Below, piece by piece: positions 1 through 64,000 of a DNA stretch of 64,000 bases. Source of the DNA: Bacteroidota bacterium (GTDB lineage Bacteria; Bacteroidota; Ignavibacteria; SZUA-365); NCBI GenBank assembly GCA_003246455.1, contig QKAF01000055.1, positions 1 through 64,000 on the forward strand, given 5' to 3'. The notes under the pieces were generated by a model. It saw nothing but the letters and a program-made list of their open reading frames with translations, was not told where the DNA came from and ran no database searches. The position numbers were made by a program, and so were the translations under genes. Positions within the stretch are counted from its first letter, which is position 1, and each line of letters starts with the position of its first letter.

Positions 1-187
1 GAAGCGGAAGAGCTTTGTAGGAAAAAAAATAGTCGGGCTGGTAAAAAATCAGAGAGCTTAACGAATTGCCGGCTTGAAAATGACAATGGCCTGCAAAACA
101 TAGTTGGCAGACCATCATCAGCCGTAGTAGCCGTGTTGCCTATTTGTTGCCTCGTATCGCTAGAAACCTTATTAGACAACAACTTAG
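1..187. other. window edge, no gene recognised
   Basis: This AT-richer stretch precedes the tRNA-Pro gene. I see no tRNA fold, no convincing reading frame and no terminator with a T-run. It probably holds the 3' flank of tRNA-Pro (transcribed leftwards) and the edge of a neighbour outside the window. Confidence 0.4.
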
Positions 188-261
188 TCGGGGTGGCCGG
201 ATTCGAACCGACGACCTCCTGCTCCCAAAGCAGGCGCGATACCGGGCTACGCTACACCCCG
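188..261 (-). tRNA. tRNA-Pro (anticodon TGG)
   Basis: The minus strand folds as a complete cloverleaf of 74 nt. The acceptor arms CGGGGTG/CACCCCG pair over 7 bp. The anticodon stem CCTGC/GCAGG encloses the loop TTTGGGA, which gives anticodon TGG and reads CCA proline codons. The T-arm carries GTTCGAATC, and the discriminator base is A at 188. No CCA is encoded. The 5' end overlaps the last codons of the upstream lipoprotein gene, and a promoter-like element lies just upstream inside that gene. Confidence 0.95.
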
Positions 262-1127
262 AAGTCTACTAAGATACGCGCAAACACGCTGAAAGACAAT
301 GCGCGGCGCGCCTCAGTAGCCGCAGAGAAGGGGGTATTCACTGACGGGCCGTCGCTTTCCCGCCGGGCCGCCAGCAGCGGGGTCAGCGAACCGGTTCGGC
401 GCAGGAGCATCATCGACCAGTCGTCCGGGGGGATCATCACGTGAAAACACACGCGCATATCCCAGACGCTGCTGAGAAAGGTCCAGTGCTCGACGATGAG
501 GATCTCCGGGTACGTGATGTACCGCAGCGAAGGACGCGCGGCGATATCGCCGAGCTCAGGGTGCGCGGCCGCGAGCCAGGAGAGGAAAGACGCCCGCTGC
601 GCCATCTCCGCGCCGGGCGGTCCCTGCTCCCAGGCGAAAATCCGTACGTAGAAGGTGCGCGCATACTGCATGCCGTTGTGTGTTACATGAAGCAGAATCG
701 CGTACAGCCCGGGGTCAATGCCTCGCGACGGATGCAGCCGCAGTTCCGAGACGCTTCGCGCGCGGCAGAGCGTCGTGCGATCGAGACGCGCGTGTAACGC
801 GGGATCTGCTTCGATCGAAAGAAGCGCCCGCCCGGCGAAATCCTGGTCCGGGACGATGGCCACGGTGAATACGCCGCCTCCGCCCGGATAACTCCGGATG
901 CTGTCGTAGCGGCTGAGCAGCGTCAGGCGCCCGGCGTCCACCGGCGGACCGGGTTCGATCGGGATCGGGTTGTCGGCAGGGGCCGTGTCAGGGGATAAGG
1001 CCGGCTGTTCGCCGGCGAAAGGCGACAGGCTTTCGGATGGGAATGACGTGTTTGGGCGATCGGTACAGGACTGCAGAATCAGTCCGGGCAGAAAGAGCAG
1101 AAGTATACAGCGCGTTGCGAGTGACAT
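252..1127 (-). CDS. conserved hypothetical lipoprotein
   Basis: I do not recognise a functional family. The N-terminus (MSLATRC then a hydrophobic run to LILQSC) is a lipoprotein signal with Cys near residue 17, so the product is probably anchored in the outer or inner membrane facing the periplasm. The C-terminal half is rich in aromatic residues (EILIVEHWTFL, HVMIPPDDWS), a pattern that looks conserved rather than random. I chose the second of two adjacent ATGs because GGAGG lies 6 nt upstream of it; the first ATG at 1130 and an in-frame start at 1157 are alternatives. The stop codon lies inside the tRNA-Pro gene. It is last in a leftward run of envelope genes. Confidence 0.7.
   Translation of the reverse strand: MSLATRCILLLFLPGLILQSCTDRPNTSFPSESLSPFAGEQPALSPDTAPADNPIPIEPGPPVDAGRLTLLSRYDSIRSYPGGGGVFTVAIVPDQDFAGRALLSIEADPALHARLDRTTLCRARSVSELRLHPSRGIDPGLYAILLHVTHNGMQYARTFYVRIFAWEQGPPGAEMAQRASFLSWLAAAHPELGDIAARPSLRYITYPEILIVEHWTFLSSVWDMRVCFHVMIPPDDWSMMLLRRTGSLTPLLAARRESDGPSVNTPFSAATEARRALSFSVFARILVDFGV
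269..299 (-). promoter_or_regulatory. promoter of tRNA-Pro
   Basis: On the minus strand TTG (297-299) is followed after exactly 20 nt by TATCTTAG (269-276), a 7/8 match to the Bacteroidota -7 box TAnnTTTG. The box ends 8 nt before the mature tRNA 5' end. It lies within the 3' end of the lipoprotein coding sequence. Transcription from here is inferred from the match and spacing. Confidence 0.6.
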
Positions 1128-1272
1128 CATGAACCTCCGGTCGGCATGCGTACTCACGAGACATCACAGTCGGCGCCTTGTCACACGATATGGCAGGGTA
1201 AAAATTCGGATCCACTCGCGGCATCGACTCCCCGCCGCAATGCTGCTGCGCGTTCTTCGGGTATCCGTTCCG

Positions 1273-2448
1273 TCAGTGCATCCCAGCGGCCTCGGCGAGG
1301 ACGGGGGACTGCCTGTCCCGAACCTTGTCGAAGAAGCGGACGATGTGCGGCGGCTGCAGCGACGGTGTCCACAGACGAGAGGCCAGGCGCTCGGGCAGGG
1401 AACGGAAATAGAGATCGAGCGTGCCCTCGCTGCGGATATCGCCCTGCGCGAGCAGGGAGCCGATGATGATCACGTGACCGCTGCCGAAGAAGCTGCCGCC
1501 GCAGACGATCGACCCGCCGACTTTGGCGTCCTCGGCGAAGACGTTGCCGCCGACGATGATGAGAAGATTCTCCAGGCCGTCGCTCAGCAGGCTGTGCGCT
1601 TTCTCGCCGTAGAGGCGGAGGTCGCCGGTGACAAGGAGGATGCCGGATCCTTTGATCCCGTCCCTCAGGTCGAGATGCCCTTTGATCAGCCATATCCCGG
1701 GGTCATGGAAGCTGCCGATGTCGAGTTCGCCGGTGAGAATGGTGCTGGACGCATAGGTCCGTGTCGCGAGGCGCTCCCATGCGGACAGATCGATCTCCGG
1801 CACGCTGATCGCCGGATGCCGGTACAGCCCCTTGCCGCCGTCGGCATAATTCGGGGCGAACGCCTTTTCCGAGGCGCCGCGGAGCATGCGCAGCACGCCG
1901 GAATAGGTGCCGAACCCCTGGACAAGGCTGCGGCTGCCGATGGTCAGCTCCTGGTTCGTGTGGATGTTGGCGTTGTGCAGGGTGTTCGATTCGTCCCGCA
2001 CGAGAAGCTGGTGCTCCACATCGAGATCTCCGCCTGCAAAGAGGGCATATCGCAGGGCGAGCGGGAGTTCCGGGACGGTCGGACATTCGACAATTGCCTG
2101 CACCGACGCCGTGGCTTTCTCGACGGTGCCGCTCGAGGTGATGAAGCGCGCATTTCCGACACGCGCGCCGGGAATGTCGCTCCGGTCGGCGGTGGTCGTC
2201 GCGGCCTTGATGTTTACTCCGGGTATGCTGATTCGCGTAGGCACCGCATCTGAACCCCAGTCCGGGTCTTCCTGCAGCTTGAGCAGGGCATAATCGATGC
2301 CACTGACGGCGAGTTCATGGGCCTGTATTCTCGCACCCTCCATGGCGGTCATCGGTTCCTCGGCCGCCGTTTCCGCGAAGTGGCTGACGGCGGCGACGAT
2401 CGTCGCTGCGGCAACCACGAGGAGCAGGGAGGTATAGATTTTCTCCAT
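1273..2448 (-). CDS. PilX-like envelope/pilus-assembly protein (hypothetical)
   Basis: The 391-aa product starts with MEKIY and one hydrophobic helix (about residues 6-22), then a helix containing AVSGIDYALLKLQ, the kind of segment that follows the N-terminal helix in PilX- and type II secretion minor-pseudopilin-like proteins. The rest is Gly- and beta-rich, with repeated turns (LTGELDIG, IWLIKGHLDL, GILLVTGDLRLYG, LIIVGGNVFAED, IIIGSLLAQGDI) that suggest a beta-helix or solenoid. No prepilin peptidase site (G-F/M-E) is obvious, so secretion by a pilus route is a guess. AAGGAAAG 5 nt before the ATG supports the start. It lies between the lipoprotein and the paralogous pair on the same strand. 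Confidence 0.65.
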   Translation of the reverse strand: MEKIYTSLLLVVAAATIVAAVSHFAETAAEEPMTAMEGARIQAHELAVSGIDYALLKLQEDPDWGSDAVPTRISIPGVNIKAATTTADRSDIPGARVGNARFITSSGTVEKATASVQAIVECPTVPELPLALRYALFAGGDLDVEHQLLVRDESNTLHNANIHTNQELTIGSRSLVQGFGTYSGVLRMLRGASEKAFAPNYADGGKGLYRHPAISVPEIDLSAWERLATRTYASSTILTGELDIGSFHDPGIWLIKGHLDLRDGIKGSGILLVTGDLRLYGEKAHSLLSDGLENLLIIVGGNVFAEDAKVGGSIVCGGSFFGSGHVIIIGSLLAQGDIRSEGTLDLYFRSLPERLASRLWTPSLQPPHIVRFFDKVRDRQSPVLAEAAGMH

Positions 2449-2711
2449 GTCGCTTTCCTTCCTTGATGTATCTCATTCCATGCTCATCACAACCGCCGCC
2501 TGAATGTCGGCGGCACGGACGGCGGCGAAACACCGTCCGGATAAGCGTCCTGACCACCCGCCCGGGTACAGCTCCGCGGGATCATGCGAAAAAGGTAATA
2601 AATCAATCTTGCAGGAAGCTGAATTCAGGATTACAGTTCCCTTACGCGAGCGGGAAGGAATGGGAGAGAAATGGGGAAGTACACGGCGTGAGGATGCCGC
2701 AAAACGCGTTG
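2449..2711. other. intergenic, nothing assigned
   Basis: This 263-bp gap separates two minus-strand genes. It contains the ribosome binding site of the PilX-like gene and probably its promoter, but no TTG-N20-TAnnTT match stands out. No terminator with a T-run and no RNA gene was seen. Reading frames here lack the codon pattern of neighbouring genes. Confidence 0.4.
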
Positions 2712-3611
2712 CTACGGGGCTTCAGGGGGCGCTGGAACCGGAAAATCGGTATGTATTTCCGGATGCCGGGAGACCAGGCAGTACTGGCGAAGGAACGTGG
2801 GATCGCCGCTTCGCGGCTGCCATGACCAGTCGTCCCCGCCGACGATATACCCGGGCGAATCATGCGTAATCCGGGAAATGTCGTCGAAAGCCAGGAATTC
2901 CTCAGCTTCGATGCCGGAATAGTTTCGTGCGTACCACTCGCGATGCATGACGGTGCACCCCGACGCGTTCACGTCGAGCAGGTAACCGGAAATGTCGCGT
3001 CCGTCGAGCGTCTGAACGGTGACGAGGGGAACGTCAAACGCGGCATGCGTGAAAACATGCTGAAACGTGATGGATTCATCGGTCGTCTGCGAGACGTCTG
3101 TCCCGTGCGCGAGGCGATCCTGGAGAATCCAGTAATCCCGGTGCTGGGCCGGACAGAGCGTTTCGCCGGAACTGGTCGAGACGAGATCGGCAATCAGGCC
3201 GACGGTGAAGCCCAGAAGGGTGGTCGCGCCCAGTGCCATCATACCGGGGAGACCGCTGAAAAACTGTCCCTTGTGCTCTCTGTCTAGCGAAGCTTTCCAC
3301 GCCAGACCGGTCACCAGCCCGATGGCGGATCCGACGATGAGCCCGGTGCCGGTGAAATCCGTTTTCCCGAAGGTGAGCGCCTGCACCTGGGCGCGGTTCA
3401 CGCGAATAACCCTCTGCGTGCGGGGATTGAGCATGGCGGCCACGCTCTCGCCGATCGTGAAGCCGATCGAATCGTGCTCCGCGTCGAGGACGAAACCGTC
3501 CACTTCTCCTCCCGATCGCAGCCGCATGGACGCCGATTCCTGCGCGGTAAGAGGAATGCACGCGCAAACGAGCAGGAGCAGCGCAGAGAAAATGATGCCT
3601 CGGGTATTCAT
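2712..3611 (-). CDS. Gly-zipper envelope protein, paralogue A
   Basis: No named family recognised. The 299-aa protein has a signal peptide (MNTRGIIF to LTAQ). Two short similar modules, GGEVDGFVLDAEHDSIGF near residue 33 and DGRDISGYLLDV near residue 200, flank a glycine-rich hydrophobic hairpin (GTGLIVGSAIGLVTGLA and GATTLLGFTVGLIADLV). That architecture matches its upstream neighbour (3739-4722), so the two arose by duplication. The hairpin suggests membrane insertion or Gly-zipper packing; the modules could be small beta-barrel folds. GGAGG 5 nt before the ATG fixes the start. Function unknown. Confidence 0.7.
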   Translation of the reverse strand: MNTRGIIFSALLLLVCACIPLTAQESASMRLRSGGEVDGFVLDAEHDSIGFTIGESVAAMLNPRTQRVIRVNRAQVQALTFGKTDFTGTGLIVGSAIGLVTGLAWKASLDREHKGQFFSGLPGMMALGATTLLGFTVGLIADLVSTSSGETLCPAQHRDYWILQDRLAHGTDVSQTTDESITFQHVFTHAAFDVPLVTVQTLDGRDISGYLLDVNASGCTVMHREWYARNYSGIEAEEFLAFDDISRITHDSPGYIVGGDDWSWQPRSGDPTFLRQYCLVSRHPEIHTDFPVPAPPEAP

Positions 3612-3738
3612 GACGGCCTCCGTGATTGTTCACCGGAAATCTGCGGAATATTTCCGCCGCCGGTGTCACAGGAATGTCATGTTTGTGCCGGAAATCCTCC
3701 GAGGCGATTGTGAAGCAACCTGCCGACGCTGGGCGGTA

Positions 3739-4722
3739 TCACCGGGCGAGGATGCGCGGGGAAAGCGCGAAGCGCAGGAGAAAGTCGCGATCTCCGGTTT
3801 TCGGATCCCATTCCCAGCTTTCCTCTCCGAGGCCCGAAAGGAGGAAGGCGCTTCCCCCGAATACCAGGGCGCCGACGGCGACTTCTCCAACCGTTCGCAT
3901 GACCGGAGAACCATCAGGCGTGGGAATGACGAGGGGCCCAGCCAATCCGCCCAGCACCGCCCACAGCAGCCAGGATCCGCTTCTGCGAATATGGACACTG
4001 GCGAGCGAATCGAATGCCACCGACATTTCGGCGCTGCGGTCCGCATTCTCCGCCTGCTTCCAGTCTTCACGGAGAATGGTGATGCCCTCGTCGCCGACAT
4101 CGAGAAGATAACCGGGGATGTCGCGGCCGTCAATGAGGGCCACGTTCAATACCGGAACGGAATCTTCCGCGAGGGTCAGGAGACTCTGCGCAGTCGGCCG
4201 GGAATCGTCAACGGGGATACGCGCCCCGCAGCGCTGCAAAAGCATGTGCCGGTCATATTCGATGGAAGGGAAGTACGTCCATTTCTCATGTGAGCGCGTC
4301 ACCCCGACGATCGTTCCGACGACCCCGCCGGCGATGGTCAGCAGCCCCGCCGCTGCCGCAGCTGCGAGGCCCTGCATGTCACCATTGCCCTGGGCCACCC
4401 CGACACCGAGGACAATTCCGGTGACGGCCCCGATGCCGGTTCCTACCAGGATGTCCGCGGCGACGGACCCGCCGGGACCGATCTCCGCCCGCAGGATGTC
4501 GTCCCAGGCGAGACGCATGCGAACGGCTGCCGCGTCGGCTTTCATGATTTCCCATTCGGTCCCTTCAATAAACGAAACCGAATCGGGGCTGGCATCCAGG
4601 AGAACCCCCTCGACTGCGCGGCCGTCTCTGAAGATCAGCTCCGCTTCCTGTTGTGCGGCCGCCTGGAGTCCGGTCAGAAGAATGAGTGCGGAAATGGCAA
4701 GGAAATGCGTTGACCCTTTCAT
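3739..4722 (-). CDS. Gly-zipper envelope protein, paralogue B
   Basis: Paralogue of the downstream gene with the same order of parts: signal peptide (MKGSTHFLAI to AAAQQ), module DGRAVEGVLLDASPDSVSF near residue 33, a glycine-rich stretch (LVGTGIGAVTGIVLGVGV, GLLTIAGGVVGTIVGV), module DGRDIPGYLLDVGDEG near residue 200, then extra hydrophobic Gly-rich segments (LLWAVLGGLAGPL, GALVFGGSAFLLSGLG). The C-terminal hydrophobic part is absent from paralogue A. GGGGGA precedes the ATG. It starts 24 bp after the MFS gene stop, so it is probably co-transcribed with nusB and the MFS gene. Function unknown; an envelope role is inferred from the signal peptide. Confidence 0.7.
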   Translation of the reverse strand: MKGSTHFLAISALILLTGLQAAAQQEAELIFRDGRAVEGVLLDASPDSVSFIEGTEWEIMKADAAAVRMRLAWDDILRAEIGPGGSVAADILVGTGIGAVTGIVLGVGVAQGNGDMQGLAAAAAAGLLTIAGGVVGTIVGVTRSHEKWTYFPSIEYDRHMLLQRCGARIPVDDSRPTAQSLLTLAEDSVPVLNVALIDGRDIPGYLLDVGDEGITILREDWKQAENADRSAEMSVAFDSLASVHIRRSGSWLLWAVLGGLAGPLVIPTPDGSPVMRTVGEVAVGALVFGGSAFLLSGLGEESWEWDPKTGDRDFLLRFALSPRILAR

Positions 4723-4746
4723 GTGAATCCCCCGGCAAAAAGTGAA

Positions 4747-6090
4747 TTATCCCAGTGCACTCTCCAGCGTATCGCGCTCGGCCTCGGCTTCGCGCATGCG
4801 GACGAGGGTGAGAATGGCGCCGCCGACGAGGAAGAAGGCGACGAGAGAGATGATGCTCAGTCGTGCGCTTCCGGTGAGCTGCCGGATGACGGCGAAGACG
4901 ATCGGTCCCCAGATCGCGCTGAATTTTTCGAACACGGAGAAGAAACCGAAGAACTCCGCCGAAGCGGAGGGCGGAATGATGCGGCTGTAGAGCGACCGCG
5001 AAAGCGCCTGGCTGCCGCCGAGCACGAGTCCCACGATCGCGCCGAGGATCCAGAATTCCATCGGCTGCGACATGAAGAAGGCATAGACCACGACGCCGGT
5101 CCATATCACGAGCGAAACAATGACCATCACTTTTGCCCCGAAGCGTTTGGCCAGCATGCCGAAGAGCTGCGAGCCGGCGACGCCCACGAACTGTATCATC
5201 AGCAGCGCGCCCATCAGCGTCAGCGTGTCGAAACCGAGTTCCTCGCTTCCGTAGATCGTGGCCATGGCGATCACGGTCTGGATGCCGTCGTTGTAGATCA
5301 TGAACGCGAGGAGGAAGAGTCCCATCTGCCGCAGGGAACGCACGAGCTTCATCGTACGCATGATGCGGCGGAAGCCGTCGGCCACCAGCTGCGCGCCGGT
5401 TTTCCCCGACGGGGCGATCTGCGGTTCCTTCAGCCGCGAAAACGTGATCATCGCGAATCCGCCCCACCAGAGTCCGACACTGCCCAGCGACATGCGTACG
5501 GCAGTCACTTCCGCGAGTCCGATGCTCTCGTGAAACTGGACGAGCAGCAGCTGCAGCATGAACAGCAGTCCGCCGCCCGCGTAGCCGTAGGAATAGCCCT
5601 TGCCCGAGACCACGTCCTGCATTTCCGGTGCCGCGATATGCGGGAGGAAGGAGTCGTAGAAGACATTCGCCGAGACGAAGCTGAAATTCCCGAGCATGAA
5701 AAGCAGGAGTGCGAACCAGACGTCCCCGGCCTCGACGAAGAACAGCAGCAGCGAGCTGAGGCTGCCGAGATAGCAGAAAAACATCAGGAAACGTTTTTTC
5801 GAGGATGTCGAATCGGCGATCGCGCCGAGGATGGGGGAGGAGATGAGGACGAGGAGGGCGGAGAGTCCGAGGGTGTAGCCGTAGAGGGATGTCGCGCTGA
5901 GCGCGTGCATCCCGAGCCAGGGGATGTCGAATCCGGCTTCGGGAACGACGACACGGTCGAGGTACGGACCGAAAAGAGCGGAAAGGATGGTCACGGCGAA
6001 GGCGGAGTTCGCCCAGTCGTACATGTACCAGCCGTGGAGCACGCGGTCATGCGCGCGACGCGACTGCAATGCGGCGGCGGAAACTGTCAT
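4747..6090 (-). CDS. MFS transporter, UMF1/Atg22-like family
   Basis: The 447-aa product has about 12 hydrophobic helices. The start GWYMYDWANSAFAVTILSA is the signature of the UMF1 (Atg22-like) branch of the major facilitator superfamily, and the motif GGSQALSRSLYSRIIPPS in the second half is also typical of it. These proteins are thought to export small solutes such as amino acids, but the substrate is not known for bacterial members. AAAGGAC lies 6 nt before the ATG. It follows nusB by 25 bp on the same strand and probably shares its transcript. Confidence 0.88.
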   Translation of the reverse strand: MTVSAAALQSRRAHDRVLHGWYMYDWANSAFAVTILSALFGPYLDRVVVPEAGFDIPWLGMHALSATSLYGYTLGLSALLVLISSPILGAIADSTSSKKRFLMFFCYLGSLSSLLLFFVEAGDVWFALLLFMLGNFSFVSANVFYDSFLPHIAAPEMQDVVSGKGYSYGYAGGGLLFMLQLLLVQFHESIGLAEVTAVRMSLGSVGLWWGGFAMITFSRLKEPQIAPSGKTGAQLVADGFRRIMRTMKLVRSLRQMGLFLLAFMIYNDGIQTVIAMATIYGSEELGFDTLTLMGALLMIQFVGVAGSQLFGMLAKRFGAKVMVIVSLVIWTGVVVYAFFMSQPMEFWILGAIVGLVLGGSQALSRSLYSRIIPPSASAEFFGFFSVFEKFSAIWGPIVFAVIRQLTGSARLSIISLVAFFLVGGAILTLVRMREAEAERDTLESALG

Positions 6091-6115
6091 GCCGTCCTTT
6101 CTTTACGTCGTCGTG

Positions 6116-6586
6116 TCAGGGATTGTCGACGAGGCCGCGGCCTTCTTTCTTGATGCGATTATCCTGCTTCAGCGCGGCCTGGATGCCGTCGAGCATGCCG
6201 TTGATGAAGCGGCTGCTCTGATCGGTGCTGTAGCGCTTGGCGATCTCCACGCACTCGTTGATCGTGACCTTCACCGGGATCTCGGGGAAGTACACGAATT
6301 CGACGATGCCCATACGCAGCAGCATAAGGTCAAGCGTTGCGATGCGGTCGAAATTCCAGTTCTGCGCCTTGTCGCGGATCAGCATATCTGCTTCGGCACG
6401 GTGATTCAGCACGGAATACACCAGCGCCTGGGCAAAGCGGTACATCTCTTCATCGTCGTTGAGCTCCTCGCCCGCGATGGTTTCCAGGAGCATCTCTATC
6501 GGCTCGCGCGATATTTCGTAGGCGTACAGCACCTGCATCGCCTTTTCGCGCACTTCGCGCCGGGTTTTCTTGTTCGTCGGTTGCAT
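6116..6586 (-). CDS. nusB: transcription antitermination factor NusB
   Basis: A 156-aa protein of normal NusB length. It begins with a basic stretch and REVREKAMQVLYAYEISREP, and its C-terminal half carries KVTINECVEIAKRYSTDQS followed by FINGMLDGI, the standard NusB core. In this family NusB binds boxA RNA with NusE (ribosomal protein S10) and supports rRNA antitermination. The ATG is only 3 nt after the promoter's -7 box and has no Shine-Dalgarno sequence, so the message should be leaderless or nearly so. Confidence 0.95.
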   Translation of the reverse strand: MQPTNKKTRREVREKAMQVLYAYEISREPIEMLLETIAGEELNDDEEMYRFAQALVYSVLNHRAEADMLIRDKAQNWNFDRIATLDLMLLRMGIVEFVYFPEIPVKVTINECVEIAKRYSTDQSSRFINGMLDGIQAALKQDNRIKKEGRGLVDNP

Positions 6587-6589
6587 TTA

Positions 6590-6620
6590 CAAAGATACGT
6601 CGCCGAAGCCCACGGAACAA
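6590..6620 (-). promoter_or_regulatory. nusB promoter (near-leaderless)
   Basis: Reading the minus strand, TTG (6618-6620), a 20-nt spacer and TATCTTTG (6590-6597) give a perfect match to TAnnTTTG. TAA and then the nusB ATG follow immediately, so the expected start of transcription falls at or within a few bases of the start codon. Confidence 0.7.
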
Positions 6621-6624
6621 TGCG

Positions 6625-6666
6625 GGATGCAGGAAGCAGGAGGCAGGATGCAGGAAGCAGGACCGA
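6625..6666. repeat. degenerate heptamer array 1
   Basis: Six consecutive 7-bp units with the consensus GGA(T/A/G)GCA: GGATGCA, GGAAGCA, GGAGGCA, GGATGCA, GGAAGCA and a degenerate GGACCGA. It is non-coding, between the ABC ATPase gene and the nusB promoter. It is one of five period-7 arrays in the window, each with its own unit. Confidence 0.85.
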
Positions 6667-6671
6667 CGTAG

Positions 6672-6692
6672 GGACGAGCCAACGGCTCGTCC
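6672..6692. repeat. palindromic hairpin GGACGAGCC-AAC-GGCTCGTCC
   Basis: A perfect 9-bp inverted repeat with a 3-nt loop, 18 bp beyond the ABC ATPase stop codon and directly beside heptamer array 1. There is no T-run on either side, so it is not a standard intrinsic terminator. Related sequences occur near 46.2 kb, which suggests an interspersed REP-like palindrome. Confidence 0.75.
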
Positions 6693-6709
6693 ATGGGCAG
6701 GAGGCGGGG

Positions 6710-7510
6710 TTACTCGCCGCGGAGGATGCGCACGTGGGGACGGTCGCCGCCGTCGACTTCGACGCGGACGCGGAAATGCCGCTCGAGGACATCGGCGCGG
6801 AGCACTTCGGCAGGGGAACCCCATGCGGCGGCGGTTCCTTCGGAGAGGAGGATGATGCGGTCGCAGTACATGCCCGCGAGATTGAGATCATGTGTGATGA
6901 TCAGGACGGTGCGGCCTTCTTCGCGATGCAGTCGGGCGAGGAGATCGAAGAGCGCCACCTGGTAGTGCAGGTCGAGATGCGCGTTGGGCTCGTCGAGCAG
7001 GAGCACCGGTGCCTGCTGCGCCAGGGCCCGCGCGATCAGGACGCGGTGCTGTTCGCCTCCCGAGAGGTCGCTGACGCTGCGCGAAGCGAGATGGGAAACG
7101 CCGACGAGTTCCATCGCGCGGCGCGCGATGCGCAGGTCTTCCTCGTTCTCGTAGCCCAGGAACGCGGTGTGCGGGAAGCGTCCCAGCAGCACCATCGCCT
7201 CGACGGAGTAGGGAAAGATCACGGACTCGTTCTGCGGCACCACCGCCATTATGCGCGCGCGGTCAGGCGCGGGAATGGCGAGCACGTCACGGTCGCCGAC
7301 GACGACCTGTCCCGCGTCCGCGGGACGCATCCCGGTCAGCAGGCGCAGCAGCGTCGTCTTCCCGGCGCCGTTCGGACCGATCACACCGACGAATTCCCCG
7401 GGCTCGACATCGAAGGACAGATCGCGCAGGACGGCCGTCTCACCGTAGGCGAAGCGTACGTGATCGAAACGGATGCCGGGAGGATTGCTATGGGGAGTGA
7501 ACTCAGGCAC
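6710..7510 (-). CDS. ABC transporter ATP-binding protein, FecE/BtuD type
   Basis: The 266-aa ATPase has all the expected motifs: Walker A GPNGAGKT at residues 45-52, Q-loop Gln 93, signature LSGGE at 149-153, Walker B VLLLDEP from 169 and a switch His in IITHD. The overall pattern (VVPQNE, GRFPHT) fits the iron-siderophore, haem or cobalamin importer group. No permease or binding-protein gene is adjacent; instead it follows the ogg gene by 61 bp in the DNA-repair operon. It is therefore an orphan ATPase whose partners must be encoded elsewhere. The substrate cannot be read from this protein. Confidence 0.88.
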   Translation of the reverse strand: MPEFTPHSNPPGIRFDHVRFAYGETAVLRDLSFDVEPGEFVGVIGPNGAGKTTLLRLLTGMRPADAGQVVVGDRDVLAIPAPDRARIMAVVPQNESVIFPYSVEAMVLLGRFPHTAFLGYENEEDLRIARRAMELVGVSHLASRSVSDLSGGEQHRVLIARALAQQAPVLLLDEPNAHLDLHYQVALFDLLARLHREEGRTVLIITHDLNLAGMYCDRIILLSEGTAAAWGSPAEVLRADVLERHFRVRVEVDGGDRPHVRILRGE

Positions 7511-7571
7511 GGAGATCCTGTGGTGATGAATGCGGGCGATGGTCTCGGGCGGTTCGATACGGGCGAACGCG

Positions 7572-8207
7572 CTATTTCAGCAGAAAACCGGTCTCCCGCT
7601 GCCAGAGAAGGAGGTCGAGTTCATCGGCCGGAATGCCCAGCGACTCTGCAAGATCCTCAAACAGCGCTTCAATTGCCAGATAGCGGCGCATGGAAATACT
7701 CCGCGGCCACTCTTCGAGCGCCCCGAGCCGGACCAGGTTTCGCAGGATGTGCCGATCGACGATCGTCACGGCGGTACGGCCGATGTTGCGGAGGAAATGA
7801 CTGGCTTCCTTCAGTCCCAGTCCGCTGATTCGCGTCGCGATCAGGTTCCGCAGCTCCTTGTCGTCGGTTTCGGAGGCGAGGAGCGCGGCGATCGCCGGGA
7901 AGGACTCCCGCACGGCGAGCAGCCGACGTGCCTTCGTGTTGTGGAAGCGCACGTAGCCGTCCTGCCATGATCGCAGCAGCGGCGCCGGGTCGAATGGCTG
8001 TTCGCGGAAACCGCGCCGTTCGAGTTCCGCAGCGACGGCATTGCATTGCACGGCGCTCGACTGAGGAGTCATCAGGCAGAAGCACAGCTCGTAGAAATGG
8101 CGTTCCGCGGGCACGGCACGGAATTCATCGAGACGCGCCCGGATGGCCGTGCGGAGTGCCGCATGGCGCTCGAGGAGTTCGTCGCGGTCGTTCTCTGAGA
8201 TGTCCAT
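7572..8207 (-). CDS. ogg: 8-oxoguanine DNA glycosylase/AP lyase, Ogg2 (archaeal) type
   Basis: The 211-aa enzyme removes 8-oxoguanine from DNA and nicks the resulting site. The helix-hairpin-helix segment ISGLGLKEASHFLRNIG carries the expected catalytic Lys (133), and VDRHIL carries the catalytic Asp (151). Length and motifs fit the Ogg2 family known from archaea and some bacteria, not eukaryotic OGG1 or MutM. The ATG is preceded by GGAG and lies 2 bp after the mutY-like stop, so the genes are translationally linked. An upstream in-frame extension would overlap mutY and was not chosen. Together with the Nudix and MutY-like genes it completes an 8-oxoG defence set. Confidence 0.88.
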   Translation of the reverse strand: MDISENDRDELLERHAALRTAIRARLDEFRAVPAERHFYELCFCLMTPQSSAVQCNAVAAELERRGFREQPFDPAPLLRSWQDGYVRFHNTKARRLLAVRESFPAIAALLASETDDKELRNLIATRISGLGLKEASHFLRNIGRTAVTIVDRHILRNLVRLGALEEWPRSISMRRYLAIEALFEDLAESLGIPADELDLLLWQRETGFLLK

Positions 8208-8209
8208 TA

Positions 8210-9193
8210 TCACTCCGCCAGGCACAGGTGAAGCTTCGACAGCGGCCCCTGGAAACTGCGGATGTCCGCTTCGTCCGCGCCGCGCAGCACGCGCAGCATG
8301 CCGTCGCGCTGCAGCGTGGCGAGAATGTCGAGCAGACGCGCGCGTTCTTCGTCCCCGCGGATGTCGAACAGGAATTCGTGCAGCCGGGCGGCGTCCGCGC
8401 AATGCCCGTTCGCCTCGCGGAGGAATTCCACCACGCGTCCGCGGTAAATGCGCCGGGGCACTTCACGCACCGCAGCGGCGGAGCCGACACGGGCTTCCCG
8501 GGCTGCGGGGCGGAGCATCCCCGCTGAGGGACAGTCCGTGCGCAGCGGGCAGCTGCCGCAGACAGGAGCGCGCGCGGTGCAGACCGATGCGCCGAAGTCC
8601 ATCAGGGCCTGGTTCCAGTCGTAGAATGCGCGCGGCGGAAGCAGTGCATCCGCGATGCGCCAGATGTCGGTTTCCGGCAGCAGCGCGCGTTCCTCGCGCA
8701 TGTTTTCGTGCAGACGGGAAAGAAGGCGGCGGATGTTGACCTCGACCAGGGGCAGTCGCTGCCGGTATCCGAAGCAGGCCACGGCATGCGCCGTGTAGCG
8801 GCCGAAGCCGGGGAGGAGGCGCAGGAGCGCGGGATCTGCGGGTACGACCTCGTCGTACCGCGCGGCGATTTCGCGGGCGGCGGCATGCAGCTGCAGGGCA
8901 CGGCGGTTATAGCCCATGCCCGACCAGGCGAGGAGGACGTCGCGCCTGCTCGCGCGGGCCAACGCCCCGATATCGGGGAAGCGTTCGATCCAGCGGGTAA
9001 AATGATCGAGGACGCGCGCGACCTGCGTCTGCTGCAGCATGAATTCACTGACCATCACGCAGTAGGGATCGTCGATGTCGCGCCATGGGAGCGCGCGCCG
9101 GTGCCGCGCGTACCATCGCAATACGCGCCGGTGCAGGATACGTCGTCGGGAGAGATCAGGACCGAAAGCCGCGCTGTCTCCCTGCGAAATCAT
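8210..9193 (-). CDS. mutY: A/G-specific adenine glycosylase, MutY-like
   Basis: A 327-aa HhH-GPD glycosylase. The catalytic-helix motif VSEFMLQQTQV carries Glu 50, LLPGFGRYTAHAV is the helix-hairpin-helix with Tyr where endonuclease III has Lys, and Cys 205, 212, 215 and 221 form the C-x6-C-x2-C-x5-C iron-sulfur site. The usual MutY Asp in LDGNV is replaced by Glu 151 in VEVNIRR. That places it in a shorter MutY-like branch and leaves substrate choice (A opposite 8-oxoG, or another mismatch) less certain. The start overlaps the Nudix stop by ATGA. Confidence 0.88.
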   Translation of the reverse strand: MISQGDSAAFGPDLSRRRILHRRVLRWYARHRRALPWRDIDDPYCVMVSEFMLQQTQVARVLDHFTRWIERFPDIGALARASRRDVLLAWSGMGYNRRALQLHAAAREIAARYDEVVPADPALLRLLPGFGRYTAHAVACFGYRQRLPLVEVNIRRLLSRLHENMREERALLPETDIWRIADALLPPRAFYDWNQALMDFGASVCTARAPVCGSCPLRTDCPSAGMLRPAAREARVGSAAAVREVPRRIYRGRVVEFLREANGHCADAARLHEFLFDIRGDEERARLLDILATLQRDGMLRVLRGADEADIRSFQGPLSKLHLCLAE

Positions 9194-9588
9194 GTAAGGT
9201 AGGGGAGAATCGGAAGCGACCCCTCGAGCATCTCATAGGATGAGATTTCGGATAAGGTCACCCATTTTGTGTCTTCGAACACCTTGTTGCGGATGTCGCC
9301 GGTGTATTCGGTCACGAGGAAGAACGTAATGAGGAAATTGCCGCCGTCGCTGTATGTGACCTGGATGGTCTTGAGTTCCTTCGGACGCACGGGCTCGATG
9401 TCGAGTTCCTCCCACAGCTCCCGTTCCAGGCATTCGCGCAGCGGTTCGCCGGGCAGCGTCTTTCCGCCCGGGAATTCCCATTTCAAGCCGTAACGATGGT
9501 TGATGCCGCGCTGACATATAAGCATTTTAGCGCCGTCGGTAATAACCGCGGCGGCCACGCGTACGAGTTCATCGTGTTCATCAAACAT
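9190..9588 (-). CDS. Nudix hydrolase, MutT-like
   Basis: A 132-aa Nudix protein. The Nudix box runs from GGKTLPGEP to RELWEELDI, matching G-x5-E-x7-REUxEE with Asp in place of the usual late Gly. The N-terminus (VRVAAAVITDGAKMLICQRG) is typical of MutT and CTP pyrophosphohydrolase-like enzymes. Being first in an operon with mutY-like and ogg genes, its most likely role is hydrolysis of 8-oxo-dGTP so that it is not built into DNA; this is inferred from context. AGGTGA lies 5 nt before the ATG. It overlaps the next gene by 4 bp. Confidence 0.85.
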   Translation of the reverse strand: MFDEHDELVRVAAAVITDGAKMLICQRGINHRYGLKWEFPGGKTLPGEPLRECLERELWEELDIEPVRPKELKTIQVTYSDGGNFLITFFLVTEYTGDIRNKVFEDTKWVTLSEISSYEMLEGSLPILPYLT

Positions 9589-9885
9589 TGCGTCACCTGT
9601 GAAGCTGCATGACGTGAAGAGTTCCCAGGACGCTGCTGCCCGACAGCGACCGTTCCCTTCAGCGAAAGAGATTTGCGGGAATATACGAAATCCATCGTAC
9701 AGAATAAATGACTTTCAACGTTTCATAATCCGATACTGCGCGTTTGAGATCGGGAACGCATTTTCTTTCAACTTCGTCGTTCTTTTTTGCCTCCCGTCTT
9801 TCTTTTTTGCATATGAATCGATACTTTCTTGACTATTGATCCCTAATCCACTTTCCCCCATAATAATTTCTACAAGGAAGGACGT
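9589..9885. other. divergent intergenic region, AT-rich
   Basis: This gap of nearly 300 bp lies between the leftward repair operon and the rightward citrate synthase gene and must hold both promoters. The right half has runs of T with TTTTTTG and TTGACT, but none is followed at 20 nt by a clear TAnnTTTG box, so I assign no promoter. AAGGAAGGA ahead of the citrate synthase ATG is a good ribosome binding site. No RNA gene was seen. Confidence 0.45.
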
Positions 9886-11166
9886 ATGCCCATACTCCAG
9901 GAAAAACTGGCTGCAATCTATGCTCCCCAGCGCGACGAAATCCGTCAGCTACTCAAAGAGCACGGGGACCAGGTTGTTTCCCAGGTAACCATCAAGCAGG
10001 TTTACGGTGGCATGCGCGGCGTAAAGGGTCTCGTTTGCGATACCTCGGTTGTTCCGCCGGACAAAGGTCTTATCATTCGCGGCATCGAGCTCAAAGAGCT
10101 CACTGAAAAGCTGCCAGAAGAAATCTACTACCTCCTGCTCTCGGGGAACCTCCCGAACGCCGAAGAACTCGCCGACCTCCAGGCCCAGATGAAAGCGAAC
10201 ATGAACGTCCCGTCGTACGTGTGGGACGTGCTGAGCGCCATGCCCGCCGATTCGCACCCGATGGCCATGTTCAACACCGCCATTCTCGTCATGCAGAAAG
10301 AGTCGGTCTTCGCGAAGCGCTACAACGAAGGCATGACCAAGGACGAGTACTGGGATGCCACGCTCGCCGACGCGATCGCGATCGTCGCGAAGCTTCCGGA
10401 AATCGCGGCATGGATCTACCGCAAGCGCTTCGGCAAGGGCGATCCCATCGCACCGAATCCCGATCTGGACTGGTCCGCGAATTACGTGCACATGCTGGGT
10501 CTTGGCGATCCCGACGGTGAATTCACCAAGCTGATGCGCCTGTACCTCGTGCTGCACAGCGACCATGAAGGCGGCAACGTCAGCGCCTATTCGGCCGCGA
10601 CCGTCAACAGTGCACTTTCCGATCTGTACTACGCGCTTTCCGCGGGTCTCAACGGCCTCGCAGGTCCGCTCCACGGACTCGCGAACCAGGAGTGCCTGAA
10701 GTGGATCATCGAAGTCAACGAGAAGTTCGGCGGCGCCCCGACGCCGGAAGAGCTCGAGAAGTTCGCATGGGATACGCTCGAGTCCGGAAAGGTCATCCCG
10801 GGTTACGGTCACGCCGTGCTCCGTATCACCGATCCGCGCTTCGACGCCTTCCTCGGCTTCGGCAAGAAGTACTGCGGCGGCGATGACGTGTTCAAGACCG
10901 TCTCCAATGTGTTCGACGTCGTTCCGGGCGTGCTCCGTCAGGTCCAGAAGATCGCCGATCCGTGGCCGAACGTGGATGCCGGTTCCGGCGCCCTTCTGTA
11001 TCACTACGGTCTGACCGAGTTCGATTACTACACCGTGCTCTTCTCCGTCAGCCGCGCGCTGGGAATCACGTCGCAGGCCGTTGTCGCCCGCGCTTACGGT
11101 CTCCCGATCACGCGTCCGAAATCCGTCCCGACCCAGTGGGTCAAGGACCAGATCGCCAGCGCATAA
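9886..11166 (+). CDS. gltA: citrate synthase, eukaryotic (mitochondrial) type
   Basis: A 426-aa enzyme that condenses oxaloacetate with acetyl-CoA at the entry of the TCA cycle. The three catalytic residues are visible: His 263 in GPLHGLANQE, His 309 in GYGHAVLR and Asp 364 in NVDAGSG; DHEGGN holds a further substrate-binding His. These motifs and the N-terminal layout match the mitochondrial-type enzyme rather than the hexameric gamma-proteobacterial GltA. This form occurs in some Bacteroidota and related bacteria. It is monocistronic, with a strong terminator right after it. Confidence 0.96.
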   Translation: MPILQEKLAAIYAPQRDEIRQLLKEHGDQVVSQVTIKQVYGGMRGVKGLVCDTSVVPPDKGLIIRGIELKELTEKLPEEIYYLLLSGNLPNAEELADLQAQMKANMNVPSYVWDVLSAMPADSHPMAMFNTAILVMQKESVFAKRYNEGMTKDEYWDATLADAIAIVAKLPEIAAWIYRKRFGKGDPIAPNPDLDWSANYVHMLGLGDPDGEFTKLMRLYLVLHSDHEGGNVSAYSAATVNSALSDLYYALSAGLNGLAGPLHGLANQECLKWIIEVNEKFGGAPTPEELEKFAWDTLESGKVIPGYGHAVLRITDPRFDAFLGFGKKYCGGDDVFKTVSNVFDVVPGVLRQVQKIADPWPNVDAGSGALLYHYGLTEFDYYTVLFSVSRALGITSQAVVARAYGLPITRPKSVPTQWVKDQIASA

Positions 11167-11191
11167 CCGCGCAGCGAGGTTGTTCGTTCAT

Positions 11192-11224
11192 GCGTCCCGT
11201 GCACAACACGGGACGCATTTTTTT
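11192..11224 (+). terminator. intrinsic terminator of the citrate synthase gene
   Basis: A perfect 10-bp stem GCGTCCCGTG/CACGGGACGC with a 5-nt loop is followed by A and seven T. It lies 25 bp after the citrate synthase stop. Confidence 0.92.
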
Positions 11225-11280
11225 CCGCCGGAATCACTATCTTTCTTTCTGCACATTTTTTCACAGAACAACAGACTCCA

Positions 11281-12363
11281 ATGCAAATAGGACTCGTAGG
11301 ACTGCCGTTCAGCGGCAAGACCACTCTCTTCCAGACAATGACACGAACGCATCTCGACGAGGCCACGCTTGCACGCCAGCAGACGAACGTCGCGATGGTG
11401 AAGGTCCCGGACGCGCGCGTGGACAAACTGGCGGAGTACTTCAATCCCAAGAAGATCGTGTACACGGCGGTCGAATTCGTCGACGTCGTCGGACTCAAGA
11501 AGGGCGACCACAGCTCGACGCAGTTCACCGGCGCCTTTCTCGGCAGCGTGAAAACGAATGACGCGCTGATGCACGTCGTGCGCGCGTTCGACGATCCGCT
11601 GTATCCGCATCCCGAAGGCAGCATCGATCCGGCCCGTGACGTGGCGATCCTCGAAACGGAATTCCTCCTCAGCGATCTCGCGATGGTGGAGAACCGTATC
11701 GACAAGCTCCGGAAACAGGTGCAGAAGATGCAGGACGACAAGCTGAAGCGAGAACTGGTCATCCTCGAACAGTTCCAGCAGACGCTGGAAGCGGAGAAGC
11801 CGCTGCGCACGATCGACATGGATCCCCGCGACGCCGCCCTGATCAAGGGCTACCAGTTCCTGACCCTCAAGCCGGTGCTCGTGGTGCTGAACCTCGAGGA
11901 AGGCGCACAGGCCGACCGCGACCGGCTGGTGGCGGAACTCCAGCAGCAGTTCGGGGAAAGCAGGATCGCGGTGGACGCGTTCTTCGGCAAGATTGAAATG
12001 GAACTCGCGCAGATGGAAGACGAGGACGCCGCCGAATTCATGAAGGATTACGGCATCACGGAATCCGCGCTCTCACGCATCATCAGTTCCGCGTATGAAA
12101 TGCTGGGACTCATCTCCTTCCTCACCGCCGGTGAGGATGAATGCCGCGCCTGGACCATCCGCCGCGACACCCACGCGCAGGAGGCGGCCGGTGCCATCCA
12201 TACCGATCTGATGAACCGATTCATCCGCGCCGAAGTCGTGCATTTCGAGGATTTCGTTCGGCACGGTTCCATCCAGGCCTGCAAGGACGCGGGACACTGG
12301 CGGCTGGAAGGCAAGGAGTATATCGTGCAGGATGGCGACATGCTCACCATCCGTCACGGCTGA
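11281..12363 (+). CDS. ychF: YchF/OLA1-family P-loop NTPase
   Basis: A 360-aa protein of normal YchF length. The N-terminal P-loop reads GLPFSGKTTLF instead of the usual GLPNVGKSTLF, the G3-like motif is DVVGLKKG, and the family C-terminal TGS/DUF933 part is clear (FLTAGEDECRAWTIRR, FIRAEVVHFEDF, GKEYIVQDGDMLTIRHG). YchF proteins bind ribosomes and usually prefer ATP over GTP. This copy is divergent in the G domain, and the segment where a specificity motif is expected reads VLNLEEGA. The ATG follows a weak TATCTTTC box by about 35 bp. Monocistronic, with a terminator downstream. Confidence 0.85.
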   Translation: MQIGLVGLPFSGKTTLFQTMTRTHLDEATLARQQTNVAMVKVPDARVDKLAEYFNPKKIVYTAVEFVDVVGLKKGDHSSTQFTGAFLGSVKTNDALMHVVRAFDDPLYPHPEGSIDPARDVAILETEFLLSDLAMVENRIDKLRKQVQKMQDDKLKRELVILEQFQQTLEAEKPLRTIDMDPRDAALIKGYQFLTLKPVLVVLNLEEGAQADRDRLVAELQQQFGESRIAVDAFFGKIEMELAQMEDEDAAEFMKDYGITESALSRIISSAYEMLGLISFLTAGEDECRAWTIRRDTHAQEAAGAIHTDLMNRFIRAEVVHFEDFVRHGSIQACKDAGHWRLEGKEYIVQDGDMLTIRHG

Positions 12364-12450
12364 GAAAACCACGATTTTGCAGGGGCGCGGCATGCTGCGC
12401 CCCTTGACGGCGCGATGATCTCCCAAACGCCTGGAATATCGAATACGGCA

Positions 12451-12482
12451 AAAAAAAACCGCCTGTGCAGGGCGGTTTTTTT
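12451..12482. terminator. bidirectional terminator between ychF and the VanZ-like gene
   Basis: The symmetrical sequence AAAAACCGCC-loop-GGCGGTTTTT gives a GC stem with A-runs before and T-runs after it, so it works on both strands. It serves ychF on the plus strand and, about 95 bp past the VanZ-like stop, the nuo-nnr operon on the minus strand. Confidence 0.88.
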
Positions 12483-12576
12483 ATCAATGCAATTGAGGTC
12501 GTCAGAAAGGTATGACGCAATATACGGCATCCGCATCCGCTTGTCAAGACTTGATCTAAATTATTTTACGGAATTT

Positions 12577-13077
12577 TCAGTCCGGAATGCGAAGCAGGAA
12601 ACGCAGCGCATGCAAGACGCGCGCGGGCCGCAGGGCGAACACGATCGTGAGCGCGAGAGCCACGCCGATTACGTTTGCGATCACGTCGTAGGGGTCGGCC
12701 ATGCGGGTCGTGAACACGGCCTGGTAGCCTTCGCTGAGCGCGCCGAACACCGCGGTTGCGAGACCGGCGAACAGCACGGGCGGGAGTCGCAGAACGCGTA
12801 CACGCTGCGGTATTTCCAGGGCCGCCCAAAGCAGAACCGCCTGGGTGCCGAAGAGGAGAATGTGCGCGATCTTGTCGGGCTTCCAGATTTCAACCACGGG
12901 AAAGGACTGCCCGGGAAGAGAAAGCAGTACCATGATGATAAGGAACCATGCAGCGGCGGGGAGCGATGACCGGATGCGGAGAGACCGCGAGAGAGTGCCG
13001 GTCGACGAAGTGGGTGCGGGGGAGTGGAGCACGATGCGGAGGTCAGTTCTGCGGTCGCCGCGACTGCTCGACGGCAT
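12577..13077 (-). CDS. VanZ-like family membrane protein
   Basis: A roughly 166-aa membrane protein with about four hydrophobic helices. The spacing of WKPDKIAHILLFG, GALSEGYQAVF and DPYDVIANVIGVAL is the conserved pattern of the VanZ-like family, including the His after DK(I/A)AH, Glu in SEGYQ and Asp/Asn in the last motif. VanZ is linked to teicoplanin resistance in enterococci, but most members are of unknown function. The start is uncertain: ATG at 13077 and TTG at 13095 both lie inside the end of nnr, and neither has a strong ribosome binding site. It ends the operon before the bidirectional terminator. Confidence 0.78.
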   Translation of the reverse strand: MPSSSRGDRRTDLRIVLHSPAPTSSTGTLSRSLRIRSSLPAAAWFLIIMVLLSLPGQSFPVVEIWKPDKIAHILLFGTQAVLLWAALEIPQRVRVLRLPPVLFAGLATAVFGALSEGYQAVFTTRMADPYDVIANVIGVALALTIVFALRPARVLHALRFLLRIPD

Positions 13078-14626
13078 CTTTGAGAACTTCGGCAAATGAG
13101 CGGATGAGGTCCGTGGCGATGAGGCCGTATTCCCCGACGTTGGTCTTGGCGTGGTCTCCCGCGAGTCCGTGCAGGTAGACGCCGCTGCAGGCGGCGCGAT
13201 CAGGCGTGCTGCCCTGCGCCACGAAGCCCGCGATGATGCCGGAAAGCACGTCGCCTGCGCCGGCGGTGGCCATGCCCGGATTGCCGGTGGGATTCACGTA
13301 GATGCCCCCGTCTCGTGTGGCGACGACCGTGGGCGCACCTTTCAGCACGAGCGTGACGCCGAATTCCACGGCGAAGGTCTGCGCGATGTCGATGCGCTTC
13401 GTGTCGATTTCTTCCCGGGTCTGGCTGACGAGGCGGGCAAACTCGCCGACATGCGGGGTGAGGATGATTTCGGCCTTGGACTGCTGCAGAATGCTCAGGT
13501 GTCCGCTCAGTGCGAACAGGGCGTCCGCGTCGAGCACCAGCGGCATGGTGGCGTGCTCGATCAGCCGGCGCACGAGGTTCTGCGTCTCATACTGCCGCGA
13601 GATGCCCGGACCGATGATCGAAACGGTGGAGGAATTCACCCGTTCGAGTATGGCGTCGTAATCGTGAAGACCGAAGCTGCCTTCGCCGGTCTCCTTGTAC
13701 GGGATCGTCATCACTTCGACGAGCTTCATTTCGAGAATGCTGTTGAGACTGGCAGGAACGCCCAGGTGGACGATGCCCGCGCCGCTGCGCAGTGCCGCCT
13801 CGGATGCCATGACGGCGGCGCCGGTGAGGCCGGTGGAGCCTGCGAGCACGAACACATTGCCGAGCTGGTACTTGTGCGCGTCGAAGCGGCGACGGGGCAG
13901 CCACTGCTGCACGTCGCTGAGCTCGATCTGGAACGTGTGCGTCGCTTCGACGGCGTAGCCCTCGCGCGGCATGGAAATGTCGATCACATGCACGTCTCCC
14001 GCGTGCTCGCGTCCCCCGCGCAAAAGCAGACCGCGTTTCAGACCCGACATGGTGAGGGTGAAGCGGGCGCGCACCGCGCTGCCGAGCACCTCGCCCGTAT
14101 CGGCGCTGATCCCTGTCGGAATGTCCACGGCCACGACGGGCACGCTCGAGGAGTTCAGCACTTCGATGATTTCCGCGATCTCTCCCTTGACGGGAGAGGA
14201 GAGTCCGGTGCCGAGCATGGCGTCGGCGACCCATGCGGGACGACGATGCAGGGAATTTTCCAGCTGAGCCGAACTGCTGAGAAGCTTGATGCGAAGACGG
14301 GGCGTCTCCTTTTCCATCGCACGGATGATATCGAGATTGACCTTCGCATCTCCCTGCGAAGCCGAGTCGGGACCGAGCGTGAGGACGTCGACCTCAGCCC
14401 CGCGGTTGACGAGGTGCCGCGCCATGGCGAAGCCGTCGCCGCCGTTGTTGCCCTTGCCGCAGATCAGGATGATCCACTGGCCGCGGACGCTGCCGAAGAG
14501 CTGTTCGGCGCGGTCGACGGCGCCGCGGGCGGCGTTCTCCATCAGCACGATGCCGGGAATGCCGTATTGTGCAGTCGCCGCGGCGTCGCAGCGCTGCATC
14601 TCATCCGATGTATAAACAGGAAGCAT
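13043..14626 (-). CDS. nnr: bifunctional NAD(P)H-hydrate epimerase/dehydratase (Nnr)
   Basis: A 527-aa fusion protein that repairs hydrated NAD(P)H. The N-terminal half (to about residue 215) is the NnrE epimerase, with ICGKGNNGGDGFAMARHL and VDIPTGISADTG. The C-terminal half is the NnrD dehydratase, with GPGISR, ADALFALSG, LTPHVGEFARL and GNPGMATAGAGDVLSG. The fusion is common in bacteria. It starts 4 bp after nuoN, so this metabolite-repair enzyme is made with the complex I subunits that consume NADH; the functional link is inference. Confidence 0.96.
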   Translation of the reverse strand: MLPVYTSDEMQRCDAAATAQYGIPGIVLMENAARGAVDRAEQLFGSVRGQWIILICGKGNNGGDGFAMARHLVNRGAEVDVLTLGPDSASQGDAKVNLDIIRAMEKETPRLRIKLLSSSAQLENSLHRRPAWVADAMLGTGLSSPVKGEIAEIIEVLNSSSVPVVAVDIPTGISADTGEVLGSAVRARFTLTMSGLKRGLLLRGGREHAGDVHVIDISMPREGYAVEATHTFQIELSDVQQWLPRRRFDAHKYQLGNVFVLAGSTGLTGAAVMASEAALRSGAGIVHLGVPASLNSILEMKLVEVMTIPYKETGEGSFGLHDYDAILERVNSSTVSIIGPGISRQYETQNLVRRLIEHATMPLVLDADALFALSGHLSILQQSKAEIILTPHVGEFARLVSQTREEIDTKRIDIAQTFAVEFGVTLVLKGAPTVVATRDGGIYVNPTGNPGMATAGAGDVLSGIIAGFVAQGSTPDRAACSGVYLHGLAGDHAKTNVGEYGLIATDLIRSFAEVLKDAVEQSRRPQN

Positions 14627-14630
14627 GGTT

Positions 14631-16055
14631 CTAGAACAGTCCGCCCATCCAGCCGAGCACGATCGAGGGGAAGAGTCCGACCAGCAGAATGCCGAAGGCC
14701 GAAACCAGGAGTGCGATCGTACCGCCCGAGGTAACCTGCGGCGCTTCCGCTTCCTCGGGGGCCTGGAAGAACATCAGCACGACGACGCGGAGATAGTAGT
14801 ACACCGAGATCATGCTGGTGATGACGCCGACGATGGTCAGCCAGGTGTAGCCGTTTTCAATCGCCGCGACGAAAATGTAGTACTTTCCGAAGAAGCCCGC
14901 CAGCGGGGGAATGCCGACGAGGGAGAACATGAACACGCCCATGAGGACGGCGAGCAGCGGCCGCCGGTAATACAACCCGCGGAAGTTCTCCAGGTCCGTC
15001 CCCTGCTGCTCGGCGTTCTCGATGATCGACGCCACGCCGAAGGCACCGAGATTCGTGAACATGTAGGAGATCAGGTAGAACAGCACGCCCGCCATGCTGA
15101 CGTCACCGCCGGCGGTGATGCCGATCAGCATGTAGCCTGCGTGCCCGATGCTCGAGTACGCGAGCATGCGTTTGACGTTCGTCTGCGAGATGGCCACGAT
15201 GTTTCCGACGAGCATCGACGCGACGGCGAGCACGGAGAGTACCGTGTTCATGCTGCTGTGGATGAAATCGAAGGTGGCGGTGAACACCAGCAGCAGGGCG
15301 GCAAACGCCGCGGCTTTCGCGCCGGTGGACATGAACGCGCTGACGACCGTGGGCGATCCTTCGTACACGTCGGGCACCCACATGTGGAAGGGAACCGCGC
15401 CGATCTTGAAGGCGAAACCGACGAGCAGCAGTCCGGCCCCTACGAGGAACAGGGGCTCGGACTTGTATGCTGCGATGTTCTGCGCAATGCCGAGAATGTT
15501 GGTCGTTCCCGTCATTCCGTAAATGAGCGCGATGCCGTACAGGAAGAATCCCGAGGCGAAGGCGCCGAGAAGGAAATACTTGAGCGCTGCCTCGTTCGAT
15601 TTGTGCACGCGGCGGGAGATGCCGGCGAGCGCGTAGAGGCAGATGGACATGAGCTCCAGGCCGACGAAGGTCACGACGAGGTCTGTCCCTGCCGCGAACG
15701 TCATCATCCCCGCGGCTCCCATCAGAATCAGATGGAAGAATTCGCCGAAGTTCACGCCGATCTTTTCGATGTATGCGCGTGAGAGGATGATGGTGAGTCC
15801 TGCCGCGACGAGAAACACGGCCGCAGTGAGACTGGCAAAACCGCCGGTCATCACCGTGCCGGCAAACGCCGAGCCGCGAAGCGGGAACGCCCAGACGGCG
15901 AGGCCGATATTCGCGGCGATGCCGATGAGGGATACCCAGTATTCCAGCGCGAGGGAATCCTTTTTCATGGCGTTGATCAGGATCACGACCAGCGCGAGCA
16001 CGATCGTGCCCATGATGGGGGCGGTGTGCAGGGTGTCGGTAAGGAGTTGGTTCAT
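14631..16055 (-). CDS. nuoN: NADH-quinone oxidoreductase subunit N
   Basis: A 474-aa antiporter-like subunit of the complex I membrane arm with about 14 hydrophobic helices. Diagnostic segments are VGLELMSICLYALAGI, AALKYFLLGAFASGFFLYGIALIYG, FHMWVPDVYEGSPTVVSAFMS and LAYSSIGHAGYMLIGI. It couples electron transfer from NADH to proton (or sodium) pumping. The order here is nuoJ-K-L-M, nhaD, nuoN, so it is separated from nuoM by an antiporter gene. nnr follows after 4 bp. Confidence 0.96.
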   Translation of the reverse strand: MNQLLTDTLHTAPIMGTIVLALVVILINAMKKDSLALEYWVSLIGIAANIGLAVWAFPLRGSAFAGTVMTGGFASLTAAVFLVAAGLTIILSRAYIEKIGVNFGEFFHLILMGAAGMMTFAAGTDLVVTFVGLELMSICLYALAGISRRVHKSNEAALKYFLLGAFASGFFLYGIALIYGMTGTTNILGIAQNIAAYKSEPLFLVGAGLLLVGFAFKIGAVPFHMWVPDVYEGSPTVVSAFMSTGAKAAAFAALLLVFTATFDFIHSSMNTVLSVLAVASMLVGNIVAISQTNVKRMLAYSSIGHAGYMLIGITAGGDVSMAGVLFYLISYMFTNLGAFGVASIIENAEQQGTDLENFRGLYYRRPLLAVLMGVFMFSLVGIPPLAGFFGKYYIFVAAIENGYTWLTIVGVITSMISVYYYLRVVVLMFFQAPEEAEAPQVTSGGTIALLVSAFGILLVGLFPSIVLGWMGGLF

Positions 16056-16094
16056 CGTATATGCCTGAATGCTCGAGAGTCGATTATTGACAGT

Positions 16095-17621
16095 CTAGAA
16101 AAAATACACCAGCCAGATAATAACGAAAATCGGGAGCAGTATCGGGATGGAGAAACGGAGCATGTAGCCGAAAAATGACGGCATACGGGCTCCGGACTGC
16201 TCGGCGATGGATTTGACCATGAAATTGGGCGCGTTGCCGATGTAGGTCATCGCGCCGAAGAATACCGCGGCCACGCTGATGGCCATCACGAACAGCGGCT
16301 GGACGCTGATCAGGTACGAGACGTTGATATCGTCGACGGGGACGGCGCCGGAGGCGACCAGCCCGCCGTGGTAATGCACGAGCGTCTCGACCGTCGTGCG
16401 GACTTCCTGCGAGTACTGCATGAAGTTCGGGGCCTGCATGGCGCCGTTGGCGATGACTTCCTGCACCTGCTGCACGAGTTGCGGACTGACGAGCAGACCC
16501 ACTTCCGCGCTGAGGAAGTTCAGGTACGTCGGCGCATTGTCGAGGAAGCTGGAGAGAATGCCCGTGCCCCAGTAAAACTGTCCCGCATGCGTGATGCCGA
16601 GGCTGCTGGCGTTGAGTTCGAGCCAGTCCAGCGCGGGGACCATCGTCGCGAAGAGGCCGAGGAACAGGAAGCCGACTTCCTTGATCGGGAAGAAATTGAA
16701 ATCGTTGGCCTTGTGGACGTGCTCCTTCGTCGTGAAGTAGGAGCCGACCGCGGCGGCGATCATGATGGCTTCGCGGACGAAAGGCGGGTCCTGGATGAAC
16801 ACGGCGACGAGGATCATCAGCAGGAAGCCGATGTTGTGCATCCCCTGCACCTTGGTGACGTCGCCCGCTTCGTTCTGCTGTTCGCGCACATGGGCCGGCA
16901 TCTTCATGTAGTAATACCAGTCGATGGCGATGAACACGGCGAGGACGATGACGATGGCGAGCACCCAGATGTGCCAGACGCTTTCAAGGACCCAGAAGAA
17001 GGGGATGCCCTTCAGATATCCGAGAAAAAGAGGCGGATCGCCGATGGGTGTCAGGCCGCCGCCGATGTTGCTGACGATGAAAATGAAGAAGATGATATGA
17101 TACGCGTGCAGGCGGCTCTTGTTGTTGCGCATGTACGGGCGGATCAGGATCATCGACGCGCCGGTCGTGCCGACGAGATTCGAGAGTACGGCGCCGATCG
17201 CCAGGATGATGGTGTTCTTCACCGGCGATGCGTAGCCCTTGAGATTGATGTGCATGCCGCCGGCAACGACGAACAGCGATCCGACAAGGCAGATGAAGCT
17301 GAAGTACTCGATGCCGGAGTGAAGCATGCGGACGGGGTTCTGCAGGAAAAAGACATAGTACACGATGGTGATCAGTCCCAGCACGATGGACACGTGGGGG
17401 AAGTAGTGCTCCCACCAGTGCTTGCTGATGAAGGGCATCAGGGCGATGGACAGCAGCAGCAGCACGAAGGGAATGATCATCAGGGGGTTGGGCTCGATAA
17501 TATGCACCGCTTCGCCTTCCGACGCGATCGCCGGAATCGAAAACAGCACCAGAGCCGCGAGCGTACCGAAGCACGCCGTGAGTACACGGGAGAGGGATTT
17601 CAAGAAGTCGCTCCTGATCAT
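16095..17621 (-). CDS. nhaD: NhaD-type Na+/H+ antiporter
   Basis: A 508-aa membrane protein of the ion transporter superfamily with an N-terminal signal-like segment and about 12 helices. The motif FIVSNIGGGLTPIGDPPLFLGYLKG region, the NNK segment and SSFLDNAPTYLNFL are typical of NhaD antiporters and the wider ArsB/NhaD group. NhaD exchanges sodium for protons. Its ATG overlaps the nuoM stop by 4 bp (ATGA) and nuoN follows after about 40 bp, so it is clearly part of the complex I transcript. From memory, a comparable arrangement has been reported in Rhodothermus marinus; I could not check this. Confidence 0.88.
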   Translation of the reverse strand: MIRSDFLKSLSRVLTACFGTLAALVLFSIPAIASEGEAVHIIEPNPLMIIPFVLLLLSIALMPFISKHWWEHYFPHVSIVLGLITIVYYVFFLQNPVRMLHSGIEYFSFICLVGSLFVVAGGMHINLKGYASPVKNTIILAIGAVLSNLVGTTGASMILIRPYMRNNKSRLHAYHIIFFIFIVSNIGGGLTPIGDPPLFLGYLKGIPFFWVLESVWHIWVLAIVIVLAVFIAIDWYYYMKMPAHVREQQNEAGDVTKVQGMHNIGFLLMILVAVFIQDPPFVREAIMIAAAVGSYFTTKEHVHKANDFNFFPIKEVGFLFLGLFATMVPALDWLELNASSLGITHAGQFYWGTGILSSFLDNAPTYLNFLSAEVGLLVSPQLVQQVQEVIANGAMQAPNFMQYSQEVRTTVETLVHYHGGLVASGAVPVDDINVSYLISVQPLFVMAISVAAVFFGAMTYIGNAPNFMVKSIAEQSGARMPSFFGYMLRFSIPILLPIFVIIWLVYFF

Positions 17622-19162
17622 TTCGATGGTGATACAGAGGTTGTGAATATTTCACCCCGCTGTACCTGCTCGATCTTCTCTACCACGCGCTGTACCGAAC
17701 TCTCCGATTTGGAGAGGAAGGTGCTCGGATAGACGCCGATCCACACGATGAAAAGCACGATTGGCAGGAGCAGCCCGATCTCACGTGCGGACAGATCGAC
17801 AAGTTTGGCATTTTCCGGACTTCTGGATTCTCCGAACACCACGCGCTGGAACATCCACAGCATGTACACGGCCGCGAACACCACGCCGGTGGACGCGAAC
17901 ACGACATACCAGATGGAGCCGAGCACCTGTGACTGGAAGGATCCGATCAGAACGAGGAATTCTCCAATAAAGCCGTTGAGTCCGGGAAGGCCGATGGAAG
18001 ACAGTGTCACGATCAGGAAAAATGTCGAGAACACCGGGATCTGTCGGGCGAGTCCGCCGAACTCTTCAATCATGCGCGTGTGGCGCCGATCGTAAATCAT
18101 ACCCACGATGAGGAACAGCGCGCCGGTGGAAAGGCCGTGGTTGAGCATCTGGATGAGCCCGCCCTGAAGACCCTGCACCGTCACACCGAAGATGCCCAGA
18201 AGAATGAAGCCCATGTGGCTGACGGAAGAGTACGCCACGAGCTTTTTCACGTCCTTCTGAACCATCGAAACGAGCGCCCCGTAAATGATGCCGATCACGC
18301 CGAGCACGGACAGCAGGGAGGCGAATTCAAGTGTAGACTGGGGAAAGAGCTGAAGATTGAAGCGAATGAGGCCGTAGGTGCCCATCTTGAGCAGCACACC
18401 GGCAAGAATGACCGAGCCGCCTGTCGGTGCCTGCACGTGTGCGTCAGGGAGCCACGTGTGCAGCGGAAAAGCCGGCACCTTGATCAGGAAGCTGAGCGCG
18501 AACGCGCCGAACATCCAGGCCTGGATATTCAGGGGAATGGTCGGTGCGATATCGAAAAGCTGTGTGATATCCGTTGTGAAAACCCCGCCCGGCAGCGTCG
18601 AGGCGTAGTAGCCGAGCCAGATGATGGCGATCAGCATCAGCAGCGATCCCACCATGGTGAAAATGAAGAACTTCACCGTCGCATAGATTCGTTCCTTGCC
18701 GCCCCAGATGCCGATGATGAAGTACATCGGGATCAGGATCAGTTCCCAGAACACGTAGAAAAGGAAGGTGTCGAGGGAAGAGAATACGCCGATCATCGCC
18801 GTCTCGAGCACCAGCATCAGGGCGACGTATGCCGCGGTCTGTTTCTGCACGGATTTCCATGACGAGATCAGCACGATGGGGGTAAGGAAGGTCGTCAGCA
18901 CGACGAGCAGCATCGAAATGCCGTCGAGTCCGATGTGGTAGCTGACATTCAGCGACGGGATCCAGCTCACTTTTTCCACAAACTGCATCGCGGGATTCGC
19001 CGGATCGTATTCGAAATACAGCAACAGCGAAATCACGAAGGTGATGAGGGAGAAAAGCAGCCCGGTCCATCGGACGGCATTGTCGCTGCGGCGGGCCAGC
19101 AGAACTGCGGCGGCGCCGATGAGCGGAAGAAACAGGATGAAGTTCAATACGTGTGGGATCAT
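17618..19162 (-). CDS. nuoM: NADH-quinone oxidoreductase subunit M
   Basis: A 514-aa antiporter-like subunit of complex I. Diagnostic segments are GLDGISMLLVVLTTFLTP, FYVFWELILIPMYFIIGIWGG, LHTWLPDAHVQAPTGGSVI, LLKMGTYGLIRF and KLVAYSSVSHMGFILLGIFG. The Glu in the FWE helix and the Lys in LLKMG, needed for proton translocation in this family, are present. It follows nuoL by 8 bp and overlaps nhaD by 4 bp. Confidence 0.97.
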   Translation of the reverse strand: MIPHVLNFILFLPLIGAAAVLLARRSDNAVRWTGLLFSLITFVISLLLYFEYDPANPAMQFVEKVSWIPSLNVSYHIGLDGISMLLVVLTTFLTPIVLISSWKSVQKQTAAYVALMLVLETAMIGVFSSLDTFLFYVFWELILIPMYFIIGIWGGKERIYATVKFFIFTMVGSLLMLIAIIWLGYYASTLPGGVFTTDITQLFDIAPTIPLNIQAWMFGAFALSFLIKVPAFPLHTWLPDAHVQAPTGGSVILAGVLLKMGTYGLIRFNLQLFPQSTLEFASLLSVLGVIGIIYGALVSMVQKDVKKLVAYSSVSHMGFILLGIFGVTVQGLQGGLIQMLNHGLSTGALFLIVGMIYDRRHTRMIEEFGGLARQIPVFSTFFLIVTLSSIGLPGLNGFIGEFLVLIGSFQSQVLGSIWYVVFASTGVVFAAVYMLWMFQRVVFGESRSPENAKLVDLSAREIGLLLPIVLFIVWIGVYPSTFLSKSESSVQRVVEKIEQVQRGEIFTTSVSPSK

Positions 19163-19170
19163 CGCTTCTA

Positions 19171-21108
19171 TCAGCTGAAAATGAGGAGACCGAGTACGAC
19201 AACGAGACCGAGAACGACCAGGGCTGCATAGTTCTGCACCACGCCGGTCTGCACATAGCGCATCATTGCGCTGACCCAGCCCGTCGTTTTTGCCAGGCCG
19301 TTGACGGCGCCGTCAATGATGCGGACGTCGAACACACGGTAGAGGAACGATTCGCTGGTCCTGACCAGCGGACGCACGACGCTGCCGTTGTAGATTTCGT
19401 CCACGTAATACTTGTTAGAAAGCAGGCGGTACAGGAAACCGGTTTTCGCGGCGATACGCTTGTCCGCCTCCGGATCCGCAAGGAACATGCGGCGGCCGAA
19501 CCAGAATCCGGTGACGGCGATGACGACGCTGATACCCATCATGAGGTATTCGGTCGTATGACTCGAATGCTCCGACAGCGCCATCGTATGATGGGCCTGC
19601 GCGAAGACGGGGTGCAGCCAGTGCTCGATCGCGTTGCCGCCGCCGAGCACTGCCGGGATGCCGACGAAGCCGCCGAGAATAGCGAGTCCTGCCAGCACGA
19701 TGAGGGGAATGGTCATCGTCGCGGGCGACTCATGCGGATGCTTGTCCTTCGCCCAGCGGGGCTCGCCTTCAAACGTCAGCGTGACCATGCGGAACATGTA
19801 GAACGCGGTCATGAGCGCGGCGGAGGCACCGATGATCCAGAGCACCAGGGAGCCGTCGGAGAAAGCTTTCCAGAGAATTTCATCCTTGGAGAAGAAGCCC
19901 GACAGCGGCGGGAAACCCGCGATGGCGAAGCTGGAAATCAGGAAGGTCCAGTAGGTTTTCGGCATGACTTTCTTCAGGCCGCCCATGTGGCGGATGTCCT
20001 GCTCCTCATGCATGGCGTGGATCACGGATCCAGAGCCGAGGAAGAGACAGGCCTTGAAGAATGCATGCGTCATGACATGGAAAATGCCGGCGGTGAACGC
20101 GCCGACACCGAGAGCGAGAAACATGTATCCGAGCTGGCTGACCGTGGAATAGGCCAGGACTTTCTTGATGTCGTTCTGTGCGATGCCGATCGATGCGGCC
20201 ATGATGGCGGTGAGAGCGCCGACAATGGCGACGATCATCATCGTGGTCGGCGCCAGCGCGTACAGCGCGGAGTTGCGCGCGACCATGTAGACGCCTGCCG
20301 TGACCATGGTCGCGGCATGGATGAGCGCGCTGACCGGGGTGGGACCCGCCATTGCATCCGGGAGCCAGATGAAGAGCGGAATCTGCGCTGACTTTCCTGT
20401 CGCCCCGATGAACAGCAGGAGCGTGATCCAGAACATCGTGTTGTTGCCGACCGCAAGCGTTTCGGCGCCGCCCATGACCTCGCGGAAGGTCAGCGACCCG
20501 AACTCGCGGAAAATCAGGAACATGCCGATCATGAAGGCAAAATCGCCGATGCGGTTCACCCAGAAGGCCTTGTTCGCGGCGTCGCCGGTCCACGTGATGC
20601 CGGTACCCGGGAATTTCTTGTCGTACCAGAATCCGATCAGCAGGTAGGAACAGAGTCCCACGCCTTCCCAGCCGAGGAACATCAGCAGGTAGTTGTCCGC
20701 AAGCACCAGGTTGAGCATTGCGAAAATGAACAGATTCAGGTAGGTGAAGAAGCGCCAGAATCCGCGGTCCCCGTGCATGTATCCGATGGAATACACGTGG
20801 ATGAGGAAGCCCACGCCGGTGACGACCAGCGTCATCAGGATGGACAGCTGATCGATCTGGTACGCGGCCGACACCTTGAAGCTGCCCGCTGCGATCCAGG
20901 TGAACAGGGTTACCACATGGCTCCGGCCGTCTTCGGGCATGCCGAGCATTTCGACGAAAATCCCCGCGGCGACCAGGAACGAGAGGCCGACAGCGGCGCT
21001 TCCGATCATCCCCACGAGGGTTTCGTTCTTGATTTTCCGACCGAAGAAGCCGTTGATGAACAGGCCGATCAGCGGGAAAAGTACGATGAGTCCGACGTAT
21101 TGATACAT
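19171..21108 (-). CDS. nuoL: NADH-quinone oxidoreductase subunit L
   Basis: A 645-aa antiporter-like subunit, the most distal of the membrane arm, with the long C-terminal lateral helix of the family. Diagnostic segments include LMFLGWEGVGLCSYLLIGFWY, IWLPDAMAGPTPVSALIHAATMV, VLAYSTVSQLGYMFLALG and AIAGFPPLSGFFSKDEIL. A 92-bp gap with a stem-loop separates it from nuoK. nuoM follows after 8 bp. Confidence 0.97.
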   Translation of the reverse strand: MYQYVGLIVLFPLIGLFINGFFGRKIKNETLVGMIGSAAVGLSFLVAAGIFVEMLGMPEDGRSHVVTLFTWIAAGSFKVSAAYQIDQLSILMTLVVTGVGFLIHVYSIGYMHGDRGFWRFFTYLNLFIFAMLNLVLADNYLLMFLGWEGVGLCSYLLIGFWYDKKFPGTGITWTGDAANKAFWVNRIGDFAFMIGMFLIFREFGSLTFREVMGGAETLAVGNNTMFWITLLLFIGATGKSAQIPLFIWLPDAMAGPTPVSALIHAATMVTAGVYMVARNSALYALAPTTMMIVAIVGALTAIMAASIGIAQNDIKKVLAYSTVSQLGYMFLALGVGAFTAGIFHVMTHAFFKACLFLGSGSVIHAMHEEQDIRHMGGLKKVMPKTYWTFLISSFAIAGFPPLSGFFSKDEILWKAFSDGSLVLWIIGASAALMTAFYMFRMVTLTFEGEPRWAKDKHPHESPATMTIPLIVLAGLAILGGFVGIPAVLGGGNAIEHWLHPVFAQAHHTMALSEHSSHTTEYLMMGISVVIAVTGFWFGRRMFLADPEADKRIAAKTGFLYRLLSNKYYVDEIYNGSVVRPLVRTSESFLYRVFDVRIIDGAVNGLAKTTGWVSAMMRYVQTGVVQNYAALVVLGLVVVLGLLIFS

Positions 21109-21155
21109 GGATCCTGAGGTACGTTAAAAGACTGATTCAGATGGATAGAAGCGTG

Positions 21156-21190
21156 ACCGCTCCGCTGCGCTTCAGCAGCGGGGGAGCGTC
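21156..21190 (-). other. stem-loop between nuoK and nuoL
   Basis: An 11-bp interrupted stem (CGCTCC + GCTGC pairing with GCAGC + GGAGCG, with a GGG bulge) lies in the nuoK-nuoL gap. There is no T-run after it on the minus strand, so it is not a standard terminator. It may affect message processing or the relative amounts of the operon's subunits; that is inference. Confidence 0.5.
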
Positions 21191-21200
21191 CGCCGGGCAA

Positions 21201-21503
21201 TTACCATTTGAGGATGTTGACCTCGTTGATATTGACCGTCTGCTTGTTGCGGAACAGGGCGATCACGATCGCGAGACCGACCGCCGCTTCCGCCGCCGCC
21301 ACGGCCATGACAAAGAACACGAACATCTGTCCCGCCTCGTTGCCGAGATACGAAGAGAAGGCGACGAAGGTCAGGTTCACCGAATTGAGCATCAGTTCGA
21401 TGCACATGAATATGATGATCGCGTTGCGCCGCGTGAGCACGCCCACCACGCCGGTGATGAACATGACGGCGCTGAGAATCAGATAGTAATGAACTGGAAT
21501 CAT
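21201..21503 (-). CDS. nuoK: NADH-quinone oxidoreductase subunit K
   Basis: A 100-aa protein with three transmembrane helices, the normal length of NuoK. Segments [30 protein letters not shown] and [25 protein letters not shown] are the family hallmark, with the two membrane Glu residues of the proton channel (IELM and AAEAA). It begins about 28 bp after nuoJ. Confidence 0.97.
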
Positions 21504-21531
21504 ATGCTATGCTGTAATGATATCGTGGAGA

Positions 21532-22053
21532 TCAGGGGAAACGCTTTTTTGCTATGACAACCGCACCGAGCATGGCGGCGAGGAGGAGAATCGAGGTCAG
21601 TTCGAACGGGAAGACGTATGAGGAGAAAAGCACGTCTCCGATGTGCTGCACCGTCCCGTTGGCGACGGCGAGCGGGGACTGCTGCTGCATCCTGTCGAGC
21701 GTATCCCCACCCATCCAGCCGATGGCTTCGATCAGCATCGCCAGGGTGAGGAGGGCAAAGAGCAGGGAGGCGTAGTGGCGCTTCGTCAGGGTTTCGCGCA
21801 GGGGCTCTTCATCCTGCAGGTTCAGCAGCATGATGACGAACAGCACGAGGACCATGATGGCGCCGGCGTACACGAGTATCTGGATGATCGCGACGAACTG
21901 CGCGTTCAGCGTCAGATACATCCCCGCGAGGGCGATGAAATTGAGGATCAGGAAGAGAGCGCTGTTGACGGGATTGGCGCGCGTGATCATCAGAATCCCC
22001 GAAAGGACAGCCACCGCAGCCAATACTAAGAAAACGATCAATTCGGATGACAC
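21532..22053 (-). CDS. nuoJ: NADH-quinone oxidoreductase subunit J
   Basis: A 173-aa membrane subunit with five helices. NPVNSALFLILNFIALAGMYLTL and FVAIIQILVYAGAIMVLVLFVIMLLNL are the NuoJ signature. It is the first gene of this complex I block, with its own promoter about 40-70 bp upstream; nuoA to nuoI are not in the window. The next gene upstream, pabC, is also leftward but unrelated, so the complex I genes are split into at least two loci. Confidence 0.95.
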   Translation of the reverse strand: MSSELIVFLVLAAVAVLSGILMITRANPVNSALFLILNFIALAGMYLTLNAQFVAIIQILVYAGAIMVLVLFVIMLLNLQDEEPLRETLTKRHYASLLFALLTLAMLIEAIGWMGGDTLDRMQQQSPLAVANGTVQHIGDVLFSSYVFPFELTSILLLAAMLGAVVIAKKRFP

Positions 22054-22093
22054 AATTTCTCCGATATGGGATGGGAATCAGCTCGTAATCATA

Positions 22094-22125
22094 CGAATAT
22101 AGCCCAGCACGGTGTTTGTTACAAA
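22094..22125 (-). promoter_or_regulatory. promoter of the nuoJ operon
   Basis: On the minus strand TTTG (22122-22125) is followed after 20 nt by TATATTCG (22094-22101), a 7/8 match to TAnnTTTG with the full TTTG -33 element. The predicted start is about 35 bp upstream of nuoJ. It shows that nuoJKLM-nhaD-nuoN-nnr can be transcribed independently of the pab genes. Confidence 0.62.
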
Positions 22126-22173
22126 CAGCTCCGGTATTCGCGGCACCGCGGCGCGGGGGTGGAGGCGCCGGGG

Positions 22174-23004
22174 TCAGGAAAACGCCGCCGCTTCCCATTC
22201 CTCGCGGAGCGAGGAGAGGAACAGCGAGTCCGGCGCGGGAATTTGGGTATCATTTATTCTCCCGACCGGGAAGGGCCCGAGGAGGGCATTGCACACGCAG
22301 ACGGAACCGCCGTCGACCAGTTCGTCGGGAGACATCGGGGCCTCGACCACCTCGCCGCCCCTGTCGCGGACAAGCCCGGCGATCACCTCCCGCGTTATCC
22401 CGCGCAGCGCGTCCGGGGAGGCGGGCAGGTACAGCGTTCCTCCGCGGAACACCAGCAGCGATGCTGCCGACGTCTCCGACACGTGTCCCTGCCGGTCGAA
22501 GAGTATCACATCGTCATATCCGCGTGAGTGGGCGGCATGCAGCGCGGATCGGTATGCGAGGTAGCTGGTGGTTTTGTGCACCGCGACCGGGGAAGCCAGC
22601 ACGGTGCCGGGCATCCGCAGCTTCCACGGGATATGCAGACTCGGACGGATGTACGGGATGGCGCTGACGAGCAGCGTTCCTCCCCGATGCGAGATGTGCA
22701 CGCTCGTGTCCCCCGGCGTGACGAGCACCTTCACCCGTGTCGGCATGCCGTCGAGTCCGTTGCGCGCGAGCAGTTCTTCCACGATCGAACGGATCTCCGC
22801 ATCTCCATGGGGGCATTCGATATCGAGTTCGCCGCAGGAGACGCGCAGGCGCTCCATGTGCCGGCGAAAGTACCAGGGTTTCCCGTCCGTGGCGAGAAGG
22901 GTCTCGAAGACGCCGGCGCCAAAGAGGAAGCCGGCATCGAACGCGGAAACTTTCGCTTCGACGGCGGGAATGAAATCGGTATCGAGGTAGACGAGCGGCT
23001 GCAT
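22174..23004 (-). CDS. pabC: class IV aminotransferase-fold enzyme, probable aminodeoxychorismate lyase
   Basis: A 276-aa fold-type IV PLP enzyme. The PLP lysine is in VHKTTSYLAYRSA, and the C-terminal phosphate-binding segment is SETSAASLLVFRGGTLYLP. The family includes branched-chain and D-amino-acid transaminases and aminodeoxychorismate lyase. Directly after pabA and pabB, the best call is PabC, which releases pyruvate from aminodeoxychorismate to give p-aminobenzoate for folate. Last gene of the pab operon, 12 bp after pabB. Confidence 0.82.
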   Translation of the reverse strand: MQPLVYLDTDFIPAVEAKVSAFDAGFLFGAGVFETLLATDGKPWYFRRHMERLRVSCGELDIECPHGDAEIRSIVEELLARNGLDGMPTRVKVLVTPGDTSVHISHRGGTLLVSAIPYIRPSLHIPWKLRMPGTVLASPVAVHKTTSYLAYRSALHAAHSRGYDDVILFDRQGHVSETSAASLLVFRGGTLYLPASPDALRGITREVIAGLVRDRGGEVVEAPMSPDELVDGGSVCVCNALLGPFPVGRINDTQIPAPDSLFLSSLREEWEAAAFS

Positions 23005-23016
23005 GAAATGTGCTCC

Positions 23017-24492
23017 TTAATCAAGTTCGGTGCGGACACCCGCGAGCTGGAAAAATGTACGTCCTTTGTGCAGGGTTTCATAGTACTCATCCATTGGATC
23101 CGAATCGTACACGATGCCGCCTCCGACGGAAAGATGGCAGAGGCCGTCGTGCACGATGGCGGTCCGGATGGCGATATTGAAATCGGCGCGGCCGTCGGCG
23201 CGGATGTACCCGACACTGCCGGTATACACATGCCGGGTTTCAGGCTCGATCGCGTCGATGATTTCCATAGCACGGATTTTCGGACATCCGGTGATGGATC
23301 CGCCGGGGAACAGCGCACGGAAAATGTCTCCGATGCTCCTGTCCGGCAGCAGCCGGCCTTCGACCACCGAGACCAGGTGCTGCACATTCGCGTACAACTC
23401 GACCTGTTTGTGCGCGGCGACGCGGACGCTTCCGGCCGCACAGATTTTTCCCAGGTCGTTGCGTTCGAGATCGACGATCATCGACAGCTCGGCGTCGTCT
23501 TTCGGACTGCTGCGCAGTTCGTCGGCCAAACGGCGGTCTTCCGCTTCGCTGCCGCCGCGGGGACGCGTGCCTTTGATCGGGCGCGTCTCGATCCGCGTGC
23601 CATCGGTACAGAAGAAACGCTCCATCGACGTGGACAGCACCTGGTGGTCGCCGGCATCCACCCAGGCGTAAAACGGTGCGGGATTCGCCATGAAGAGGCG
23701 GATCCAGAGGGCGAACGGATCCTCTTTCAGCGCGAATCGATAGCGCTGGGACAGGTTGACCTGGTACACATCCCCTTCGTAAATGTGCTCGCGGATCCGC
23801 TGCACCGCCGCGGGATAGCTCTCCGCATCGAATCCTCGATCAGGCGGTGGATGTTCGGATCCTTCCCCATGCCCGGCGGGACTGGTAAGGTGTTCCGCTG
23901 CCGCCGTCGTCCCTGTTCCCGCACGGGAATCACGCACCGCTGTGATCGCCGGAAGAATGCCTGTCTCGTCCGACCACTCGATCCGGCGACGGAGGAACGC
24001 GGCCGATTCCCGTTCGAAGACATGCAGCACCGTCGGCCAGCACAGCCAGATGTCGGGCAGGTTCAGCAGATCCTGCGTGGTGGCCGGAAGTTTCTCGATG
24101 GCGCGGCCCGCTTCGTACGCCACATAGCCGGCGATCAGTGGCGGAAGGTCTTGCACATCGTCCATTCCCCAGTGTTCGACGAGCGCGTCGAGCGCCGCGA
24201 AGGGATCGGCCTCGAACTGCACGACACCGCCAGCATGTTCGAGGCGGCAGCGGCCGTTCTTTGCCGAGAAAATGAGGGCGGGTCGCAGTGCCGCGTAGGA
24301 AGTGCGGCTGCACGGATGGTCGCCGCCGCTGAGCAGAATGACATGAGGCAGTCCGTCCGCCGCCGCATGCGCGTGCTCCGCGAATGCCGTTTCCGTACCC
24401 GGGAGGCCGCCGGTCGGCTGCGCCGCGTCATCTTCGACGATTCGGGCCCGCAGGCGGGGCAGCGGAGGAAGGGCGAATCCGGCGCGGTTCAA
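23017..24492 (-). CDS. pabB: aminodeoxychorismate synthase component I
   Basis: A roughly 491-aa chorismate-binding enzyme. The C-terminal catalytic part is clear: GDVYQVNLSQRY, PIKGTRPRG, LERNDLGKIC, FPGGSITGCPKIRAMEIID and GGGIVYDSDP. The Lys in PIKGTRPRG and the absence of anthranilate-type hallmarks fit PabB, which aminates chorismate using ammonia from PabA. I start it at TTG 24492, whose last two bases are the first two of the pabA stop TGA, with AGGAG 7 nt upstream. A longer in-frame extension would run through all of pabA in another frame and was rejected. A Gly/Pro-rich insertion lies near residues 200-220. Confidence 0.88.
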   Translation of the reverse strand: MNRAGFALPPLPRLRARIVEDDAAQPTGGLPGTETAFAEHAHAAADGLPHVILLSGGDHPCSRTSYAALRPALIFSAKNGRCRLEHAGGVVQFEADPFAALDALVEHWGMDDVQDLPPLIAGYVAYEAGRAIEKLPATTQDLLNLPDIWLCWPTVLHVFERESAAFLRRRIEWSDETGILPAITAVRDSRAGTGTTAAAEHLTSPAGHGEGSEHPPPDRGFDAESYPAAVQRIREHIYEGDVYQVNLSQRYRFALKEDPFALWIRLFMANPAPFYAWVDAGDHQVLSTSMERFFCTDGTRIETRPIKGTRPRGGSEAEDRRLADELRSSPKDDAELSMIVDLERNDLGKICAAGSVRVAAHKQVELYANVQHLVSVVEGRLLPDRSIGDIFRALFPGGSITGCPKIRAMEIIDAIEPETRHVYTGSVGYIRADGRADFNIAIRTAIVHDGLCHLSVGGGIVYDSDPMDEYYETLHKGRTFFQLAGVRTELD

Positions 24493-25064
24493 CGTTCTGC
24501 TCCTGCGGCGAGGGCGAGGAAATTCCGGGCCATCGCGTCGCCGAATGCCGTGAGGAATGACTCGGGGTGAAACTGCACCGCGTGCATCGGAAGCGCCAGG
24601 TGACGCAGACCCATGACCGTGCCGTCTTCGCACCAGGCGCACGCAGCGATCTGATCGGACGCGCGTTCTATGGCGAGCGAGTGATACCGTGCCGCGGGGA
24701 ACGGGGTGGGAAGTCCCGCGAATATTCCCTGCCCATCGTGCCGGACGGCATGCGCTTTTCCGTGCACCGGCGCGGGTGCGTGCACCGTCCGTCCGCCGAA
24801 ATACTCGTTGATGACCTGCATGCCGAGACAGACACCGAGCACCGGGATGCGCGCGTGCCAGTGCGCGAGCGCTTCCCGGCTGACGCCGCTGTCCCGCGGC
24901 GTTCCGGGTCCCGGCGATATGCACAGGGCGTCGGGGCGAATTTCGACGAGCTCGTCCAGCGGGGCGCTGTTGCGGCGCACCGTGACCTCCGCTCCCTGCG
25001 CCGCGAACAGCTGCGCGAGATTGTAGGTGAAGGAATCGAAATTGTCGATAATCAGCATTCGCAT
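24489..25064 (-). CDS. pabA: glutamine amidotransferase, aminodeoxychorismate/anthranilate synthase component II
   Basis: A 191-aa class I glutamine amidotransferase. DNFDSFTYNLAQ, SPGPGTP, the nucleophile Cys 79 in GVCLGMQ and AVQFHPESFLT (His and Glu of the triad) are all present. PabA and TrpG are hard to tell apart, and one protein often serves both pathways. The pabB and pabC neighbours favour folate use. It overlaps pabB by 4 bp. A tRNA-Thr terminator lies just upstream, so the operon starts between 25064 and 25104. Confidence 0.93.
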   Translation of the reverse strand: MRMLIIDNFDSFTYNLAQLFAAQGAEVTVRRNSAPLDELVEIRPDALCISPGPGTPRDSGVSREALAHWHARIPVLGVCLGMQVINEYFGGRTVHAPAPVHGKAHAVRHDGQGIFAGLPTPFPAARYHSLAIERASDQIAACAWCEDGTVMGLRHLALPMHAVQFHPESFLTAFGDAMARNFLALAAGAER

Positions 25065-25103
25065 GGTTATCGCAAAATACGGGAGAAAGACCGTGGGGAG
25101 AAA

Positions 25104-25134
25104 TAAAAAACCCGCCGTGCTGCGGCGGGTTTTT
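25104..25134 (-). terminator. intrinsic terminator of tRNA-Thr
   Basis: A perfect CCCGCCG/CGGCGGG stem with a 5-nt loop. On the minus strand it is followed by TTTTTTATTT. It lies 7 bp after the tRNA-Thr 3' end and insulates pabA. The plus strand also has a short T-run. Confidence 0.88.
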
Positions 25135-25140
25135 CGGGGG

Positions 25141-25213
25141 AGCCATCCATCGGACTCGAACCGACGACCTGCTCATTACGAGTGAGCTGCTCTACCAACT
25201 GAGCTAGGATGGC
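25141..25213 (-). tRNA. tRNA-Thr (anticodon CGT)
   Basis: A 73-nt cloverleaf on the minus strand. Acceptor arms GCCATCC/GGATGGC, D-arm with AGCTCAGTTGGTAGAGC, anticodon stem GCTCA/TGAGC around loop CTCGTAA (anticodon CGT, codon ACG), and T-arm with GGTTCGAGTCC. No CCA is encoded; the discriminator is T. It has its own promoter and terminator. Confidence 0.96.
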
Positions 25214-25221
25214 GGAGAACC

Positions 25222-25252
25222 ACAATATAAAACCGGGATGATTATTTTGCAA
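25222..25252 (-). promoter_or_regulatory. promoter of tRNA-Thr
   Basis: On the minus strand TTG (25250-25252), a 20-nt spacer and TATATTGT (25222-25229). The box ends 8 nt before the tRNA 5' end, the same distance as at tRNA-Pro. The box matches TAnnTTTG at 6 of 8 positions; the identical spacing raises confidence. Confidence 0.55.
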
Positions 25253-25318
25253 GAGCGGGGCATGCCGCCGCGCAGGAAAATGCCACGACAGGGGGGAGAA
25301 GGAATGGGATTTCGATTT

Positions 25319-25349
25319 CTGAAATATTGTTGCTAACTTACTATAATAT
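25319..25349 (+). promoter_or_regulatory. promoter of metK-ahcY
   Basis: CTG (25319-25321), a 20-nt spacer and TATAATAT (25342-25349). The -33 element is one base off TTG, and the -7 box also fits the general TATAAT. The start of transcription would be near 25355, giving a leader of about 105 nt before metK. Confidence 0.55.
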
Positions 25350-25354
25350 CGCAA

Positions 25355-25460
25355 TCTGCCAGGAGCATGAGCGAGCGCTGGACCGGTACTGAGCCTGTAA
25401 GCTGCAGGATCACCGGAAGGACCCTTACGACATTTTCAAACTCTTTCAGGATACTGCTTC
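25355..25460 (+). promoter_or_regulatory. structured 5' leader of metK-ahcY, candidate SAM/SAH-responsive element
   Basis: The leader contains a hairpin with outer stem CCGGT/ACCGG (25383-25387 with 25412-25416) and inner stem CCTG/CAGG (25394-25397 with 25405-25408) around loop TAAGCTG. A weaker CCAG/CTGG stem lies before it (25359-25381). Known background: the SAM-Chlorobi RNA motif was described upstream of metK-ahcY operons in Chlorobi. Membership here is inferred from gene context and the presence of compact stems; I cannot compare it with the covariance model. Confidence 0.42.
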
Positions 25461-26609
25461 ATGTCCTATCTCTTCACATCCGAATCCGTTTCCGAAGGCC
25501 ATCCCGACAAGGTATGCGACCAGATTTCCGATGCCGTCCTCGACAGCATTCTCACCGACGATCCGCAGGCGCGTGTCGCGTGCGAGTGTTTTACGACGAC
25601 GGGTTTCGTACTCGTCGGCGGTGAAATCACGACGTCGGCGTATGTCGACGTGCAGGAAATCGTGCGCAGCACGGTCCGCGACATCGGCTACACGGATCCG
25701 AAGTATCGCTTCGATGCCGATTCGTGCGGTGTCGCATCACATATTCACCAGCAGTCGCCGGATATCTTCCGCGGCGTGAAAACGGGCGGCGCGGGCGACC
25801 AGGGCATCATGTTCGGTTACGCGACGAACGCCACGGCGGAATACATGCCGATGCCGATCCTGTACTCCCACAAGATCGTGCAGAAGCTGGCAGAGATTCG
25901 GAAGGCGAACGGGAAGCTGATGCCGTACCTTCGTCCGGATGCGAAGTCGCAGGTGACGTTCGAGTACGAAGGACGCAAGGCGACGCGCGTGCATACGGTC
26001 GTGGTTTCCACCCAGCACGATCCGGGTGTCTCCCAGAAGCAGATCCGCCAGGATATCGAAGAACATGTAATCGCGGCGGTATTTCCGAAGGAACTGCTCA
26101 GCGGCAAGGTCAAGCTGCACGTGAATCCCACCGGGCGTTTCGAGATCGGCGGACCGCACGGAGATTCGGGTCTCACCGGACGCAAGATCATCGTCGATAC
26201 GTACGGCGGCTGGGCCCCGCACGGCGGCGGCGCATTTTCCGGCAAGGACCCTTCGAAAGTCGACCGCAGCGCGGCCTATGCGACCCGTCACCTGGCGAAG
26301 AATATCGTCGCGGCCGGTATCGCCGAGGAATGCACCATCCAGATCGGCTATGCGATCGGCGTGGCGAAGCCGGTCTCCATTCACATCGACACGCACGGCA
26401 GTTCGAAGAACGGTGTGACCGACACCGACATCGCCCGCTGGGTGATGAAAAACGTCGACATGACGCCGGCCGGCATCATCGACCGCCTGAAACTGCGTCG
26501 TCCGATCTACCGCGCCACCGCGGCATACGGACATTTCGGCCGGAACGAAAAAGATTTCACCTGGGAAAAACTGGACCTGGTGAAGGACATCAAAAAAGCG
26601 CTATCGTAA
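25461..26609 (+). CDS. metK: S-adenosylmethionine synthetase
   Basis: A 382-aa methionine adenosyltransferase that makes SAM from methionine and ATP. Expected motifs are present: [18 protein letters not shown] at the N-terminus, [12 protein letters not shown], and [18 protein letters not shown] near the C-terminus with the P-loop-like Lys residues. Length is normal. It follows a structured leader with its own promoter, and ahcY begins 32 bp downstream, so the pair makes SAM and disposes of S-adenosylhomocysteine. Confidence 0.98.
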
Positions 26610-26641
26610 TCTTTTCCATCTCATAGACGGAGTTTTTTTCC

Positions 26642-27925
26642 ATGGCAAAAGCCACCAAGAAGAACTACAAGGTCAAGGACATTCGCCTCGCAGCCGAAGG
26701 CCGCAAGAAGATCGAGTGGGCCGAAAGCCGCATGCCGGTGCTCATGGCACTGCGCGAAAAGTACAGCAAGACCAAGCCCCTCAAGGGCTTCCGCATCGCG
26801 GGCTGCCTTCACGTGACGAAGGAAACCGCCGTGCTGGTCGAAACCCTCCGCGCCGCGGGCGCCGAGGTCAGCTGGAGCGGCTGCAACCCGCTCTCGACCA
26901 ACGACGAAGTCGCCGCGGCGCTCGCGGAGAAGGGCACGTCGATCTACGCCTGGCACGGGATGAACGTCAAGGAGTTTTACTGGGCCATCGAGCGCACGCT
27001 CGATTTCAAGCCGAATCTGACGCTCGACGACGGCGCGGACCTGATCTTCACGATTCACAACAAGTACAAGAAACTCATTCCCGACATGCTCGGCGGAACG
27101 GAAGAAACGACCACCGGTGTCCATCGCCTCCGCGCCATGGCTGATGCGGGCGAACTCCAGTATCCGGTCATCGCCGTCAACGACGCAGAGACGAAATGGG
27201 ATTTCGATAACGTGTACGGTACCGGCCAGTCCACCCTCGACGGTATCCTCCGCGCCACGAGCATCCTCTTCGCCGGCAAGAACGTCGTCGTCGCGGGCTT
27301 CGGTCACTGCGGCAAGGGTGTCGCCGACCGCGTCAAGGGACTCGGCGCCAACACCATCGTGACGGAAATCAAACCGACCGCCGCCCTCAAGGCGACGCTG
27401 GAAGGCCACGAAGTCATGACCATGGACCAGGCCGCGAAGGTCGGTGACGTGTTCATCACCGCGACCGGCGTCAAAGACGTCATCCGCGAGAAGCATTTCC
27501 TCGCGATGAAAGACGGCGCCATCGTCTGCAACACCGGTCATTACGACTGCGAGATCAATATTCCCGAGCTCGAGAAAGTTGCGAAGAGCAAGCGTACCGT
27601 CCGCGCCAACAACGAAGAATACATCATCAAGAAAAGCGGCAACCGCCTCTATCTGCTCGCGCAGGGACGCCTGGTGAACCTCGCCGCCGCCGAAGGCCAT
27701 CCTTCGGAAGTGATGGATATGTCCTTCGCAAACCAGTTCCTTTCGCAGCTCCGTATCGCGGAACTCGCGAAGAAGGGCAAGCGTCTCGATATCAGCGTGC
27801 ATGACATTCCCGTCGAGCAGGACCAGGATATCGCCCGCGTCAAACTGCAGACCATGGGCAAGAAAATCGATCGCCTGACCGCTGAGCAGAAAGCCTACAT
27901 GGACGACTACAGCGCCGGTACGTGA
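26642..27925 (+). CDS. ahcY: adenosylhomocysteinase
   Basis: A 427-aa S-adenosylhomocysteine hydrolase, which splits SAH to adenosine and homocysteine and so removes the product inhibitor of methyltransferases. The NAD-binding site is GFGHCGKGVADRVKGLGA; substrate motifs include GCNPLSTNDEVAAAL and CNTGHYDCEI. The C-terminus ends soon after LTAEQKAYMDDY, without the PDHYRY tail of eukaryotic and many bacterial enzymes, which is the layout of the archaeal/thermotogal type. Second gene of the metK operon, ended by a strong terminator. Confidence 0.97.
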   Translation: MAKATKKNYKVKDIRLAAEGRKKIEWAESRMPVLMALREKYSKTKPLKGFRIAGCLHVTKETAVLVETLRAAGAEVSWSGCNPLSTNDEVAAALAEKGTSIYAWHGMNVKEFYWAIERTLDFKPNLTLDDGADLIFTIHNKYKKLIPDMLGGTEETTTGVHRLRAMADAGELQYPVIAVNDAETKWDFDNVYGTGQSTLDGILRATSILFAGKNVVVAGFGHCGKGVADRVKGLGANTIVTEIKPTAALKATLEGHEVMTMDQAAKVGDVFITATGVKDVIREKHFLAMKDGAIVCNTGHYDCEINIPELEKVAKSKRTVRANNEEYIIKKSGNRLYLLAQGRLVNLAAAEGHPSEVMDMSFANQFLSQLRIAELAKKGKRLDISVHDIPVEQDQDIARVKLQTMGKKIDRLTAEQKAYMDDYSAGT

Positions 27926-27991
27926 TCCCGTACTCCGATCTTTTTCCGGGAAGCTCGGATTACACGGACTTTCGAGAATATCTTCCATGAG

Positions 27992-28018
27992 AAAGGGCGC
28001 CCTTCGGGGCGCCCTTTT
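27992..28018 (+). terminator. intrinsic terminator of metK-ahcY
   Basis: A perfect 8-bp GGGCGCCC/GGGCGCCC stem with a TTCG tetraloop, flanked by AAA on the left and TTTT on the right. Confidence 0.92.
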
Positions 28019-28131
28019 CCGTTCCGCACGCAAGGCAATACTTCTGCGACGCGGTGTAAATCTGCGCGGCCCTTCATGGTATCCACCGGGATATTCGTAT
28101 TTTCCATTCTGAGTACAACACGAGCCAACTT

Positions 28132-28791
28132 ATGCCCCAGATCAATCTTCTCCCCGACAACGTGCATGTGGACGTCGGCACGATCTATTGTATCGGCCGC
28201 AATTATATCAAGCATATCCAGGAGCTTGAAAACGAGGTGAACGCCGAACCCGTGCTGTTCCTCAAGCCCGCGGCTTCGCTCATCACGCAGCACCGGGAAA
28301 TCGAGCTCCCCGCCTTCAGCAGTGACGTCCATCATGAAACGGAACTCGTGCTTCTGGTCGGCCGCGAGGGACGCAATGTTTCCGAGGATCACGCCCTGCA
28401 TCATATTGCCGGCATCGCCATCGGGCTCGATCTCACCGCGCGCGACACCCAGACGGCGCTGCGCGAAAAAGGACTGCCGTGGACCGTTTCGAAGGGCTTC
28501 GAAACGGCCGCCTGCGTTTCCGATTTCCTTCCGACGCAGCATTTCCAGGATCTCGGTGCGCTGGAATTCAGCCTGCATGTCAACGGAGAGCTTCGGCAGC
28601 AGGGGGATACCTCGCTGATGATTTTTTCGGTTCCCCGTATCGTTGCGTTCATCAGCAGCATCGTCACGCTCGAGCCCGGCGACCTGATTTATACCGGCAC
28701 CCCGCATGGCGTCGCAGCGCTCGCTCCGGCAGACCGGCTGGATCTGGCCATGGGCGAACTCCGGGCCACGTTTACCGTGAAAAGCGCATAG
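28132..28791 (+). CDS. fumarylacetoacetate hydrolase family protein
   Basis: A 219-aa protein of the FAH superfamily, the size of the single-domain bacterial form. Metal-binding acidic residues lie in HHETELVLLVG and IGLDLTARD; VSKGFETAACVSDF and DLIYTGTPHGVAAL are further hallmarks. Family members hydrolyse or decarboxylate beta-keto acids (acylpyruvate hydrolase, oxaloacetate decarboxylase). No catabolic genes lie nearby, so the substrate is open; oxaloacetate decarboxylase or acylpyruvase activity is plausible. The start ATG has no strong ribosome binding site. Confidence 0.9.
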   Translation: MPQINLLPDNVHVDVGTIYCIGRNYIKHIQELENEVNAEPVLFLKPAASLITQHREIELPAFSSDVHHETELVLLVGREGRNVSEDHALHHIAGIAIGLDLTARDTQTALREKGLPWTVSKGFETAACVSDFLPTQHFQDLGALEFSLHVNGELRQQGDTSLMIFSVPRIVAFISSIVTLEPGDLIYTGTPHGVAALAPADRLDLAMGELRATFTVKSA

Positions 28792-28806
28792 GGAGGCGGA
28801 TACAGC

Positions 28807-31047
28807 GTGGTGCGACTTCTCTTCATTTCCATTCTCATCGTTTTCTTCGGAGCCGCGGGCTACCTGATCCATGGCGGTCTCGCGGGCGCCCCGGGAGGCC
28901 CCGGCAAGGATCCCCTCGAGAAGCAGCAGCCTGAGCGGTACGATCCGCATTCCACGAACTGGGACGACTACCTCTGGCCGACCGATGCCGGGACGAAACG
29001 GACATCCGATTTCGCGGAGTTCCGGTCGACTCATTTCCATGCGGGCATCGACGTAAGTACCGGCGGCCGGACGGGCTATGACGTCTACGCTGCGCGGGAC
29101 GGCTGGCTGCACGCCGCATACTTCGAGCCGGGCGGCTACGGATGGTTCCTCGTGCTCCGCCATGTCGACGGCTACTATACCTGCTACGCGCATCTCGATC
29201 ATTACAGCACGAAAGTCCTGGATGCGTTCCGCAGTCAGCTCGTCAGGGGGAAGCACTCCTACGGGTACGTGGAATTCAGGAAGGACACCGTCCGCGTGAA
29301 GAAAGGGGAAGTCATCGCTTTCACCGGCGCCACAGGCGCGGGACCTGCGCACCTGCATTTCGAAGTGCGTGACCCTTCATTCAATCCGGTGAACCCCGGC
29401 CTGTCGCGGCACCTGCGTCCGGTGGATTCCCTCCCGCCCGAAATCCGACAGTTGATTCTCGTGCCGCTCGATGCCTCGAGCAGCGTTGACGGGAAGTACG
29501 ATCAGCGGCTGTTCAATACCAGCGGTGCGGGGGATGCCTGGAAAATCCCGGGAATATCCGTTCTTCGCGGACGCATCGGGGTCATGCTGCGTGCACATGA
29601 TCGCGCAGAAGGCGCGTCCGACTATCCGACGCCGTATCGCATCGCGATGTTCGTCGACGGGAAGGAAGTGTTCAGCGCCGTGTCGAATCGGATCCAGGAT
29701 TCCCTCGGCTTCCACATCCGCATCGACCGGGACCATGCGTTGATGCGCGAGAAAAAGGGCGAGTTCCGCAAACTCTTCCGCGAGGAAGGGAATCTGCTCG
29801 AAACTTACTGGCCGAGAGACGCGGAAGCCGGGGTGTTTTCCGCAGCGCATTTTGGTGCCGGGGAGAAAAAAGTGCGCATCGTTGCGAAGGACCTCGCGGG
29901 CAATACGTCGACACTGGCCTTTACGGTAATGATCGCCTCCGACGTGCGTCTGGCCAGCACGCGGGAAGGCAGCGACCTGCAGCTCAAGACGACCGGAGGG
30001 ACGGCACAGCTCGTTCTCGAAGAGCAGGGTGCAAAGGGGTGGACGCCCGCGCGTCAGTGGAAAGGAGAGGAGGCCGCCTCGGGCGTGCGCGTCGACCTCA
30101 AGCAGTACCGCGGGACGACCGTGCGGGCGGTCACCGTTGATGCATTCGGAAACCGCAAGGAACACGCGACCTGGACCCCCGGACCCCTTCACGGTTCCGC
30201 CGGCCGTCTGTATCACCGTCGGGAAGTGATCTACGATCAGATCGTGTATGATCTGAAAACGGCAGCGCCTTTCACCGATCCGCCCTCGGTATTTCTCGTA
30301 CAGGGCGATCGCGAGGAAGCGGGAACGGTCATGCCGGTTTCCGCCAGCGAATACCGCGCCGTGCTTACCGCATGGCCGGGATTCGGGGGAGATGCACGCG
30401 TCGTCGTACGGTACAGGATGGGGGAAAAGGAAATCGAGTGGACCGATGAACTGCGCGCATATCACATCAGCGCGACGCTGGGCGGGCAGCTGCGGTCGAA
30501 GGACGGTCGTTTTGTGATGAGTTTTTCCCCGGCGGATGTTTATCGGGACATGCTGCTCACGGTCGATAAAACCGGGACGGACACCGCTGTCGCGTACACC
30601 GTCGGTCCTGAAGAAATGCCGCTCGCCGGGCGTCCCCTGGTCAGCATTACCCCGGATCCCGGTATGAAACATCCCGTGGTCGTGGCGCCACGGCCGATAA
30701 AAAAATATTCGGATGTGCAGCTGCCCCATTCGGTCGGGGCGCGCATCGGACGCTATCTCGGCACGTTTTCGCTCGCAGAAGACAGTGAGGGTCCCACCGT
30801 GATGGTCGACATCGCGAACCGCAGCCGCGAGCCGGTACGCATCGCCATCAGCGACAGCATCGCCGGGGTGGACTGGGAGACCGTCGTGGCACGCATCGAC
30901 AAGGAGATCGTCCCTCTCGAGTTCGACGAGCGCCGCGGTCTTCTCGTGCTTCCCTACGATGTGTACAAATCCGTCGGCCGCGGAGAGTTCAGCGTCAGCG
31001 TGAAGGACAAGGTGGGGAACGAGACGGTGGTCCGGAGGAAGATGTAG
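28807..31047 (+). CDS. M23 (LytM) family metallopeptidase with beta-rich C-terminal region
   Basis: A 746-aa secreted or membrane-anchored protein. It starts at GTG with GGAGG upstream, then one hydrophobic helix (VRLLFISILIVFFGAAG). The LytM zinc site is intact: HFHAGIDV near residue 80 and HLHFEV near residue 185. M23 enzymes cut peptidoglycan cross-bridges or act as regulators. The following 550 residues are beta-rich, with several domains resembling Ig/fibronectin folds, much longer than a simple LytM protein. It begins 15 bp after the FAH-family gene. Confidence 0.9.
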   Translation: MVRLLFISILIVFFGAAGYLIHGGLAGAPGGPGKDPLEKQQPERYDPHSTNWDDYLWPTDAGTKRTSDFAEFRSTHFHAGIDVSTGGRTGYDVYAARDGWLHAAYFEPGGYGWFLVLRHVDGYYTCYAHLDHYSTKVLDAFRSQLVRGKHSYGYVEFRKDTVRVKKGEVIAFTGATGAGPAHLHFEVRDPSFNPVNPGLSRHLRPVDSLPPEIRQLILVPLDASSSVDGKYDQRLFNTSGAGDAWKIPGISVLRGRIGVMLRAHDRAEGASDYPTPYRIAMFVDGKEVFSAVSNRIQDSLGFHIRIDRDHALMREKKGEFRKLFREEGNLLETYWPRDAEAGVFSAAHFGAGEKKVRIVAKDLAGNTSTLAFTVMIASDVRLASTREGSDLQLKTTGGTAQLVLEEQGAKGWTPARQWKGEEAASGVRVDLKQYRGTTVRAVTVDAFGNRKEHATWTPGPLHGSAGRLYHRREVIYDQIVYDLKTAAPFTDPPSVFLVQGDREEAGTVMPVSASEYRAVLTAWPGFGGDARVVVRYRMGEKEIEWTDELRAYHISATLGGQLRSKDGRFVMSFSPADVYRDMLLTVDKTGTDTAVAYTVGPEEMPLAGRPLVSITPDPGMKHPVVVAPRPIKKYSDVQLPHSVGARIGRYLGTFSLAEDSEGPTVMVDIANRSREPVRIAISDSIAGVDWETVVARIDKEIVPLEFDERRGLLVLPYDVYKSVGRGEFSVSVKDKVGNETVVRRKM

Positions 31048-31070
31048 TGCTGCGCGCAAGCGCGCAGCAC
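31047..31070 (+). other. GC hairpin at the end of the M23 gene
   Basis: A perfect 10-bp inverted repeat GTGCTGCGCG/CGCGCAGCAC with a 4-nt loop starts on the last base of the M23 stop codon. No T-run follows, so it may act in message 3' end protection or be a mobile palindrome. Heptamer array 2 begins on the next base. Confidence 0.6.
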
Positions 31071-31105
31071 GCTGTAGGCTGTAGGCTGTAGGCTGTAGGC
31101 TGTAG
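31071..31105. repeat. heptamer array 2, (GCTGTAG)5
   Basis: Five perfect tandem copies of GCTGTAG, non-coding. Together with the inverted, degenerate GCCTAnn array at 31580-31602 it brackets the four-helix-bundle gene. Confidence 0.95.
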
Positions 31106-31204
31106 GCGCGGGACCGATGCGCGTGGGGCTCGGGAAACTGCATTGCTTCCCGGGCGTAATTGACCCACATTGAACTATCAGAAATACCATCCAGGGAGAA
31201 CATG

Positions 31205-31585
31205 ATGCGTGATTTCAGAAAATTCACTGTCACGAGACTGTCACGTCAGCTGACGGTCGCGATTTATAATCTCCTCCCGCAGTTCCCGGCGGACGAGCGG
31301 TACGCACTTTGTCAGCAGCTGCGGCGGGCGTCAGTCTCGGTCGGGGCAAACATTGCGGAAGGAGCCGGGCGCAGGACAAACCGCGATTTCGCACATTTCC
31401 TGACGCAGGCGATCGGATCGCTTTCAGAGGTGGAGTACCTGCTGCTGCTGGCTGTTGATCTGGGTTTTATCGAGGAAACGCAGGCGCGTGAAATGGATCT
31501 GCTGCAGCAGTCATTGAAAAGGAAACTGTTCCGATTTTACGAATCGCTCGGGATAGAGCCAGATGCTCCGTCACGTCGGGCCTAA
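31205..31585 (+). CDS. four helix bundle protein (S23/bIVP family)
   Basis: A 126-aa protein of the four-helix-bundle family first known from 23S rRNA intervening sequences. The hallmark LRRASVSVGANIAEGAGRR is followed by FAHFLTQAIGSLSEVEYLL. AGGGAG lies 6 nt before the chosen ATG; the adjacent ATG at 31202 is the alternative. No rRNA is nearby. The gene is framed by heptamer arrays in opposite orientation, and the right array supplies its TAA stop. The family's function is unknown; distant relatives act in diversity-generating retroelements, but no reverse transcriptase is present here. Confidence 0.92.
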   Translation: MRDFRKFTVTRLSRQLTVAIYNLLPQFPADERYALCQQLRRASVSVGANIAEGAGRRTNRDFAHFLTQAIGSLSEVEYLLLLAVDLGFIEETQAREMDLLQQSLKRKLFRFYESLGIEPDAPSRRA

Positions 31586-31602
31586 AGCCTACTGCCTATT
31601 GC
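31580..31602. repeat. heptamer array 3, degenerate GCCTAnn
   Basis: The units GCCTAAA, GCCTACT and GCCTATT are followed by the start of a fourth (GC). The consensus is the reverse complement of array 2 in another register (GCCTACA), so arrays 2 and 3 form an imperfect inverted pair around the four-helix-bundle gene. The first unit includes its stop codon. Confidence 0.8.
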
Positions 31603-31639
31603 GAACGAGAACGCCCCGCAGAGCGGGGCGTTCTCGTTC
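31603..31639. terminator. long perfect hairpin between convergent genes
   Basis: A 17-bp perfect inverted repeat, GAACGAGAACGCCCCGC and its complement, with a 3-nt loop, lies between the four-helix-bundle gene and the leftward beta-barrel gene. T-runs are missing on both sides, so it is a probable but atypical bidirectional terminator. Confidence 0.6.
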
Positions 31640-31662
31640 AACATACTACGTGAATGACGGTA

Positions 31663-32421
31663 TCAGGGGATGGGGAAGGTCAGATCCAGGACGGCGCGGA
31701 CATTGTTTATTTTCCACGATTCCGTGTACGGAGCATCCACCACCTTGTTCAGGCCGAACTCGTACATGACCTGCGGGGTGAGGAAGCCGTAACGGAAGTA
31801 GAAATCGTATCCGAGACCGACGGATGCGGCATAGCGGATGCCATTCGCATCGTCGATGACTCCGGACTGCTCAAGCGCCTGGCTGCCGGCCGCCCATTCC
31901 GGTTCGACGATTGTGGCGGTGTGCGCATAATCGTGCTTCATCAGGGCGCCGATGCTCATACCGCCGGAGATGAAGAGCCCCGGACCGCTCATCGGGTAGA
32001 CTTTCCCGTATCCCCCGAGTGAGAGATACTGGAGCGTGTAATCCACGGCCTGATCACGCACGACGTCCCAGGGATTGCCCTGGCCGTCGGCGATGCGGAA
32101 CGGTTCGGTATAGCGTCCGTCTATGGTCCCGGACATCTGGTCGAACGTCAGCCGAAGACCGAGCACCACGAAGCGGGTGACAGCCTTTTCACCGTGAACA
32201 CCGAAAATGAAATTGCTGCTGTTGCCGTTGGCGAAAAACGCGTTGTCGGCAGAAGGCAGCAGGGGAACACTGCCTTTGTGGAAACTCTGATTGAGTCCCA
32301 CGAACAGGCCGCCGCGCGCCGTGTACCAGGCCCGGTCGCCAACTCGGAGACCCTGCGCATGCGCAGACTGCATGCCGACGAGCGTCAGTGCGAGAAGAAG
32401 GAAAATGCTGATGCGTTTCAT
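31663..32421 (-). CDS. outer-membrane beta-barrel protein (hypothetical)
   Basis: A 252-aa protein with a signal peptide (MKRISIFLLLALTLVGMQSAHAQ) and alternating amphipathic beta-strands, such as VLGLRLTFDQMSG, YLSLGGYGKVYPM, GLFISGGMSIGAL, ASVGLGYDFYFRYGF and VRAVLDLTFPIP. That is the pattern of 8- to 10-stranded barrels common in Bacteroidota outer membranes. It begins about 11 bp after the stop of the large T9SS protein and is probably on its transcript. Specific function unknown. Confidence 0.75.
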   Translation of the reverse strand: MKRISIFLLLALTLVGMQSAHAQGLRVGDRAWYTARGGLFVGLNQSFHKGSVPLLPSADNAFFANGNSSNFIFGVHGEKAVTRFVVLGLRLTFDQMSGTIDGRYTEPFRIADGQGNPWDVVRDQAVDYTLQYLSLGGYGKVYPMSGPGLFISGGMSIGALMKHDYAHTATIVEPEWAAGSQALEQSGVIDDANGIRYAASVGLGYDFYFRYGFLTPQVMYEFGLNKVVDAPYTESWKINNVRAVLDLTFPIP

Positions 32422-32432
32422 AGGTCAGCTCC

Positions 32433-35400
32433 TTAGTTGGCTACGATGAGTTTCTGGGTGCTGCGCGTCGTGCCCGTGGTCATCACGATGAAGTAGATGC
32501 CGGGACGCAGACGGTTGGTCGCGAACTGCAGGCTGTGAGGACCACGCTTCATCATTCCCGACTGAAGCACGTCCGCTTCGACGCCGAGCATGTCGTAGAC
32601 CTTCAGTTCCACGAAGCCGTCCTGCTTGAGCGTGAACGTCACCTGGGTGGTGCGGCCGCTCTTTCCGTCGAGAACGTTCGGCCTCGGCGGATTCAGCGAT
32701 GTGATGCCGAGGTCGGCCAGCGTCGTCACGCCGTTGCGCGGACGCACGTTGACCGTGCCGGTGCACGCGGCATCCGTCACGACGAGCGCGATCGGCGGGT
32801 TCATCACTGCACCGCTCACGGTCCACTCGGTGGAGTTGTCGCGGCCGACGAGCACCTCCATGACCATGCGCAGGAGTTCGCCCCGGTTGAAGCGGGCTCC
32901 CGTCACCGTCAGGATCAGCTTGTCGGGAGAGGGACGCGTGAAGGTCGCCGTTCCCTGCGCGGAAATCACGCGGTCGGGCGTGAGGGCCTGCCGGTCGAAG
33001 TTCAGTTCGAAACTGAGCGTCGATCCCGGAACTTCGCAGTCGAGCGCTTCGAGAAGATAGACAGGGATTTCCACCATGTCGCCCGGACGGGCGCTGACCT
33101 GCGGCGGGGTGCCGCCGTTCTCGTCGCACGAGAGGGCAATCTGAGGCTGCGTGTAATCCACCGTAAGCACGGCAGCGATTTCACTGCGGCAGATCGCTTC
33201 CGTGGCAAAGAGCATGGCCGTATTCGGCTCGCCATTTACGGGAGTGTACTGCACGCGGACCGCACGGCGTTCATGCGGCTGAAGCATCATCTGGTTCTGC
33301 CCCGCCATGAGCGCGAAAGCGGATGAACCGCCGATACGCAGGCCGAGCTGCATCGGCGTCGCGCTCATATTCACCAGTTCGGCGGTCATTTCGACCGGTT
33401 CGGTGATACAGCTGACCGCGGCGCGGATGGTGTCACGCGTAAACGCGTAGTTCATGCGGTTGAGCGAACCGGTAAACGGTATGCTCCGCGTTTCGGGGGC
33501 GCAGCGCTGGTCGCGGATGACCGTGACCTCGATGACGCCGTTGAAGCCGGATTCCGTTTCGTCGAACGGGGGATTGAGCGCAAGGCTGATTTCCTGGGCC
33601 ATTCCCGCCGGAACCATCGTCGGCCAGGTCAGGGGCGAAAGAACCGTCAGCGGCGTGTTTGCCGGTTTGATGCTGACGGTAATGGACTGCGCGATGTCCC
33701 CGGTGTTGAGGAAAGTCAGCGACTGCCGGAGCTTCTCCGTATCCGCGGGACGCACGGCGCCGCCCGGACAGATGGTGATCATTCCGAAGTCGATCGTTTC
33801 CGGCGTGACCGCATACCCGGTGCTCAGCACGGTGGCCTGGACCGGGAAGCTGGCACTGATATCGCACGGCTCACCGATAAGGTTGACCAACCCGCTGTAA
33901 TTGCCGGGTTCGGTTCCGTTGAAGCGGACGAGGACGTCGCGCGACTGACCGGGCTGCATCGTGAAGGGGAACTGCTCGGGCGGATCGTACGCGAACCCTT
34001 CCGGAAGCAGGCTGCCGTCGACGACGCGCACGGGGGTGGAACCGGTGTTGCTGACCGTCGCTCGGATCTGTCGCGACGTGCTGTTTTCACAGGTAAGAAC
34101 TTCGATCGGCGTATCAGGGACGATCGCCGTCACGTCAAACGTCGGCTGTACGCCGCGTCCGCGCACGGTAAAGGATACCGTGTCGCTGCAGACGTCCGAC
34201 TGGAAGAAGATCGTCGCAACATCCTGTCCGACCTGAAGAGGATTGTAGCGGATCGGGAATTCACGATATGCACCCGGTTCCAGCGTGATCTTGAACGGCT
34301 GCGCAAGCAGCTGGAAAGGCGAAAGCGGGGTGAATCCGGAAGACGTCACCGTCAGACGGCGGTCTCCGACGTTCTCGAGAACGTAGCCGCGTATCTGGCT
34401 GCCGTTGACGCAGACATCGCCGAAGTTTGTGCTGTAGCCGTTCTCGCGCACCAGGAACCGGGGTTCGTACCGCTCGCCCGTGAGCACGACAGGGATGTCT
34501 TCGCGGCAGGTGCCGCCGGTACCGGCGATGATGGTGAGCATGAGCGTGTCATTGAATGCACCGCCGTCACCGGCAAGCGCAATGATATCGAGTTCGCGCG
34601 AGCTGTTCGCCGCAATCTGCACGCCCTGTGTCGGGAAAGGCATCGCGCCCAGCCGCAGCTCGTATTTCGACGCGGCGGCGATGGCGTTGAGCGTGATGGG
34701 AAGCGGGCTGTTGTTTTCAATCGTGATCACGCGGTTCGGACCGACGTCCCCACTGCTGCAGGATATGATCTGTCCGAAGTCAACCGCCTGCGGAGTGATA
34801 TTCACCTGCGGAAGAATGCGTTCGCCCGAAACGGTGAAATACACCGTAGAGCCGCACGGTTTGCCGAACCACTGGACGCTGCCTCCGAAGGAACCGCCAT
34901 CCCCGAGTTCGGGAGCGAAGACGATGAACGCTTCGAACGGGCTCGTGGGATCGGGATTGATGATGATCGGGAGTGTCACGGCCGCATCCCACTCGAATCC
35001 GTTGGGAAGCGACGGAAGGTCATCAAATCGCACGGGCTCGGTGCCGGTGTTGGTCACCGTCAGGAGCATCCTGCCGTTCGCCTCGCAATCGGCGAGTGTC
35101 AGATGCGTCGGTAACAGGGCCGAGGTCAGGATCTGCTGGCTGAATGTGCTTCCGCGGAGGTCGACGCTGGCTTCCATCGCGCAGAGATTGCTGCTGATGG
35201 TCAGCGTTTCTTCAAACGTGCCGCTGGCGACAGGGTGGAAGCGAATCGAAACGATGCGGTCGGCGCCCGGCGCGAGCGGGAACGTATTGCTGAACGCGTC
35301 GATCTCGAAAGGCGGTGCCACGGCGATGGTCATTGTCAGCTCAGCCGTCCCGTCATTGACGAGGCGGATGGTTTTCGCTGCCGAATACGATCCCACGCAC

Positions 35401-37190
35401 GTGGTGTCGAAGAGCTGTGGCGGAAGCATGCCGGGAGTCTCGACGGCCTCGGCGTAGAAGGACGGATCCTGCCTCTCGCCGAACAGATCGATCGAGAACG
35501 TCTCCTTGCAGATGCCGAAGTCGGCGTCGATGCCGAGCGTGGCACTGAATGACGCCGCGCCGTTCCGCGCGGGTTCGATCGTGACTGTCGCGGTATCGCC
35601 GGCGGGAATGCTGGTCGGTGCCGAAACGAGTGTGAATCCGGAAGGCACAACGTAACGGAGCGCCGCCGGCTGGGAGTAGGCGTTGGTCAGGATTACACTG
35701 CGCCGCGGCAGCGGATCCACATCGCAGGAATTGATCAGTCCGAAATCCAGTTCGAACGCGTCGGCTGTGACCGTCGGGGCCACGCGTGATGCCTCGAGCT
35801 TGAAAAGGATTTCCTGACCGCAGTTATCCGCGGAGAGAATGATGTTTTCAATAATCGTTCCGCGCTGTTCGTCGAGCGGTGCGAATTCCACGTACATCTT
35901 GACGCTGTCCCGCGCCGGGAGCGTGAGCGGGAAAATGTTCGGATTCTTGAGAATGAATCCATCGCCCAGGTCGGGAGCTGTTCCGAAGTCCACCGCGTTC
36001 AGTCCGTCGTTGAACAGGGTGACTGTGATCAGTTCCGCGGCTTTTTTCTGGCAGCTGAGGATGGAGGGAACGCCGTCCACTCTGGCGGTCAGCGTGGTGC
36101 GTCCGATGCGCAGGATAACCGGAATCTCGATCAGTTCGGGATCATGGAACGGCGAACGCAGCTCGATGGTGCCGGCGTGCGTTCCCGGGCAGGGGATGGC
36201 CGAAGTGACGACGTCGACTTCGAGCGAATCGATGCCGGACGAGCCGTTTTTCGAAAGGCGCAGCCAGGGCACGGTGGCCGAGACCGTCCAGTCATTGCAG
36301 GCGAGGGCGGACGGAGTGATGTAGAGCCACTGGGCATCGGGCGGATTCAGGTTGACCACGAACGTGTCGAGTTCCGTCGTGGCGACCGGGAATTTCCGCG
36401 GGGCGTAGTTCGCCGTGATGTCTTTGTTCCTGGTCATGCTCACGTTCAGCACATTGTTGGTGCCCGAAGCGTCGCCGGACCAGTGTGAGAAGCGGTAGCA
36501 GGTGTCAGGGGCGGGCAGATTCAGCGCGATCAGGGCGACGCCCTGTCCCGGCGCGTAGTCCGGCTGAAACGGCAGACGGATCACCTGACCCGTTCCCGGA
36601 GGATTGACCTCCACGTTCAGGGTGTACCGCGTCGGAGGAGGATCCCCGTAGGTGACCTCAATCATGTATTTATTGGTGCCGGCCGGCAGTTCGACCTGCG
36701 CGAGCGTGCTCATGTCCAGGTCCAGGACTGCCGGATTCGGGTAGGAGACCAGGCGCATGCTGGATATCCCCGTCGCGAGCGGAAGGCTCCAGCGCATCCA
36801 GGTATTGCTCGCCCCGGGATCCCGGCGGGCCAGTACTTCGAAAGTCTGGGAAATCGGCGGTGCGGTGAAAATACCGCGAAGATCCTTGTGAACACCGTTC
36901 CCCAGCAGCGATGGCGAACGGAAGTCATTGTCGATCAGACGCGCGTCAAACGTTGCGGGAACGAGTGGAGGGAGCTCCACCTCGCCCAGCGAGGCGTCGA
37001 TGGCATCCGACGCGGCGGAATTGATTCCGATGCGCAGGTCGGTGCTGTTGCCCACATTGTCGAATACCGTCAGCACAGTCGTGATGTTCTGTGCCTGGAC
37101 GACCTGCTGTCCCGTCATGAACAGAAACAGCATCGCCACCAGCGGCATCGTCAGCAGGGCAAAAGGTCTCGAAGTAACGGACGATGGCAT
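32433..37190 (-). CDS. giant secreted T9SS cargo with repeated Ig-like (HYDIN/ASPM-type) domains
   Basis: A roughly 1585-aa extracellular protein. A signal peptide ends near VVQAQ. An N-terminal domain is followed by an InlB B-repeat-like unit (about residues 189-268, ending NKDITANYAP). Roughly ten Ig-like repeats follow, each with a Cys near its start and a Pro/Gly turn (PGADRIVSIRFHP, PGAYREFPIRYNP), as in choice-of-anchor D or HYDIN-like domains. A cohesin-like domain (RPGDMVEIPVYL) comes next, and the last 70 residues are a type A T9SS sorting domain ending GIYFIVMTTGTTRSTQKL. The ATG at 37190 has GAGG 6 nt upstream. Probably an adhesin or surface-layer-like protein. Confidence 0.85.
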   Translation of the reverse strand: MPSSVTSRPFALLTMPLVAMLFLFMTGQQVVQAQNITTVLTVFDNVGNSTDLRIGINSAASDAIDASLGEVELPPLVPATFDARLIDNDFRSPSLLGNGVHKDLRGIFTAPPISQTFEVLARRDPGASNTWMRWSLPLATGISSMRLVSYPNPAVLDLDMSTLAQVELPAGTNKYMIEVTYGDPPPTRYTLNVEVNPPGTGQVIRLPFQPDYAPGQGVALIALNLPAPDTCYRFSHWSGDASGTNNVLNVSMTRNKDITANYAPRKFPVATTELDTFVVNLNPPDAQWLYITPSALACNDWTVSATVPWLRLSKNGSSGIDSLEVDVVTSAIPCPGTHAGTIELRSPFHDPELIEIPVILRIGRTTLTARVDGVPSILSCQKKAAELITVTLFNDGLNAVDFGTAPDLGDGFILKNPNIFPLTLPARDSVKMYVEFAPLDEQRGTIIENIILSADNCGQEILFKLEASRVAPTVTADAFELDFGLINSCDVDPLPRRSVILTNAYSQPAALRYVVPSGFTLVSAPTSIPAGDTATVTIEPARNGAASFSATLGIDADFGICKETFSIDLFGERQDPSFYAEAVETPGMLPPQLFDTTCVGSYSAAKTIRLVNDGTAELTMTIAVAPPFEIDAFSNTFPLAPGADRIVSIRFHPVASGTFEETLTISSNLCAMEASVDLRGSTFSQQILTSALLPTHLTLADCEANGRMLLTVTNTGTEPVRFDDLPSLPNGFEWDAAVTLPIIINPDPTSPFEAFIVFAPELGDGGSFGGSVQWFGKPCGSTVYFTVSGERILPQVNITPQAVDFGQIISCSSGDVGPNRVITIENNSPLPITLNAIAAASKYELRLGAMPFPTQGVQIAANSSRELDIIALAGDGGAFNDTLMLTIIAGTGGTCREDIPVVLTGERYEPRFLVRENGYSTNFGDVCVNGSQIRGYVLENVGDRRLTVTSSGFTPLSPFQLLAQPFKITLEPGAYREFPIRYNPLQVGQDVATIFFQSDVCSDTVSFTVRGRGVQPTFDVTAIVPDTPIEVLTCENSTSRQIRATVSNTGSTPVRVVDGSLLPEGFAYDPPEQFPFTMQPGQSRDVLVRFNGTEPGNYSGLVNLIGEPCDISASFPVQATVLSTGYAVTPETIDFGMITICPGGAVRPADTEKLRQSLTFLNTGDIAQSITVSIKPANTPLTVLSPLTWPTMVPAGMAQEISLALNPPFDETESGFNGVIEVTVIRDQRCAPETRSIPFTGSLNRMNYAFTRDTIRAAVSCITEPVEMTAELVNMSATPMQLGLRIGGSSAFALMAGQNQMMLQPHERRAVRVQYTPVNGEPNTAMLFATEAICRSEIAAVLTVDYTQPQIALSCDENGGTPPQVSARPGDMVEIPVYLLEALDCEVPGSTLSFELNFDRQALTPDRVISAQGTATFTRPSPDKLILTVTGARFNRGELLRMVMEVLVGRDNSTEWTVSGAVMNPPIALVVTDAACTGTVNVRPRNGVTTLADLGITSLNPPRPNVLDGKSGRTTQVTFTLKQDGFVELKVYDMLGVEADVLQSGMMKRGPHSLQFATNRLRPGIYFIVMTTGTTRSTQKLIVAN

Positions 37191-37397
37191 AATCAACCTC
37201 TTAACCTGTTGCTATCAAAGAGACTACTACCTTTAACTTAAGTACTTTCTTAAAAAGATGCAGTAAAAATCAAGTTTTCATGAAAAAAAATTTTCGAACA
37301 ATGAGGAAGAATTTACGTACATTTTACCCGACAGAATACCCCCGAGTCTGATTGTAATGAACTTGTAATACATCCTTTCACGGCACAGGAGCGGGTG
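37191..37397. other. divergent intergenic region
   Basis: An AT-rich region of about 200 bp between the leftward T9SS gene and the rightward NfeD-like gene. It should carry both promoters. TACATTTT near 37317 resembles a -7 box for the rightward gene but lacks a TTG at 20 nt; TCTCTTTG on the minus strand is a weak candidate for the T9SS gene. No RNA gene seen. Confidence 0.4.
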
Positions 37398-38231
37398 ATG
37401 CTGACGTTGTATCTGGCCTGTCTGGTCTTCGGCGGGGTGCTGCTGACGATTTCCCTCTTTGCGGGCGGGGACGCTGATTCCGACATGGACCACGGCCTCG
37501 ACGCGCATGGCGATTTCGGCTCGGATGCGGCACTTGATGTGCACGGCGACTTTGCGGCAGACCACACGATCGATCTGCAGGGCGATGCGGACTTCGGGGG
37601 TGACGCCGACCTGGGGGGCGATGCGGATTTCGGTGGGGACGCCGATCTGGCGGCGGATGCCGACCTCGTCGTCGACCAGGCAATGGAAATTCACGCCGAC
37701 ACGGTGGGAGCTCTCCCCGCGGAAGCGCACGTCGATGCGGATCACCCCGCAATTATCTCCATGCATTCCAGTCCGGCCGGCGGTGAAGCGCCGACCGTCC
37801 ATTCTGCCTTCGAATATCTCAGTTTTCGCAATTTCGTATATACGACCACGTTTTTCGGTCTGACCGGGAGCCTGCTGACCTGGCTCGACATGTCCTTCGG
37901 CGTCGCCCTCGGATCCTCGATCGGCATGGGGCTGTTCGCCGGATTCGTCGGGCACCGATTCATGCGCTATCTCCGGAGTTCGGAAAGCGGCCAGGCGCTG
38001 CATGTGGCGACGCTCATCGGGCATCCGGCGAGGGTGTCTCTGCCGCCGACCAAGGAGCGCAAGGGGAAGATCCGCGTCGTGACCAGCGGACAGATCGTGG
38101 AGATGCTGGCGCTGCTGCATGAAGATTCGGAGGCGGAAGAGCTTGCTCCCAACGAAGACGTCTTTATCGTGGCCATGGACAGGGATGTCGCCTACGTCGA
38201 TCGTGCGGATTTTCTCTCGAACACGCGATGA
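37398..38231 (+). CDS. NfeD-like membrane protein with Asp-rich hexapeptide repeats
   Basis: A 277-aa protein placed directly before a flotillin gene. One helix at residues 1-22 is followed by about 75 residues dominated by Asp, including units GDADFG, GDADLG, GDADFG, GDADLA and ADADLV. Two or three more helices follow (FVYTTTFFGLTGSLLTWL, ALGSSIGMGLFAGFVG), then a beta-rich C-terminal domain (KIRVVTSGQIVEML, DVFIVAMDRDVAYVDRADFL) like the OB fold of NfeD. NfeD proteins typically pair with flotillins. ATG chosen over an adjacent GTG because AGGAG is 6 nt upstream. Confidence 0.72.
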   Translation: MLTLYLACLVFGGVLLTISLFAGGDADSDMDHGLDAHGDFGSDAALDVHGDFAADHTIDLQGDADFGGDADLGGDADFGGDADLAADADLVVDQAMEIHADTVGALPAEAHVDADHPAIISMHSSPAGGEAPTVHSAFEYLSFRNFVYTTTFFGLTGSLLTWLDMSFGVALGSSIGMGLFAGFVGHRFMRYLRSSESGQALHVATLIGHPARVSLPPTKERKGKIRVVTSGQIVEMLALLHEDSEAEELAPNEDVFIVAMDRDVAYVDRADFLSNTR

Positions 38232-38380
38232 CGGACAGCCGCTGAATAATCCGTCTCGGCGGGTGTATCAGAAGAGTGTTCGATCCTTATTACCGTTTCA
38301 ACGGATCGGCGCGCGTCTGGCTGCGCTCCGCGTTCCAGATCGAATCTTGAGCTTCTTTCCAATAAAGTGAGGGTACCATC

Positions 38381-39733
38381 ATGGAAGAATTCATCGTCAC
38401 GATTTTCGGCGTGGCGCTCTTCGCGGTCATTGTCATCATGGTGGCGATCAGCCGCCTGCTGCTTATCTGCCATCCGAACGAAGTCATCGTCCTTTCCGGA
38501 CGCAAGCGCCGCATGCCTGACGGCAACATGGTCGGGTACCGGCTGATCCGCGGCGGACGCGCAATGCGCGTGCCCCTGATCGAGAAAGCCGCCCGCATGT
38601 CGCTGGAAACCATTCCCCTGGACCTCAGCGTGATGAATGCGTACTCGAAGGGAGGAATTCCCCTCAAAGTCGAGGCGATCGCGAACATCAAGGTCGACAG
38701 CAGTGAGCCGACCTTCGGCAACGCGGTCGAACGCTTCCTCGGCAAATCGATGGGACAGATCCACGAGATCGCCAAGGATACCCTCGAGGGAAACCTGCGC
38801 GGCGTGCTCGCGACGCTGACGCCGGAAGAAGTCAACGACGACCGCCTGAAGTTCGCCGGCAGCCTCATCGAGGAGGCGGACAACGATCTCAAGGCGCTCG
38901 GCCTGCAGCTCGATACACTGAAAATCCAGAATGTGTCGGATGACGCCGGCTATCTCGATTCCATCGGACGCCGCAAGACCGCGGAAGTGCTCTCGCATGC
39001 CCGCCAGGCGGAAGCGGAGCGTAAATCCGAGGCGGAACAGGCCGAAGCCGAGGCACAGCGCCTCGCGGAAATCGCGCAGGCAAATGCGAAAAAGGAAATC
39101 CTCAGTGCGCAGATCGAAGCCGACCGCATGGTGAACGTCAACCGGGCCCGCGCCCAGCAGGATGTGGAAACGGAAAACAACGCGCTGCGCATCAAAAAGG
39201 CGGAGCTCGAACGCGAAGCCATCATCAAGGAGAAGGAAGCGGAGGTCGCCGGTGAAAAGGCGCGCGTGGTGTACGAACAGGAGGTGGAAAAGGAGCGCAT
39301 CGAACTCCAGAAGAAGCGTCTGAGCGCCGACGTCATCGAGCCTGCCCGTGCCCGGAAGGAGGCCATGGAACTCGAGGCGAAGGGTGACGCAGCCAAAATC
39401 GTCGAGAACGGTCTGGCAAACGTGAATATCCTCAATCAGATGATCGCGACGTACAAGTCTGCCGAGGGCGAGGGAGAAAAGGTGTTTGTCCTGAACATGC
39501 TCCCGGAGATTATCAATCAGCTCGTCGGGACCGTGGGCAAGCTGAACATCGACAAGATCAGCGTCATCGACAGCGGCAATGGCAAGAGTGTGTCCGGCTT
39601 GATGGGGCAGCTGCCGAATGCAGTGATTTCACTGAACGAGATTATCGAAAACGCCACCGGCGTCAACATTCTCAGCAATTTCAAGAAAGACGAAATCATC
39701 GCAGCCACGAAGAAACTCGAAGATCAGTCGTAG
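38381..39733 (+). CDS. flotillin-like SPFH-domain protein
   Basis: A 450-aa flotillin. An N-terminal membrane segment (FIVTIFGVALFAVIVIMVAIS) is followed by the SPFH domain (GYRLIRGGRAMRVPLIEKAARM, VEAIANIKVDSS). A long coiled coil rich in Glu, Ala, Arg and Lys (about residues 200-320, for example RQAEAERKSEAEQAEAEAQ) is followed by a C-terminal oligomerisation part. Flotillins assemble in membrane microdomains. The upstream NfeD-like gene is about 150 bp away on the same strand, the usual partnership. No specific cargo can be read from the sequence. Confidence 0.92.
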   Translation: MEEFIVTIFGVALFAVIVIMVAISRLLLICHPNEVIVLSGRKRRMPDGNMVGYRLIRGGRAMRVPLIEKAARMSLETIPLDLSVMNAYSKGGIPLKVEAIANIKVDSSEPTFGNAVERFLGKSMGQIHEIAKDTLEGNLRGVLATLTPEEVNDDRLKFAGSLIEEADNDLKALGLQLDTLKIQNVSDDAGYLDSIGRRKTAEVLSHARQAEAERKSEAEQAEAEAQRLAEIAQANAKKEILSAQIEADRMVNVNRARAQQDVETENNALRIKKAELEREAIIKEKEAEVAGEKARVVYEQEVEKERIELQKKRLSADVIEPARARKEAMELEAKGDAAKIVENGLANVNILNQMIATYKSAEGEGEKVFVLNMLPEIINQLVGTVGKLNIDKISVIDSGNGKSVSGLMGQLPNAVISLNEIIENATGVNILSNFKKDEIIAATKKLEDQS

Positions 39734-39752
39734 GCGCCGCCTTCAGGGCTGT

Positions 39753-39780
39753 GACATTGGACATAGGACGTTGGATGTAA
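39753..39780. repeat. degenerate heptamer array 4
   Basis: Four consecutive 7-bp units, GACATTG, GACATAG, GACGTTG and GATGTAA, lie in the gap after the flotillin gene, just before its terminator. Same period as arrays 1, 2, 3 and 5 but a different unit. Confidence 0.75.
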
Positions 39781-39784
39781 GACT

Positions 39785-39812
39785 CGCTCCCGCGAACGCG
39801 GGAGCGTTTTTT
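39785..39812 (+). terminator. intrinsic terminator of the flotillin operon
   Basis: The stem CGCTCCCGCG/CGCGGGAGCG is followed by TTTTTT. It lies about 50 bp after the flotillin stop. Confidence 0.9.
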
Positions 39813-39920
39813 GTATCAGTGCGGAGTCGTGATGCCCGCCGCTGCGTGCGCAATTGGATTGGATTTCTCGGGGTTCTGCCGTTATTTATTACGATGAACC
39901 GAATTTCAATGAGGATACAC

Positions 39921-40505
39921 GTGAAACGTACCCGTCCGCCGATACTCATCCTGCTCACCGCCGTGCTCCTGCTCTCCGCCTGCGGAGGGGAGAAGAGGCC
40001 GGAACCCGATCCGACCGCGCGGCAGAAGGTGAACATTCCCCTTGCAGAAAATCAGCCGAATGCGATCAATCCCGTCGAGGTGCCTGACGACGCCCTCCCG
40101 GATCTGTCGCAGCTTACCGAGATCGAGGCGCAGATCTTCCGGCGTTCGGTTGCCCTGCAGATCCCGTACTACGACGCACAGTACAAGTGGGCGGAAAAAG
40201 CCAACACGATCACGGACGGGAACGAGGCGGCCGCGGCGCTCAAGGAGTACATGAACATCCAGAACAGGTTCGCGCGATCGATGCAGCAGCTCGACCTGGA
40301 GTTTTCCGGCAAGCTGGACCCGAACTATGCCGGATCGAAAGCCTTCGAAAAGGCGATCGATCAGTACATGAACAACCCGGTGCTGGAGAAGCGGCTCAAT
40401 TTCATCGTCGAGTCCGTCGCCAGCCTCATGAAACGGTTTGAGTCTGACCCCGCCTGCAAGGCCATCCTCGCTGAAATCGCGCGCCTTTCTAGCCAGTCCC
40501 AGTAA
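39921..40505 (+). CDS. hypothetical lipoprotein
   Basis: A 194-aa protein with a clear lipoprotein signal: MKRTRPPILILLTAVLLLSAC, lipobox LSAC, mature N-terminus CGGEKRPEP. The rest is mostly helical with charged residues (LPDLSQLTEIEAQIFRRS, YMNIQNRFARSMQQLDLEFSG). I do not recognise a family. I start it at GTG 39921 because GAGG lies 6 nt upstream; upstream ATGs at 39894 and 39909 lack such a site and would spoil the signal peptide. A possible promoter (TTG-N21-TATTTATT) ends at 39890. Confidence 0.72.
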   Translation: MKRTRPPILILLTAVLLLSACGGEKRPEPDPTARQKVNIPLAENQPNAINPVEVPDDALPDLSQLTEIEAQIFRRSVALQIPYYDAQYKWAEKANTITDGNEAAAALKEYMNIQNRFARSMQQLDLEFSGKLDPNYAGSKAFEKAIDQYMNNPVLEKRLNFIVESVASLMKRFESDPACKAILAEIARLSSQSQ

Positions 40506-40533
40506 GAAAAACCGCGAGAACAAGAAAGCGTGG

Positions 40534-40590
40534 GAACACAAAGGCACTGAGATACAAACTTGTGTCTTCGGGTCTTCGTGTTCCGTTTTT
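40534..40590 (+). terminator. imperfect inverted repeat with T-run between convergent genes
   Basis: Arms beginning GAACAC and ending GTGTTC pair over about 25 positions with several mismatches, followed by CGTTTTTT. The right arm has a near-period-8 pattern (CTTGTGT, CTTCGGGT, CTTCGTGT). It probably ends the lipoprotein transcript and may be an interspersed repeat. The T-run abuts the ABC-F stop codon. Confidence 0.55.
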
Positions 40591-42503
40591 TACTCTTCGA
40601 GTTTGGCTGCGAGTTCGAGCCAGCGGTCGGAGAGTTCGCCGATGCGCGCATCGATATCGTGGATGCGCTGCCCGAGTTCGGCGAGAACTGAATATTCCGT
40701 GGCGGCGTCGTTGAGTGTGACGCTCAGTGCCGCTTTCTCTTCTTCGAGCGTCGCGATGTCTCCCTCGAGCTGCGAATACTCGCGTTCTTCCTTCCATGTC
40801 AGTTTTTTCGCATTGCGGCTTCTTCGTTCCGCTGCGGCAGCGTCAGCTTCGCTGCTTTTCCCCTTCTTTCCTTCAGCCCCGTCACCTGCCTTGTTTCCTT
40901 CTTCCGCTTCCTTCCGCTCCAGGTACGCCGAGTAATTCCCGGGATACTGTCTGACTTTTCCCTCGCCGTCGAAGGAGTAGATGAAATCCACCGTGCGATC
41001 GAGAAACATGCGGTCGTGCGAAACGACCACGAGGAAGCCCTGGAAATGCGTCAGGTATTCCTCCAGCGCATTCAGCGTCTGTATGTCGAAGTCGTTGGTG
41101 GGTTCGTCGAGAAACAGCACGTTCGGGTTTTTCATCAGCACCATCAGCAGGGCGAGGCGCCGGCGTTCGCCGCCGGAGAGCGTGCCCATGAGCGCGCCCT
41201 GTTTCTTGTGCGGAAAATGAAAGCGCTTGAGCATGTCGGAGGCAGAGAGGTAGCGGTCGCGTCCCACGCCGGTGTCGATGTACTCCGCCACCTCGCGCAG
41301 CGTCGCGATCACGCTCTTGCTCGGATCGAAGTCGTTGTTCTCCTGTCGGAAGTACCCGATGTTCACCGATGTGCCGATTTTCACGCTGCCGGTATCGGAT
41401 TCGAGATCGCCGCAGAGAACGTTGAGAAGAGTGGACTTTCCGCAGCCGTTGGGACCGATGATGCCGATGCGTTCGCCGGCCGTGGAGCGGTGGGTGAAGT
41501 GCTCGAACAGCAGCTTGCCGCCGACGGACTTGCTGATATTGACCGCTTCGATGACCTTGCTGCCGAGAAAGGAATTCCCGACCTCGATCTGTACGTCCTT
41601 GATGACCACCGGACGCGGTGCGGCCTGGATCTCTCTGATCCAGTCGACGCGGCTTTTCTGTTTCGTGCGCCGTGCGCGTGCGCCGCGCTGCAGCCAGGCG
41701 AGTTCCTGCCGCAGGCGCGAGCGGTTTCGGTCGGCCTCGGCTTCCTGCGCGGCGATCATGGCTTCCTTGCGTTCGAGGTATTCCTCGTAATTCCCCGGGA
41801 AGCCGATCAGCTGCTGCTGTTCCATCTCCACGATGCGATTCACGACGGCATCGAGGAAATAGCGGTCGTGCGTGATGAGCAGGAGGGCCTTGTTCGATTT
41901 CTGCAGGCGATCCTGCAGCCACTGCACCGAATCCGCGTCAAGATGGTTCGTCGGTTCGTCGAGGATGAGCAGATCCGGATCGCGAAGAAGGGCGCGTGCG
42001 AGGGCGACACGCTTGCGCTGTCCGCCGGAGAGCCGGCGCACGTCCGCGTCGAACAGGGGGACCCCGAGTTTCTGCAGGATGATGCGCGCCTCGCTCTCGA
42101 GGTTCCATCCCCCGGCGTGGTCGATGCGTGCGGTCACGTCGTCGAGTTCGCGCTGCAGCGCGGCCTCATGACTCCGGGCGACCAGTGTGCACAGTTCCGC
42201 ATGCCGATCGAGGAGTTCGCGCACCTCGCGTCTGCCGTCCATCACGGCATCGAGCACCTGCTGTTCGCGCTCGAACGCAGGCAGCTGTTCGAGATACTCG
42301 AACGCGAAAGCGCTGTTCGCCGCGACCTCGCCCGTATCGGGCGATTCCAGTCCGGCGATGATCCGCAGCAACGTGGTTTTCCCTGCACCGTTACGTCCGA
42401 TGATCCCCACGCGCTCACCCTCCTCCATGCCGAACGAAACATCGGTGAAGAGGGGGTGGTCGTGAAAGGTCTTGCTGAGGTTGGTCGCCGAGAATAATAC
42501 CAT
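40590..42503 (-). CDS. ABC-F family ATPase (Uup-like)
   Basis: A 637-aa soluble protein with two ABC domains and no membrane segment. Walker A motifs are GRNGAGKTTLL and GPNGCGKSTLL; signatures are LSGGQRKRVALARAL and LSGGERRRLALLMVL; both Walker B/EQ regions are intact (LILDEPTNHLD, LFLDEPTNDFD). A C-terminal coiled coil of about 90 residues (LTWKEEREYSQLEGDIATLEE) matches Uup-type members, which act on ribosomes or branched DNA. I start at ATG 42503; a longer frame lacks family similarity. There is no Shine-Dalgarno, and heptamer array 5 lies 9 bp upstream of the start codon. Confidence 0.92.
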   Translation of the reverse strand: MVLFSATNLSKTFHDHPLFTDVSFGMEEGERVGIIGRNGAGKTTLLRIIAGLESPDTGEVAANSAFAFEYLEQLPAFEREQQVLDAVMDGRREVRELLDRHAELCTLVARSHEAALQRELDDVTARIDHAGGWNLESEARIILQKLGVPLFDADVRRLSGGQRKRVALARALLRDPDLLILDEPTNHLDADSVQWLQDRLQKSNKALLLITHDRYFLDAVVNRIVEMEQQQLIGFPGNYEEYLERKEAMIAAQEAEADRNRSRLRQELAWLQRGARARRTKQKSRVDWIREIQAAPRPVVIKDVQIEVGNSFLGSKVIEAVNISKSVGGKLLFEHFTHRSTAGERIGIIGPNGCGKSTLLNVLCGDLESDTGSVKIGTSVNIGYFRQENNDFDPSKSVIATLREVAEYIDTGVGRDRYLSASDMLKRFHFPHKKQGALMGTLSGGERRRLALLMVLMKNPNVLFLDEPTNDFDIQTLNALEEYLTHFQGFLVVVSHDRMFLDRTVDFIYSFDGEGKVRQYPGNYSAYLERKEAEEGNKAGDGAEGKKGKSSEADAAAAERRSRNAKKLTWKEEREYSQLEGDIATLEEEKAALSVTLNDAATEYSVLAELGQRIHDIDARIGELSDRWLELAAKLEE

Positions 42504-42511
42504 GAGGAATG

Positions 42512-42532
42512 GCTGATTGCTGATAGCTGATA
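42512..42532. repeat. heptamer array 5, (GCTGATW)3
   Basis: Three tandem 7-bp units, GCTGATT, GCTGATA and GCTGATA, immediately upstream of the ABC-F start codon, so they probably lie in its 5' leader. Same period as the other arrays. Confidence 0.75.
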
Positions 42533-42686
42533 CAAGAACGTAAGATAGCGATAGGAAGGGAGCGAAAGAAGGGGACGCCGGGACCACCTCCCAAACGCCC
42601 TGGAAGGGTGTTACTGTTGCATTTCCCAAATTATTCCTACATTCCGGTGGGAATTTCTTCCATTATTATCTTCTCGGAGGAGTCGT

Positions 42687-43328
42687 ATGGGAAACACGGG
42701 TCGATGGCTGCTCATCGTTTCGCTCCTCATGTTATTGCCCGCCGCCGCGCACGCGCAGGAGGAGGAGAACCTGAAGGCCTTTCTTGCCGACGATTCCCCC
42801 GCGCTGCTTTTCCAGGTGAGCGAATTATCGCTGCAGAGCTGGAACGGGGGAGTGGGCATGATGTTTTCCGTTTCGGAGGATATGCACTGGCGTTTCTCCC
42901 TCGCACCGAAATTCTCGGGTTCCGTCAATTCTTCGTCGGATACGATCTATGGTCCGCCGGAGGAGAACAGGACGACACTGGGTGTCGGCATAGCAGGCGG
43001 TCCAATCTGGGTCTTGTATCGGAGGCGAAATTTCTGTGTCACTGCGGGACCTGAATTCGGGTATGAATTCCGCACGGAGGATCATGAATCGATCCGCAGA
43101 GGGACCGTGCAGGGGGATTGGACAACGACGAGCCACATACTGAGCCTGCGCGGGGCTTTCGGCGCGGGATTCGCGCTCTCACCGTCGATCGCGCTCCACG
43201 CCGAATATCTTTTCGGAGGGGCGTATCAATTTGATGAATCCGAGAATCGTCTGCAGTACGGGACCTCGGAACTGTCATCCTGGAGCCTCATGACTTCCGC
43301 CCGGCTCGGCCTTATTATCCGTCTGTGA
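42687..43328 (+). CDS. outer-membrane beta-barrel-like protein, tandem family member 1
   Basis: A 213-aa protein with a signal peptide (MGNTGRWLLIV to AAAHAQ). The mature part begins with the motif DDSPALLFQVSELSLQSWNGGVGMMFS shared with the next gene, and ends in strands (TSARLGLIIRL) typical of small outer-membrane barrels. GGAGGAG precedes the ATG. No named family recognised. It is first of three small envelope genes in a row, 52 bp before the next. Confidence 0.7.
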   Translation: MGNTGRWLLIVSLLMLLPAAAHAQEEENLKAFLADDSPALLFQVSELSLQSWNGGVGMMFSVSEDMHWRFSLAPKFSGSVNSSSDTIYGPPEENRTTLGVGIAGGPIWVLYRRRNFCVTAGPEFGYEFRTEDHESIRRGTVQGDWTTTSHILSLRGAFGAGFALSPSIALHAEYLFGGAYQFDESENRLQYGTSELSSWSLMTSARLGLIIRL

Positions 43329-43380
43329 TGAGGCGCATGGTGGAGAACTTCGAATTCACACTCGAGGCCGAGGTTTTATA

Positions 43381-44022
43381 ATGCGAACCTGGCATTGCAT
43401 ACTCGCGGCATTACTCATTCTCTCCGCGAGAGCGGGGGCGCAGGAAGCACCCAGCGCGCTTGAACACTATCTGGGCAATGACCGGCCAGCACTGCTGTTC
43501 GAAGCCACGACGTTGTCGATAAACGACATACAGGGCGGTATCGGAGTGCTTTTTTCTCCCTCATCCACGTTTCACATCCCTGTGGTCATCGTTCCAATAG
43601 TTACACGTGATAACCGACGGAGTATCGATCAATATGAAAACGGAGAAATTATTTCGGGTGATGTAAAGTCAACCGGAATAGACATCGGCATCATTGCTGC
43701 GCCCTACTGGGTGCTAACGACTGAAGAGGAATTCTGCTTTACAGCTGGGCCCCTTCTCGGGTACTCCATTCTTTATTCTTCCCGCGAGGCGTCCGCTTTC
43801 TCCGATAAAAACGGATTCCATTATTTCTCCAATGATGAAGGGATTTATAATCACCGTCTTCAGATCGGATTCACTGCTGGCGCCGGCTATGCATACCGTT
43901 TAACAGGGGAGAGCATGTACTGGTCATCGAAGTTTACAGACCGGCGGTTCTTTCGAATTTCAGCCTGGAAGGATTGGCGTTTCCGAACCGCCGGTTCACT
44001 GACGCTCGGGGTGCGGTTATGA
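43381..44022 (+). CDS. outer-membrane beta-barrel-like protein, tandem family member 2
   Basis: A 213-aa paralogue of the preceding gene. After the signal peptide (MRTWHCILAALLILSARAGAQ) it has NDRPALLFEATTLSINDIQGG, matching the opening of member 1, then a shared FCFTAGPLLGY / FCVTAGPEFGY segment and a final strand SLTLGVRL. GAGG lies 8 nt before the ATG. Its stop overlaps the next start (ATGA). Codon use here is slightly more AT-rich than in neighbours. Function unknown. Confidence 0.7.
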   Translation: MRTWHCILAALLILSARAGAQEAPSALEHYLGNDRPALLFEATTLSINDIQGGIGVLFSPSSTFHIPVVIVPIVTRDNRRSIDQYENGEIISGDVKSTGIDIGIIAAPYWVLTTEEEFCFTAGPLLGYSILYSSREASAFSDKNGFHYFSNDEGIYNHRLQIGFTAGAGYAYRLTGESMYWSSKFTDRRFFRISAWKDWRFRTAGSLTLGVRL

Positions 44023-44684
44023 AACGATGTCTGATTATTCTGATGCTTACCGGTGTCCTGATTACTTCTCAGCAGTCCTATAGTCAGGAGACAGGGATAT
44101 CCTCGTCGGAAACGTTCCAACAGAACCGATCGATCGGATTCAGGGCTTCGGGAAGAAGCATCCAATCGATGTTCTCGCTGAACGCCATGGCATTGCTCGT
44201 GCCTGTCTCCGACAACCTGGAAATCCAGGCGATGCTCGGGTACCGGGACGGAAATTTCGGCAACTTCTGGGATCTTGGGATTTTGGACGATGCAGAGCAA
44301 CTCCCGCTGGCCTGGCCGTTTTCCACCATCCTTCTTCGTCTCGGTAGTGTCTATTCAACGGATGAGGTCTCCGGTTTCAGTACGCGCCTGGGCGGCACCT
44401 GTGAAATGACCTTCAACGTTCCGGGCGAACAGGGGGTGGCAGCCTCTGTCAGGCGAGCCTCGCTCGGGAGCGGAGGATTGCGCATCGGGATCGTAGCGGG
44501 AGTGAACTGGTCGTTCCATCGCCGTATCCGTCTCAGCGCATACTACTGGCCGTACTACTATCGCATCGTGAAGGCAGAAGGGCTGGAAGCGCGCGATGAG
44601 AACGGTGGACCTACCAAAAACTACCGCTGTACCACTGGAATCTCGATCCCTGTCATCCTCGAAATCGCCGTCAAACCGTTCTGA
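44019..44684 (+). CDS. outer-membrane beta-barrel-like protein, tandem member 3
   Basis: A 221-aa protein with signal peptide MKRCLIILMLTGVLITSQQS and a strand-rich mature part (LEIQAMLGYRDGNFGNFW, GLRIGIVAGVNWSFHRRIRLSA, ISIPVILEIAVKPF), ending in Phe as outer-membrane proteins often do. Only the general layout resembles members 1 and 2; direct paralogy is less clear. The ATG overlaps the previous stop by 4 bp, showing translational coupling. A terminator follows about 30 bp later. Confidence 0.7.
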   Translation: MKRCLIILMLTGVLITSQQSYSQETGISSSETFQQNRSIGFRASGRSIQSMFSLNAMALLVPVSDNLEIQAMLGYRDGNFGNFWDLGILDDAEQLPLAWPFSTILLRLGSVYSTDEVSGFSTRLGGTCEMTFNVPGEQGVAASVRRASLGSGGLRIGIVAGVNWSFHRRIRLSAYYWPYYYRIVKAEGLEARDENGGPTKNYRCTTGISIPVILEIAVKPF

Positions 44685-44714
44685 TTCGTTGGAGCGGGCC
44701 GTTTTCTCCCCATT

Positions 44715-44750
44715 GCGTCCCCGTTTTCTGTACGTGGGACGCTTTTTTTT
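44715..44750 (+). terminator. intrinsic terminator of the three-gene barrel cluster
   Basis: The stem GCGTCCC/GGGACGC with a 14-nt loop is followed by TTTTTTTT. A promoter-like TATATTCT follows at 44751-44758, with CTG 21 nt before it, so the next gene's promoter may overlap the terminator. Confidence 0.85.
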
Positions 44751-44813
44751 GTATATTCTGCAATTCGGGTACGATTTAACCAGACTTCATCCATAAAAGA
44801 CGGAGACCGTCGC

Positions 44814-46190
44814 ATGAAAGAACTCCTCGATTATTTCAAGGCAAATGAGGCACGGTATCTCAAGGAACTGACGGAATTCATCGCCATTCCGAGCATCAGC
44901 GCAGACCCCGCACGTCGGAAGGATATTTCGAAAACCGCGACGTTCGTGGAAAAGCAGCTGAAAGGCGCAGGGCTCAAAAACGTCAAGCAGTATCCCACCA
45001 AGGGAAACCCTGTGGTGTACGGGGAGTGGCTCGGCGCGAAGGACGCCCCGACCGTGCTGATCTACGGGCACTACGACGTGCAGCCGGTCGACCCGGTGGA
45101 GAAATGGAAAACTCCGCCGTTCGAGATGACCATCAAGAACGGGAAAATGTTCGCACGCGGGACGGCGGACGACAAGGGACAGGTGTTCATCCTGTTCAAG
45201 GTGATCGAGGCTTACCTGAAGAACCGCAAGAACTTACCGGTGAACGTGAAAGTGATTGTCGAGGGTGAGGAAGAGGTGGGGAGCACCAACCTCGCTTCTT
45301 TCGTCAAGAAGAACCAGCGGCTGCTCGCCTGTGATACCATCCTGATCGCGGATACGAACATGCTGGGCAAGACGCAGCCGAGCATCACCTATGGACTGCG
45401 CGGACTGACCTACCTGGAAGTGTCGGTTACCTCGCTTTCCGGCGATCAGCATAGCGGAACCTACGGCGGCGGTGTCGCGAATCCGATCCAGGTTCTCGCG
45501 GAAATGCTGGTCCAGTGCAAGGATCCGAAAACCAGCAAGATCAAAATTCCCGGATTCTACGACGACGTCGTTCAGCTGACCAAAAAAGACCGGGCGGAAC
45601 TGGCGAAAATCCCGCATGACGACATGCTGTACGCCCGTTCGATCGGCGCGACCAGGACATTCGGCGAAAAGGGGTATACCACGACCGAACGTACCGGCGC
45701 GCGTCCGACCTTCGAAATCAACGGCATCTGGGGCGGTCATACGGGCGCAGGCGTGAAAACCGTGCTCCCTGCATCCGCTCATGCGAAGGTGTCCATGCGT
45801 CTCGTCGCGAATCAGCAGCCGGACAAGATCGCCAAGCTCTTCATCGATTACTTCAAGAGCATTGCTCCCGACACGGTGAAGGTGGACGTGAAGCTGTATG
45901 ACAACAACGGTCATGCCGCGCTGACCCCGCTCAATTCACCGGGAATGCGCGCCGCCGCGGCCGCCATCAAGAAGGTCTACAAGAAAGATCCGTTTTACAC
46001 GCGTGAAGGCGGATCCATCCCCGTGGTCGCCGATTTTCAGCAGCTGCTCGGTGTCGACGCCATTCTTCTCGGCTTCGGACTGCCCGATGATAATCTGCAT
46101 GCCCCCAACGAAAAACTCGACATCAGCCAGTTCCGCGCGGGACTCGCAACGACGATGTATTTCCTCGAGGAGTACGCGACGGCAAAGTAG
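44814..46190 (+). CDS. M20 family dipeptidase
   Basis: A 458-aa zinc peptidase of the M20 family, dipeptidase branch. Metal ligands are visible in YGHYDVQP (His, Asp), GTADDKGQ (Asp), EGEEEVGS (Glu-Glu, general base and ligand) and a C-terminal His in NLHAPNEKLD. The lid/dimerisation domain (about residues 195-350) includes FEINGIWGGHTGAGVKTVLP. Members cut dipeptides or related N-acyl amino acids in the cytoplasm. No signal peptide. Monocistronic, with a terminator downstream. Confidence 0.93.
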   Translation: MKELLDYFKANEARYLKELTEFIAIPSISADPARRKDISKTATFVEKQLKGAGLKNVKQYPTKGNPVVYGEWLGAKDAPTVLIYGHYDVQPVDPVEKWKTPPFEMTIKNGKMFARGTADDKGQVFILFKVIEAYLKNRKNLPVNVKVIVEGEEEVGSTNLASFVKKNQRLLACDTILIADTNMLGKTQPSITYGLRGLTYLEVSVTSLSGDQHSGTYGGGVANPIQVLAEMLVQCKDPKTSKIKIPGFYDDVVQLTKKDRAELAKIPHDDMLYARSIGATRTFGEKGYTTTERTGARPTFEINGIWGGHTGAGVKTVLPASAHAKVSMRLVANQQPDKIAKLFIDYFKSIAPDTVKVDVKLYDNNGHAALTPLNSPGMRAAAAAIKKVYKKDPFYTREGGSIPVVADFQQLLGVDAILLGFGLPDDNLHAPNEKLDISQFRAGLATTMYFLEEYATAK

Positions 46191-46214
46191 AACCGCGGAG
46201 AGCGTTTCACATTG

Positions 46215-46249
46215 GAGGATGAGTCTTCAGGCTCGTCCTCTTTTTTTTT
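46215..46249 (+). terminator. terminator of the dipeptidase gene
   Basis: An 11-bp stem with two G-U pairs (GAGGATGAGTC with GGCTCGTCCTC), loop TTCA, followed by nine T. The arms resemble the GGACGAGCC palindromes of this genome. Confidence 0.9.
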
Positions 46250-46253
46250 CTGC

Positions 46254-46288
46254 GGACGAACCTGAAGGTCCATCCTCCAGGGGAGGAT
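46254..46288. repeat. imperfect GGACGAACC palindrome and ATCCTCC inverted repeat
   Basis: GGACGAACC-TGAA-GGTCCATCC (46254-46275) forms an imperfect hairpin of the same type as the one at 6672. It merges into ATCCTCC-AGG-GGAGGAT (46272-46288), which abuts the methyltransferase stop. No T-run on the minus strand. Confidence 0.6.
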
Positions 46289-47562
46289 CATCTTTCGGCG
46301 AAGATCATGAGGTGTCCCTCGCCGCGTCGTGTAAGAATGATGACGCCCTTGCGCTTCCCTCGCAGGCGCAGCCGCTTCCGTACTTCATCCGGTGTTTCCG
46401 GGAAACCGCGTTTCTTGATTTCCGTCCCGGGACCGAAACCGAGTTCATCGGCAATGCGCTGCAGTTCCTTACGCTGGTACTGCGCACTGCGAAGAATGTG
46501 AAAACGCTGATGCCAGTGGCTTTCCGCCGGCTGTGAATCCGACCAGGCATAGGCGATCATTGGATCGATCGGTTCACAGCCCTGGTCGCGGCAGTAGGCC
46601 GCCACCGCACCGGTGCGGATGATCGCGGCATGGGGCTCGATCAGCCAGGCGGGCGAGTCCACGGCGATAGGTGAAGTATCCGGATTGGGCGACCACCGTT
46701 CTCCGGTGTCGGCATTGATGGCGCAGAGCGGGGGAAGGGACAGCCCGCGATGCAGCAGCTGTTCCTTGCATTCGCCTCCCGCCGCGACGGTGGCGACGCT
46801 CCATCCGTCCGGGACGTCCGCTGCAGGGGCGATCTTGATCAGGATCGGCAGACCGGGCGGCAGGGTTTCAAAAAAAGAAAACGGGGGGGAATACTCTTCA
46901 ATATCCACATGGCGGCGAAACCCGCCGGTCCCCGCGCCGGACCCCGCTCCGTGTGCTCTGCGGGGTACTTCTCCCCGTCGTGACGCATCCGGTGGCTGTT
47001 GTTCACGCCGTGCGGGATCGGCGAAAACCGCATCGAAGCGGTCGATGCGGAGCGCGGATGTCAGATCCTCGGCAAATCCGCAGAGGACGACGGCGTTATC
47101 CGTGCCTGCTGCGTCCAGGTTGTGCCGCAGCATGCGCGCATGCACGGCATCTGCTTCAATGCAGACCAGGGTTCGCGACACTCCTGCGAGGGGGACGCTG
47201 TCCGCGCCGATACCCGCGGCGATCTCCAATACGTTTCCGCTTGCGCCGGGCGCCGCATCGGCGAGAAGCGATGCATGCAGGCGGGCGGTCGAGGCGGACG
47301 AAGCCATCTCCAGCGCGTCACCCGTATAGAGCGCCTCCGCCGGCAGCGCGCACTTGCGTGCCCCGCGGTCCTGCAGGGAGAACTGCGCCATGCAGGCGGC
47401 GAGAATCGGCGTCGGGAGGTCGCTCCATTGTGCCCTCAGCGCCGTTTGTATTCTGAGCGAATCGGCGTATTTTTCAGTCTGTCTCCGATATTCCGAACGA
47501 ATTTCGGCGGCACGGTCTGAGGAAAAAAACGCAATATGGTCCCGGTTGAATTGAAAGTGCAT
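46288..47562 (-). CDS. class I SAM-dependent methyltransferase with THUMP-like C-terminal domain
   Basis: A roughly 424-aa protein. The Rossmann motif I is VLEIAAGIGADSVPLA, followed by CIEADAVHARMLRHNL and DAVFADPARR. The C-terminus (KKRGFPETPDEVRKRLRLRGKR, GVIILTRRGEGHLMIFAER) matches the THUMP-like domain of a Bacteroidota-wide methyltransferase family thought to act on RNA; the exact target is unknown. Start ATG 47562 chosen; TTG at 47595 is an alternative but has no better ribosome binding site. Gly/Arg-rich, low-complexity linker near residue 215. Confidence 0.82.
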   Translation of the reverse strand: MHFQFNRDHIAFFSSDRAAEIRSEYRRQTEKYADSLRIQTALRAQWSDLPTPILAACMAQFSLQDRGARKCALPAEALYTGDALEMASSASTARLHASLLADAAPGASGNVLEIAAGIGADSVPLAGVSRTLVCIEADAVHARMLRHNLDAAGTDNAVVLCGFAEDLTSALRIDRFDAVFADPARREQQPPDASRRGEVPRRAHGAGSGAGTGGFRRHVDIEEYSPPFSFFETLPPGLPILIKIAPAADVPDGWSVATVAAGGECKEQLLHRGLSLPPLCAINADTGERWSPNPDTSPIAVDSPAWLIEPHAAIIRTGAVAAYCRDQGCEPIDPMIAYAWSDSQPAESHWHQRFHILRSAQYQRKELQRIADELGFGPGTEIKKRGFPETPDEVRKRLRLRGKRKGVIILTRRGEGHLMIFAER

Positions 47563-47661
47563 TGGGGCAGTGTCTGAGATGGTCTCCTCCTGCAAGGTAC
47601 GATATTTCGCTTTTCTTTCTCTGCGCCGACCTCACCACTATCGAAAAATCGACCAGAGCTT

Positions 47662-49899
47662 ATGAAGCGTTTCGCCACCGCCTTCCTTTTTATCGCAATC
47701 CTTGTTTTATCCTGCGCCTCCTCCATGTACGCCCAGAACAGCGGCGGCGTGAGGGGGATTGTGACGGATTCGCTGACGGGTGAACGTCTTTCTCTCGTCA
47801 ATGTGTTCATTACCGCGCAGGGCATCGGTGCCGCGACCGATGCGAACGGATTCTACTTCATCGGAAACATTCCCGCCGGCAAGCACAGCGTACGCGCGAC
47901 GCTGATCGGCTACGGGACACAGACCAGGGAATTCGAGGTGCTTCCGGGGAAAATCGTGACGCTGAATTTCCAGCTGGCGCCTGCCGTGCTGGAAATGGAT
48001 GTCGTCGAAACCACCGCGGAACGCCGAATCCGCTACGATACCGAAATCAGTACACAGCCGATTTCCGCGGCGGAGATTTCCATCGTTCCGAAGGCGGTGG
48101 AAGCCGATCTGTTCCGCACGATTGCGGTTCTCCCCGGCGTGGTCGCCACGAGCGACGTGAGCAGCCAGTTTTACGTGCGCGGCGGCGGCGGCGATCAGAA
48201 CCTGATCCTGCTCGACGGCATGACGATTTACAATCCCTTCCATGCACTCGGCATCTTTTCGATTTTCGATGCGGACGCCATCAAGGAAGCGGAGATTCTC
48301 AAGGGCGGCTTTCCGGCGCAGTGGGGAAACCGCCTTTCGTCGGTGATCAATATCCGCACGCGCGAAGGCAACAAGAATCGTTTTTCGGGGAAACTGAACG
48401 TGAGCCAGGTGAGCGGCAAGGCCCTCGTGGAAGGTCCCACGCCCTGGGAGGGATCGTGGATGCTTTCGGTGCGCAAGAGCTTCTTCGACGAAGTGCTGCA
48501 GAAATTCGTGCGACAGCAGACGCCGTTCGATTTCTACGACGTCATCGGACGCGCCAATGTTTCCACCGGAGAGAGCGGACGGCTCTCGCTGCACACGCTG
48601 TTCAGCGGGGACAACATCCGGTCGGATTCGGATTTCGATCCGGAATACCAGTGGAGCAACGCGGCCTACGGCATGAGCTGGTTCCAGGTGCTGGAGAACA
48701 AATACCTGATCGAAACGACGTTCAGCTTCAGCAATTTCAAGGGCGAACTCAAGCCGCGCGCGAATTCACTCGTCAACCCGCGTCTTTCTGAAGTGAACGA
48801 CGTGTACTTCAACGGATCGGTGACCTATTTCCGCGACAACGGCGACCAGTACGGCGCGGGCTTCATGTTCCGGCTGCCCGAATACCATTTCGCCTTCGTC
48901 AACTCGGCGAACTACAAGCGCGACGAATCCCGCAAAAACAGCGAGACCGGCATCTGGTTCAAGTACAAGCTGAAGCAGTTCCGTCCGTTTTCGCTGGAAC
49001 TCGGTGTGCGTTCCGATATTTTCTCCGTGCTGTCGCCGAACAGCGCCGACGCGTTCGAACCCCGCATAGGCCTGAGCTACGACGTGTCGGAAGCGCTGGC
49101 CCTCAAGGCGTCGTACGCGCGCGTGCATCAGCGTCTCGTCACGATCACGAACGAAGACGACGTCGTCTCGCTCTTCGAGACCTGGATTCCCATTCTCGAC
49201 GACCAGCCGTCGCAGGAAGCCGATCACTACATCCTCGGCGTCGACGGCGATATCGGCTGGGTGCCCGGCATGAATTTCAACCTCCAGGGATATTACAAGG
49301 ACATGCGGAACCTGGTGGAGTACAACCGGGACAAGGTTGATTCCAACGACCCCGATTTCGTCCGCGCGGAAGGTCGCAGTTACGGTTTCGAGGCCTTTCT
49401 CGAAGAGAAGCATCCGCGTTATTACGGACTGCTTTCTTACTCGCTCAGTTATACCGAACGCACCGTCGGCGATTTCACCTACAGTCCGCGGTATGACCGG
49501 CGCCACAGCTTCAATATCATCGCCGGATGGAGACCCGCGGAAGGGTGGGACATCAACGTCCGCTGGGAATTCGGTTCGGGACTCCCGTTCTCGCAGATCA
49601 CCGGTTTCTACGATCGACTGCTGTTCAACGGTCTGTTCGACGGCAGCGGCTATATCGGCGAGAGCGGTCAGCCGTACACCATGCTCGGTTCCAAGAATAC
49701 CGGGCGCCTTCCCTCGTACCATCGTATGGACGTGAGCGTGTCGAAGGCCTTTCAGTTCGAATGGGTGCGCCTCGTCGCCGAGGCGAGCGTTCTCAACGTC
49801 TACGACAGAAACAACATGTTCTACTACGATCGAACGACGGGCGAGCGCATCGACATGCTCCCCATTCTGCCCACGGTGAATCTGCGCGTCGAATTCTAG
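47662..49899 (+). CDS. TonB-dependent receptor with CarboxypepD_reg-like domain
   Basis: A 745-aa outer-membrane receptor. A signal peptide (MKRFATAFLFI to MYAQN) is followed by a carboxypeptidase-regulatory-like beta-sandwich (GVRGIVTDSLTGERLSLVNV to about residue 110), a plug domain (FYVRGGGGDQNLILLDGMTIYNP, KGGFPAQWGNRLSSVINIRTREG) and a 22-stranded barrel ending in LRVEF with C-terminal Phe. It resembles generic Bacteroidota receptors; no SusD partner is adjacent, so it is not a SusCD pair. Substrate unknown. It is followed after 13 bp by a sugar-phosphate transferase gene. Confidence 0.92.
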   Translation: MKRFATAFLFIAILVLSCASSMYAQNSGGVRGIVTDSLTGERLSLVNVFITAQGIGAATDANGFYFIGNIPAGKHSVRATLIGYGTQTREFEVLPGKIVTLNFQLAPAVLEMDVVETTAERRIRYDTEISTQPISAAEISIVPKAVEADLFRTIAVLPGVVATSDVSSQFYVRGGGGDQNLILLDGMTIYNPFHALGIFSIFDADAIKEAEILKGGFPAQWGNRLSSVINIRTREGNKNRFSGKLNVSQVSGKALVEGPTPWEGSWMLSVRKSFFDEVLQKFVRQQTPFDFYDVIGRANVSTGESGRLSLHTLFSGDNIRSDSDFDPEYQWSNAAYGMSWFQVLENKYLIETTFSFSNFKGELKPRANSLVNPRLSEVNDVYFNGSVTYFRDNGDQYGAGFMFRLPEYHFAFVNSANYKRDESRKNSETGIWFKYKLKQFRPFSLELGVRSDIFSVLSPNSADAFEPRIGLSYDVSEALALKASYARVHQRLVTITNEDDVVSLFETWIPILDDQPSQEADHYILGVDGDIGWVPGMNFNLQGYYKDMRNLVEYNRDKVDSNDPDFVRAEGRSYGFEAFLEEKHPRYYGLLSYSLSYTERTVGDFTYSPRYDRRHSFNIIAGWRPAEGWDINVRWEFGSGLPFSQITGFYDRLLFNGLFDGSGYIGESGQPYTMLGSKNTGRLPSYHRMDVSVSKAFQFEWVRLVAEASVLNVYDRNNMFYYDRTTGERIDMLPILPTVNLRVEF

Positions 49900-49912
49900 G
49901 ATCTCGCGAATC

Positions 49913-51325
49913 ATGGCGAAACCCCGTCGCAACGATCTGCTGATTCCGCTCCTGGCCGTCATCTCGGATGTCGTCGCCATCGTTGCCTCGTTTTATCTCA
50001 GCTACGTTCTCCGTTTCGACAGCGTCCTGACCTCCTGGATTCCGGTCACCAAGGGATACCCGCCGCTGATCGCCTACCTGCTCGGCGGACTCTGCATCGC
50101 GCCGGTGTGGGTGGTCATGTTCAGCCGGAGAAAGGTGTACCGGACCCGGCGGGACGTGGACCTGAGCCTGGAGTTCTTCAACGTCATCCGTCACGTCAGC
50201 TTCGGCATGCTGATCGTGCTCGGCCTCACGTTTTTCTACCGCGCGTTCTCGTATTCCCGCATCGTGTTCGTCTTCATCTGGCTGATTGCGATCGTTCTCA
50301 TTTTTCTCGGCCGGATGCTGGTGCTCGCGTATGAAAAGCACCTGTACCGGAAAGGGAAGGAACTGCGGAACGTCCTCATCGTCGGAACGAACCACCTGGC
50401 ACAGGATCTCGCGCTGCGCATCACGCATCAGCCGGTGCTCGGCTACCGCCTTGCCGGCTACATTTCCGATGAGGATCAGCGCATCGAGAGTGTCGCCAGC
50501 CCGCGCCTCGGTACGCTCGAAGATCTTCCCGCCGTTGCCGAGGCTCATCGCATCGAAACGATCCTTGTCTGCATCGCAGCGGAGGAGAAGGAGAAGCTGG
50601 CGACACTGTTCTCCCTGATGGAAGGGAAGAGCGTGCAGATTCTCCTGCAGCCGGAAGTGATCGGCATCACCCCAGCGCGGCTGCGCGTGGAAGAGGTGTT
50701 CAACACGCACCTCATCGGCGTGAAAGACATGCCGATGTCGACCTGGTCGCGTATCGCGAAACGCAGCTTCGACATCGTCTTCAGCCTCATCGTGCTGATC
50801 TTCTTCGCTCCGTTCGCCGCGTTGATCATGGCGATCATCCGCATCGAATCCGGTTCGCCGGTGATGTACAAACAGCTGCGCGTGGGACTGGAGGGCGAGG
50901 AATTCGAGCTGTACAAGTTTCGGACCATGCGGCTCGATGCGGAGAGCAAGACCGGCCCCACGTGGACGAAGCGCGACGACCCTCGCGTCACGGGCATCGG
51001 CCGCATTCTGCGGCGGCTGTCGCTCGACGAGATCCCGCAGTTCATCAACGTGCTGCGCGGGGAGATGAGCGTCGTCGGACCGCGCCCCGAACGTCCGGAA
51101 TTCGTGGATCAGTTCAGGAATTACGTCCCGAAATATCTCGAGCGCCACCGCCTGAAAACCGGTCTGACCGGATGGGCGCAGGTGAACGGACTCCGCGGAG
51201 AAGTGCCGATCGCGGAGCGGACGAAATACGATTTGTTTTATATTGAGAACTGGTCCCTGAAGCTCGACATTCGTATTATCTTCAAAACCGTTTACGCAAT
51301 CCTCTTCGGAAAAGACGCATACTGA
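49913..51325 (+). CDS. exopolysaccharide polyprenyl glycosylphosphotransferase (WcaJ/WbaP-type)
   Basis: A 470-aa initiating enzyme that loads a hexose-1-phosphate onto undecaprenyl phosphate. About four N-terminal helices are followed by a Rossmann-like CoA-binding segment (VLIVGTNHLAQDLALRI), one more helix, and the catalytic domain with YKQLRVGLEGEEFELYKFRTM, RLSLDEIPQFINVLRGEMSVVGPRP and LKTGLTGWAQVNGLRG. All polyHPrT hallmarks are present. No other polysaccharide genes lie in the window, so it is detached from a capsule or EPS cluster. The next gene starts 2 bp later. Confidence 0.93.
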   Translation: MAKPRRNDLLIPLLAVISDVVAIVASFYLSYVLRFDSVLTSWIPVTKGYPPLIAYLLGGLCIAPVWVVMFSRRKVYRTRRDVDLSLEFFNVIRHVSFGMLIVLGLTFFYRAFSYSRIVFVFIWLIAIVLIFLGRMLVLAYEKHLYRKGKELRNVLIVGTNHLAQDLALRITHQPVLGYRLAGYISDEDQRIESVASPRLGTLEDLPAVAEAHRIETILVCIAAEEKEKLATLFSLMEGKSVQILLQPEVIGITPARLRVEEVFNTHLIGVKDMPMSTWSRIAKRSFDIVFSLIVLIFFAPFAALIMAIIRIESGSPVMYKQLRVGLEGEEFELYKFRTMRLDAESKTGPTWTKRDDPRVTGIGRILRRLSLDEIPQFINVLRGEMSVVGPRPERPEFVDQFRNYVPKYLERHRLKTGLTGWAQVNGLRGEVPIAERTKYDLFYIENWSLKLDIRIIFKTVYAILFGKDAY

Positions 51326-51327
51326 TC

Positions 51328-51618
51328 ATGATCGCATCATTCATTTTCTACCTCCATATCGTCGCCGCGGCATACGCCTTCGCTCGCGGGTATGTTGACC
51401 ACAAGCTGGCGGACGCGTTCATGTCGGTCGCGTTCGTCGGAATCATCTTTTCCGTCGGCTGGACGATGGCGGGGTTCATCGTGCACTTCTTTTTCCCGGA
51501 GAAGGGGTTCGGCCCGTGGTTCGACGCGGACACGATTTCGCTGATCCTCGTGACGTTTTTCGAAGGCCTGCTGTATGGCGGATATTTCTGGACGCATCGC
51601 CCTCACCAGACCGCATAG
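51328..51618 (+). CDS. small three-helix membrane protein (hypothetical)
   Basis: A 96-aa protein with three predicted membrane helices (ASFIFYLHIVAAAYAFARG, DAFMSVAFVGIIFSVGWTMAGFIVHFFF, TISLILVTFFEGLLYGGYFW). I do not recognise a family. It begins 2 bp after the sugar-phosphate transferase stop, so the two are translationally linked and may work together in the inner membrane; that is inference. A terminator follows. Confidence 0.7.
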   Translation: MIASFIFYLHIVAAAYAFARGYVDHKLADAFMSVAFVGIIFSVGWTMAGFIVHFFFPEKGFGPWFDADTISLILVTFFEGLLYGGYFWTHRPHQTA

Positions 51619-51640
51619 GACGGGCACAGATAACAGAGAA

Positions 51641-51674
51641 AAGAGAAAGGCACCCGACAGGGTGCCTTTCTCTT
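51641..51674. terminator. bidirectional terminator between convergent operons
   Basis: A 15-bp perfect stem, AAGAGAAAGGCACCC and its complement, around GACA, with U-rich flanks on both strands (CTTTCTCTTTG and CTTTCTCTTTTCT). It closes the sugar-transferase operon and the long porX-tsaC operon. Confidence 0.88.
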
Positions 51675-51691
51675 TGTAATCAGTGCCCCTC

Positions 51692-52330
51692 TTATACGAT
51701 CTGGGACGCCAGCTCGATCCCGAGTCCCTCGCGCGTAATCTGCGGGACGTCATCCGTGAAGTCGATCATCGTCGAGAGATGATCGCCATAGGGCGAGCGG
51801 TATTCCGCATCGATCTCGATAATGATGTCGACCAGGGGATCGAAGATCTCAAACAGCTCCTCGTTGTACGTCGGCTCTTCCCAGTTTTCCAGCTTCGCCG
51901 ACATCGAAACCACGGGATTGCCGAGTTCCGCGATCAGCAGCTGACACAGAAAGTGATCGGGAACGCGAATACCGGTCGTGGTGCGCTTGGAATTCAGCAC
52001 CAGGTTCGGAACCAGCTTCGTCGCGGGCAGCAGAAACGTGTACGGACCGGGGACAAGCTGGCGGATGACCTGGTACGCCGAATCGGAGATCTTCGCAAAG
52101 TCGGAGATCTGGGAGATCGACGAGGCCACGAACGTCAGGGGTTTGCTGTCGGGGAGATTCCGGATTTTACGGATGCGCTGCTGCGCGGCCTTGCTGTTGA
52201 TATCGCAGCCGATGGCGTACACCGTATCGGTCGGGAAAAGCATGACCGCTCCGCGGTGAAGCTGGTCCACGACCTGATCGATGAGACGCATCTGTGGATT
52301 TTCCGGATGGATGTTATACCGGGTTGCCAT
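51692..52330 (-). CDS. tsaC: L-threonylcarbamoyladenylate synthase (TsaC/Sua5/YwlC family)
   Basis: A 212-aa enzyme that makes threonylcarbamoyl-AMP, the first step of t6A37 tRNA modification. Hallmarks: VMLFPTDTVYAIGCDINSKAA, IRNLPDSKPLTFV, VPGPYTFLLPATK and TTGIRVPDHFLCQLL. The shorter start at 52330 is chosen over 52372 because MATRYNIHPENPQ begins the conserved region and AAAGG is just upstream. tsaB and tsaE lie earlier in the same operon; tsaD is not in the window. Confidence 0.92.
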   Translation of the reverse strand: MATRYNIHPENPQMRLIDQVVDQLHRGAVMLFPTDTVYAIGCDINSKAAQQRIRKIRNLPDSKPLTFVASSISQISDFAKISDSAYQVIRQLVPGPYTFLLPATKLVPNLVLNSKRTTTGIRVPDHFLCQLLIAELGNPVVSMSAKLENWEEPTYNEELFEIFDPLVDIIIEIDAEYRSPYGDHLSTMIDFTDDVPQITREGLGIELASQIV

Positions 52331-52386
52331 TGCCTTTTCGTTTGTAGATGAATGGGGATCTGAGAAAAACAACGATGAAACGCCTG

Positions 52387-53163
52387 TCAGCGTTCCACGA
52401 ATCGCTGTGCATACAATGTTTCCATTTCCTGCAGTTGTTCGATCGTGTTGACGCCGCGAATCTCATCGACGTCCTCGACCACGAACGGAATCATCACGCG
52501 TCCGTCGCGCTGGAAAATTCCGAACACGTCCGGCAGGTAGTACTCGCCCTGGGCGTTGTCGTTGTCGATGTTCCTGAGTGCCGCGAACAGGAGCGCGCGG
52601 TCGAACACGTAAATGCCGCTGTTGATTTCACGAACACTGCGTTCCTCCTCGCTGGCATCCTTGTGCTCAACGATTCGGAGAATCGCACCGTTCTCGTCGC
52701 GAATCACGCGCCCGTATCCGGTGGCATCAGGCAGGACAGCCGTCAGCACCGTGACCGCGGCGTGCCGGCGCCGGTGCTCGGCCAGCGCGGCGGCGAGGGT
52801 CTCGTGCCGGGTCATCGGCGCGTCGCCGGAAAGGATCACCACGTCGCCATCGAATTGCGCAAGCGCGGCTTCTGTCATCTGCACGGCGTGTCCGGTTCCG
52901 AGCTGTTCGGCCTGGATGGCGAATTCGACGGACGGATCCGCCGCGCCGAGATACTCGATCACGCTATCTCGCTGATGACCGACGACGACGACCACGCGTT
53001 CGCACCCCAGTCCGCGTGCGAGGCGGACGACATGCGAGACAAGGGGGAGACCGGCGAGTTCATGCATCACCTTCGCCTTGTCGGGATTTTTCATTCGCTT
53101 GCCCTGTCCGGCAGCCATGATGATGGCCGCGAGAGGACGCTGCATTTCTTCTGAAGTGTTCAT
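52387..53163 (-). CDS. sugar-phosphate nucleotidyltransferase, GlmU N-terminal-like
   Basis: A 258-aa protein equal to the uridylyltransferase half of GlmU: AAIIMAAGQGKRMK (nucleotide loop), AEQLGTGHAVQMTEAAL, VVILSGDAPMTRHETL, GYGRVIRDENGAI, IVEHKDA and EINSGIYVFDRALLF. The left-handed beta-helix acetyltransferase half is missing, and the frame ends cleanly, so it is a stand-alone nucleotidyltransferase, most likely making UDP-GlcNAc from GlcNAc-1-phosphate. Sits between panD and tsaC in a long operon. Confidence 0.85.
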   Translation of the reverse strand: MNTSEEMQRPLAAIIMAAGQGKRMKNPDKAKVMHELAGLPLVSHVVRLARGLGCERVVVVVGHQRDSVIEYLGAADPSVEFAIQAEQLGTGHAVQMTEAALAQFDGDVVILSGDAPMTRHETLAAALAEHRRRHAAVTVLTAVLPDATGYGRVIRDENGAILRIVEHKDASEEERSVREINSGIYVFDRALLFAALRNIDNDNAQGEYYLPDVFGIFQRDGRVMIPFVVEDVDEIRGVNTIEQLQEMETLYAQRFVER

Positions 53164-53231
53164 CTGGGGTTAGAAATTCCGGCGGTGAAGCATTGATCGC
53201 TGGATACAGGAATGTGAGGGGTGGGGACGCA

Positions 53232-53588
53232 TCAGAGGATGGTTTTCACCCGGTTGTGTTCGTCGACGAGAATGATGGTGGGTTTGTGCCCATCGAGTTC
53301 CTCGTCGGCGTACTCGCCGTAGGTAATGATGATGACTTCATCACCGACGTGTCCGAGACGCGCGGCAGCGCCGTTGAGGCAGATCGTCCCGCTGCCCGGG
53401 TCGCCCTTGAGCGCGTAGGTCTCGAAGCGATGGCCGTTGTTCACGTTGACGACCTGCACCTTCTCGTATTCGAGAATGTCGGCCTGCGCCATCAGATCCC
53501 TGTCGATGGTGATGCTGCCCTCATAATACAGCTCCGCCTGGGTCACCCGGGCCCGGTGGATCTTGGACTTGAACATGATGCGTTTCAT
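53232..53588 (-). CDS. panD: aspartate 1-decarboxylase
   Basis: A 118-aa pro-enzyme that makes beta-alanine for pantothenate. The self-cleavage site Gly24-Ser25 is in YYEGSITID, which yields the pyruvoyl cofactor on Ser25. Other hallmarks are [18 protein letters not shown], and [20 protein letters not shown]. The ATG overlaps the panC stop by 4 bp (ATGA). Confidence 0.97.
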
Positions 53589-54448
53589 GACTCTATCGTC
53601 TCAACCTTCAATATCGTGTTATCAATCAACCGTGTGTTTTCAACTCTCGCGGCCAGAGCAAGCAGGACGGGGGGGCCGCTGATGTCGTCACGCTCCTCGA
53701 GCGTTTCCGCATCGACGATTGCGACATAATCGAGAGTGACAGCGCCGCTGCGGGTGATTTCGTTCTCGACGATCGCCCGCAGTGTCCCGGCATCCAGGCC
53801 GCCATCGGCAGCGAACCGCTCCGCAAGTCGGAGGGAGCGCGAAAGCGCGAGGGCTTCCTGACGTCCTGTGTCCGAAAGATACATGTTTCTGGAACTCATT
53901 GCCAGTCCATCCGGCTCCCGGCGGATCGGCGCGATAATCAGCTCGATATCGAAGTGGAGGTCCCGGACCATGCGCCGGATGATGGCGGCCTGCTGGGCGT
54001 CCTTCTGTCCGAACACCGCGCAGTGCGGCTTGACCATGTGAAACAGCTTGGCGACGACCGTCGTGACCCCGCGGAAGTGGGTCGGACGTGCGCGACCCTC
54101 GAGTGTATTCCCGAGATTTTCCTCGAGCACCCACGTAGAATATGCCGGGGGATAGACCTCGTCGGCGTCGGGTGTGAAGAGAATATCGCAGCCGGCGGAT
54201 TCCGCCAGCGCCGCGTCGCGCGCGATATCCCGCGGGTAGCGGCTGAAATCCTCGTTGGGTCCGAACTGGGTCGGATTCACGAAGACGGACATGACGGTGA
54301 CGTCGCAGTGCTGACGGCTGAGACGGAGGAGGTCGAGATGGCCCTCGTGCAATGCGCCCATGGTGGGCACGAACCCGATGCGCTTTCCCGCCGCGCGCAG
54401 GCTGTCTGACTCCTGCTGCATTTCACGGATACCGCTGATGAAACGCAT
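53585..54448 (-). CDS. panC: pantothenate synthetase
   Basis: A 287-aa ATP-dependent ligase joining pantoate and beta-alanine. [18 protein letters not shown] carries the HxGH-type site, with [34 protein letters not shown] and [10 protein letters not shown] start at ATG 54448 (GGAG 5 nt upstream); a longer frame would overlap accD and has no similarity. It begins 10 bp after accD and overlaps panD, so CoA precursor supply and fatty acid synthesis share a transcript. panB is not in the window. Confidence 0.95.
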
Positions 54449-54458
54449 TTCCGCTCCG

Positions 54459-55304
54459 CTACGCCGCTGTCGCGTGAACGAGGAGCCTGGCCACCGTGTC
54501 GCGCATTTCCCGGCGCGGCACGACGAGATCGAGGAATCCTTTCTCGAGCAGGAATTCCGCTCTCTGGAACCCTTCCGGTAAATCGCGTCCGATAGTCTGT
54601 TTGATGACGCGCGGCCCGGCGAAGCCGATGAGCGCCTTGGGTTCGGCGATATTGAAATCGCCGAGCATCGCAAAACTGGCCGTCACGCCGCCGGTGGTCG
54701 GGTCCAGCATGATCGAGATGTACGGCAGCCCGGCATCGTGCAGGAGGGTCAGCCGCGCGCTGGTTTTCGCCATCTGCATCAGCGAGAAGGCGCCTTCCAT
54801 CATGCGCGCGCCGCCGCTGGCGGAGACGATGATCAGGCCGCACTTGTTCTTGATCGCGCGGTCCACCGCGCGGGCGATCTTTTCTCCCACGACCGATCCC
54901 ATGCTTCCGCCGATGAATCCGAAATCCATCACGGCGATGGAGACGGGAACATCCTTGATCTTCCCCATGCCGCTGCGCATCGCGTCGAACATCCCGGTGC
55001 TGCGCACCGTGGCTTCAAGCCGATCGGCGTACGCCTTGGAATCACGGAATTTCAGCGGATCCGTCGCCGTCATCTTTCTGTCGGCTTCCTTGAAACTTCC
55101 TTCGTCCAGCAGAATGTCGATATACTGTTTGGCGGAGACGCGGAAGGACGCGTCGCAGTGGATGCAGGTGTACAGCGCCGCACCGAGCTGGGATTGATGC
55201 ATCATCTCGCCGCAGTGGTCGCATTTGAGCCATGCGCCGTCGGCGACTTCCCGCTTTGTCGAGGAACCCTCGATGTTGCTTTTACTGCGCTTGAACCAGG
55301 CCAT
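54459..55304 (-). CDS. accD: acetyl-CoA carboxylase carboxyltransferase subunit beta
   Basis: A 281-aa subunit that, with AccA, transfers the carboxyl group from carboxybiotin to acetyl-CoA in fatty acid synthesis. The zinc ribbon is Cys 28, 31, 47 and 50 (C-x2-C-x15-C-x2-C). The crotonase-fold core carries GGSMGSVVGEKIARA, IVSASGGARMMEGAFSLMQM and DPTTGGVTASFAMLGD. accA is not adjacent. Located between tsaB and panC. Confidence 0.97.
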   Translation of the reverse strand: MAWFKRSKSNIEGSSTKREVADGAWLKCDHCGEMMHQSQLGAALYTCIHCDASFRVSAKQYIDILLDEGSFKEADRKMTATDPLKFRDSKAYADRLEATVRSTGMFDAMRSGMGKIKDVPVSIAVMDFGFIGGSMGSVVGEKIARAVDRAIKNKCGLIIVSASGGARMMEGAFSLMQMAKTSARLTLLHDAGLPYISIMLDPTTGGVTASFAMLGDFNIAEPKALIGFAGPRVIKQTIGRDLPEGFQRAEFLLEKGFLDLVVPRREMRDTVARLLVHATAA

Positions 55305-55331
55305 GTATGGATCTCCAGGTGTTTGTCGAAA

Positions 55332-56021
55332 TCAGAGCAAAAGATTCTTTCCCTGCTTCACCTCGAAGTCCTGCACGTACAGAGGTTCACAGGTGTCGGG
55401 ATCGGCGGCCCTGCCTTCCGCGAGCATGCGGGCACCGAGCCACGCGACCGCTCGCGCATCGAAGACGGCGGATGCCTCCGGGTGCAGCCGCAGGGTACCG
55501 GCCGCGAGCGCGTGGACTTTCGCCGCGCCGTCACCGGCGATCACCGCGGCTTCCGGCAGTCTGCCGACCAGTGCGGCCGCGCTGAGGACGCGGACGGGTG
55601 CTTCCGCGGTCCAGCCGCTCCCGCTGATGCGGTAGGTGGCCGCATAGACGTCGTCGCGTTTCGCATCGATGCAGACCGCGAACGATTCGGTATCGCGATA
55701 CGGCCAGCTGTGGGCCATGCCCTCGGCGATGGCATCATGCGTGGGAACGACGGCAATCGGAATATTGAGCGCCAGCGCCATGCCCTTCGCCACCGCCATG
55801 CCGATGCGGAGGCCGGTGAACGACCCCGGGCCGGCGGAAACGGCGAGACCGCGCAGGTCCGCCATCGATCGATCCGCCCGGGCGAGGATTTCCGCACAGA
55901 GCGGCGCGAGGAGCTCGTCGTGCGCGTTGCCCCGGTTGACGTGTATCGAGGCCCGGATCACACCGTCCTCGAGCAGAGCGACGCCGAGCTGCGCGGTTGC
56001 GGTTTCCATCGCGAGTATCAT
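55332..56021 (-). CDS. tsaB: tRNA threonylcarbamoyladenosine biosynthesis protein TsaB
   Basis: A 229-aa ASKHA-fold protein, partner and scaffold of TsaD in t6A synthesis. MILAMETATAQLGVALLE is the family start, and RGLAVSAGPGSFTGLRIGMA is its diagnostic motif. The ATG overlaps the tsaE stop by 4 bp. It has no catalytic role of its own in E. coli. Confidence 0.95.
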   Translation of the reverse strand: MILAMETATAQLGVALLEDGVIRASIHVNRGNAHDELLAPLCAEILARADRSMADLRGLAVSAGPGSFTGLRIGMAVAKGMALALNIPIAVVPTHDAIAEGMAHSWPYRDTESFAVCIDAKRDDVYAATYRISGSGWTAEAPVRVLSAAALVGRLPEAAVIAGDGAAKVHALAAGTLRLHPEASAVFDARAVAWLGARMLAEGRAADPDTCEPLYVQDFEVKQGKNLLL

Positions 56022-56497
56022 GCCGGCCTCGTCACAAGTTCGGCAGGTGCGAACAGGATGCTGTCCTCCGGTTCTTCAACGAGCCGGATCTCGAATCGCC
56101 GCTGCTCTTCGGTATCACCATGCCAGGCCGCGACTTCGAAGCGCGGAAAGGGAAGCAGCGGCAGCGCGCGCTCCGCCCATTCCACCAGAACGATCCCGTC
56201 GCCCGCGAAAAGCTCCTGCAGCCCGATCTCCAGCATCTCTTCAATGCTGCCGAGCCGGTACAGGTCGCAGTGCGTCACTTTCCGGCTGCCCGCGTATTCG
56301 TTCACGATCGTGAATGTCGGGCTCGTCACCTGCTGATCACAGGCATAGTGTGCGCACATGCCGCGGATGAAGGCGGTTTTTCCGCAGCCCAGGTCTCCGC
56401 TGAAAGCCACGAGGGCGTTTTCCGGCAGCCGGGCCGCCAGGCGGCTGCCCGCCGCACGCGTTTCCGCCTCGGTGTATGTTTCCAGGTGCTCGCGCAT
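56018..56497 (-). CDS. tsaE: tRNA threonylcarbamoyladenosine biosynthesis ATPase TsaE
   Basis: A 159-aa P-loop ATPase needed for TsaD-TsaB turnover. Walker A is FSGDLGCGKTAFIRGM; SPTFTIVNEY and VTHCDLYRL are diagnostic; VLVEWAERA holds the conserved Trp-Glu. It begins 8 bp after porX. The porX-tsaE neighbourhood is, from memory, frequent in Bacteroidota. Confidence 0.95.
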   Translation of the reverse strand: MREHLETYTEAETRAAGSRLAARLPENALVAFSGDLGCGKTAFIRGMCAHYACDQQVTSPTFTIVNEYAGSRKVTHCDLYRLGSIEEMLEIGLQELFAGDGIVLVEWAERALPLLPFPRFEVAAWHGDTEEQRRFEIRLVEEPEDSILFAPAELVTRPA

Positions 56498-56505
56498 GGC
56501 GAAGA

Positions 56506-58068
56506 TCAGGCCCTCGGTTTCATGGTAATGACCGGCAGAACGAGTTCCTCGAGCGACATGCCGCCATGCTGGAAGCTGTCGCGGTAGTAGGTGAGATACT
56601 TGTTGTAATCGGTCGGATACACGAAGTAGTAATCCTCCTTCGCGATGACATAGTTCACGGTCATGCCGCGGCGGGGGAGCTTGTACTCTTCCGGGTTCTT
56701 GATGTACATCGCCTGCTTGCCTTCCGCCTTCACATTGCGTCCGTACTTGTAGCGCAGGTTCGTGGAGGTCTCGCGGTCGCCGAGCACTTTGCTGCCGCGG
56801 AGACAGCGGACGCTGCCGTGATCCGTCGTCACCACGACCGTCGCATTGGGTGTGCGCGCGATCTGCCGGAACATGCTCAGCAGGGAGGAATGGGTGAACC
56901 AGGTGTTCGTCAGGGAACGGTAGGCGGATTCGTCCGGGGCGATCTCCTTGAGAATCGGATAATCGGACCGGCTGTGTGCCAGCATGTCCACGAAGTTCAC
57001 GACGATGGCCGTGAGGTGATTCTTCACGAAGGCGGAAATGTTGCCCACCATCTGTTTGCCGTATTCCGGATCGATGATCTTGATGTACTTCAGATCGTTC
57101 CGCAGCTTGATGCGGCGGCGCTCCAGCAGCTTCTCGAGAAATTCCTTTTCGTACTTGTTCATCGAGTAGTCGTCATCGTCCTTGCTCGCCCACAGATCGG
57201 GAAACACGCGTTCGATGTCACTGGGGAAATAACCGGAGAAAATGGCGTTCCGCGCATAGGGCGTAGCCGAAGGCAGAATGCCGAGGTAGAAGTCCTTTTC
57301 GATGGTGTAGAGGTCGCGCAGATGCCGCTCCATGACCAGCCACTGATCGTAGCGCATGCAGTCGATGACGAAGAAAAACACCGGTCCCTTCGTGTCGAGA
57401 TGCGGCACGAGGAAGCGGTCGACCACGTGCGGGGATAGCGTGATGGATTCGTCCTGCACCCAGTCGCGGTAATTCTTCTCGACGTACTTGCAGAATTCCT
57501 GGTTGCATTCCTTCCGCTGCGCCGCCATCGTCTGCTGCAGCCCGAGTTCGGGATGCTGATCCAGCTCGATTTCCCACTCGACGAGCTTCTTGTAGATCTC
57601 GGTCCACTCGTCGAGATCCATCGGCCCGAGCAGCTTGACCGACACTTCGTTGAATTCGCGGATGTAATCCTGGGCGGTCTTGTCTCCCACGATGCGTTTG
57701 CCCTGCAGGAATTTCTTCGCAACAAGCAGGATCTGGCTGGGATTGACGGGCTTTGTCAGATAATCGCTGATCTTCTCGCCGATCGCCTCCTCCATCACGC
57801 TCTCTTCCTCGTTTTTCGTCACCATCACGATGGGGAGATCGGGCTGCGATTCCTTGATGGTGGTGAGCGTTTCGAGTCCGCCGATGCCGGGCATGGACTC
57901 GTCGAGGAACATCAGGTCCACGGAGTTGCCCTGAACGAAATCAATGGCGTCTTCGCCGTTCGTCACCGTGCTGACGGTATAGCCCCGCTGTTCGAGCAGG
58001 AGGATGTGCGAGCGGAGGAATTCCACTTCGTCGTCGACCCAGAGTATATGCCCCTTGTTGTCTGACAT
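56506..58068 (-). CDS. porX: PorX-type response regulator with PglZ (alkaline phosphatase-like) domain
   Basis: A 520-aa two-domain protein. The receiver (residues 1-120) has Asp 12/13 in WVDDE, phospho-acceptor Asp 56 in MFLDESMPG, Thr 84 and Lys 106. A helical linker leads to a PglZ domain (from about residue 205) with FFFVIDCMRYDQW, LPSATPYARNAIFSGYFP and TTDHGSVRC, which supply the metal and nucleophile residues of the alkaline phosphatase superfamily. In Porphyromonas and Flavobacterium, PorX with sensor PorY controls the type IX secretion system. It heads an eight-gene operon. Confidence 0.94.
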   Translation of the reverse strand: MSDNKGHILWVDDEVEFLRSHILLLEQRGYTVSTVTNGEDAIDFVQGNSVDLMFLDESMPGIGGLETLTTIKESQPDLPIVMVTKNEEESVMEEAIGEKISDYLTKPVNPSQILLVAKKFLQGKRIVGDKTAQDYIREFNEVSVKLLGPMDLDEWTEIYKKLVEWEIELDQHPELGLQQTMAAQRKECNQEFCKYVEKNYRDWVQDESITLSPHVVDRFLVPHLDTKGPVFFFVIDCMRYDQWLVMERHLRDLYTIEKDFYLGILPSATPYARNAIFSGYFPSDIERVFPDLWASKDDDDYSMNKYEKEFLEKLLERRRIKLRNDLKYIKIIDPEYGKQMVGNISAFVKNHLTAIVVNFVDMLAHSRSDYPILKEIAPDESAYRSLTNTWFTHSSLLSMFRQIARTPNATVVVTTDHGSVRCLRGSKVLGDRETSTNLRYKYGRNVKAEGKQAMYIKNPEEYKLPRRGMTVNYVIAKEDYYFVYPTDYNKYLTYYRDSFQHGGMSLEELVLPVITMKPRA

Positions 58069-58114
58069 GTGCGCCGTTTTCTGTTGCTGTGAGGTTTTAT
58101 GATGACCCGAAAAG

Positions 58115-58145
58115 GAAAATTACGAAAGTGGGGGGGGCGAAACAA
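58115..58145 (-). promoter_or_regulatory. promoter of the porX operon
   Basis: On the minus strand TTG (58143-58145), a 20-nt spacer and TAATTTTC (58115-58122), a 7/8 match to TAnnTTTG. It predicts a leader of about 40 nt. It lies back to back with the CNNM promoter about 65 bp away. Confidence 0.6.
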
Positions 58146-58211
58146 GGTAAGATCCCGGTAGTGCCGCGCTTCCAGGGAAGCATCGCCCTGCGCGCGCGGC
58201 GGCGGAGAGAG

Positions 58212-58242
58212 TTGCTTCTGGAGGCGGTTTCCGATAGATTTC
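58212..58242 (+). promoter_or_regulatory. promoter of the CNNM/CBS gene (near-leaderless)
   Basis: TTG (58212-58214), a 20-nt spacer and TAGATTTC (58235-58242), a 7/8 match to TAnnTTTG. The ATG is only 3 nt after the box, as at nusB, so the transcript should start at or next to the start codon. Confidence 0.62.
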
Positions 58243-58245
58243 GCC

Positions 58246-59289
58246 ATGATTCTCCTTGCCCTTATCTGTTTCGCGATACTCCTGCTGTCGTTCCTCTCCT
58301 CGAGCATCGAAGCCGCATTGTTTACCGTCACGGTCGTACAGATCGAACAGATGGTCGAAGGCCGCAAGAGCGGCGCGCCACTCCTGCGCAACAACAAGGA
58401 ACACATCCAGGACTCGATCATCGCCGTGGTGATTCTCAACAACCTTGCGAATATCGCGGGTTCGATCATCGTGGGTGCCATGGCGTCGGAAATCTTCGCC
58501 GACCTGTGGGTCGGAGTTTTCTCCGCCGCGCTCACTTTCATGATCATCCTGCTCGGCGAGGTGGTCCCCAAGACGATCGGGGAACGCCATGCGCCGGATT
58601 ACGCCCGGCACACCGCGCGCATGGTCTTCATTCTCCGCATCGTCTTCAAGCCCGTGATCATGCTGATCAATCTTTTCGTCAGGCCCTTCGGTGTCACCAC
58701 GGAAGCGAAGACCAAGCTCGACGAGGATGAAATCAAGGTCCTCGCGCGGCTCAGTCACCGGCACGGAAATATCCTGGAGATCGAGAGCCAGCTGATCCGG
58801 CGCGTGTTCCAGCTCGACGATATCATGGCGCGCGACATCATGACGCCGCGCACCGTCGTTTTCGCGCTGCGGGCGGCGATGACGCTCGAGGAGGCCGCCG
58901 ACGAACTCTACCGCGCCTCGGTGAGCCGGATCCCGCTCTATGCCGAGGATCTCGACGATATCGTCGGTATCGCGCATATCCGCGACCTCCTTGCCGCGCT
59001 GGCGCGGGGACGCGGGCAGAAAGCGCTGGGGGATTTCGCCGACGAGGTGAGCTTCGTGCCCGACACCGTCAGCGCAAACCGGCTCCTGCAGAGTTTTCTG
59101 AAGAATCGCGAGCACTTTTCCGTGGTTGTCGACGAGCACGGGGGAATGGCGGGAGTGATCACCCTCGAGGACGTGCTCGAACAGCTCGTCGGGGAGATCG
59201 TCGATGAGCATGACCGCGACGTCGACCTGCGCGTCAAGGCGCGGACGCTGCAGGAACTCCGGCGAGGGAAGGGGGGCTATCGCGCCTGA
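58246..59289 (+). CDS. CNNM/CorC-like transmembrane protein with CBS pair
   Basis: A 347-aa protein. The N-terminal CNNM (DUF21) domain has about four helices, with LSSSIEAALFTVTVVQIEQM, ILNNLANIAGSIIVG and LGEVVPKTIGERHA. Two CBS domains follow (MARDIMTPRTVVFAL, VSRIPLYAEDLDDIVGIAHIRDLL; FSVVVDEHGGMAGVITLEDVLEQLVGEI). The C-terminal CorC/HlyC domain found in longer relatives is missing. Family members are linked to Mg2+ or other divalent cation efflux. Often annotated as haemolysin, but nothing here supports a toxin role. No Shine-Dalgarno. Confidence 0.92.
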   Translation: MILLALICFAILLLSFLSSSIEAALFTVTVVQIEQMVEGRKSGAPLLRNNKEHIQDSIIAVVILNNLANIAGSIIVGAMASEIFADLWVGVFSAALTFMIILLGEVVPKTIGERHAPDYARHTARMVFILRIVFKPVIMLINLFVRPFGVTTEAKTKLDEDEIKVLARLSHRHGNILEIESQLIRRVFQLDDIMARDIMTPRTVVFALRAAMTLEEAADELYRASVSRIPLYAEDLDDIVGIAHIRDLLAALARGRGQKALGDFADEVSFVPDTVSANRLLQSFLKNREHFSVVVDEHGGMAGVITLEDVLEQLVGEIVDEHDRDVDLRVKARTLQELRRGKGGYRA

Positions 59290-59323
59290 GAACGGGGATT
59301 AATCAGAGAACCTCGGGGACCGA

Positions 59324-60436
59324 TCACGGAGCGAAACGGTAGGCGATTCCTCCGCTGAAGATGAGGTGCTTCGCAATACCCGTGCCTGCGAAAATCTGCA
59401 TCGGACCCAGGTAACCCGTCACACCGAGCGTGAGCTTGACCGCCGAATCTTCCAGCGATACCGGCACCGTCTGCGGATCGATGTCGTAGCCGATCTCTTC
59501 CCGGATATTCGCGGGCAGCGTGAAGGTATAGCTGCCTTCGGAGGAGAGGGTCTCGAACGAGAAGCCCGCATAGGGTTCGATCCAGTCGAAGCGCCGGCTG
59601 GCGTGCACGTTGATGGCGAAGAGGTCGGTGGTCGCTTCGAGCTTGGCTTTCGTGATGCCCACTTCATTCTTGATCGTGGAGTGCTGGAAGCCCACCTGTA
59701 CCGCGGCGTCGACCGGGGAATCGTCGAGCCAGTTGGTGAATGCGTGTTTGACGGCGATCCCGAAAAACGAGAATTTGCCGATGTTTTCGTCGAAGACGAC
59801 GGGGGGAATGTACCGCAGCAGCATTTCCGTGCTGTAATAGGATCCGATCGTCAGCTGCGGGACCGCCGCGACCACGGTGCTCTGATTGGTTCCGGGGGTA
59901 AGACTCAGTTCGCTCGGAAGCCGGGCCAGGGTTGCGCTGTCGATGCCCGCCACGTTCTGGCGAATGTACTCCTTCGGGATCGTGAAACCGCTGCCGTCGC
60001 TTCCGAACACCGTGGCGGTCGTCACATCCGTCTCCAGCTCTCCGGCTGCGGCGGCACCGCGAAGCTGCGCCTTGAAATAGTTGAGCTGAACGACGCGGAG
60101 CCACTCCTGCGAAAGCGGGGTGTAGGGATTCGGATTGTCCTCGAGCGGAAGGTGCGCGGTGAAGGTGCGTTCGTCGTCGAGCACGAATGCGACCATGGAC
60201 CGGACGGAGATGTCGAAATACAGCGCGTTCTCTTTCGGAACATACGCCCGGTTGTAGAACGCGTCATTCGCGCCGACGTTGGAAACGATGACGAGCGGAC
60301 TCATGAACCCTGTTGCGTTGGCTTCGAACAGCTCACGCGAATAGTCCTCGAGCAGCGCCTTGGTGTCGAGCTGAACCTGTGCGGCGGCGGTCACCGACAG
60401 AAGCAAAAGGAAAAACCCGGTGATTATTCCACGCAT
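59324..60436 (-). CDS. DUF6588-type outer-membrane protein B
   Basis: A 370-aa secreted protein. After the signal peptide MRGIITGFFLLLLSVTAAAQ it shares its layout with the upstream gene: an N-terminal segment leading to VPKENALYFDISVRSMVAFV, PQLTIGSYYSTEMLLRYIP, then DENIGKFSFFGIAVKHAFTNWL and a barrel-like end (HLIFSGGIAYRF). That pattern fits the DUF6588 family of Bacteroidota (recognised from memory). GGGGG lies 5 nt before the ATG at 60436; a longer frame would overlap its neighbour. Third gene after adk. Confidence 0.78.
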   Translation of the reverse strand: MRGIITGFFLLLLSVTAAAQVQLDTKALLEDYSRELFEANATGFMSPLVIVSNVGANDAFYNRAYVPKENALYFDISVRSMVAFVLDDERTFTAHLPLEDNPNPYTPLSQEWLRVVQLNYFKAQLRGAAAAGELETDVTTATVFGSDGSGFTIPKEYIRQNVAGIDSATLARLPSELSLTPGTNQSTVVAAVPQLTIGSYYSTEMLLRYIPPVVFDENIGKFSFFGIAVKHAFTNWLDDSPVDAAVQVGFQHSTIKNEVGITKAKLEATTDLFAINVHASRRFDWIEPYAGFSFETLSSEGSYTFTLPANIREEIGYDIDPQTVPVSLEDSAVKLTLGVTGYLGPMQIFAGTGIAKHLIFSGGIAYRFAP

Positions 60437-60446
60437 TAAAACCCCC

Positions 60447-61379
60447 TCATAAAGTAAGTCCGAAACCAACGGAAAGATTGTCCTGGATGCCGAAGCTGTA
60501 TTCGGCGGTGAGATCGATGAGCGAGAACAGCGAGAGTGCGCCGCCGACCGCAAAGCGCAGATTACGCCTCGCGAAATTCAGTGTGATCAGTTCGCTGGGC
60601 AGTGCGGGGTCTTCGGGCACGTAGGTGTAGGAGACGTCGATGTCGTAGGACTCGTATCCCACGCCGCCGAAAACCGTCAGGCCTCCGAAGGCCGTACTGG
60701 CCTGCAGCATCCCGGCGGCGCTGCTGCCGTCGACGACATCCCCGATTTCAAAGACCTGGTACCCTGCGACCACCGCCAGATCGAACGGGACGTCGAGATA
60801 GTGCGTCATCTCGTGCTTGAGTCCGCCCCCGTAAAAACTGAATTTCCCGACCTTGTCGTCGAAACGGGAAGGCGGGAGTCCGCGGAGAATGATATCGGTA
60901 CCCAGCAGCGGTCCGAAGGAAAGCTGCGGCATCGCCATCACGAAAGCGCTGAGACCGGTTCCTCCCGGAAACTGGATCGGAGGATTCGACGGCTGGTCGG
61001 AGACCACGGTCGTACCTTCACCGCCCACGACCGTTGCGGTCTGGAATTCGGAGGGATACCCCTGCGATACCAGCAGGGCGGGCAGCCTCGCGGTGAAAAC
61101 GCGATCGGCTTCGGGGATGTAGGTGGAAATGAGCTTTGCGCCGACCCAGATGTGGAAAACCGAATCGACCCGCGCGGTATGGGAATAGCCGCTGTTGATG
61201 GAATAGCCGACCGCGTCGACACCCGGACGGAGATAATCACGCGCGAGTTCCTTCACGCCGAGCTGTTCGAGGAGACCGCCAAGGTCCTGTGCCTTTGCGG
61301 GAGAGGGCAGTATCGCGAACAGCATCGCTGCGAGAAGGATCCCGCCTGCGAATGCGAATGTTTGCCGAATCCGCTTCAT
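60447..61379 (-). CDS. DUF6588-type outer-membrane protein A
   Basis: A 310-aa paralogue of the downstream gene. Signal peptide MKRIRQTFAFAGGILLAAML to AKAQ, then LGVKELARDYLRPGVDAVGY, MPQLSFGPLLGTDIILRGLP, DDKVGKFSFYGGGLKHEMTHYL and C-terminal strands YSFGIQDNLSVGFGLTL. The shared GKFSF(F/Y)G(I/G)(A/G)(V/L)KH motif ties the pair together. Its start is 8 bp after the adk stop, so it is co-transcribed with adk. Function unknown; it looks like an outer-membrane barrel. Confidence 0.78.
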   Translation of the reverse strand: MKRIRQTFAFAGGILLAAMLFAILPSPAKAQDLGGLLEQLGVKELARDYLRPGVDAVGYSINSGYSHTARVDSVFHIWVGAKLISTYIPEADRVFTARLPALLVSQGYPSEFQTATVVGGEGTTVVSDQPSNPPIQFPGGTGLSAFVMAMPQLSFGPLLGTDIILRGLPPSRFDDKVGKFSFYGGGLKHEMTHYLDVPFDLAVVAGYQVFEIGDVVDGSSAAGMLQASTAFGGLTVFGGVGYESYDIDVSYTYVPEDPALPSELITLNFARRNLRFAVGGALSLFSLIDLTAEYSFGIQDNLSVGFGLTL

Positions 61380-61387
61380 ATGATCAG

Positions 61388-61942
61388 CTACCTCAGACTT
61401 TCAATGCCGTCAATGATCTGTTTCGTGATCGACTCGATCGTCCCGACGCCGTGGATATCCAGCAGGATGCCGCGGTCGCGGTAGTATTCCGCCAGCGGTT
61501 CGGTCTTGTCGTGGTAGATGCGGAGACGCCTGCGGATGGTTTCCAGCTCGTCGTCCTGACGTCCGCGCGTACTGAGCCGCTTCAGCAGCTCCTCTTCGGG
61601 GACAAGCATGTTGAGGACGGCATGGATGCTCGTTCCATCCGGCATCATGATCTCAAGGGCTTCCGCCTGCTTCGGGGTGCGCGGGAAACCGTCGAGGAGA
61701 AAGCCGTGTTCCGTGTCGGGTTCCAGGAGGCGGGTGCGTACCATTTCATTCGTCACCGTATCAGGAACCAGTTCACCGGCTTCGGAATACCTCTTGGCCT
61801 CGATGCCGAGCGGACTGTCGTTGCGTATGTGCTCCCGGAAAAGATCTCCGGTGGATATGTGCGGAATATTATAGTGCTTCGCAATAATCAGGGACTGGGT
61901 TCCTTTGCCGGCACCGGGAGGTCCAAATATCAGAAGCCGCAT
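61388..61942 (-). CDS. adk: adenylate kinase
   Basis: A 184-aa short-form adenylate kinase converting ATP + AMP to 2 ADP. GPPGAGKGTQ is the P-loop; HISTGDLFREHI, GFLLDGFPRTPKQAEAL and RLSTRGRQDDELETIRRRL are the AMP-binding and catalytic motifs. The long zinc LID insertion is absent, hence the short length. GAGGACGAC precedes the ATG. First gene of an operon with two DUF6588 genes. Confidence 0.97.
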   Translation of the reverse strand: MRLLIFGPPGAGKGTQSLIIAKHYNIPHISTGDLFREHIRNDSPLGIEAKRYSEAGELVPDTVTNEMVRTRLLEPDTEHGFLLDGFPRTPKQAEALEIMMPDGTSIHAVLNMLVPEEELLKRLSTRGRQDDELETIRRRLRIYHDKTEPLAEYYRDRGILLDIHGVGTIESITKQIIDGIESLR

Positions 61943-62063
61943 GTCGTCCTCGAAATGATGGATGGGTTTGCGCGTGAGCGAAAGGGAATTTAAAGCAAAG
62001 AAAGTAAGGATTTTCAGGTATGGAACAAATCAGATATCCTCGATCATCATTGGGGATAGCGCA

Positions 62064-63188
62064 TCAGGCGGACTCCCGTCCGGCCCGGGTCGCGGCATGC
62101 TTGACCGCGAGCTGGCCGCAGGCGGCATCGATGTCCCTGCCGGAGCTGGACCGCAGCATGACCGTGACTCGCAGAGCGCGCAGCTGCCGCGCGAATTCCT
62201 CGATGTGTTCGCGTGGCGGCGAGCGGAGTTCCAGCGGCAGTCCTTCCGGATATGCGGATGCGATGGGATGAAAAGGAATGATGTTGACCTTGCTCGGGAC
62301 GCGGCGCGAAAGCCTGGCCAGCCGGCGTGCGTCGATCTCCTGGTCATTCAGACCGTCGAACAGGATATACTCCCACGTGACCCTGCGGCGCGTCTTCTGG
62401 TAATAGTATTCGGCTGCGGCGAGGATGTCCGCCAGCGGGAATTTCTTGTTGATGGGCATGAGCCGGCGGCGCAGATCGTCGGTCGTTGCGTGAAGCGAGA
62501 CGGCGAGTTTGATCTTTCGGTCTTCGTCGGCCAGACGCCGGATGCCGTCGACGAGCCCCGCAGTCGACACGGTGATGTGGCTGGCGGCGATACCCCCGGA
62601 CTTTTCATGCGTGAGAATCTCGACCGACCGCATCACGTTCTCGTAATTGAGCATCGGTTCACCCATCCCCATGAATACCAGGTTTGTGATGCGCTGGTCG
62701 CTTCGCTGCTGCACGGCCAGGTACTGCCCGAGGATTTCCCCCGGGGTCAGGTTGCGTTTCAGCTTCATCGACGCTGTCGCGCAGAATTTGCAGTCCAGCG
62801 GACAGCCCACCTGCGTCGAGACGCAGATCGTGAGCCGTCGGGGCTGGCCTTCGTCCTCGCTTTCGGAGGGAATCAGCACGGTTTCGATTTCGCGTCCGTC
62901 CGCGAGACGCAGAAGGAACTTCCGCGTTCCGTCGATGCTGTGCTGTTCCCGCAGCACCTCCGGATGCACGATGGCGAAGCGACGCGCGAGTTCTTCGCGA
63001 AGCGCGACGGGAAGGTTGGCGCATTCGTCGAACGCATCCACGCCGGCGCGATACAGCCAGTGGAAAAGCTGATCTCCGCGATAGCGCGGCAGCTGCGCGG
63101 CAGCGCAGGTTTCCCGCAGCTCTTCGAGCGTCTGTCCGAAAAGGTTGGGGAGGGGCGTCGCGGTTCCGGCGGTTTTTTCCTGATCCAT
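62064..63188 (-). CDS. rlmN: dual-specificity 23S rRNA/tRNA adenine-C2 methyltransferase RlmN
   Basis: A 374-aa radical SAM enzyme. The cluster motif is Cys 129-x3-Cys 133-x2-Cys 136 (CPLDCKFC). GMGEPMLNY, VSTAGLVDGI, LAVSLHATTD and the C-terminal methylated Cys in DIDAACGQL are typical. It methylates A2503 of 23S rRNA and A37 of some tRNAs. A longer in-frame start at 63320 was rejected because the conserved region begins soon after 63188. TACATTCC lies 3 nt before the ATG, a possible -7 box without a clear -33 TTG. Confidence 0.95.
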   Translation of the reverse strand: MDQEKTAGTATPLPNLFGQTLEELRETCAAAQLPRYRGDQLFHWLYRAGVDAFDECANLPVALREELARRFAIVHPEVLREQHSIDGTRKFLLRLADGREIETVLIPSESEDEGQPRRLTICVSTQVGCPLDCKFCATASMKLKRNLTPGEILGQYLAVQQRSDQRITNLVFMGMGEPMLNYENVMRSVEILTHEKSGGIAASHITVSTAGLVDGIRRLADEDRKIKLAVSLHATTDDLRRRLMPINKKFPLADILAAAEYYYQKTRRRVTWEYILFDGLNDQEIDARRLARLSRRVPSKVNIIPFHPIASAYPEGLPLELRSPPREHIEEFARQLRALRVTVMLRSSSGRDIDAACGQLAVKHAATRAGRESA

Positions 63189-63222
63189 GACGGAATGTAG
63201 TAAATTCGAGTGGAAAATCGAC

Positions 63223-63253
63223 TTGTACACCGTGAAGCACCATGCTACATTAC
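63223..63253 (+). promoter_or_regulatory. promoter of the DUF2279 gene
   Basis: TTG (63223-63225), a 20-nt spacer and TACATTAC (63246-63253). The box matches TAnnTTTG at 6 of 8 positions. It predicts a start about 40 bp before the GTG start codon. Confidence 0.45.
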
Positions 63254-63297
63254 ATGGAATATGCTGAAACCGCTTTATCATTCTGATTCTACACACC

Positions 63298-64000
63298 GTG
63301 CATCGCATCACAATCCCCACGCTTCTTCTCTTCGCTCTCTGCAGCGCTCATACGCTTACCGCCCAGGAATCTTCAGGCATCGCACCGCTTCCCGCAGCTC
63401 TCTCCGGCCCGGGCATCGCCACGGCATTCCGTGCGGATGCGACTGATGCCGCGGGAGAGGCCGTTCGGACGCCCGGTTTTTCGGAGAATGTCGTGTCGGG
63501 AAACCCGGAAGTGCGAGGCGCGGAATCCGACAGCGTGAAGGAGGCGGTGCCGTTCGACGGGTACGATCCGGAGGTGACGCACTGGCAGTGGGGGCATGCC
63601 GCGATCGTCGGCGGCGTTCTCGGCGCGGCCGTGACCGGCATTCACATCTACCAGCAGAATGCCTGGTGGAAGGACCAGCGTACGAGTTTCCATTTCCAGA
63701 ACGACGCGGATTACGCGCTCAACGTCGACAAGGCCGGACATTTCTTCGGCGGCGCCTTCGGTTCCTTTCTCGGACGCAAGTCTCTCGAATGGTCCGGGGC
63801 TTCGAAGACCACCGCTGTCTGGGGCGGTTTCGCCCTGGGTGCGCTGTTCGAGCTGTACGTGGAATTCGAGGACGGTTTCGCCCGTGACTGGGGATTCAGC
63901 CCCGGCGACGCGACCGCCGACGTCATCGGTGCCGCATGGCCTCTTGCACAGCATTACGTGCCCGGAATGGAGTTCGTGCAGCCCAAGTTCTCGTATTTCC
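63298..64000 (+). CDS. DUF2279 (YfiM-like) family protein, partial at window end
   Basis: An open frame from GTG 63298 runs to the end of the window without a stop (at least 234 residues). It starts with a signal peptide (MHRITIPTLLLFALCS to LTAQ, reading GTG as Met). A variable linker is followed by a conserved membrane-associated part: a helix in GHAAIVGGVLGAAVTG, NAWWKDQRTSFHFQNDADYAL, VDKAGHFFGGAFGSFLG, GGFALGALFELYVEF and WGFSPGDATADVIGA. The DKAGHF...ELYVE...D..AD..GA pattern is that of DUF2279/YfiM proteins, whose function is unknown. An in-frame TGA lies about 35 bp upstream, so GTG is the best start; no Shine-Dalgarno. Confidence 0.85.
   Translation, partial: MHRITIPTLLLFALCSAHTLTAQESSGIAPLPAALSGPGIATAFRADATDAAGEAVRTPGFSENVVSGNPEVRGAESDSVKEAVPFDGYDPEVTHWQWGHAAIVGGVLGAAVTGIHIYQQNAWWKDQRTSFHFQNDADYALNVDKAGHFFGGAFGSFLGRKSLEWSGASKTTAVWGGFALGALFELYVEFEDGFARDWGFSPGDATADVIGAAWPLAQHYVPGMEFVQPKFSYF

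Follow-up and report, generated by a model that had tools for sequence, protein, structure and literature searches.

The S23 gene and its two arms

The window, by which we mean the whole stretch of 64,000 nucleotides that was analysed, is part of contig C107 of a Bacteroidota genome of 4.1 Mb in 165 contigs. Between a gene for an M23 peptidase and one for a porin-like protein, and hence in no 23S rRNA helix, it holds a short unit in which a gene of the S23 family is enclosed by two tandem arrays in inverted orientation, with a host hairpin on either side:

31048..31069, no strand: host hairpin TGCTGCGCGC-AA-GCGCGCAGCA, right after the M23 peptidase gene and outside the unit (from sequence and fold)
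31071..31107, + strand: 5' arm, (GCTGTAG)5 plus GC, a tandem array of period 7 (TRF score 74, 100% match)
31108..31201, + strand: leader from the 5' arm to the gene; a motif resembling a ribosome-binding site, AGGGAG, lies at 31193-31198
31205..31585, + strand: S23 / 23S-rRNA-IVP-like four-helix-bundle gene, 126 amino acids (alternative ATG at 31202, giving ATGATG)
31580..31602, + strand: 3' arm, GCCTAAA-GCCTACT-GCCTATT-GC, a degenerate array in inverted orientation to the 5' arm, to which it is complementary at 17 of 19 bases (p about 0.001) and with which it pairs in the RNA fold
31603..31639, no strand: host terminator-like hairpin that separates the porin-like gene from the unit, to which it does not belong (from sequence and fold)

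The encoded protein matches Pfam PF05635 at 110.1 bits (cut-off 33.8, E=7.5e-32), which is the only Pfam match of the gene, and TIGR02436 at 106.9 bits (cut-off 24, E=6e-31), and a profile built from this protein and its relatives hits the PDB entries 2GSC (1.2e-37) and 2RLD. The S23 structure 2GSC is a pentamer of four-helix bundles, and PF05635 resembles Avd (PMC10053308). S23 proteins are under purifying selection, with pN of 0.11 against pS of 0.82 in one pair (L002/L059), and an AGGGAG motif comparable to that of the window's leader stands upstream of other S23 genes in the same taxonomic family. A sigma-70 consensus promoter was looked for at the window's unit and none was found, and the Rfam search returned a sub-threshold sX6 hit only.

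A preliminary description of this DNA had placed the gene between (GCTGTAG)5 and a GCCTAnn array, had read the right array as the reverse complement of the left in consensus, and had assigned the TAA stop of the gene to the first unit of the right array; these readings hold, the coordinates being confirmed, the arms being complementary when set in register, and the stop codon falling at 31583-31585. Positions of the same geometry drawn at random from the window score as high in 0.1% of cases, and in the predicted RNA fold the two arms are paired, with the gene looped out between them (z = -4.3). The arm-pair score of 14.0-14.5 is nonetheless weaker than most and lies at about the 99th percentile of swapped flank pairs (14.4, or 15.5 with wider flanks). 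Taken alone the window's own pair is modest; the case rests on comparison across the family.

Units of the 5' arm recur in the same genome at C104:6972 and at C85:34483, where a GCTGTAG array (C85:34483-34504) follows immediately on the terminator of a gene for an S1-like ribosomal protein and is cut off by the end of the contig; further units may be hidden by assembly breaks at such arrays. Two other arrays occur in the window itself. One, of GGAAGCA type at 6625-6662, has neither a gene nor an inverted partner and is followed by the palindrome GGACGAGCC...GGCTCGTCC, which is also found next to GGAAGCA arrays at other loci of the genome (L078, L080, L082, L083); the other, at 42512-42532, is a short GCTGATA array of three units with no obvious partner.

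Inverted arrays at S23 and GxxExxY genes

The window's genome carries three S23 genes, and all three are bracketed by inverted arrays, those of the gene on contig C55 being GGAAGCA/GGAGGCA heptamers and those of the gene on contig C18 being of GGAAGGGGC type. The repeat unit differs at each of the three loci, and the two sides of any one locus share their unit in inverted orientation. From the preliminary description of heptamer ends around the gene, the inverted arrays can thus be kept and a fixed heptamer cannot, the sequence of the unit being specific to the locus. S23 genes are present in all 12 genomes of the taxonomic family, again flanked by inverted arrays of many different units.

A further 80 loci, picked by protein similarity alone in one scan of 85,000 species genomes, cover Bacteroidota, Chloroflexota, Acidobacteriota, Pseudomonadota, Patescibacteria and others. 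The resulting test set comprised 123 S23 genes with both flanks, which are not fully independent because some loci share an ancestral site, and the controls were swapped flank pairs and the other genes of the same loci. With the narrower flanks, the inverted match between 5' and 3' sides exceeded the 99th percentile of swapped pairs at 58% of the S23 genes, compared with 1% of swapped pairs and 8/355 (2%) of the other genes; when the flanks were extended into the gene end, 80/123 (65%) passed. Inverted arrays are therefore commoner at S23 genes than at the other genes of these loci, a comparison of the kind that the preliminary description had proposed, and its question of whether other copies would lack flanking arrays is answered in the negative for the majority, with about a third of the S23 genes showing no detectable inverted arm pair. 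Same-strand flank matches reached a score of 15 in 11% of the S23 genes. Tandem periodicity reached significance in 83% of the 5' flanks and in 74% of the 3' flanks, with period 7 (and its multiples 14 and 21) dominant, and both flanks were periodic at 73/123 S23 genes versus 13/353 others.

Among these loci, S23 units recur behind a gmd-like gene, which looks like a sugar-nucleotide dehydratase, in L043, L052, L071 and L075, with repeat units that differ by genome; the site is a possible insertion hot spot.

One of eight control genes with inverted flanks resembled a GxxExxY protein (PF13366, PDDEXK_3), a family unrelated to S23 and of nuclease-like fold, to judge by its Pfam name. Inverted arms were found at 18/24 PF13366 loci of the family (swapped pairs, 5%) and at 50-57% of 30 loci of the phylum (swapped pairs, 1-2%), so that 50-75% of cases resemble the S23 units in having inverted short arrays, with periods of 8-10 where the S23 units have 7. 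That two unrelated proteins each keep a period of their own argues that the arms belong to the element of the protein and are not background repeats. The array units seen at GxxExxY loci (L138:3188-3593, L176-L200 and L283-L311) include CACAGAG and CACGAAG.

Occupied and empty sites

The M23 peptidase and porin genes are paired in 11/12 genomes of the family, and between them the S23 unit is found in the window's genome (G000), in G009 and in G011, the last two carrying it in flipped orientation relative to the neighbouring genes. In G000 it sits in the interval bounded by the stop codon of the M23 peptidase gene and a terminator-like hairpin, and likewise, though flipped, in G009. Three of the four members of the genus thus carry the unit at this site; the fourth, G010, has 162 bp between the two genes, with neither unit nor arrays. 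The unit is also absent here from G001, G007 and G008, and in G006 and G005 the site holds gene-less inverted arrays around a terminator. Where the arms have changed they have changed together, with TAGGCTG in G000 and TACGCTG in G011. The S23 proteins of G000 and G009 are 56% identical at this site and the neighbouring genes 81-87% identical, a disparity that only hints at two insertions, and the S23 protein tree, used to ask whether the two units are a single insertion, gives AU p = 0.052. No recent multiplication of S23 units within a genome was seen in the family.

Empty sites, which the preliminary description had proposed to seek in close relatives, are accordingly present at the window's own locus, and more precise ones came from plasmids. 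A search of plasmids with the window's protein returned mostly cyanobacterial S23 genes, and a search of phages gave no S23 match. On Nostoc plasmids that are about 90% identical around one site, the site is filled in L316, L322 and L323 and empty in L318-L321 and L324. The insert, of about 418 bp, consists of arm, S23 gene and arm, begins with AATCAGGAGTCAGGAGTCAG and finishes with CTGACTTCTGGATTCT; no arrays occur at the empty Nostoc sites. The same unit lies at unrelated sites in plasmids of Trichormus, Aulosira and Scytonema, with 78-81% identity across arms and gene, and in these three copies homology stops at one common base of the right arm.

Further filled and empty sites were found. 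Plasmid pNsp_c (L324) carries a different S23 unit, with arms of GGGAAAA type, one gene further on, where its relatives are empty. Between nrdB and nrdA (L317/L326) the unit has the ends TAGGGAG...CTCCCTA and lies on the strand opposite to the operon; between cas6 and cas4 (L314/L325) the near-empty site holds a short array of its own (AATTACG); a further pair stands between hlyD and an ABC transporter gene (L315/L327). Target-site duplication amounts to at most a 5-bp TTCTA-like repeat at one site, with none clear at the others.

Comparison of these plasmids shows, at the level of sequence, that the cyanobacterial units end at their arms, that these accompany the gene when it moves, and that insertion has taken place between genes, sometimes inside operons, at sites previously free of arrays. 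The clean filled and empty pairs come from cyanobacterial plasmids and not from the window's own phylum, and we infer that the window's copy acts like them. Two hallmarks of a mobile element were found, namely defined ends on the Nostoc plasmids and presence or absence within one genus at the window's site. The suggestion of a compact and possibly mobile unit, made from the window alone, gains support from these inserts of arm, S23 gene and arm and from the matching empty sites.

Gene-less arrays, alternatives and the proposed element

Inverted ends around a single gene describe the S23 units well, as first proposed, but the ends are not bound to the gene, since gene-less inverted arrays exist and at least one of them derives from a gene-bearing unit by internal deletion. 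In L331 (pC052_A, 29963-30132) the middle of the S23 gene is lost and its two ends remain together with the two arms, and this copy is, judged by its sequence, an internal-deletion derivative of non-autonomous type. Other gene-less hairpins, with the same AGTCAGG arms, are polymorphic among the Nostoc plasmids, and in Xanthomonas codiaei the arms of an S23 unit between carA and carB (GGGGACC) also occur elsewhere in the genome as gene-less inverted pairs. On two Nostoc plasmids, gene-less hairpins are nested in the loop of another, at the same position and with different interiors (L319:492-800 and L323:492-760).

Genome-wide array counts were obtained by pattern searches and from a 400-kb sample of G007. 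In this sample period-7 arrays are the commonest class; shuffled sequence (200 kb) yielded no arrays, whatever the period. Of the intergenic arrays, 7/11 have an inverted partner at a distance of 11-155 bp with no gene between, and in this one genome gene-less inverted arrays outnumber gene-bearing ones. The conserved core of one G007 gene-less hairpin has only two copies, and therefore no large family exists there. Array units are specific to genomes, GGAAGCA being found in G000 and G009, with hardly any in G001, and GATTAGACG in G006 alone.

We consider it likely that the feature in the window is a copy of a small mobile element, here termed the S23 hairpin element, made of two inverted short-tandem-array arms, usually of 7-bp period, and an S23 gene. 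The alternative that fares best, though we hold it to be unlikely, is that the arms are a device of RNA only, serving RNase III excision or the protection of mRNA, and that the gene has spread by ordinary recombination in which they take no part. It draws on the anatomy shared with the intervening sequences (IVSs) of 23S rRNA, which are excised by RNase III (PMC4990558), on the pairing of the arms in the RNA fold, and on units that lie within operons, such as those at cas6|cas4 and nrdB|nrdA. Yet homology between unrelated sites stops at the arms, which alone mark the ends of the unit, gene-less arm pairs are polymorphic and dispersed on their own, and the nrdB|nrdA unit is on the strand opposite to the operon.

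S23 genes might also have entered the loops of older, independent inverted arrays, in the way that IVSs occupy rRNA helices, and the abundance of gene-less inverted arrays among the intergenic arrays of G007, their presence at the window's site in G006 and G005, and the nested insertions within hairpin loops would agree with such a history. We regard it as quite improbable. The empty Nostoc sites and G010 are free of arrays, and arms and gene together are conserved between unrelated sites; on the Nostoc plasmids, where the gene has moved with its arms, the explanation therefore fails. That the arrays are a host feature, products of replication slippage or terminators in intergenic DNA with S23 genes as incidental passengers, is very hard to credit, for although arrays do occur without a gene and beside terminators, and heptamers are common simple sequence repeats in bacteria (PMC4692102), inverted pairs stand at 58-65% of S23 genes and at 2% of the remaining genes of these loci, and S23 and GxxExxY genes each retain their own period.

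The S23 hairpin element contains no catalytic gene. As single-stranded DNA or as RNA the unit would fold into a hairpin by pairing of its arms, the S23 protein, as a pentameric relative of Avd, may bind this hairpin, and the unit would be copied or joined by a putative enzyme, of the host or acting in trans, which could be a polymerase, a reverse transcriptase or a nuclease. Hairpin-mediated template switching could allow both arms to keep one repeat unit as units vary between loci. By analogy with the 23S rRNA IVSs, an RNA hairpin could let RNase III excise the S23 gene from operon transcripts, and insertion into an operon would therefore be tolerable. With no clear target duplication, a single-strand or reverse-transcription route fits better than cut-and-paste, which is proof of neither.

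The S23/IVS genes, known since the 1990s, look like selfish inserts in rRNA, and S23-bearing IVSs have been called selfish elements; to our knowledge no way of moving has been described for them. Heptamer repeats have been catalogued in cyanobacteria, Xanthomonas and others, and we know of no cause assigned to them. The IVSs of Leptospira and Coxiella with an S23p open reading frame share with the units described here the protein family, a size of about 0.42 kb, and terminal inverted repeats that form a long stem with the reading frame in the loop; in Coxiella, a 28-bp terminal stem is cut by RNase III and three GACAGAT heptamers precede the reading frame (PMC4990558). The S23 units differ in lying between protein genes, in having arms that are both tandem arrays with a unit that varies by locus, and in showing gene-less derivatives and empty sites. 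As the plans are related, the S23 hairpin element is conservatively filed with the IVS kind.

REPIN/RAYT systems work alike in combining dispersed gene-less palindromic elements with rarer gene-bearing versions that have the same ends, as the AGTCAGG hairpins, the GGGGACC pairs and L331 do here among other copies, but the S23 gene encodes a four-helix bundle and not a Y1/HUH transposase, and the ends are variable tandem arrays and not REP palindromes. Avd of diversity-generating retroelements is similar in fold and sequence and acts as an oligomeric accessory in a copying process (PMC10053308), whereas the S23 unit is too small for a reverse transcriptase or a pair of template and variable repeats. 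The heptameric repeats GGGAATC of Xanthomonas, which form 70-75 inverted pairs per genome (PMC4692102), and TAACTGA of Beggiatoaceae (PMC4679880) are of the same kind as the S23 arms; the parts of these papers that were consulted draw no link to S23 genes. Here, the GGGGACC arms of the X. codiaei S23 unit are shared with gene-less pairs.

Searches of the open-access literature found no paper that connects S23 genes with heptamer arrays outside rRNA, and it appears new in that literature that non-rRNA S23 genes form mobile units ended by inverted tandem arrays, with derivatives that lack the gene, and that this layout extends to GxxExxY genes. Joining S23/IVS genes to heptamer repeats offers a testable explanation of both, as a mobile hairpin element with a dedicated protein in many phyla. 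The mechanism would be unusual in that the ends conserve form and period and not sequence, and that the two ends change together. A wider proposition, on which our own judgement is evenly divided, is that these units represent a new class of transposable elements in which recognition of the ends depends on form, that of an inverted short-tandem-array hairpin of fixed period, and not on sequence. At least two unrelated proteins would each drive a period class of their own, the S23 four-helix bundles that of 7 bp and the nuclease-like GxxExxY proteins that of 8-10 bp. If true, such a class would explain many bacterial heptamer repeats together with the 23S rRNA intervening sequences.

GIY-YIG genes were considered as a third cargo and rejected; those of UvrC type had no inverted arrays where both flanks were readable. 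Some small GIY-YIG genes (L204, L213 and L225) lie just behind tRNA-like genes, and on their far side the 3' part of the tRNA is repeated in direct orientation, as if they had been inserted at tRNA ends. In G007, positions 3709346-3710400 of C1 hold a tandem triplication with three GIY-YIG genes of equal score at a spacing of 427 bp.
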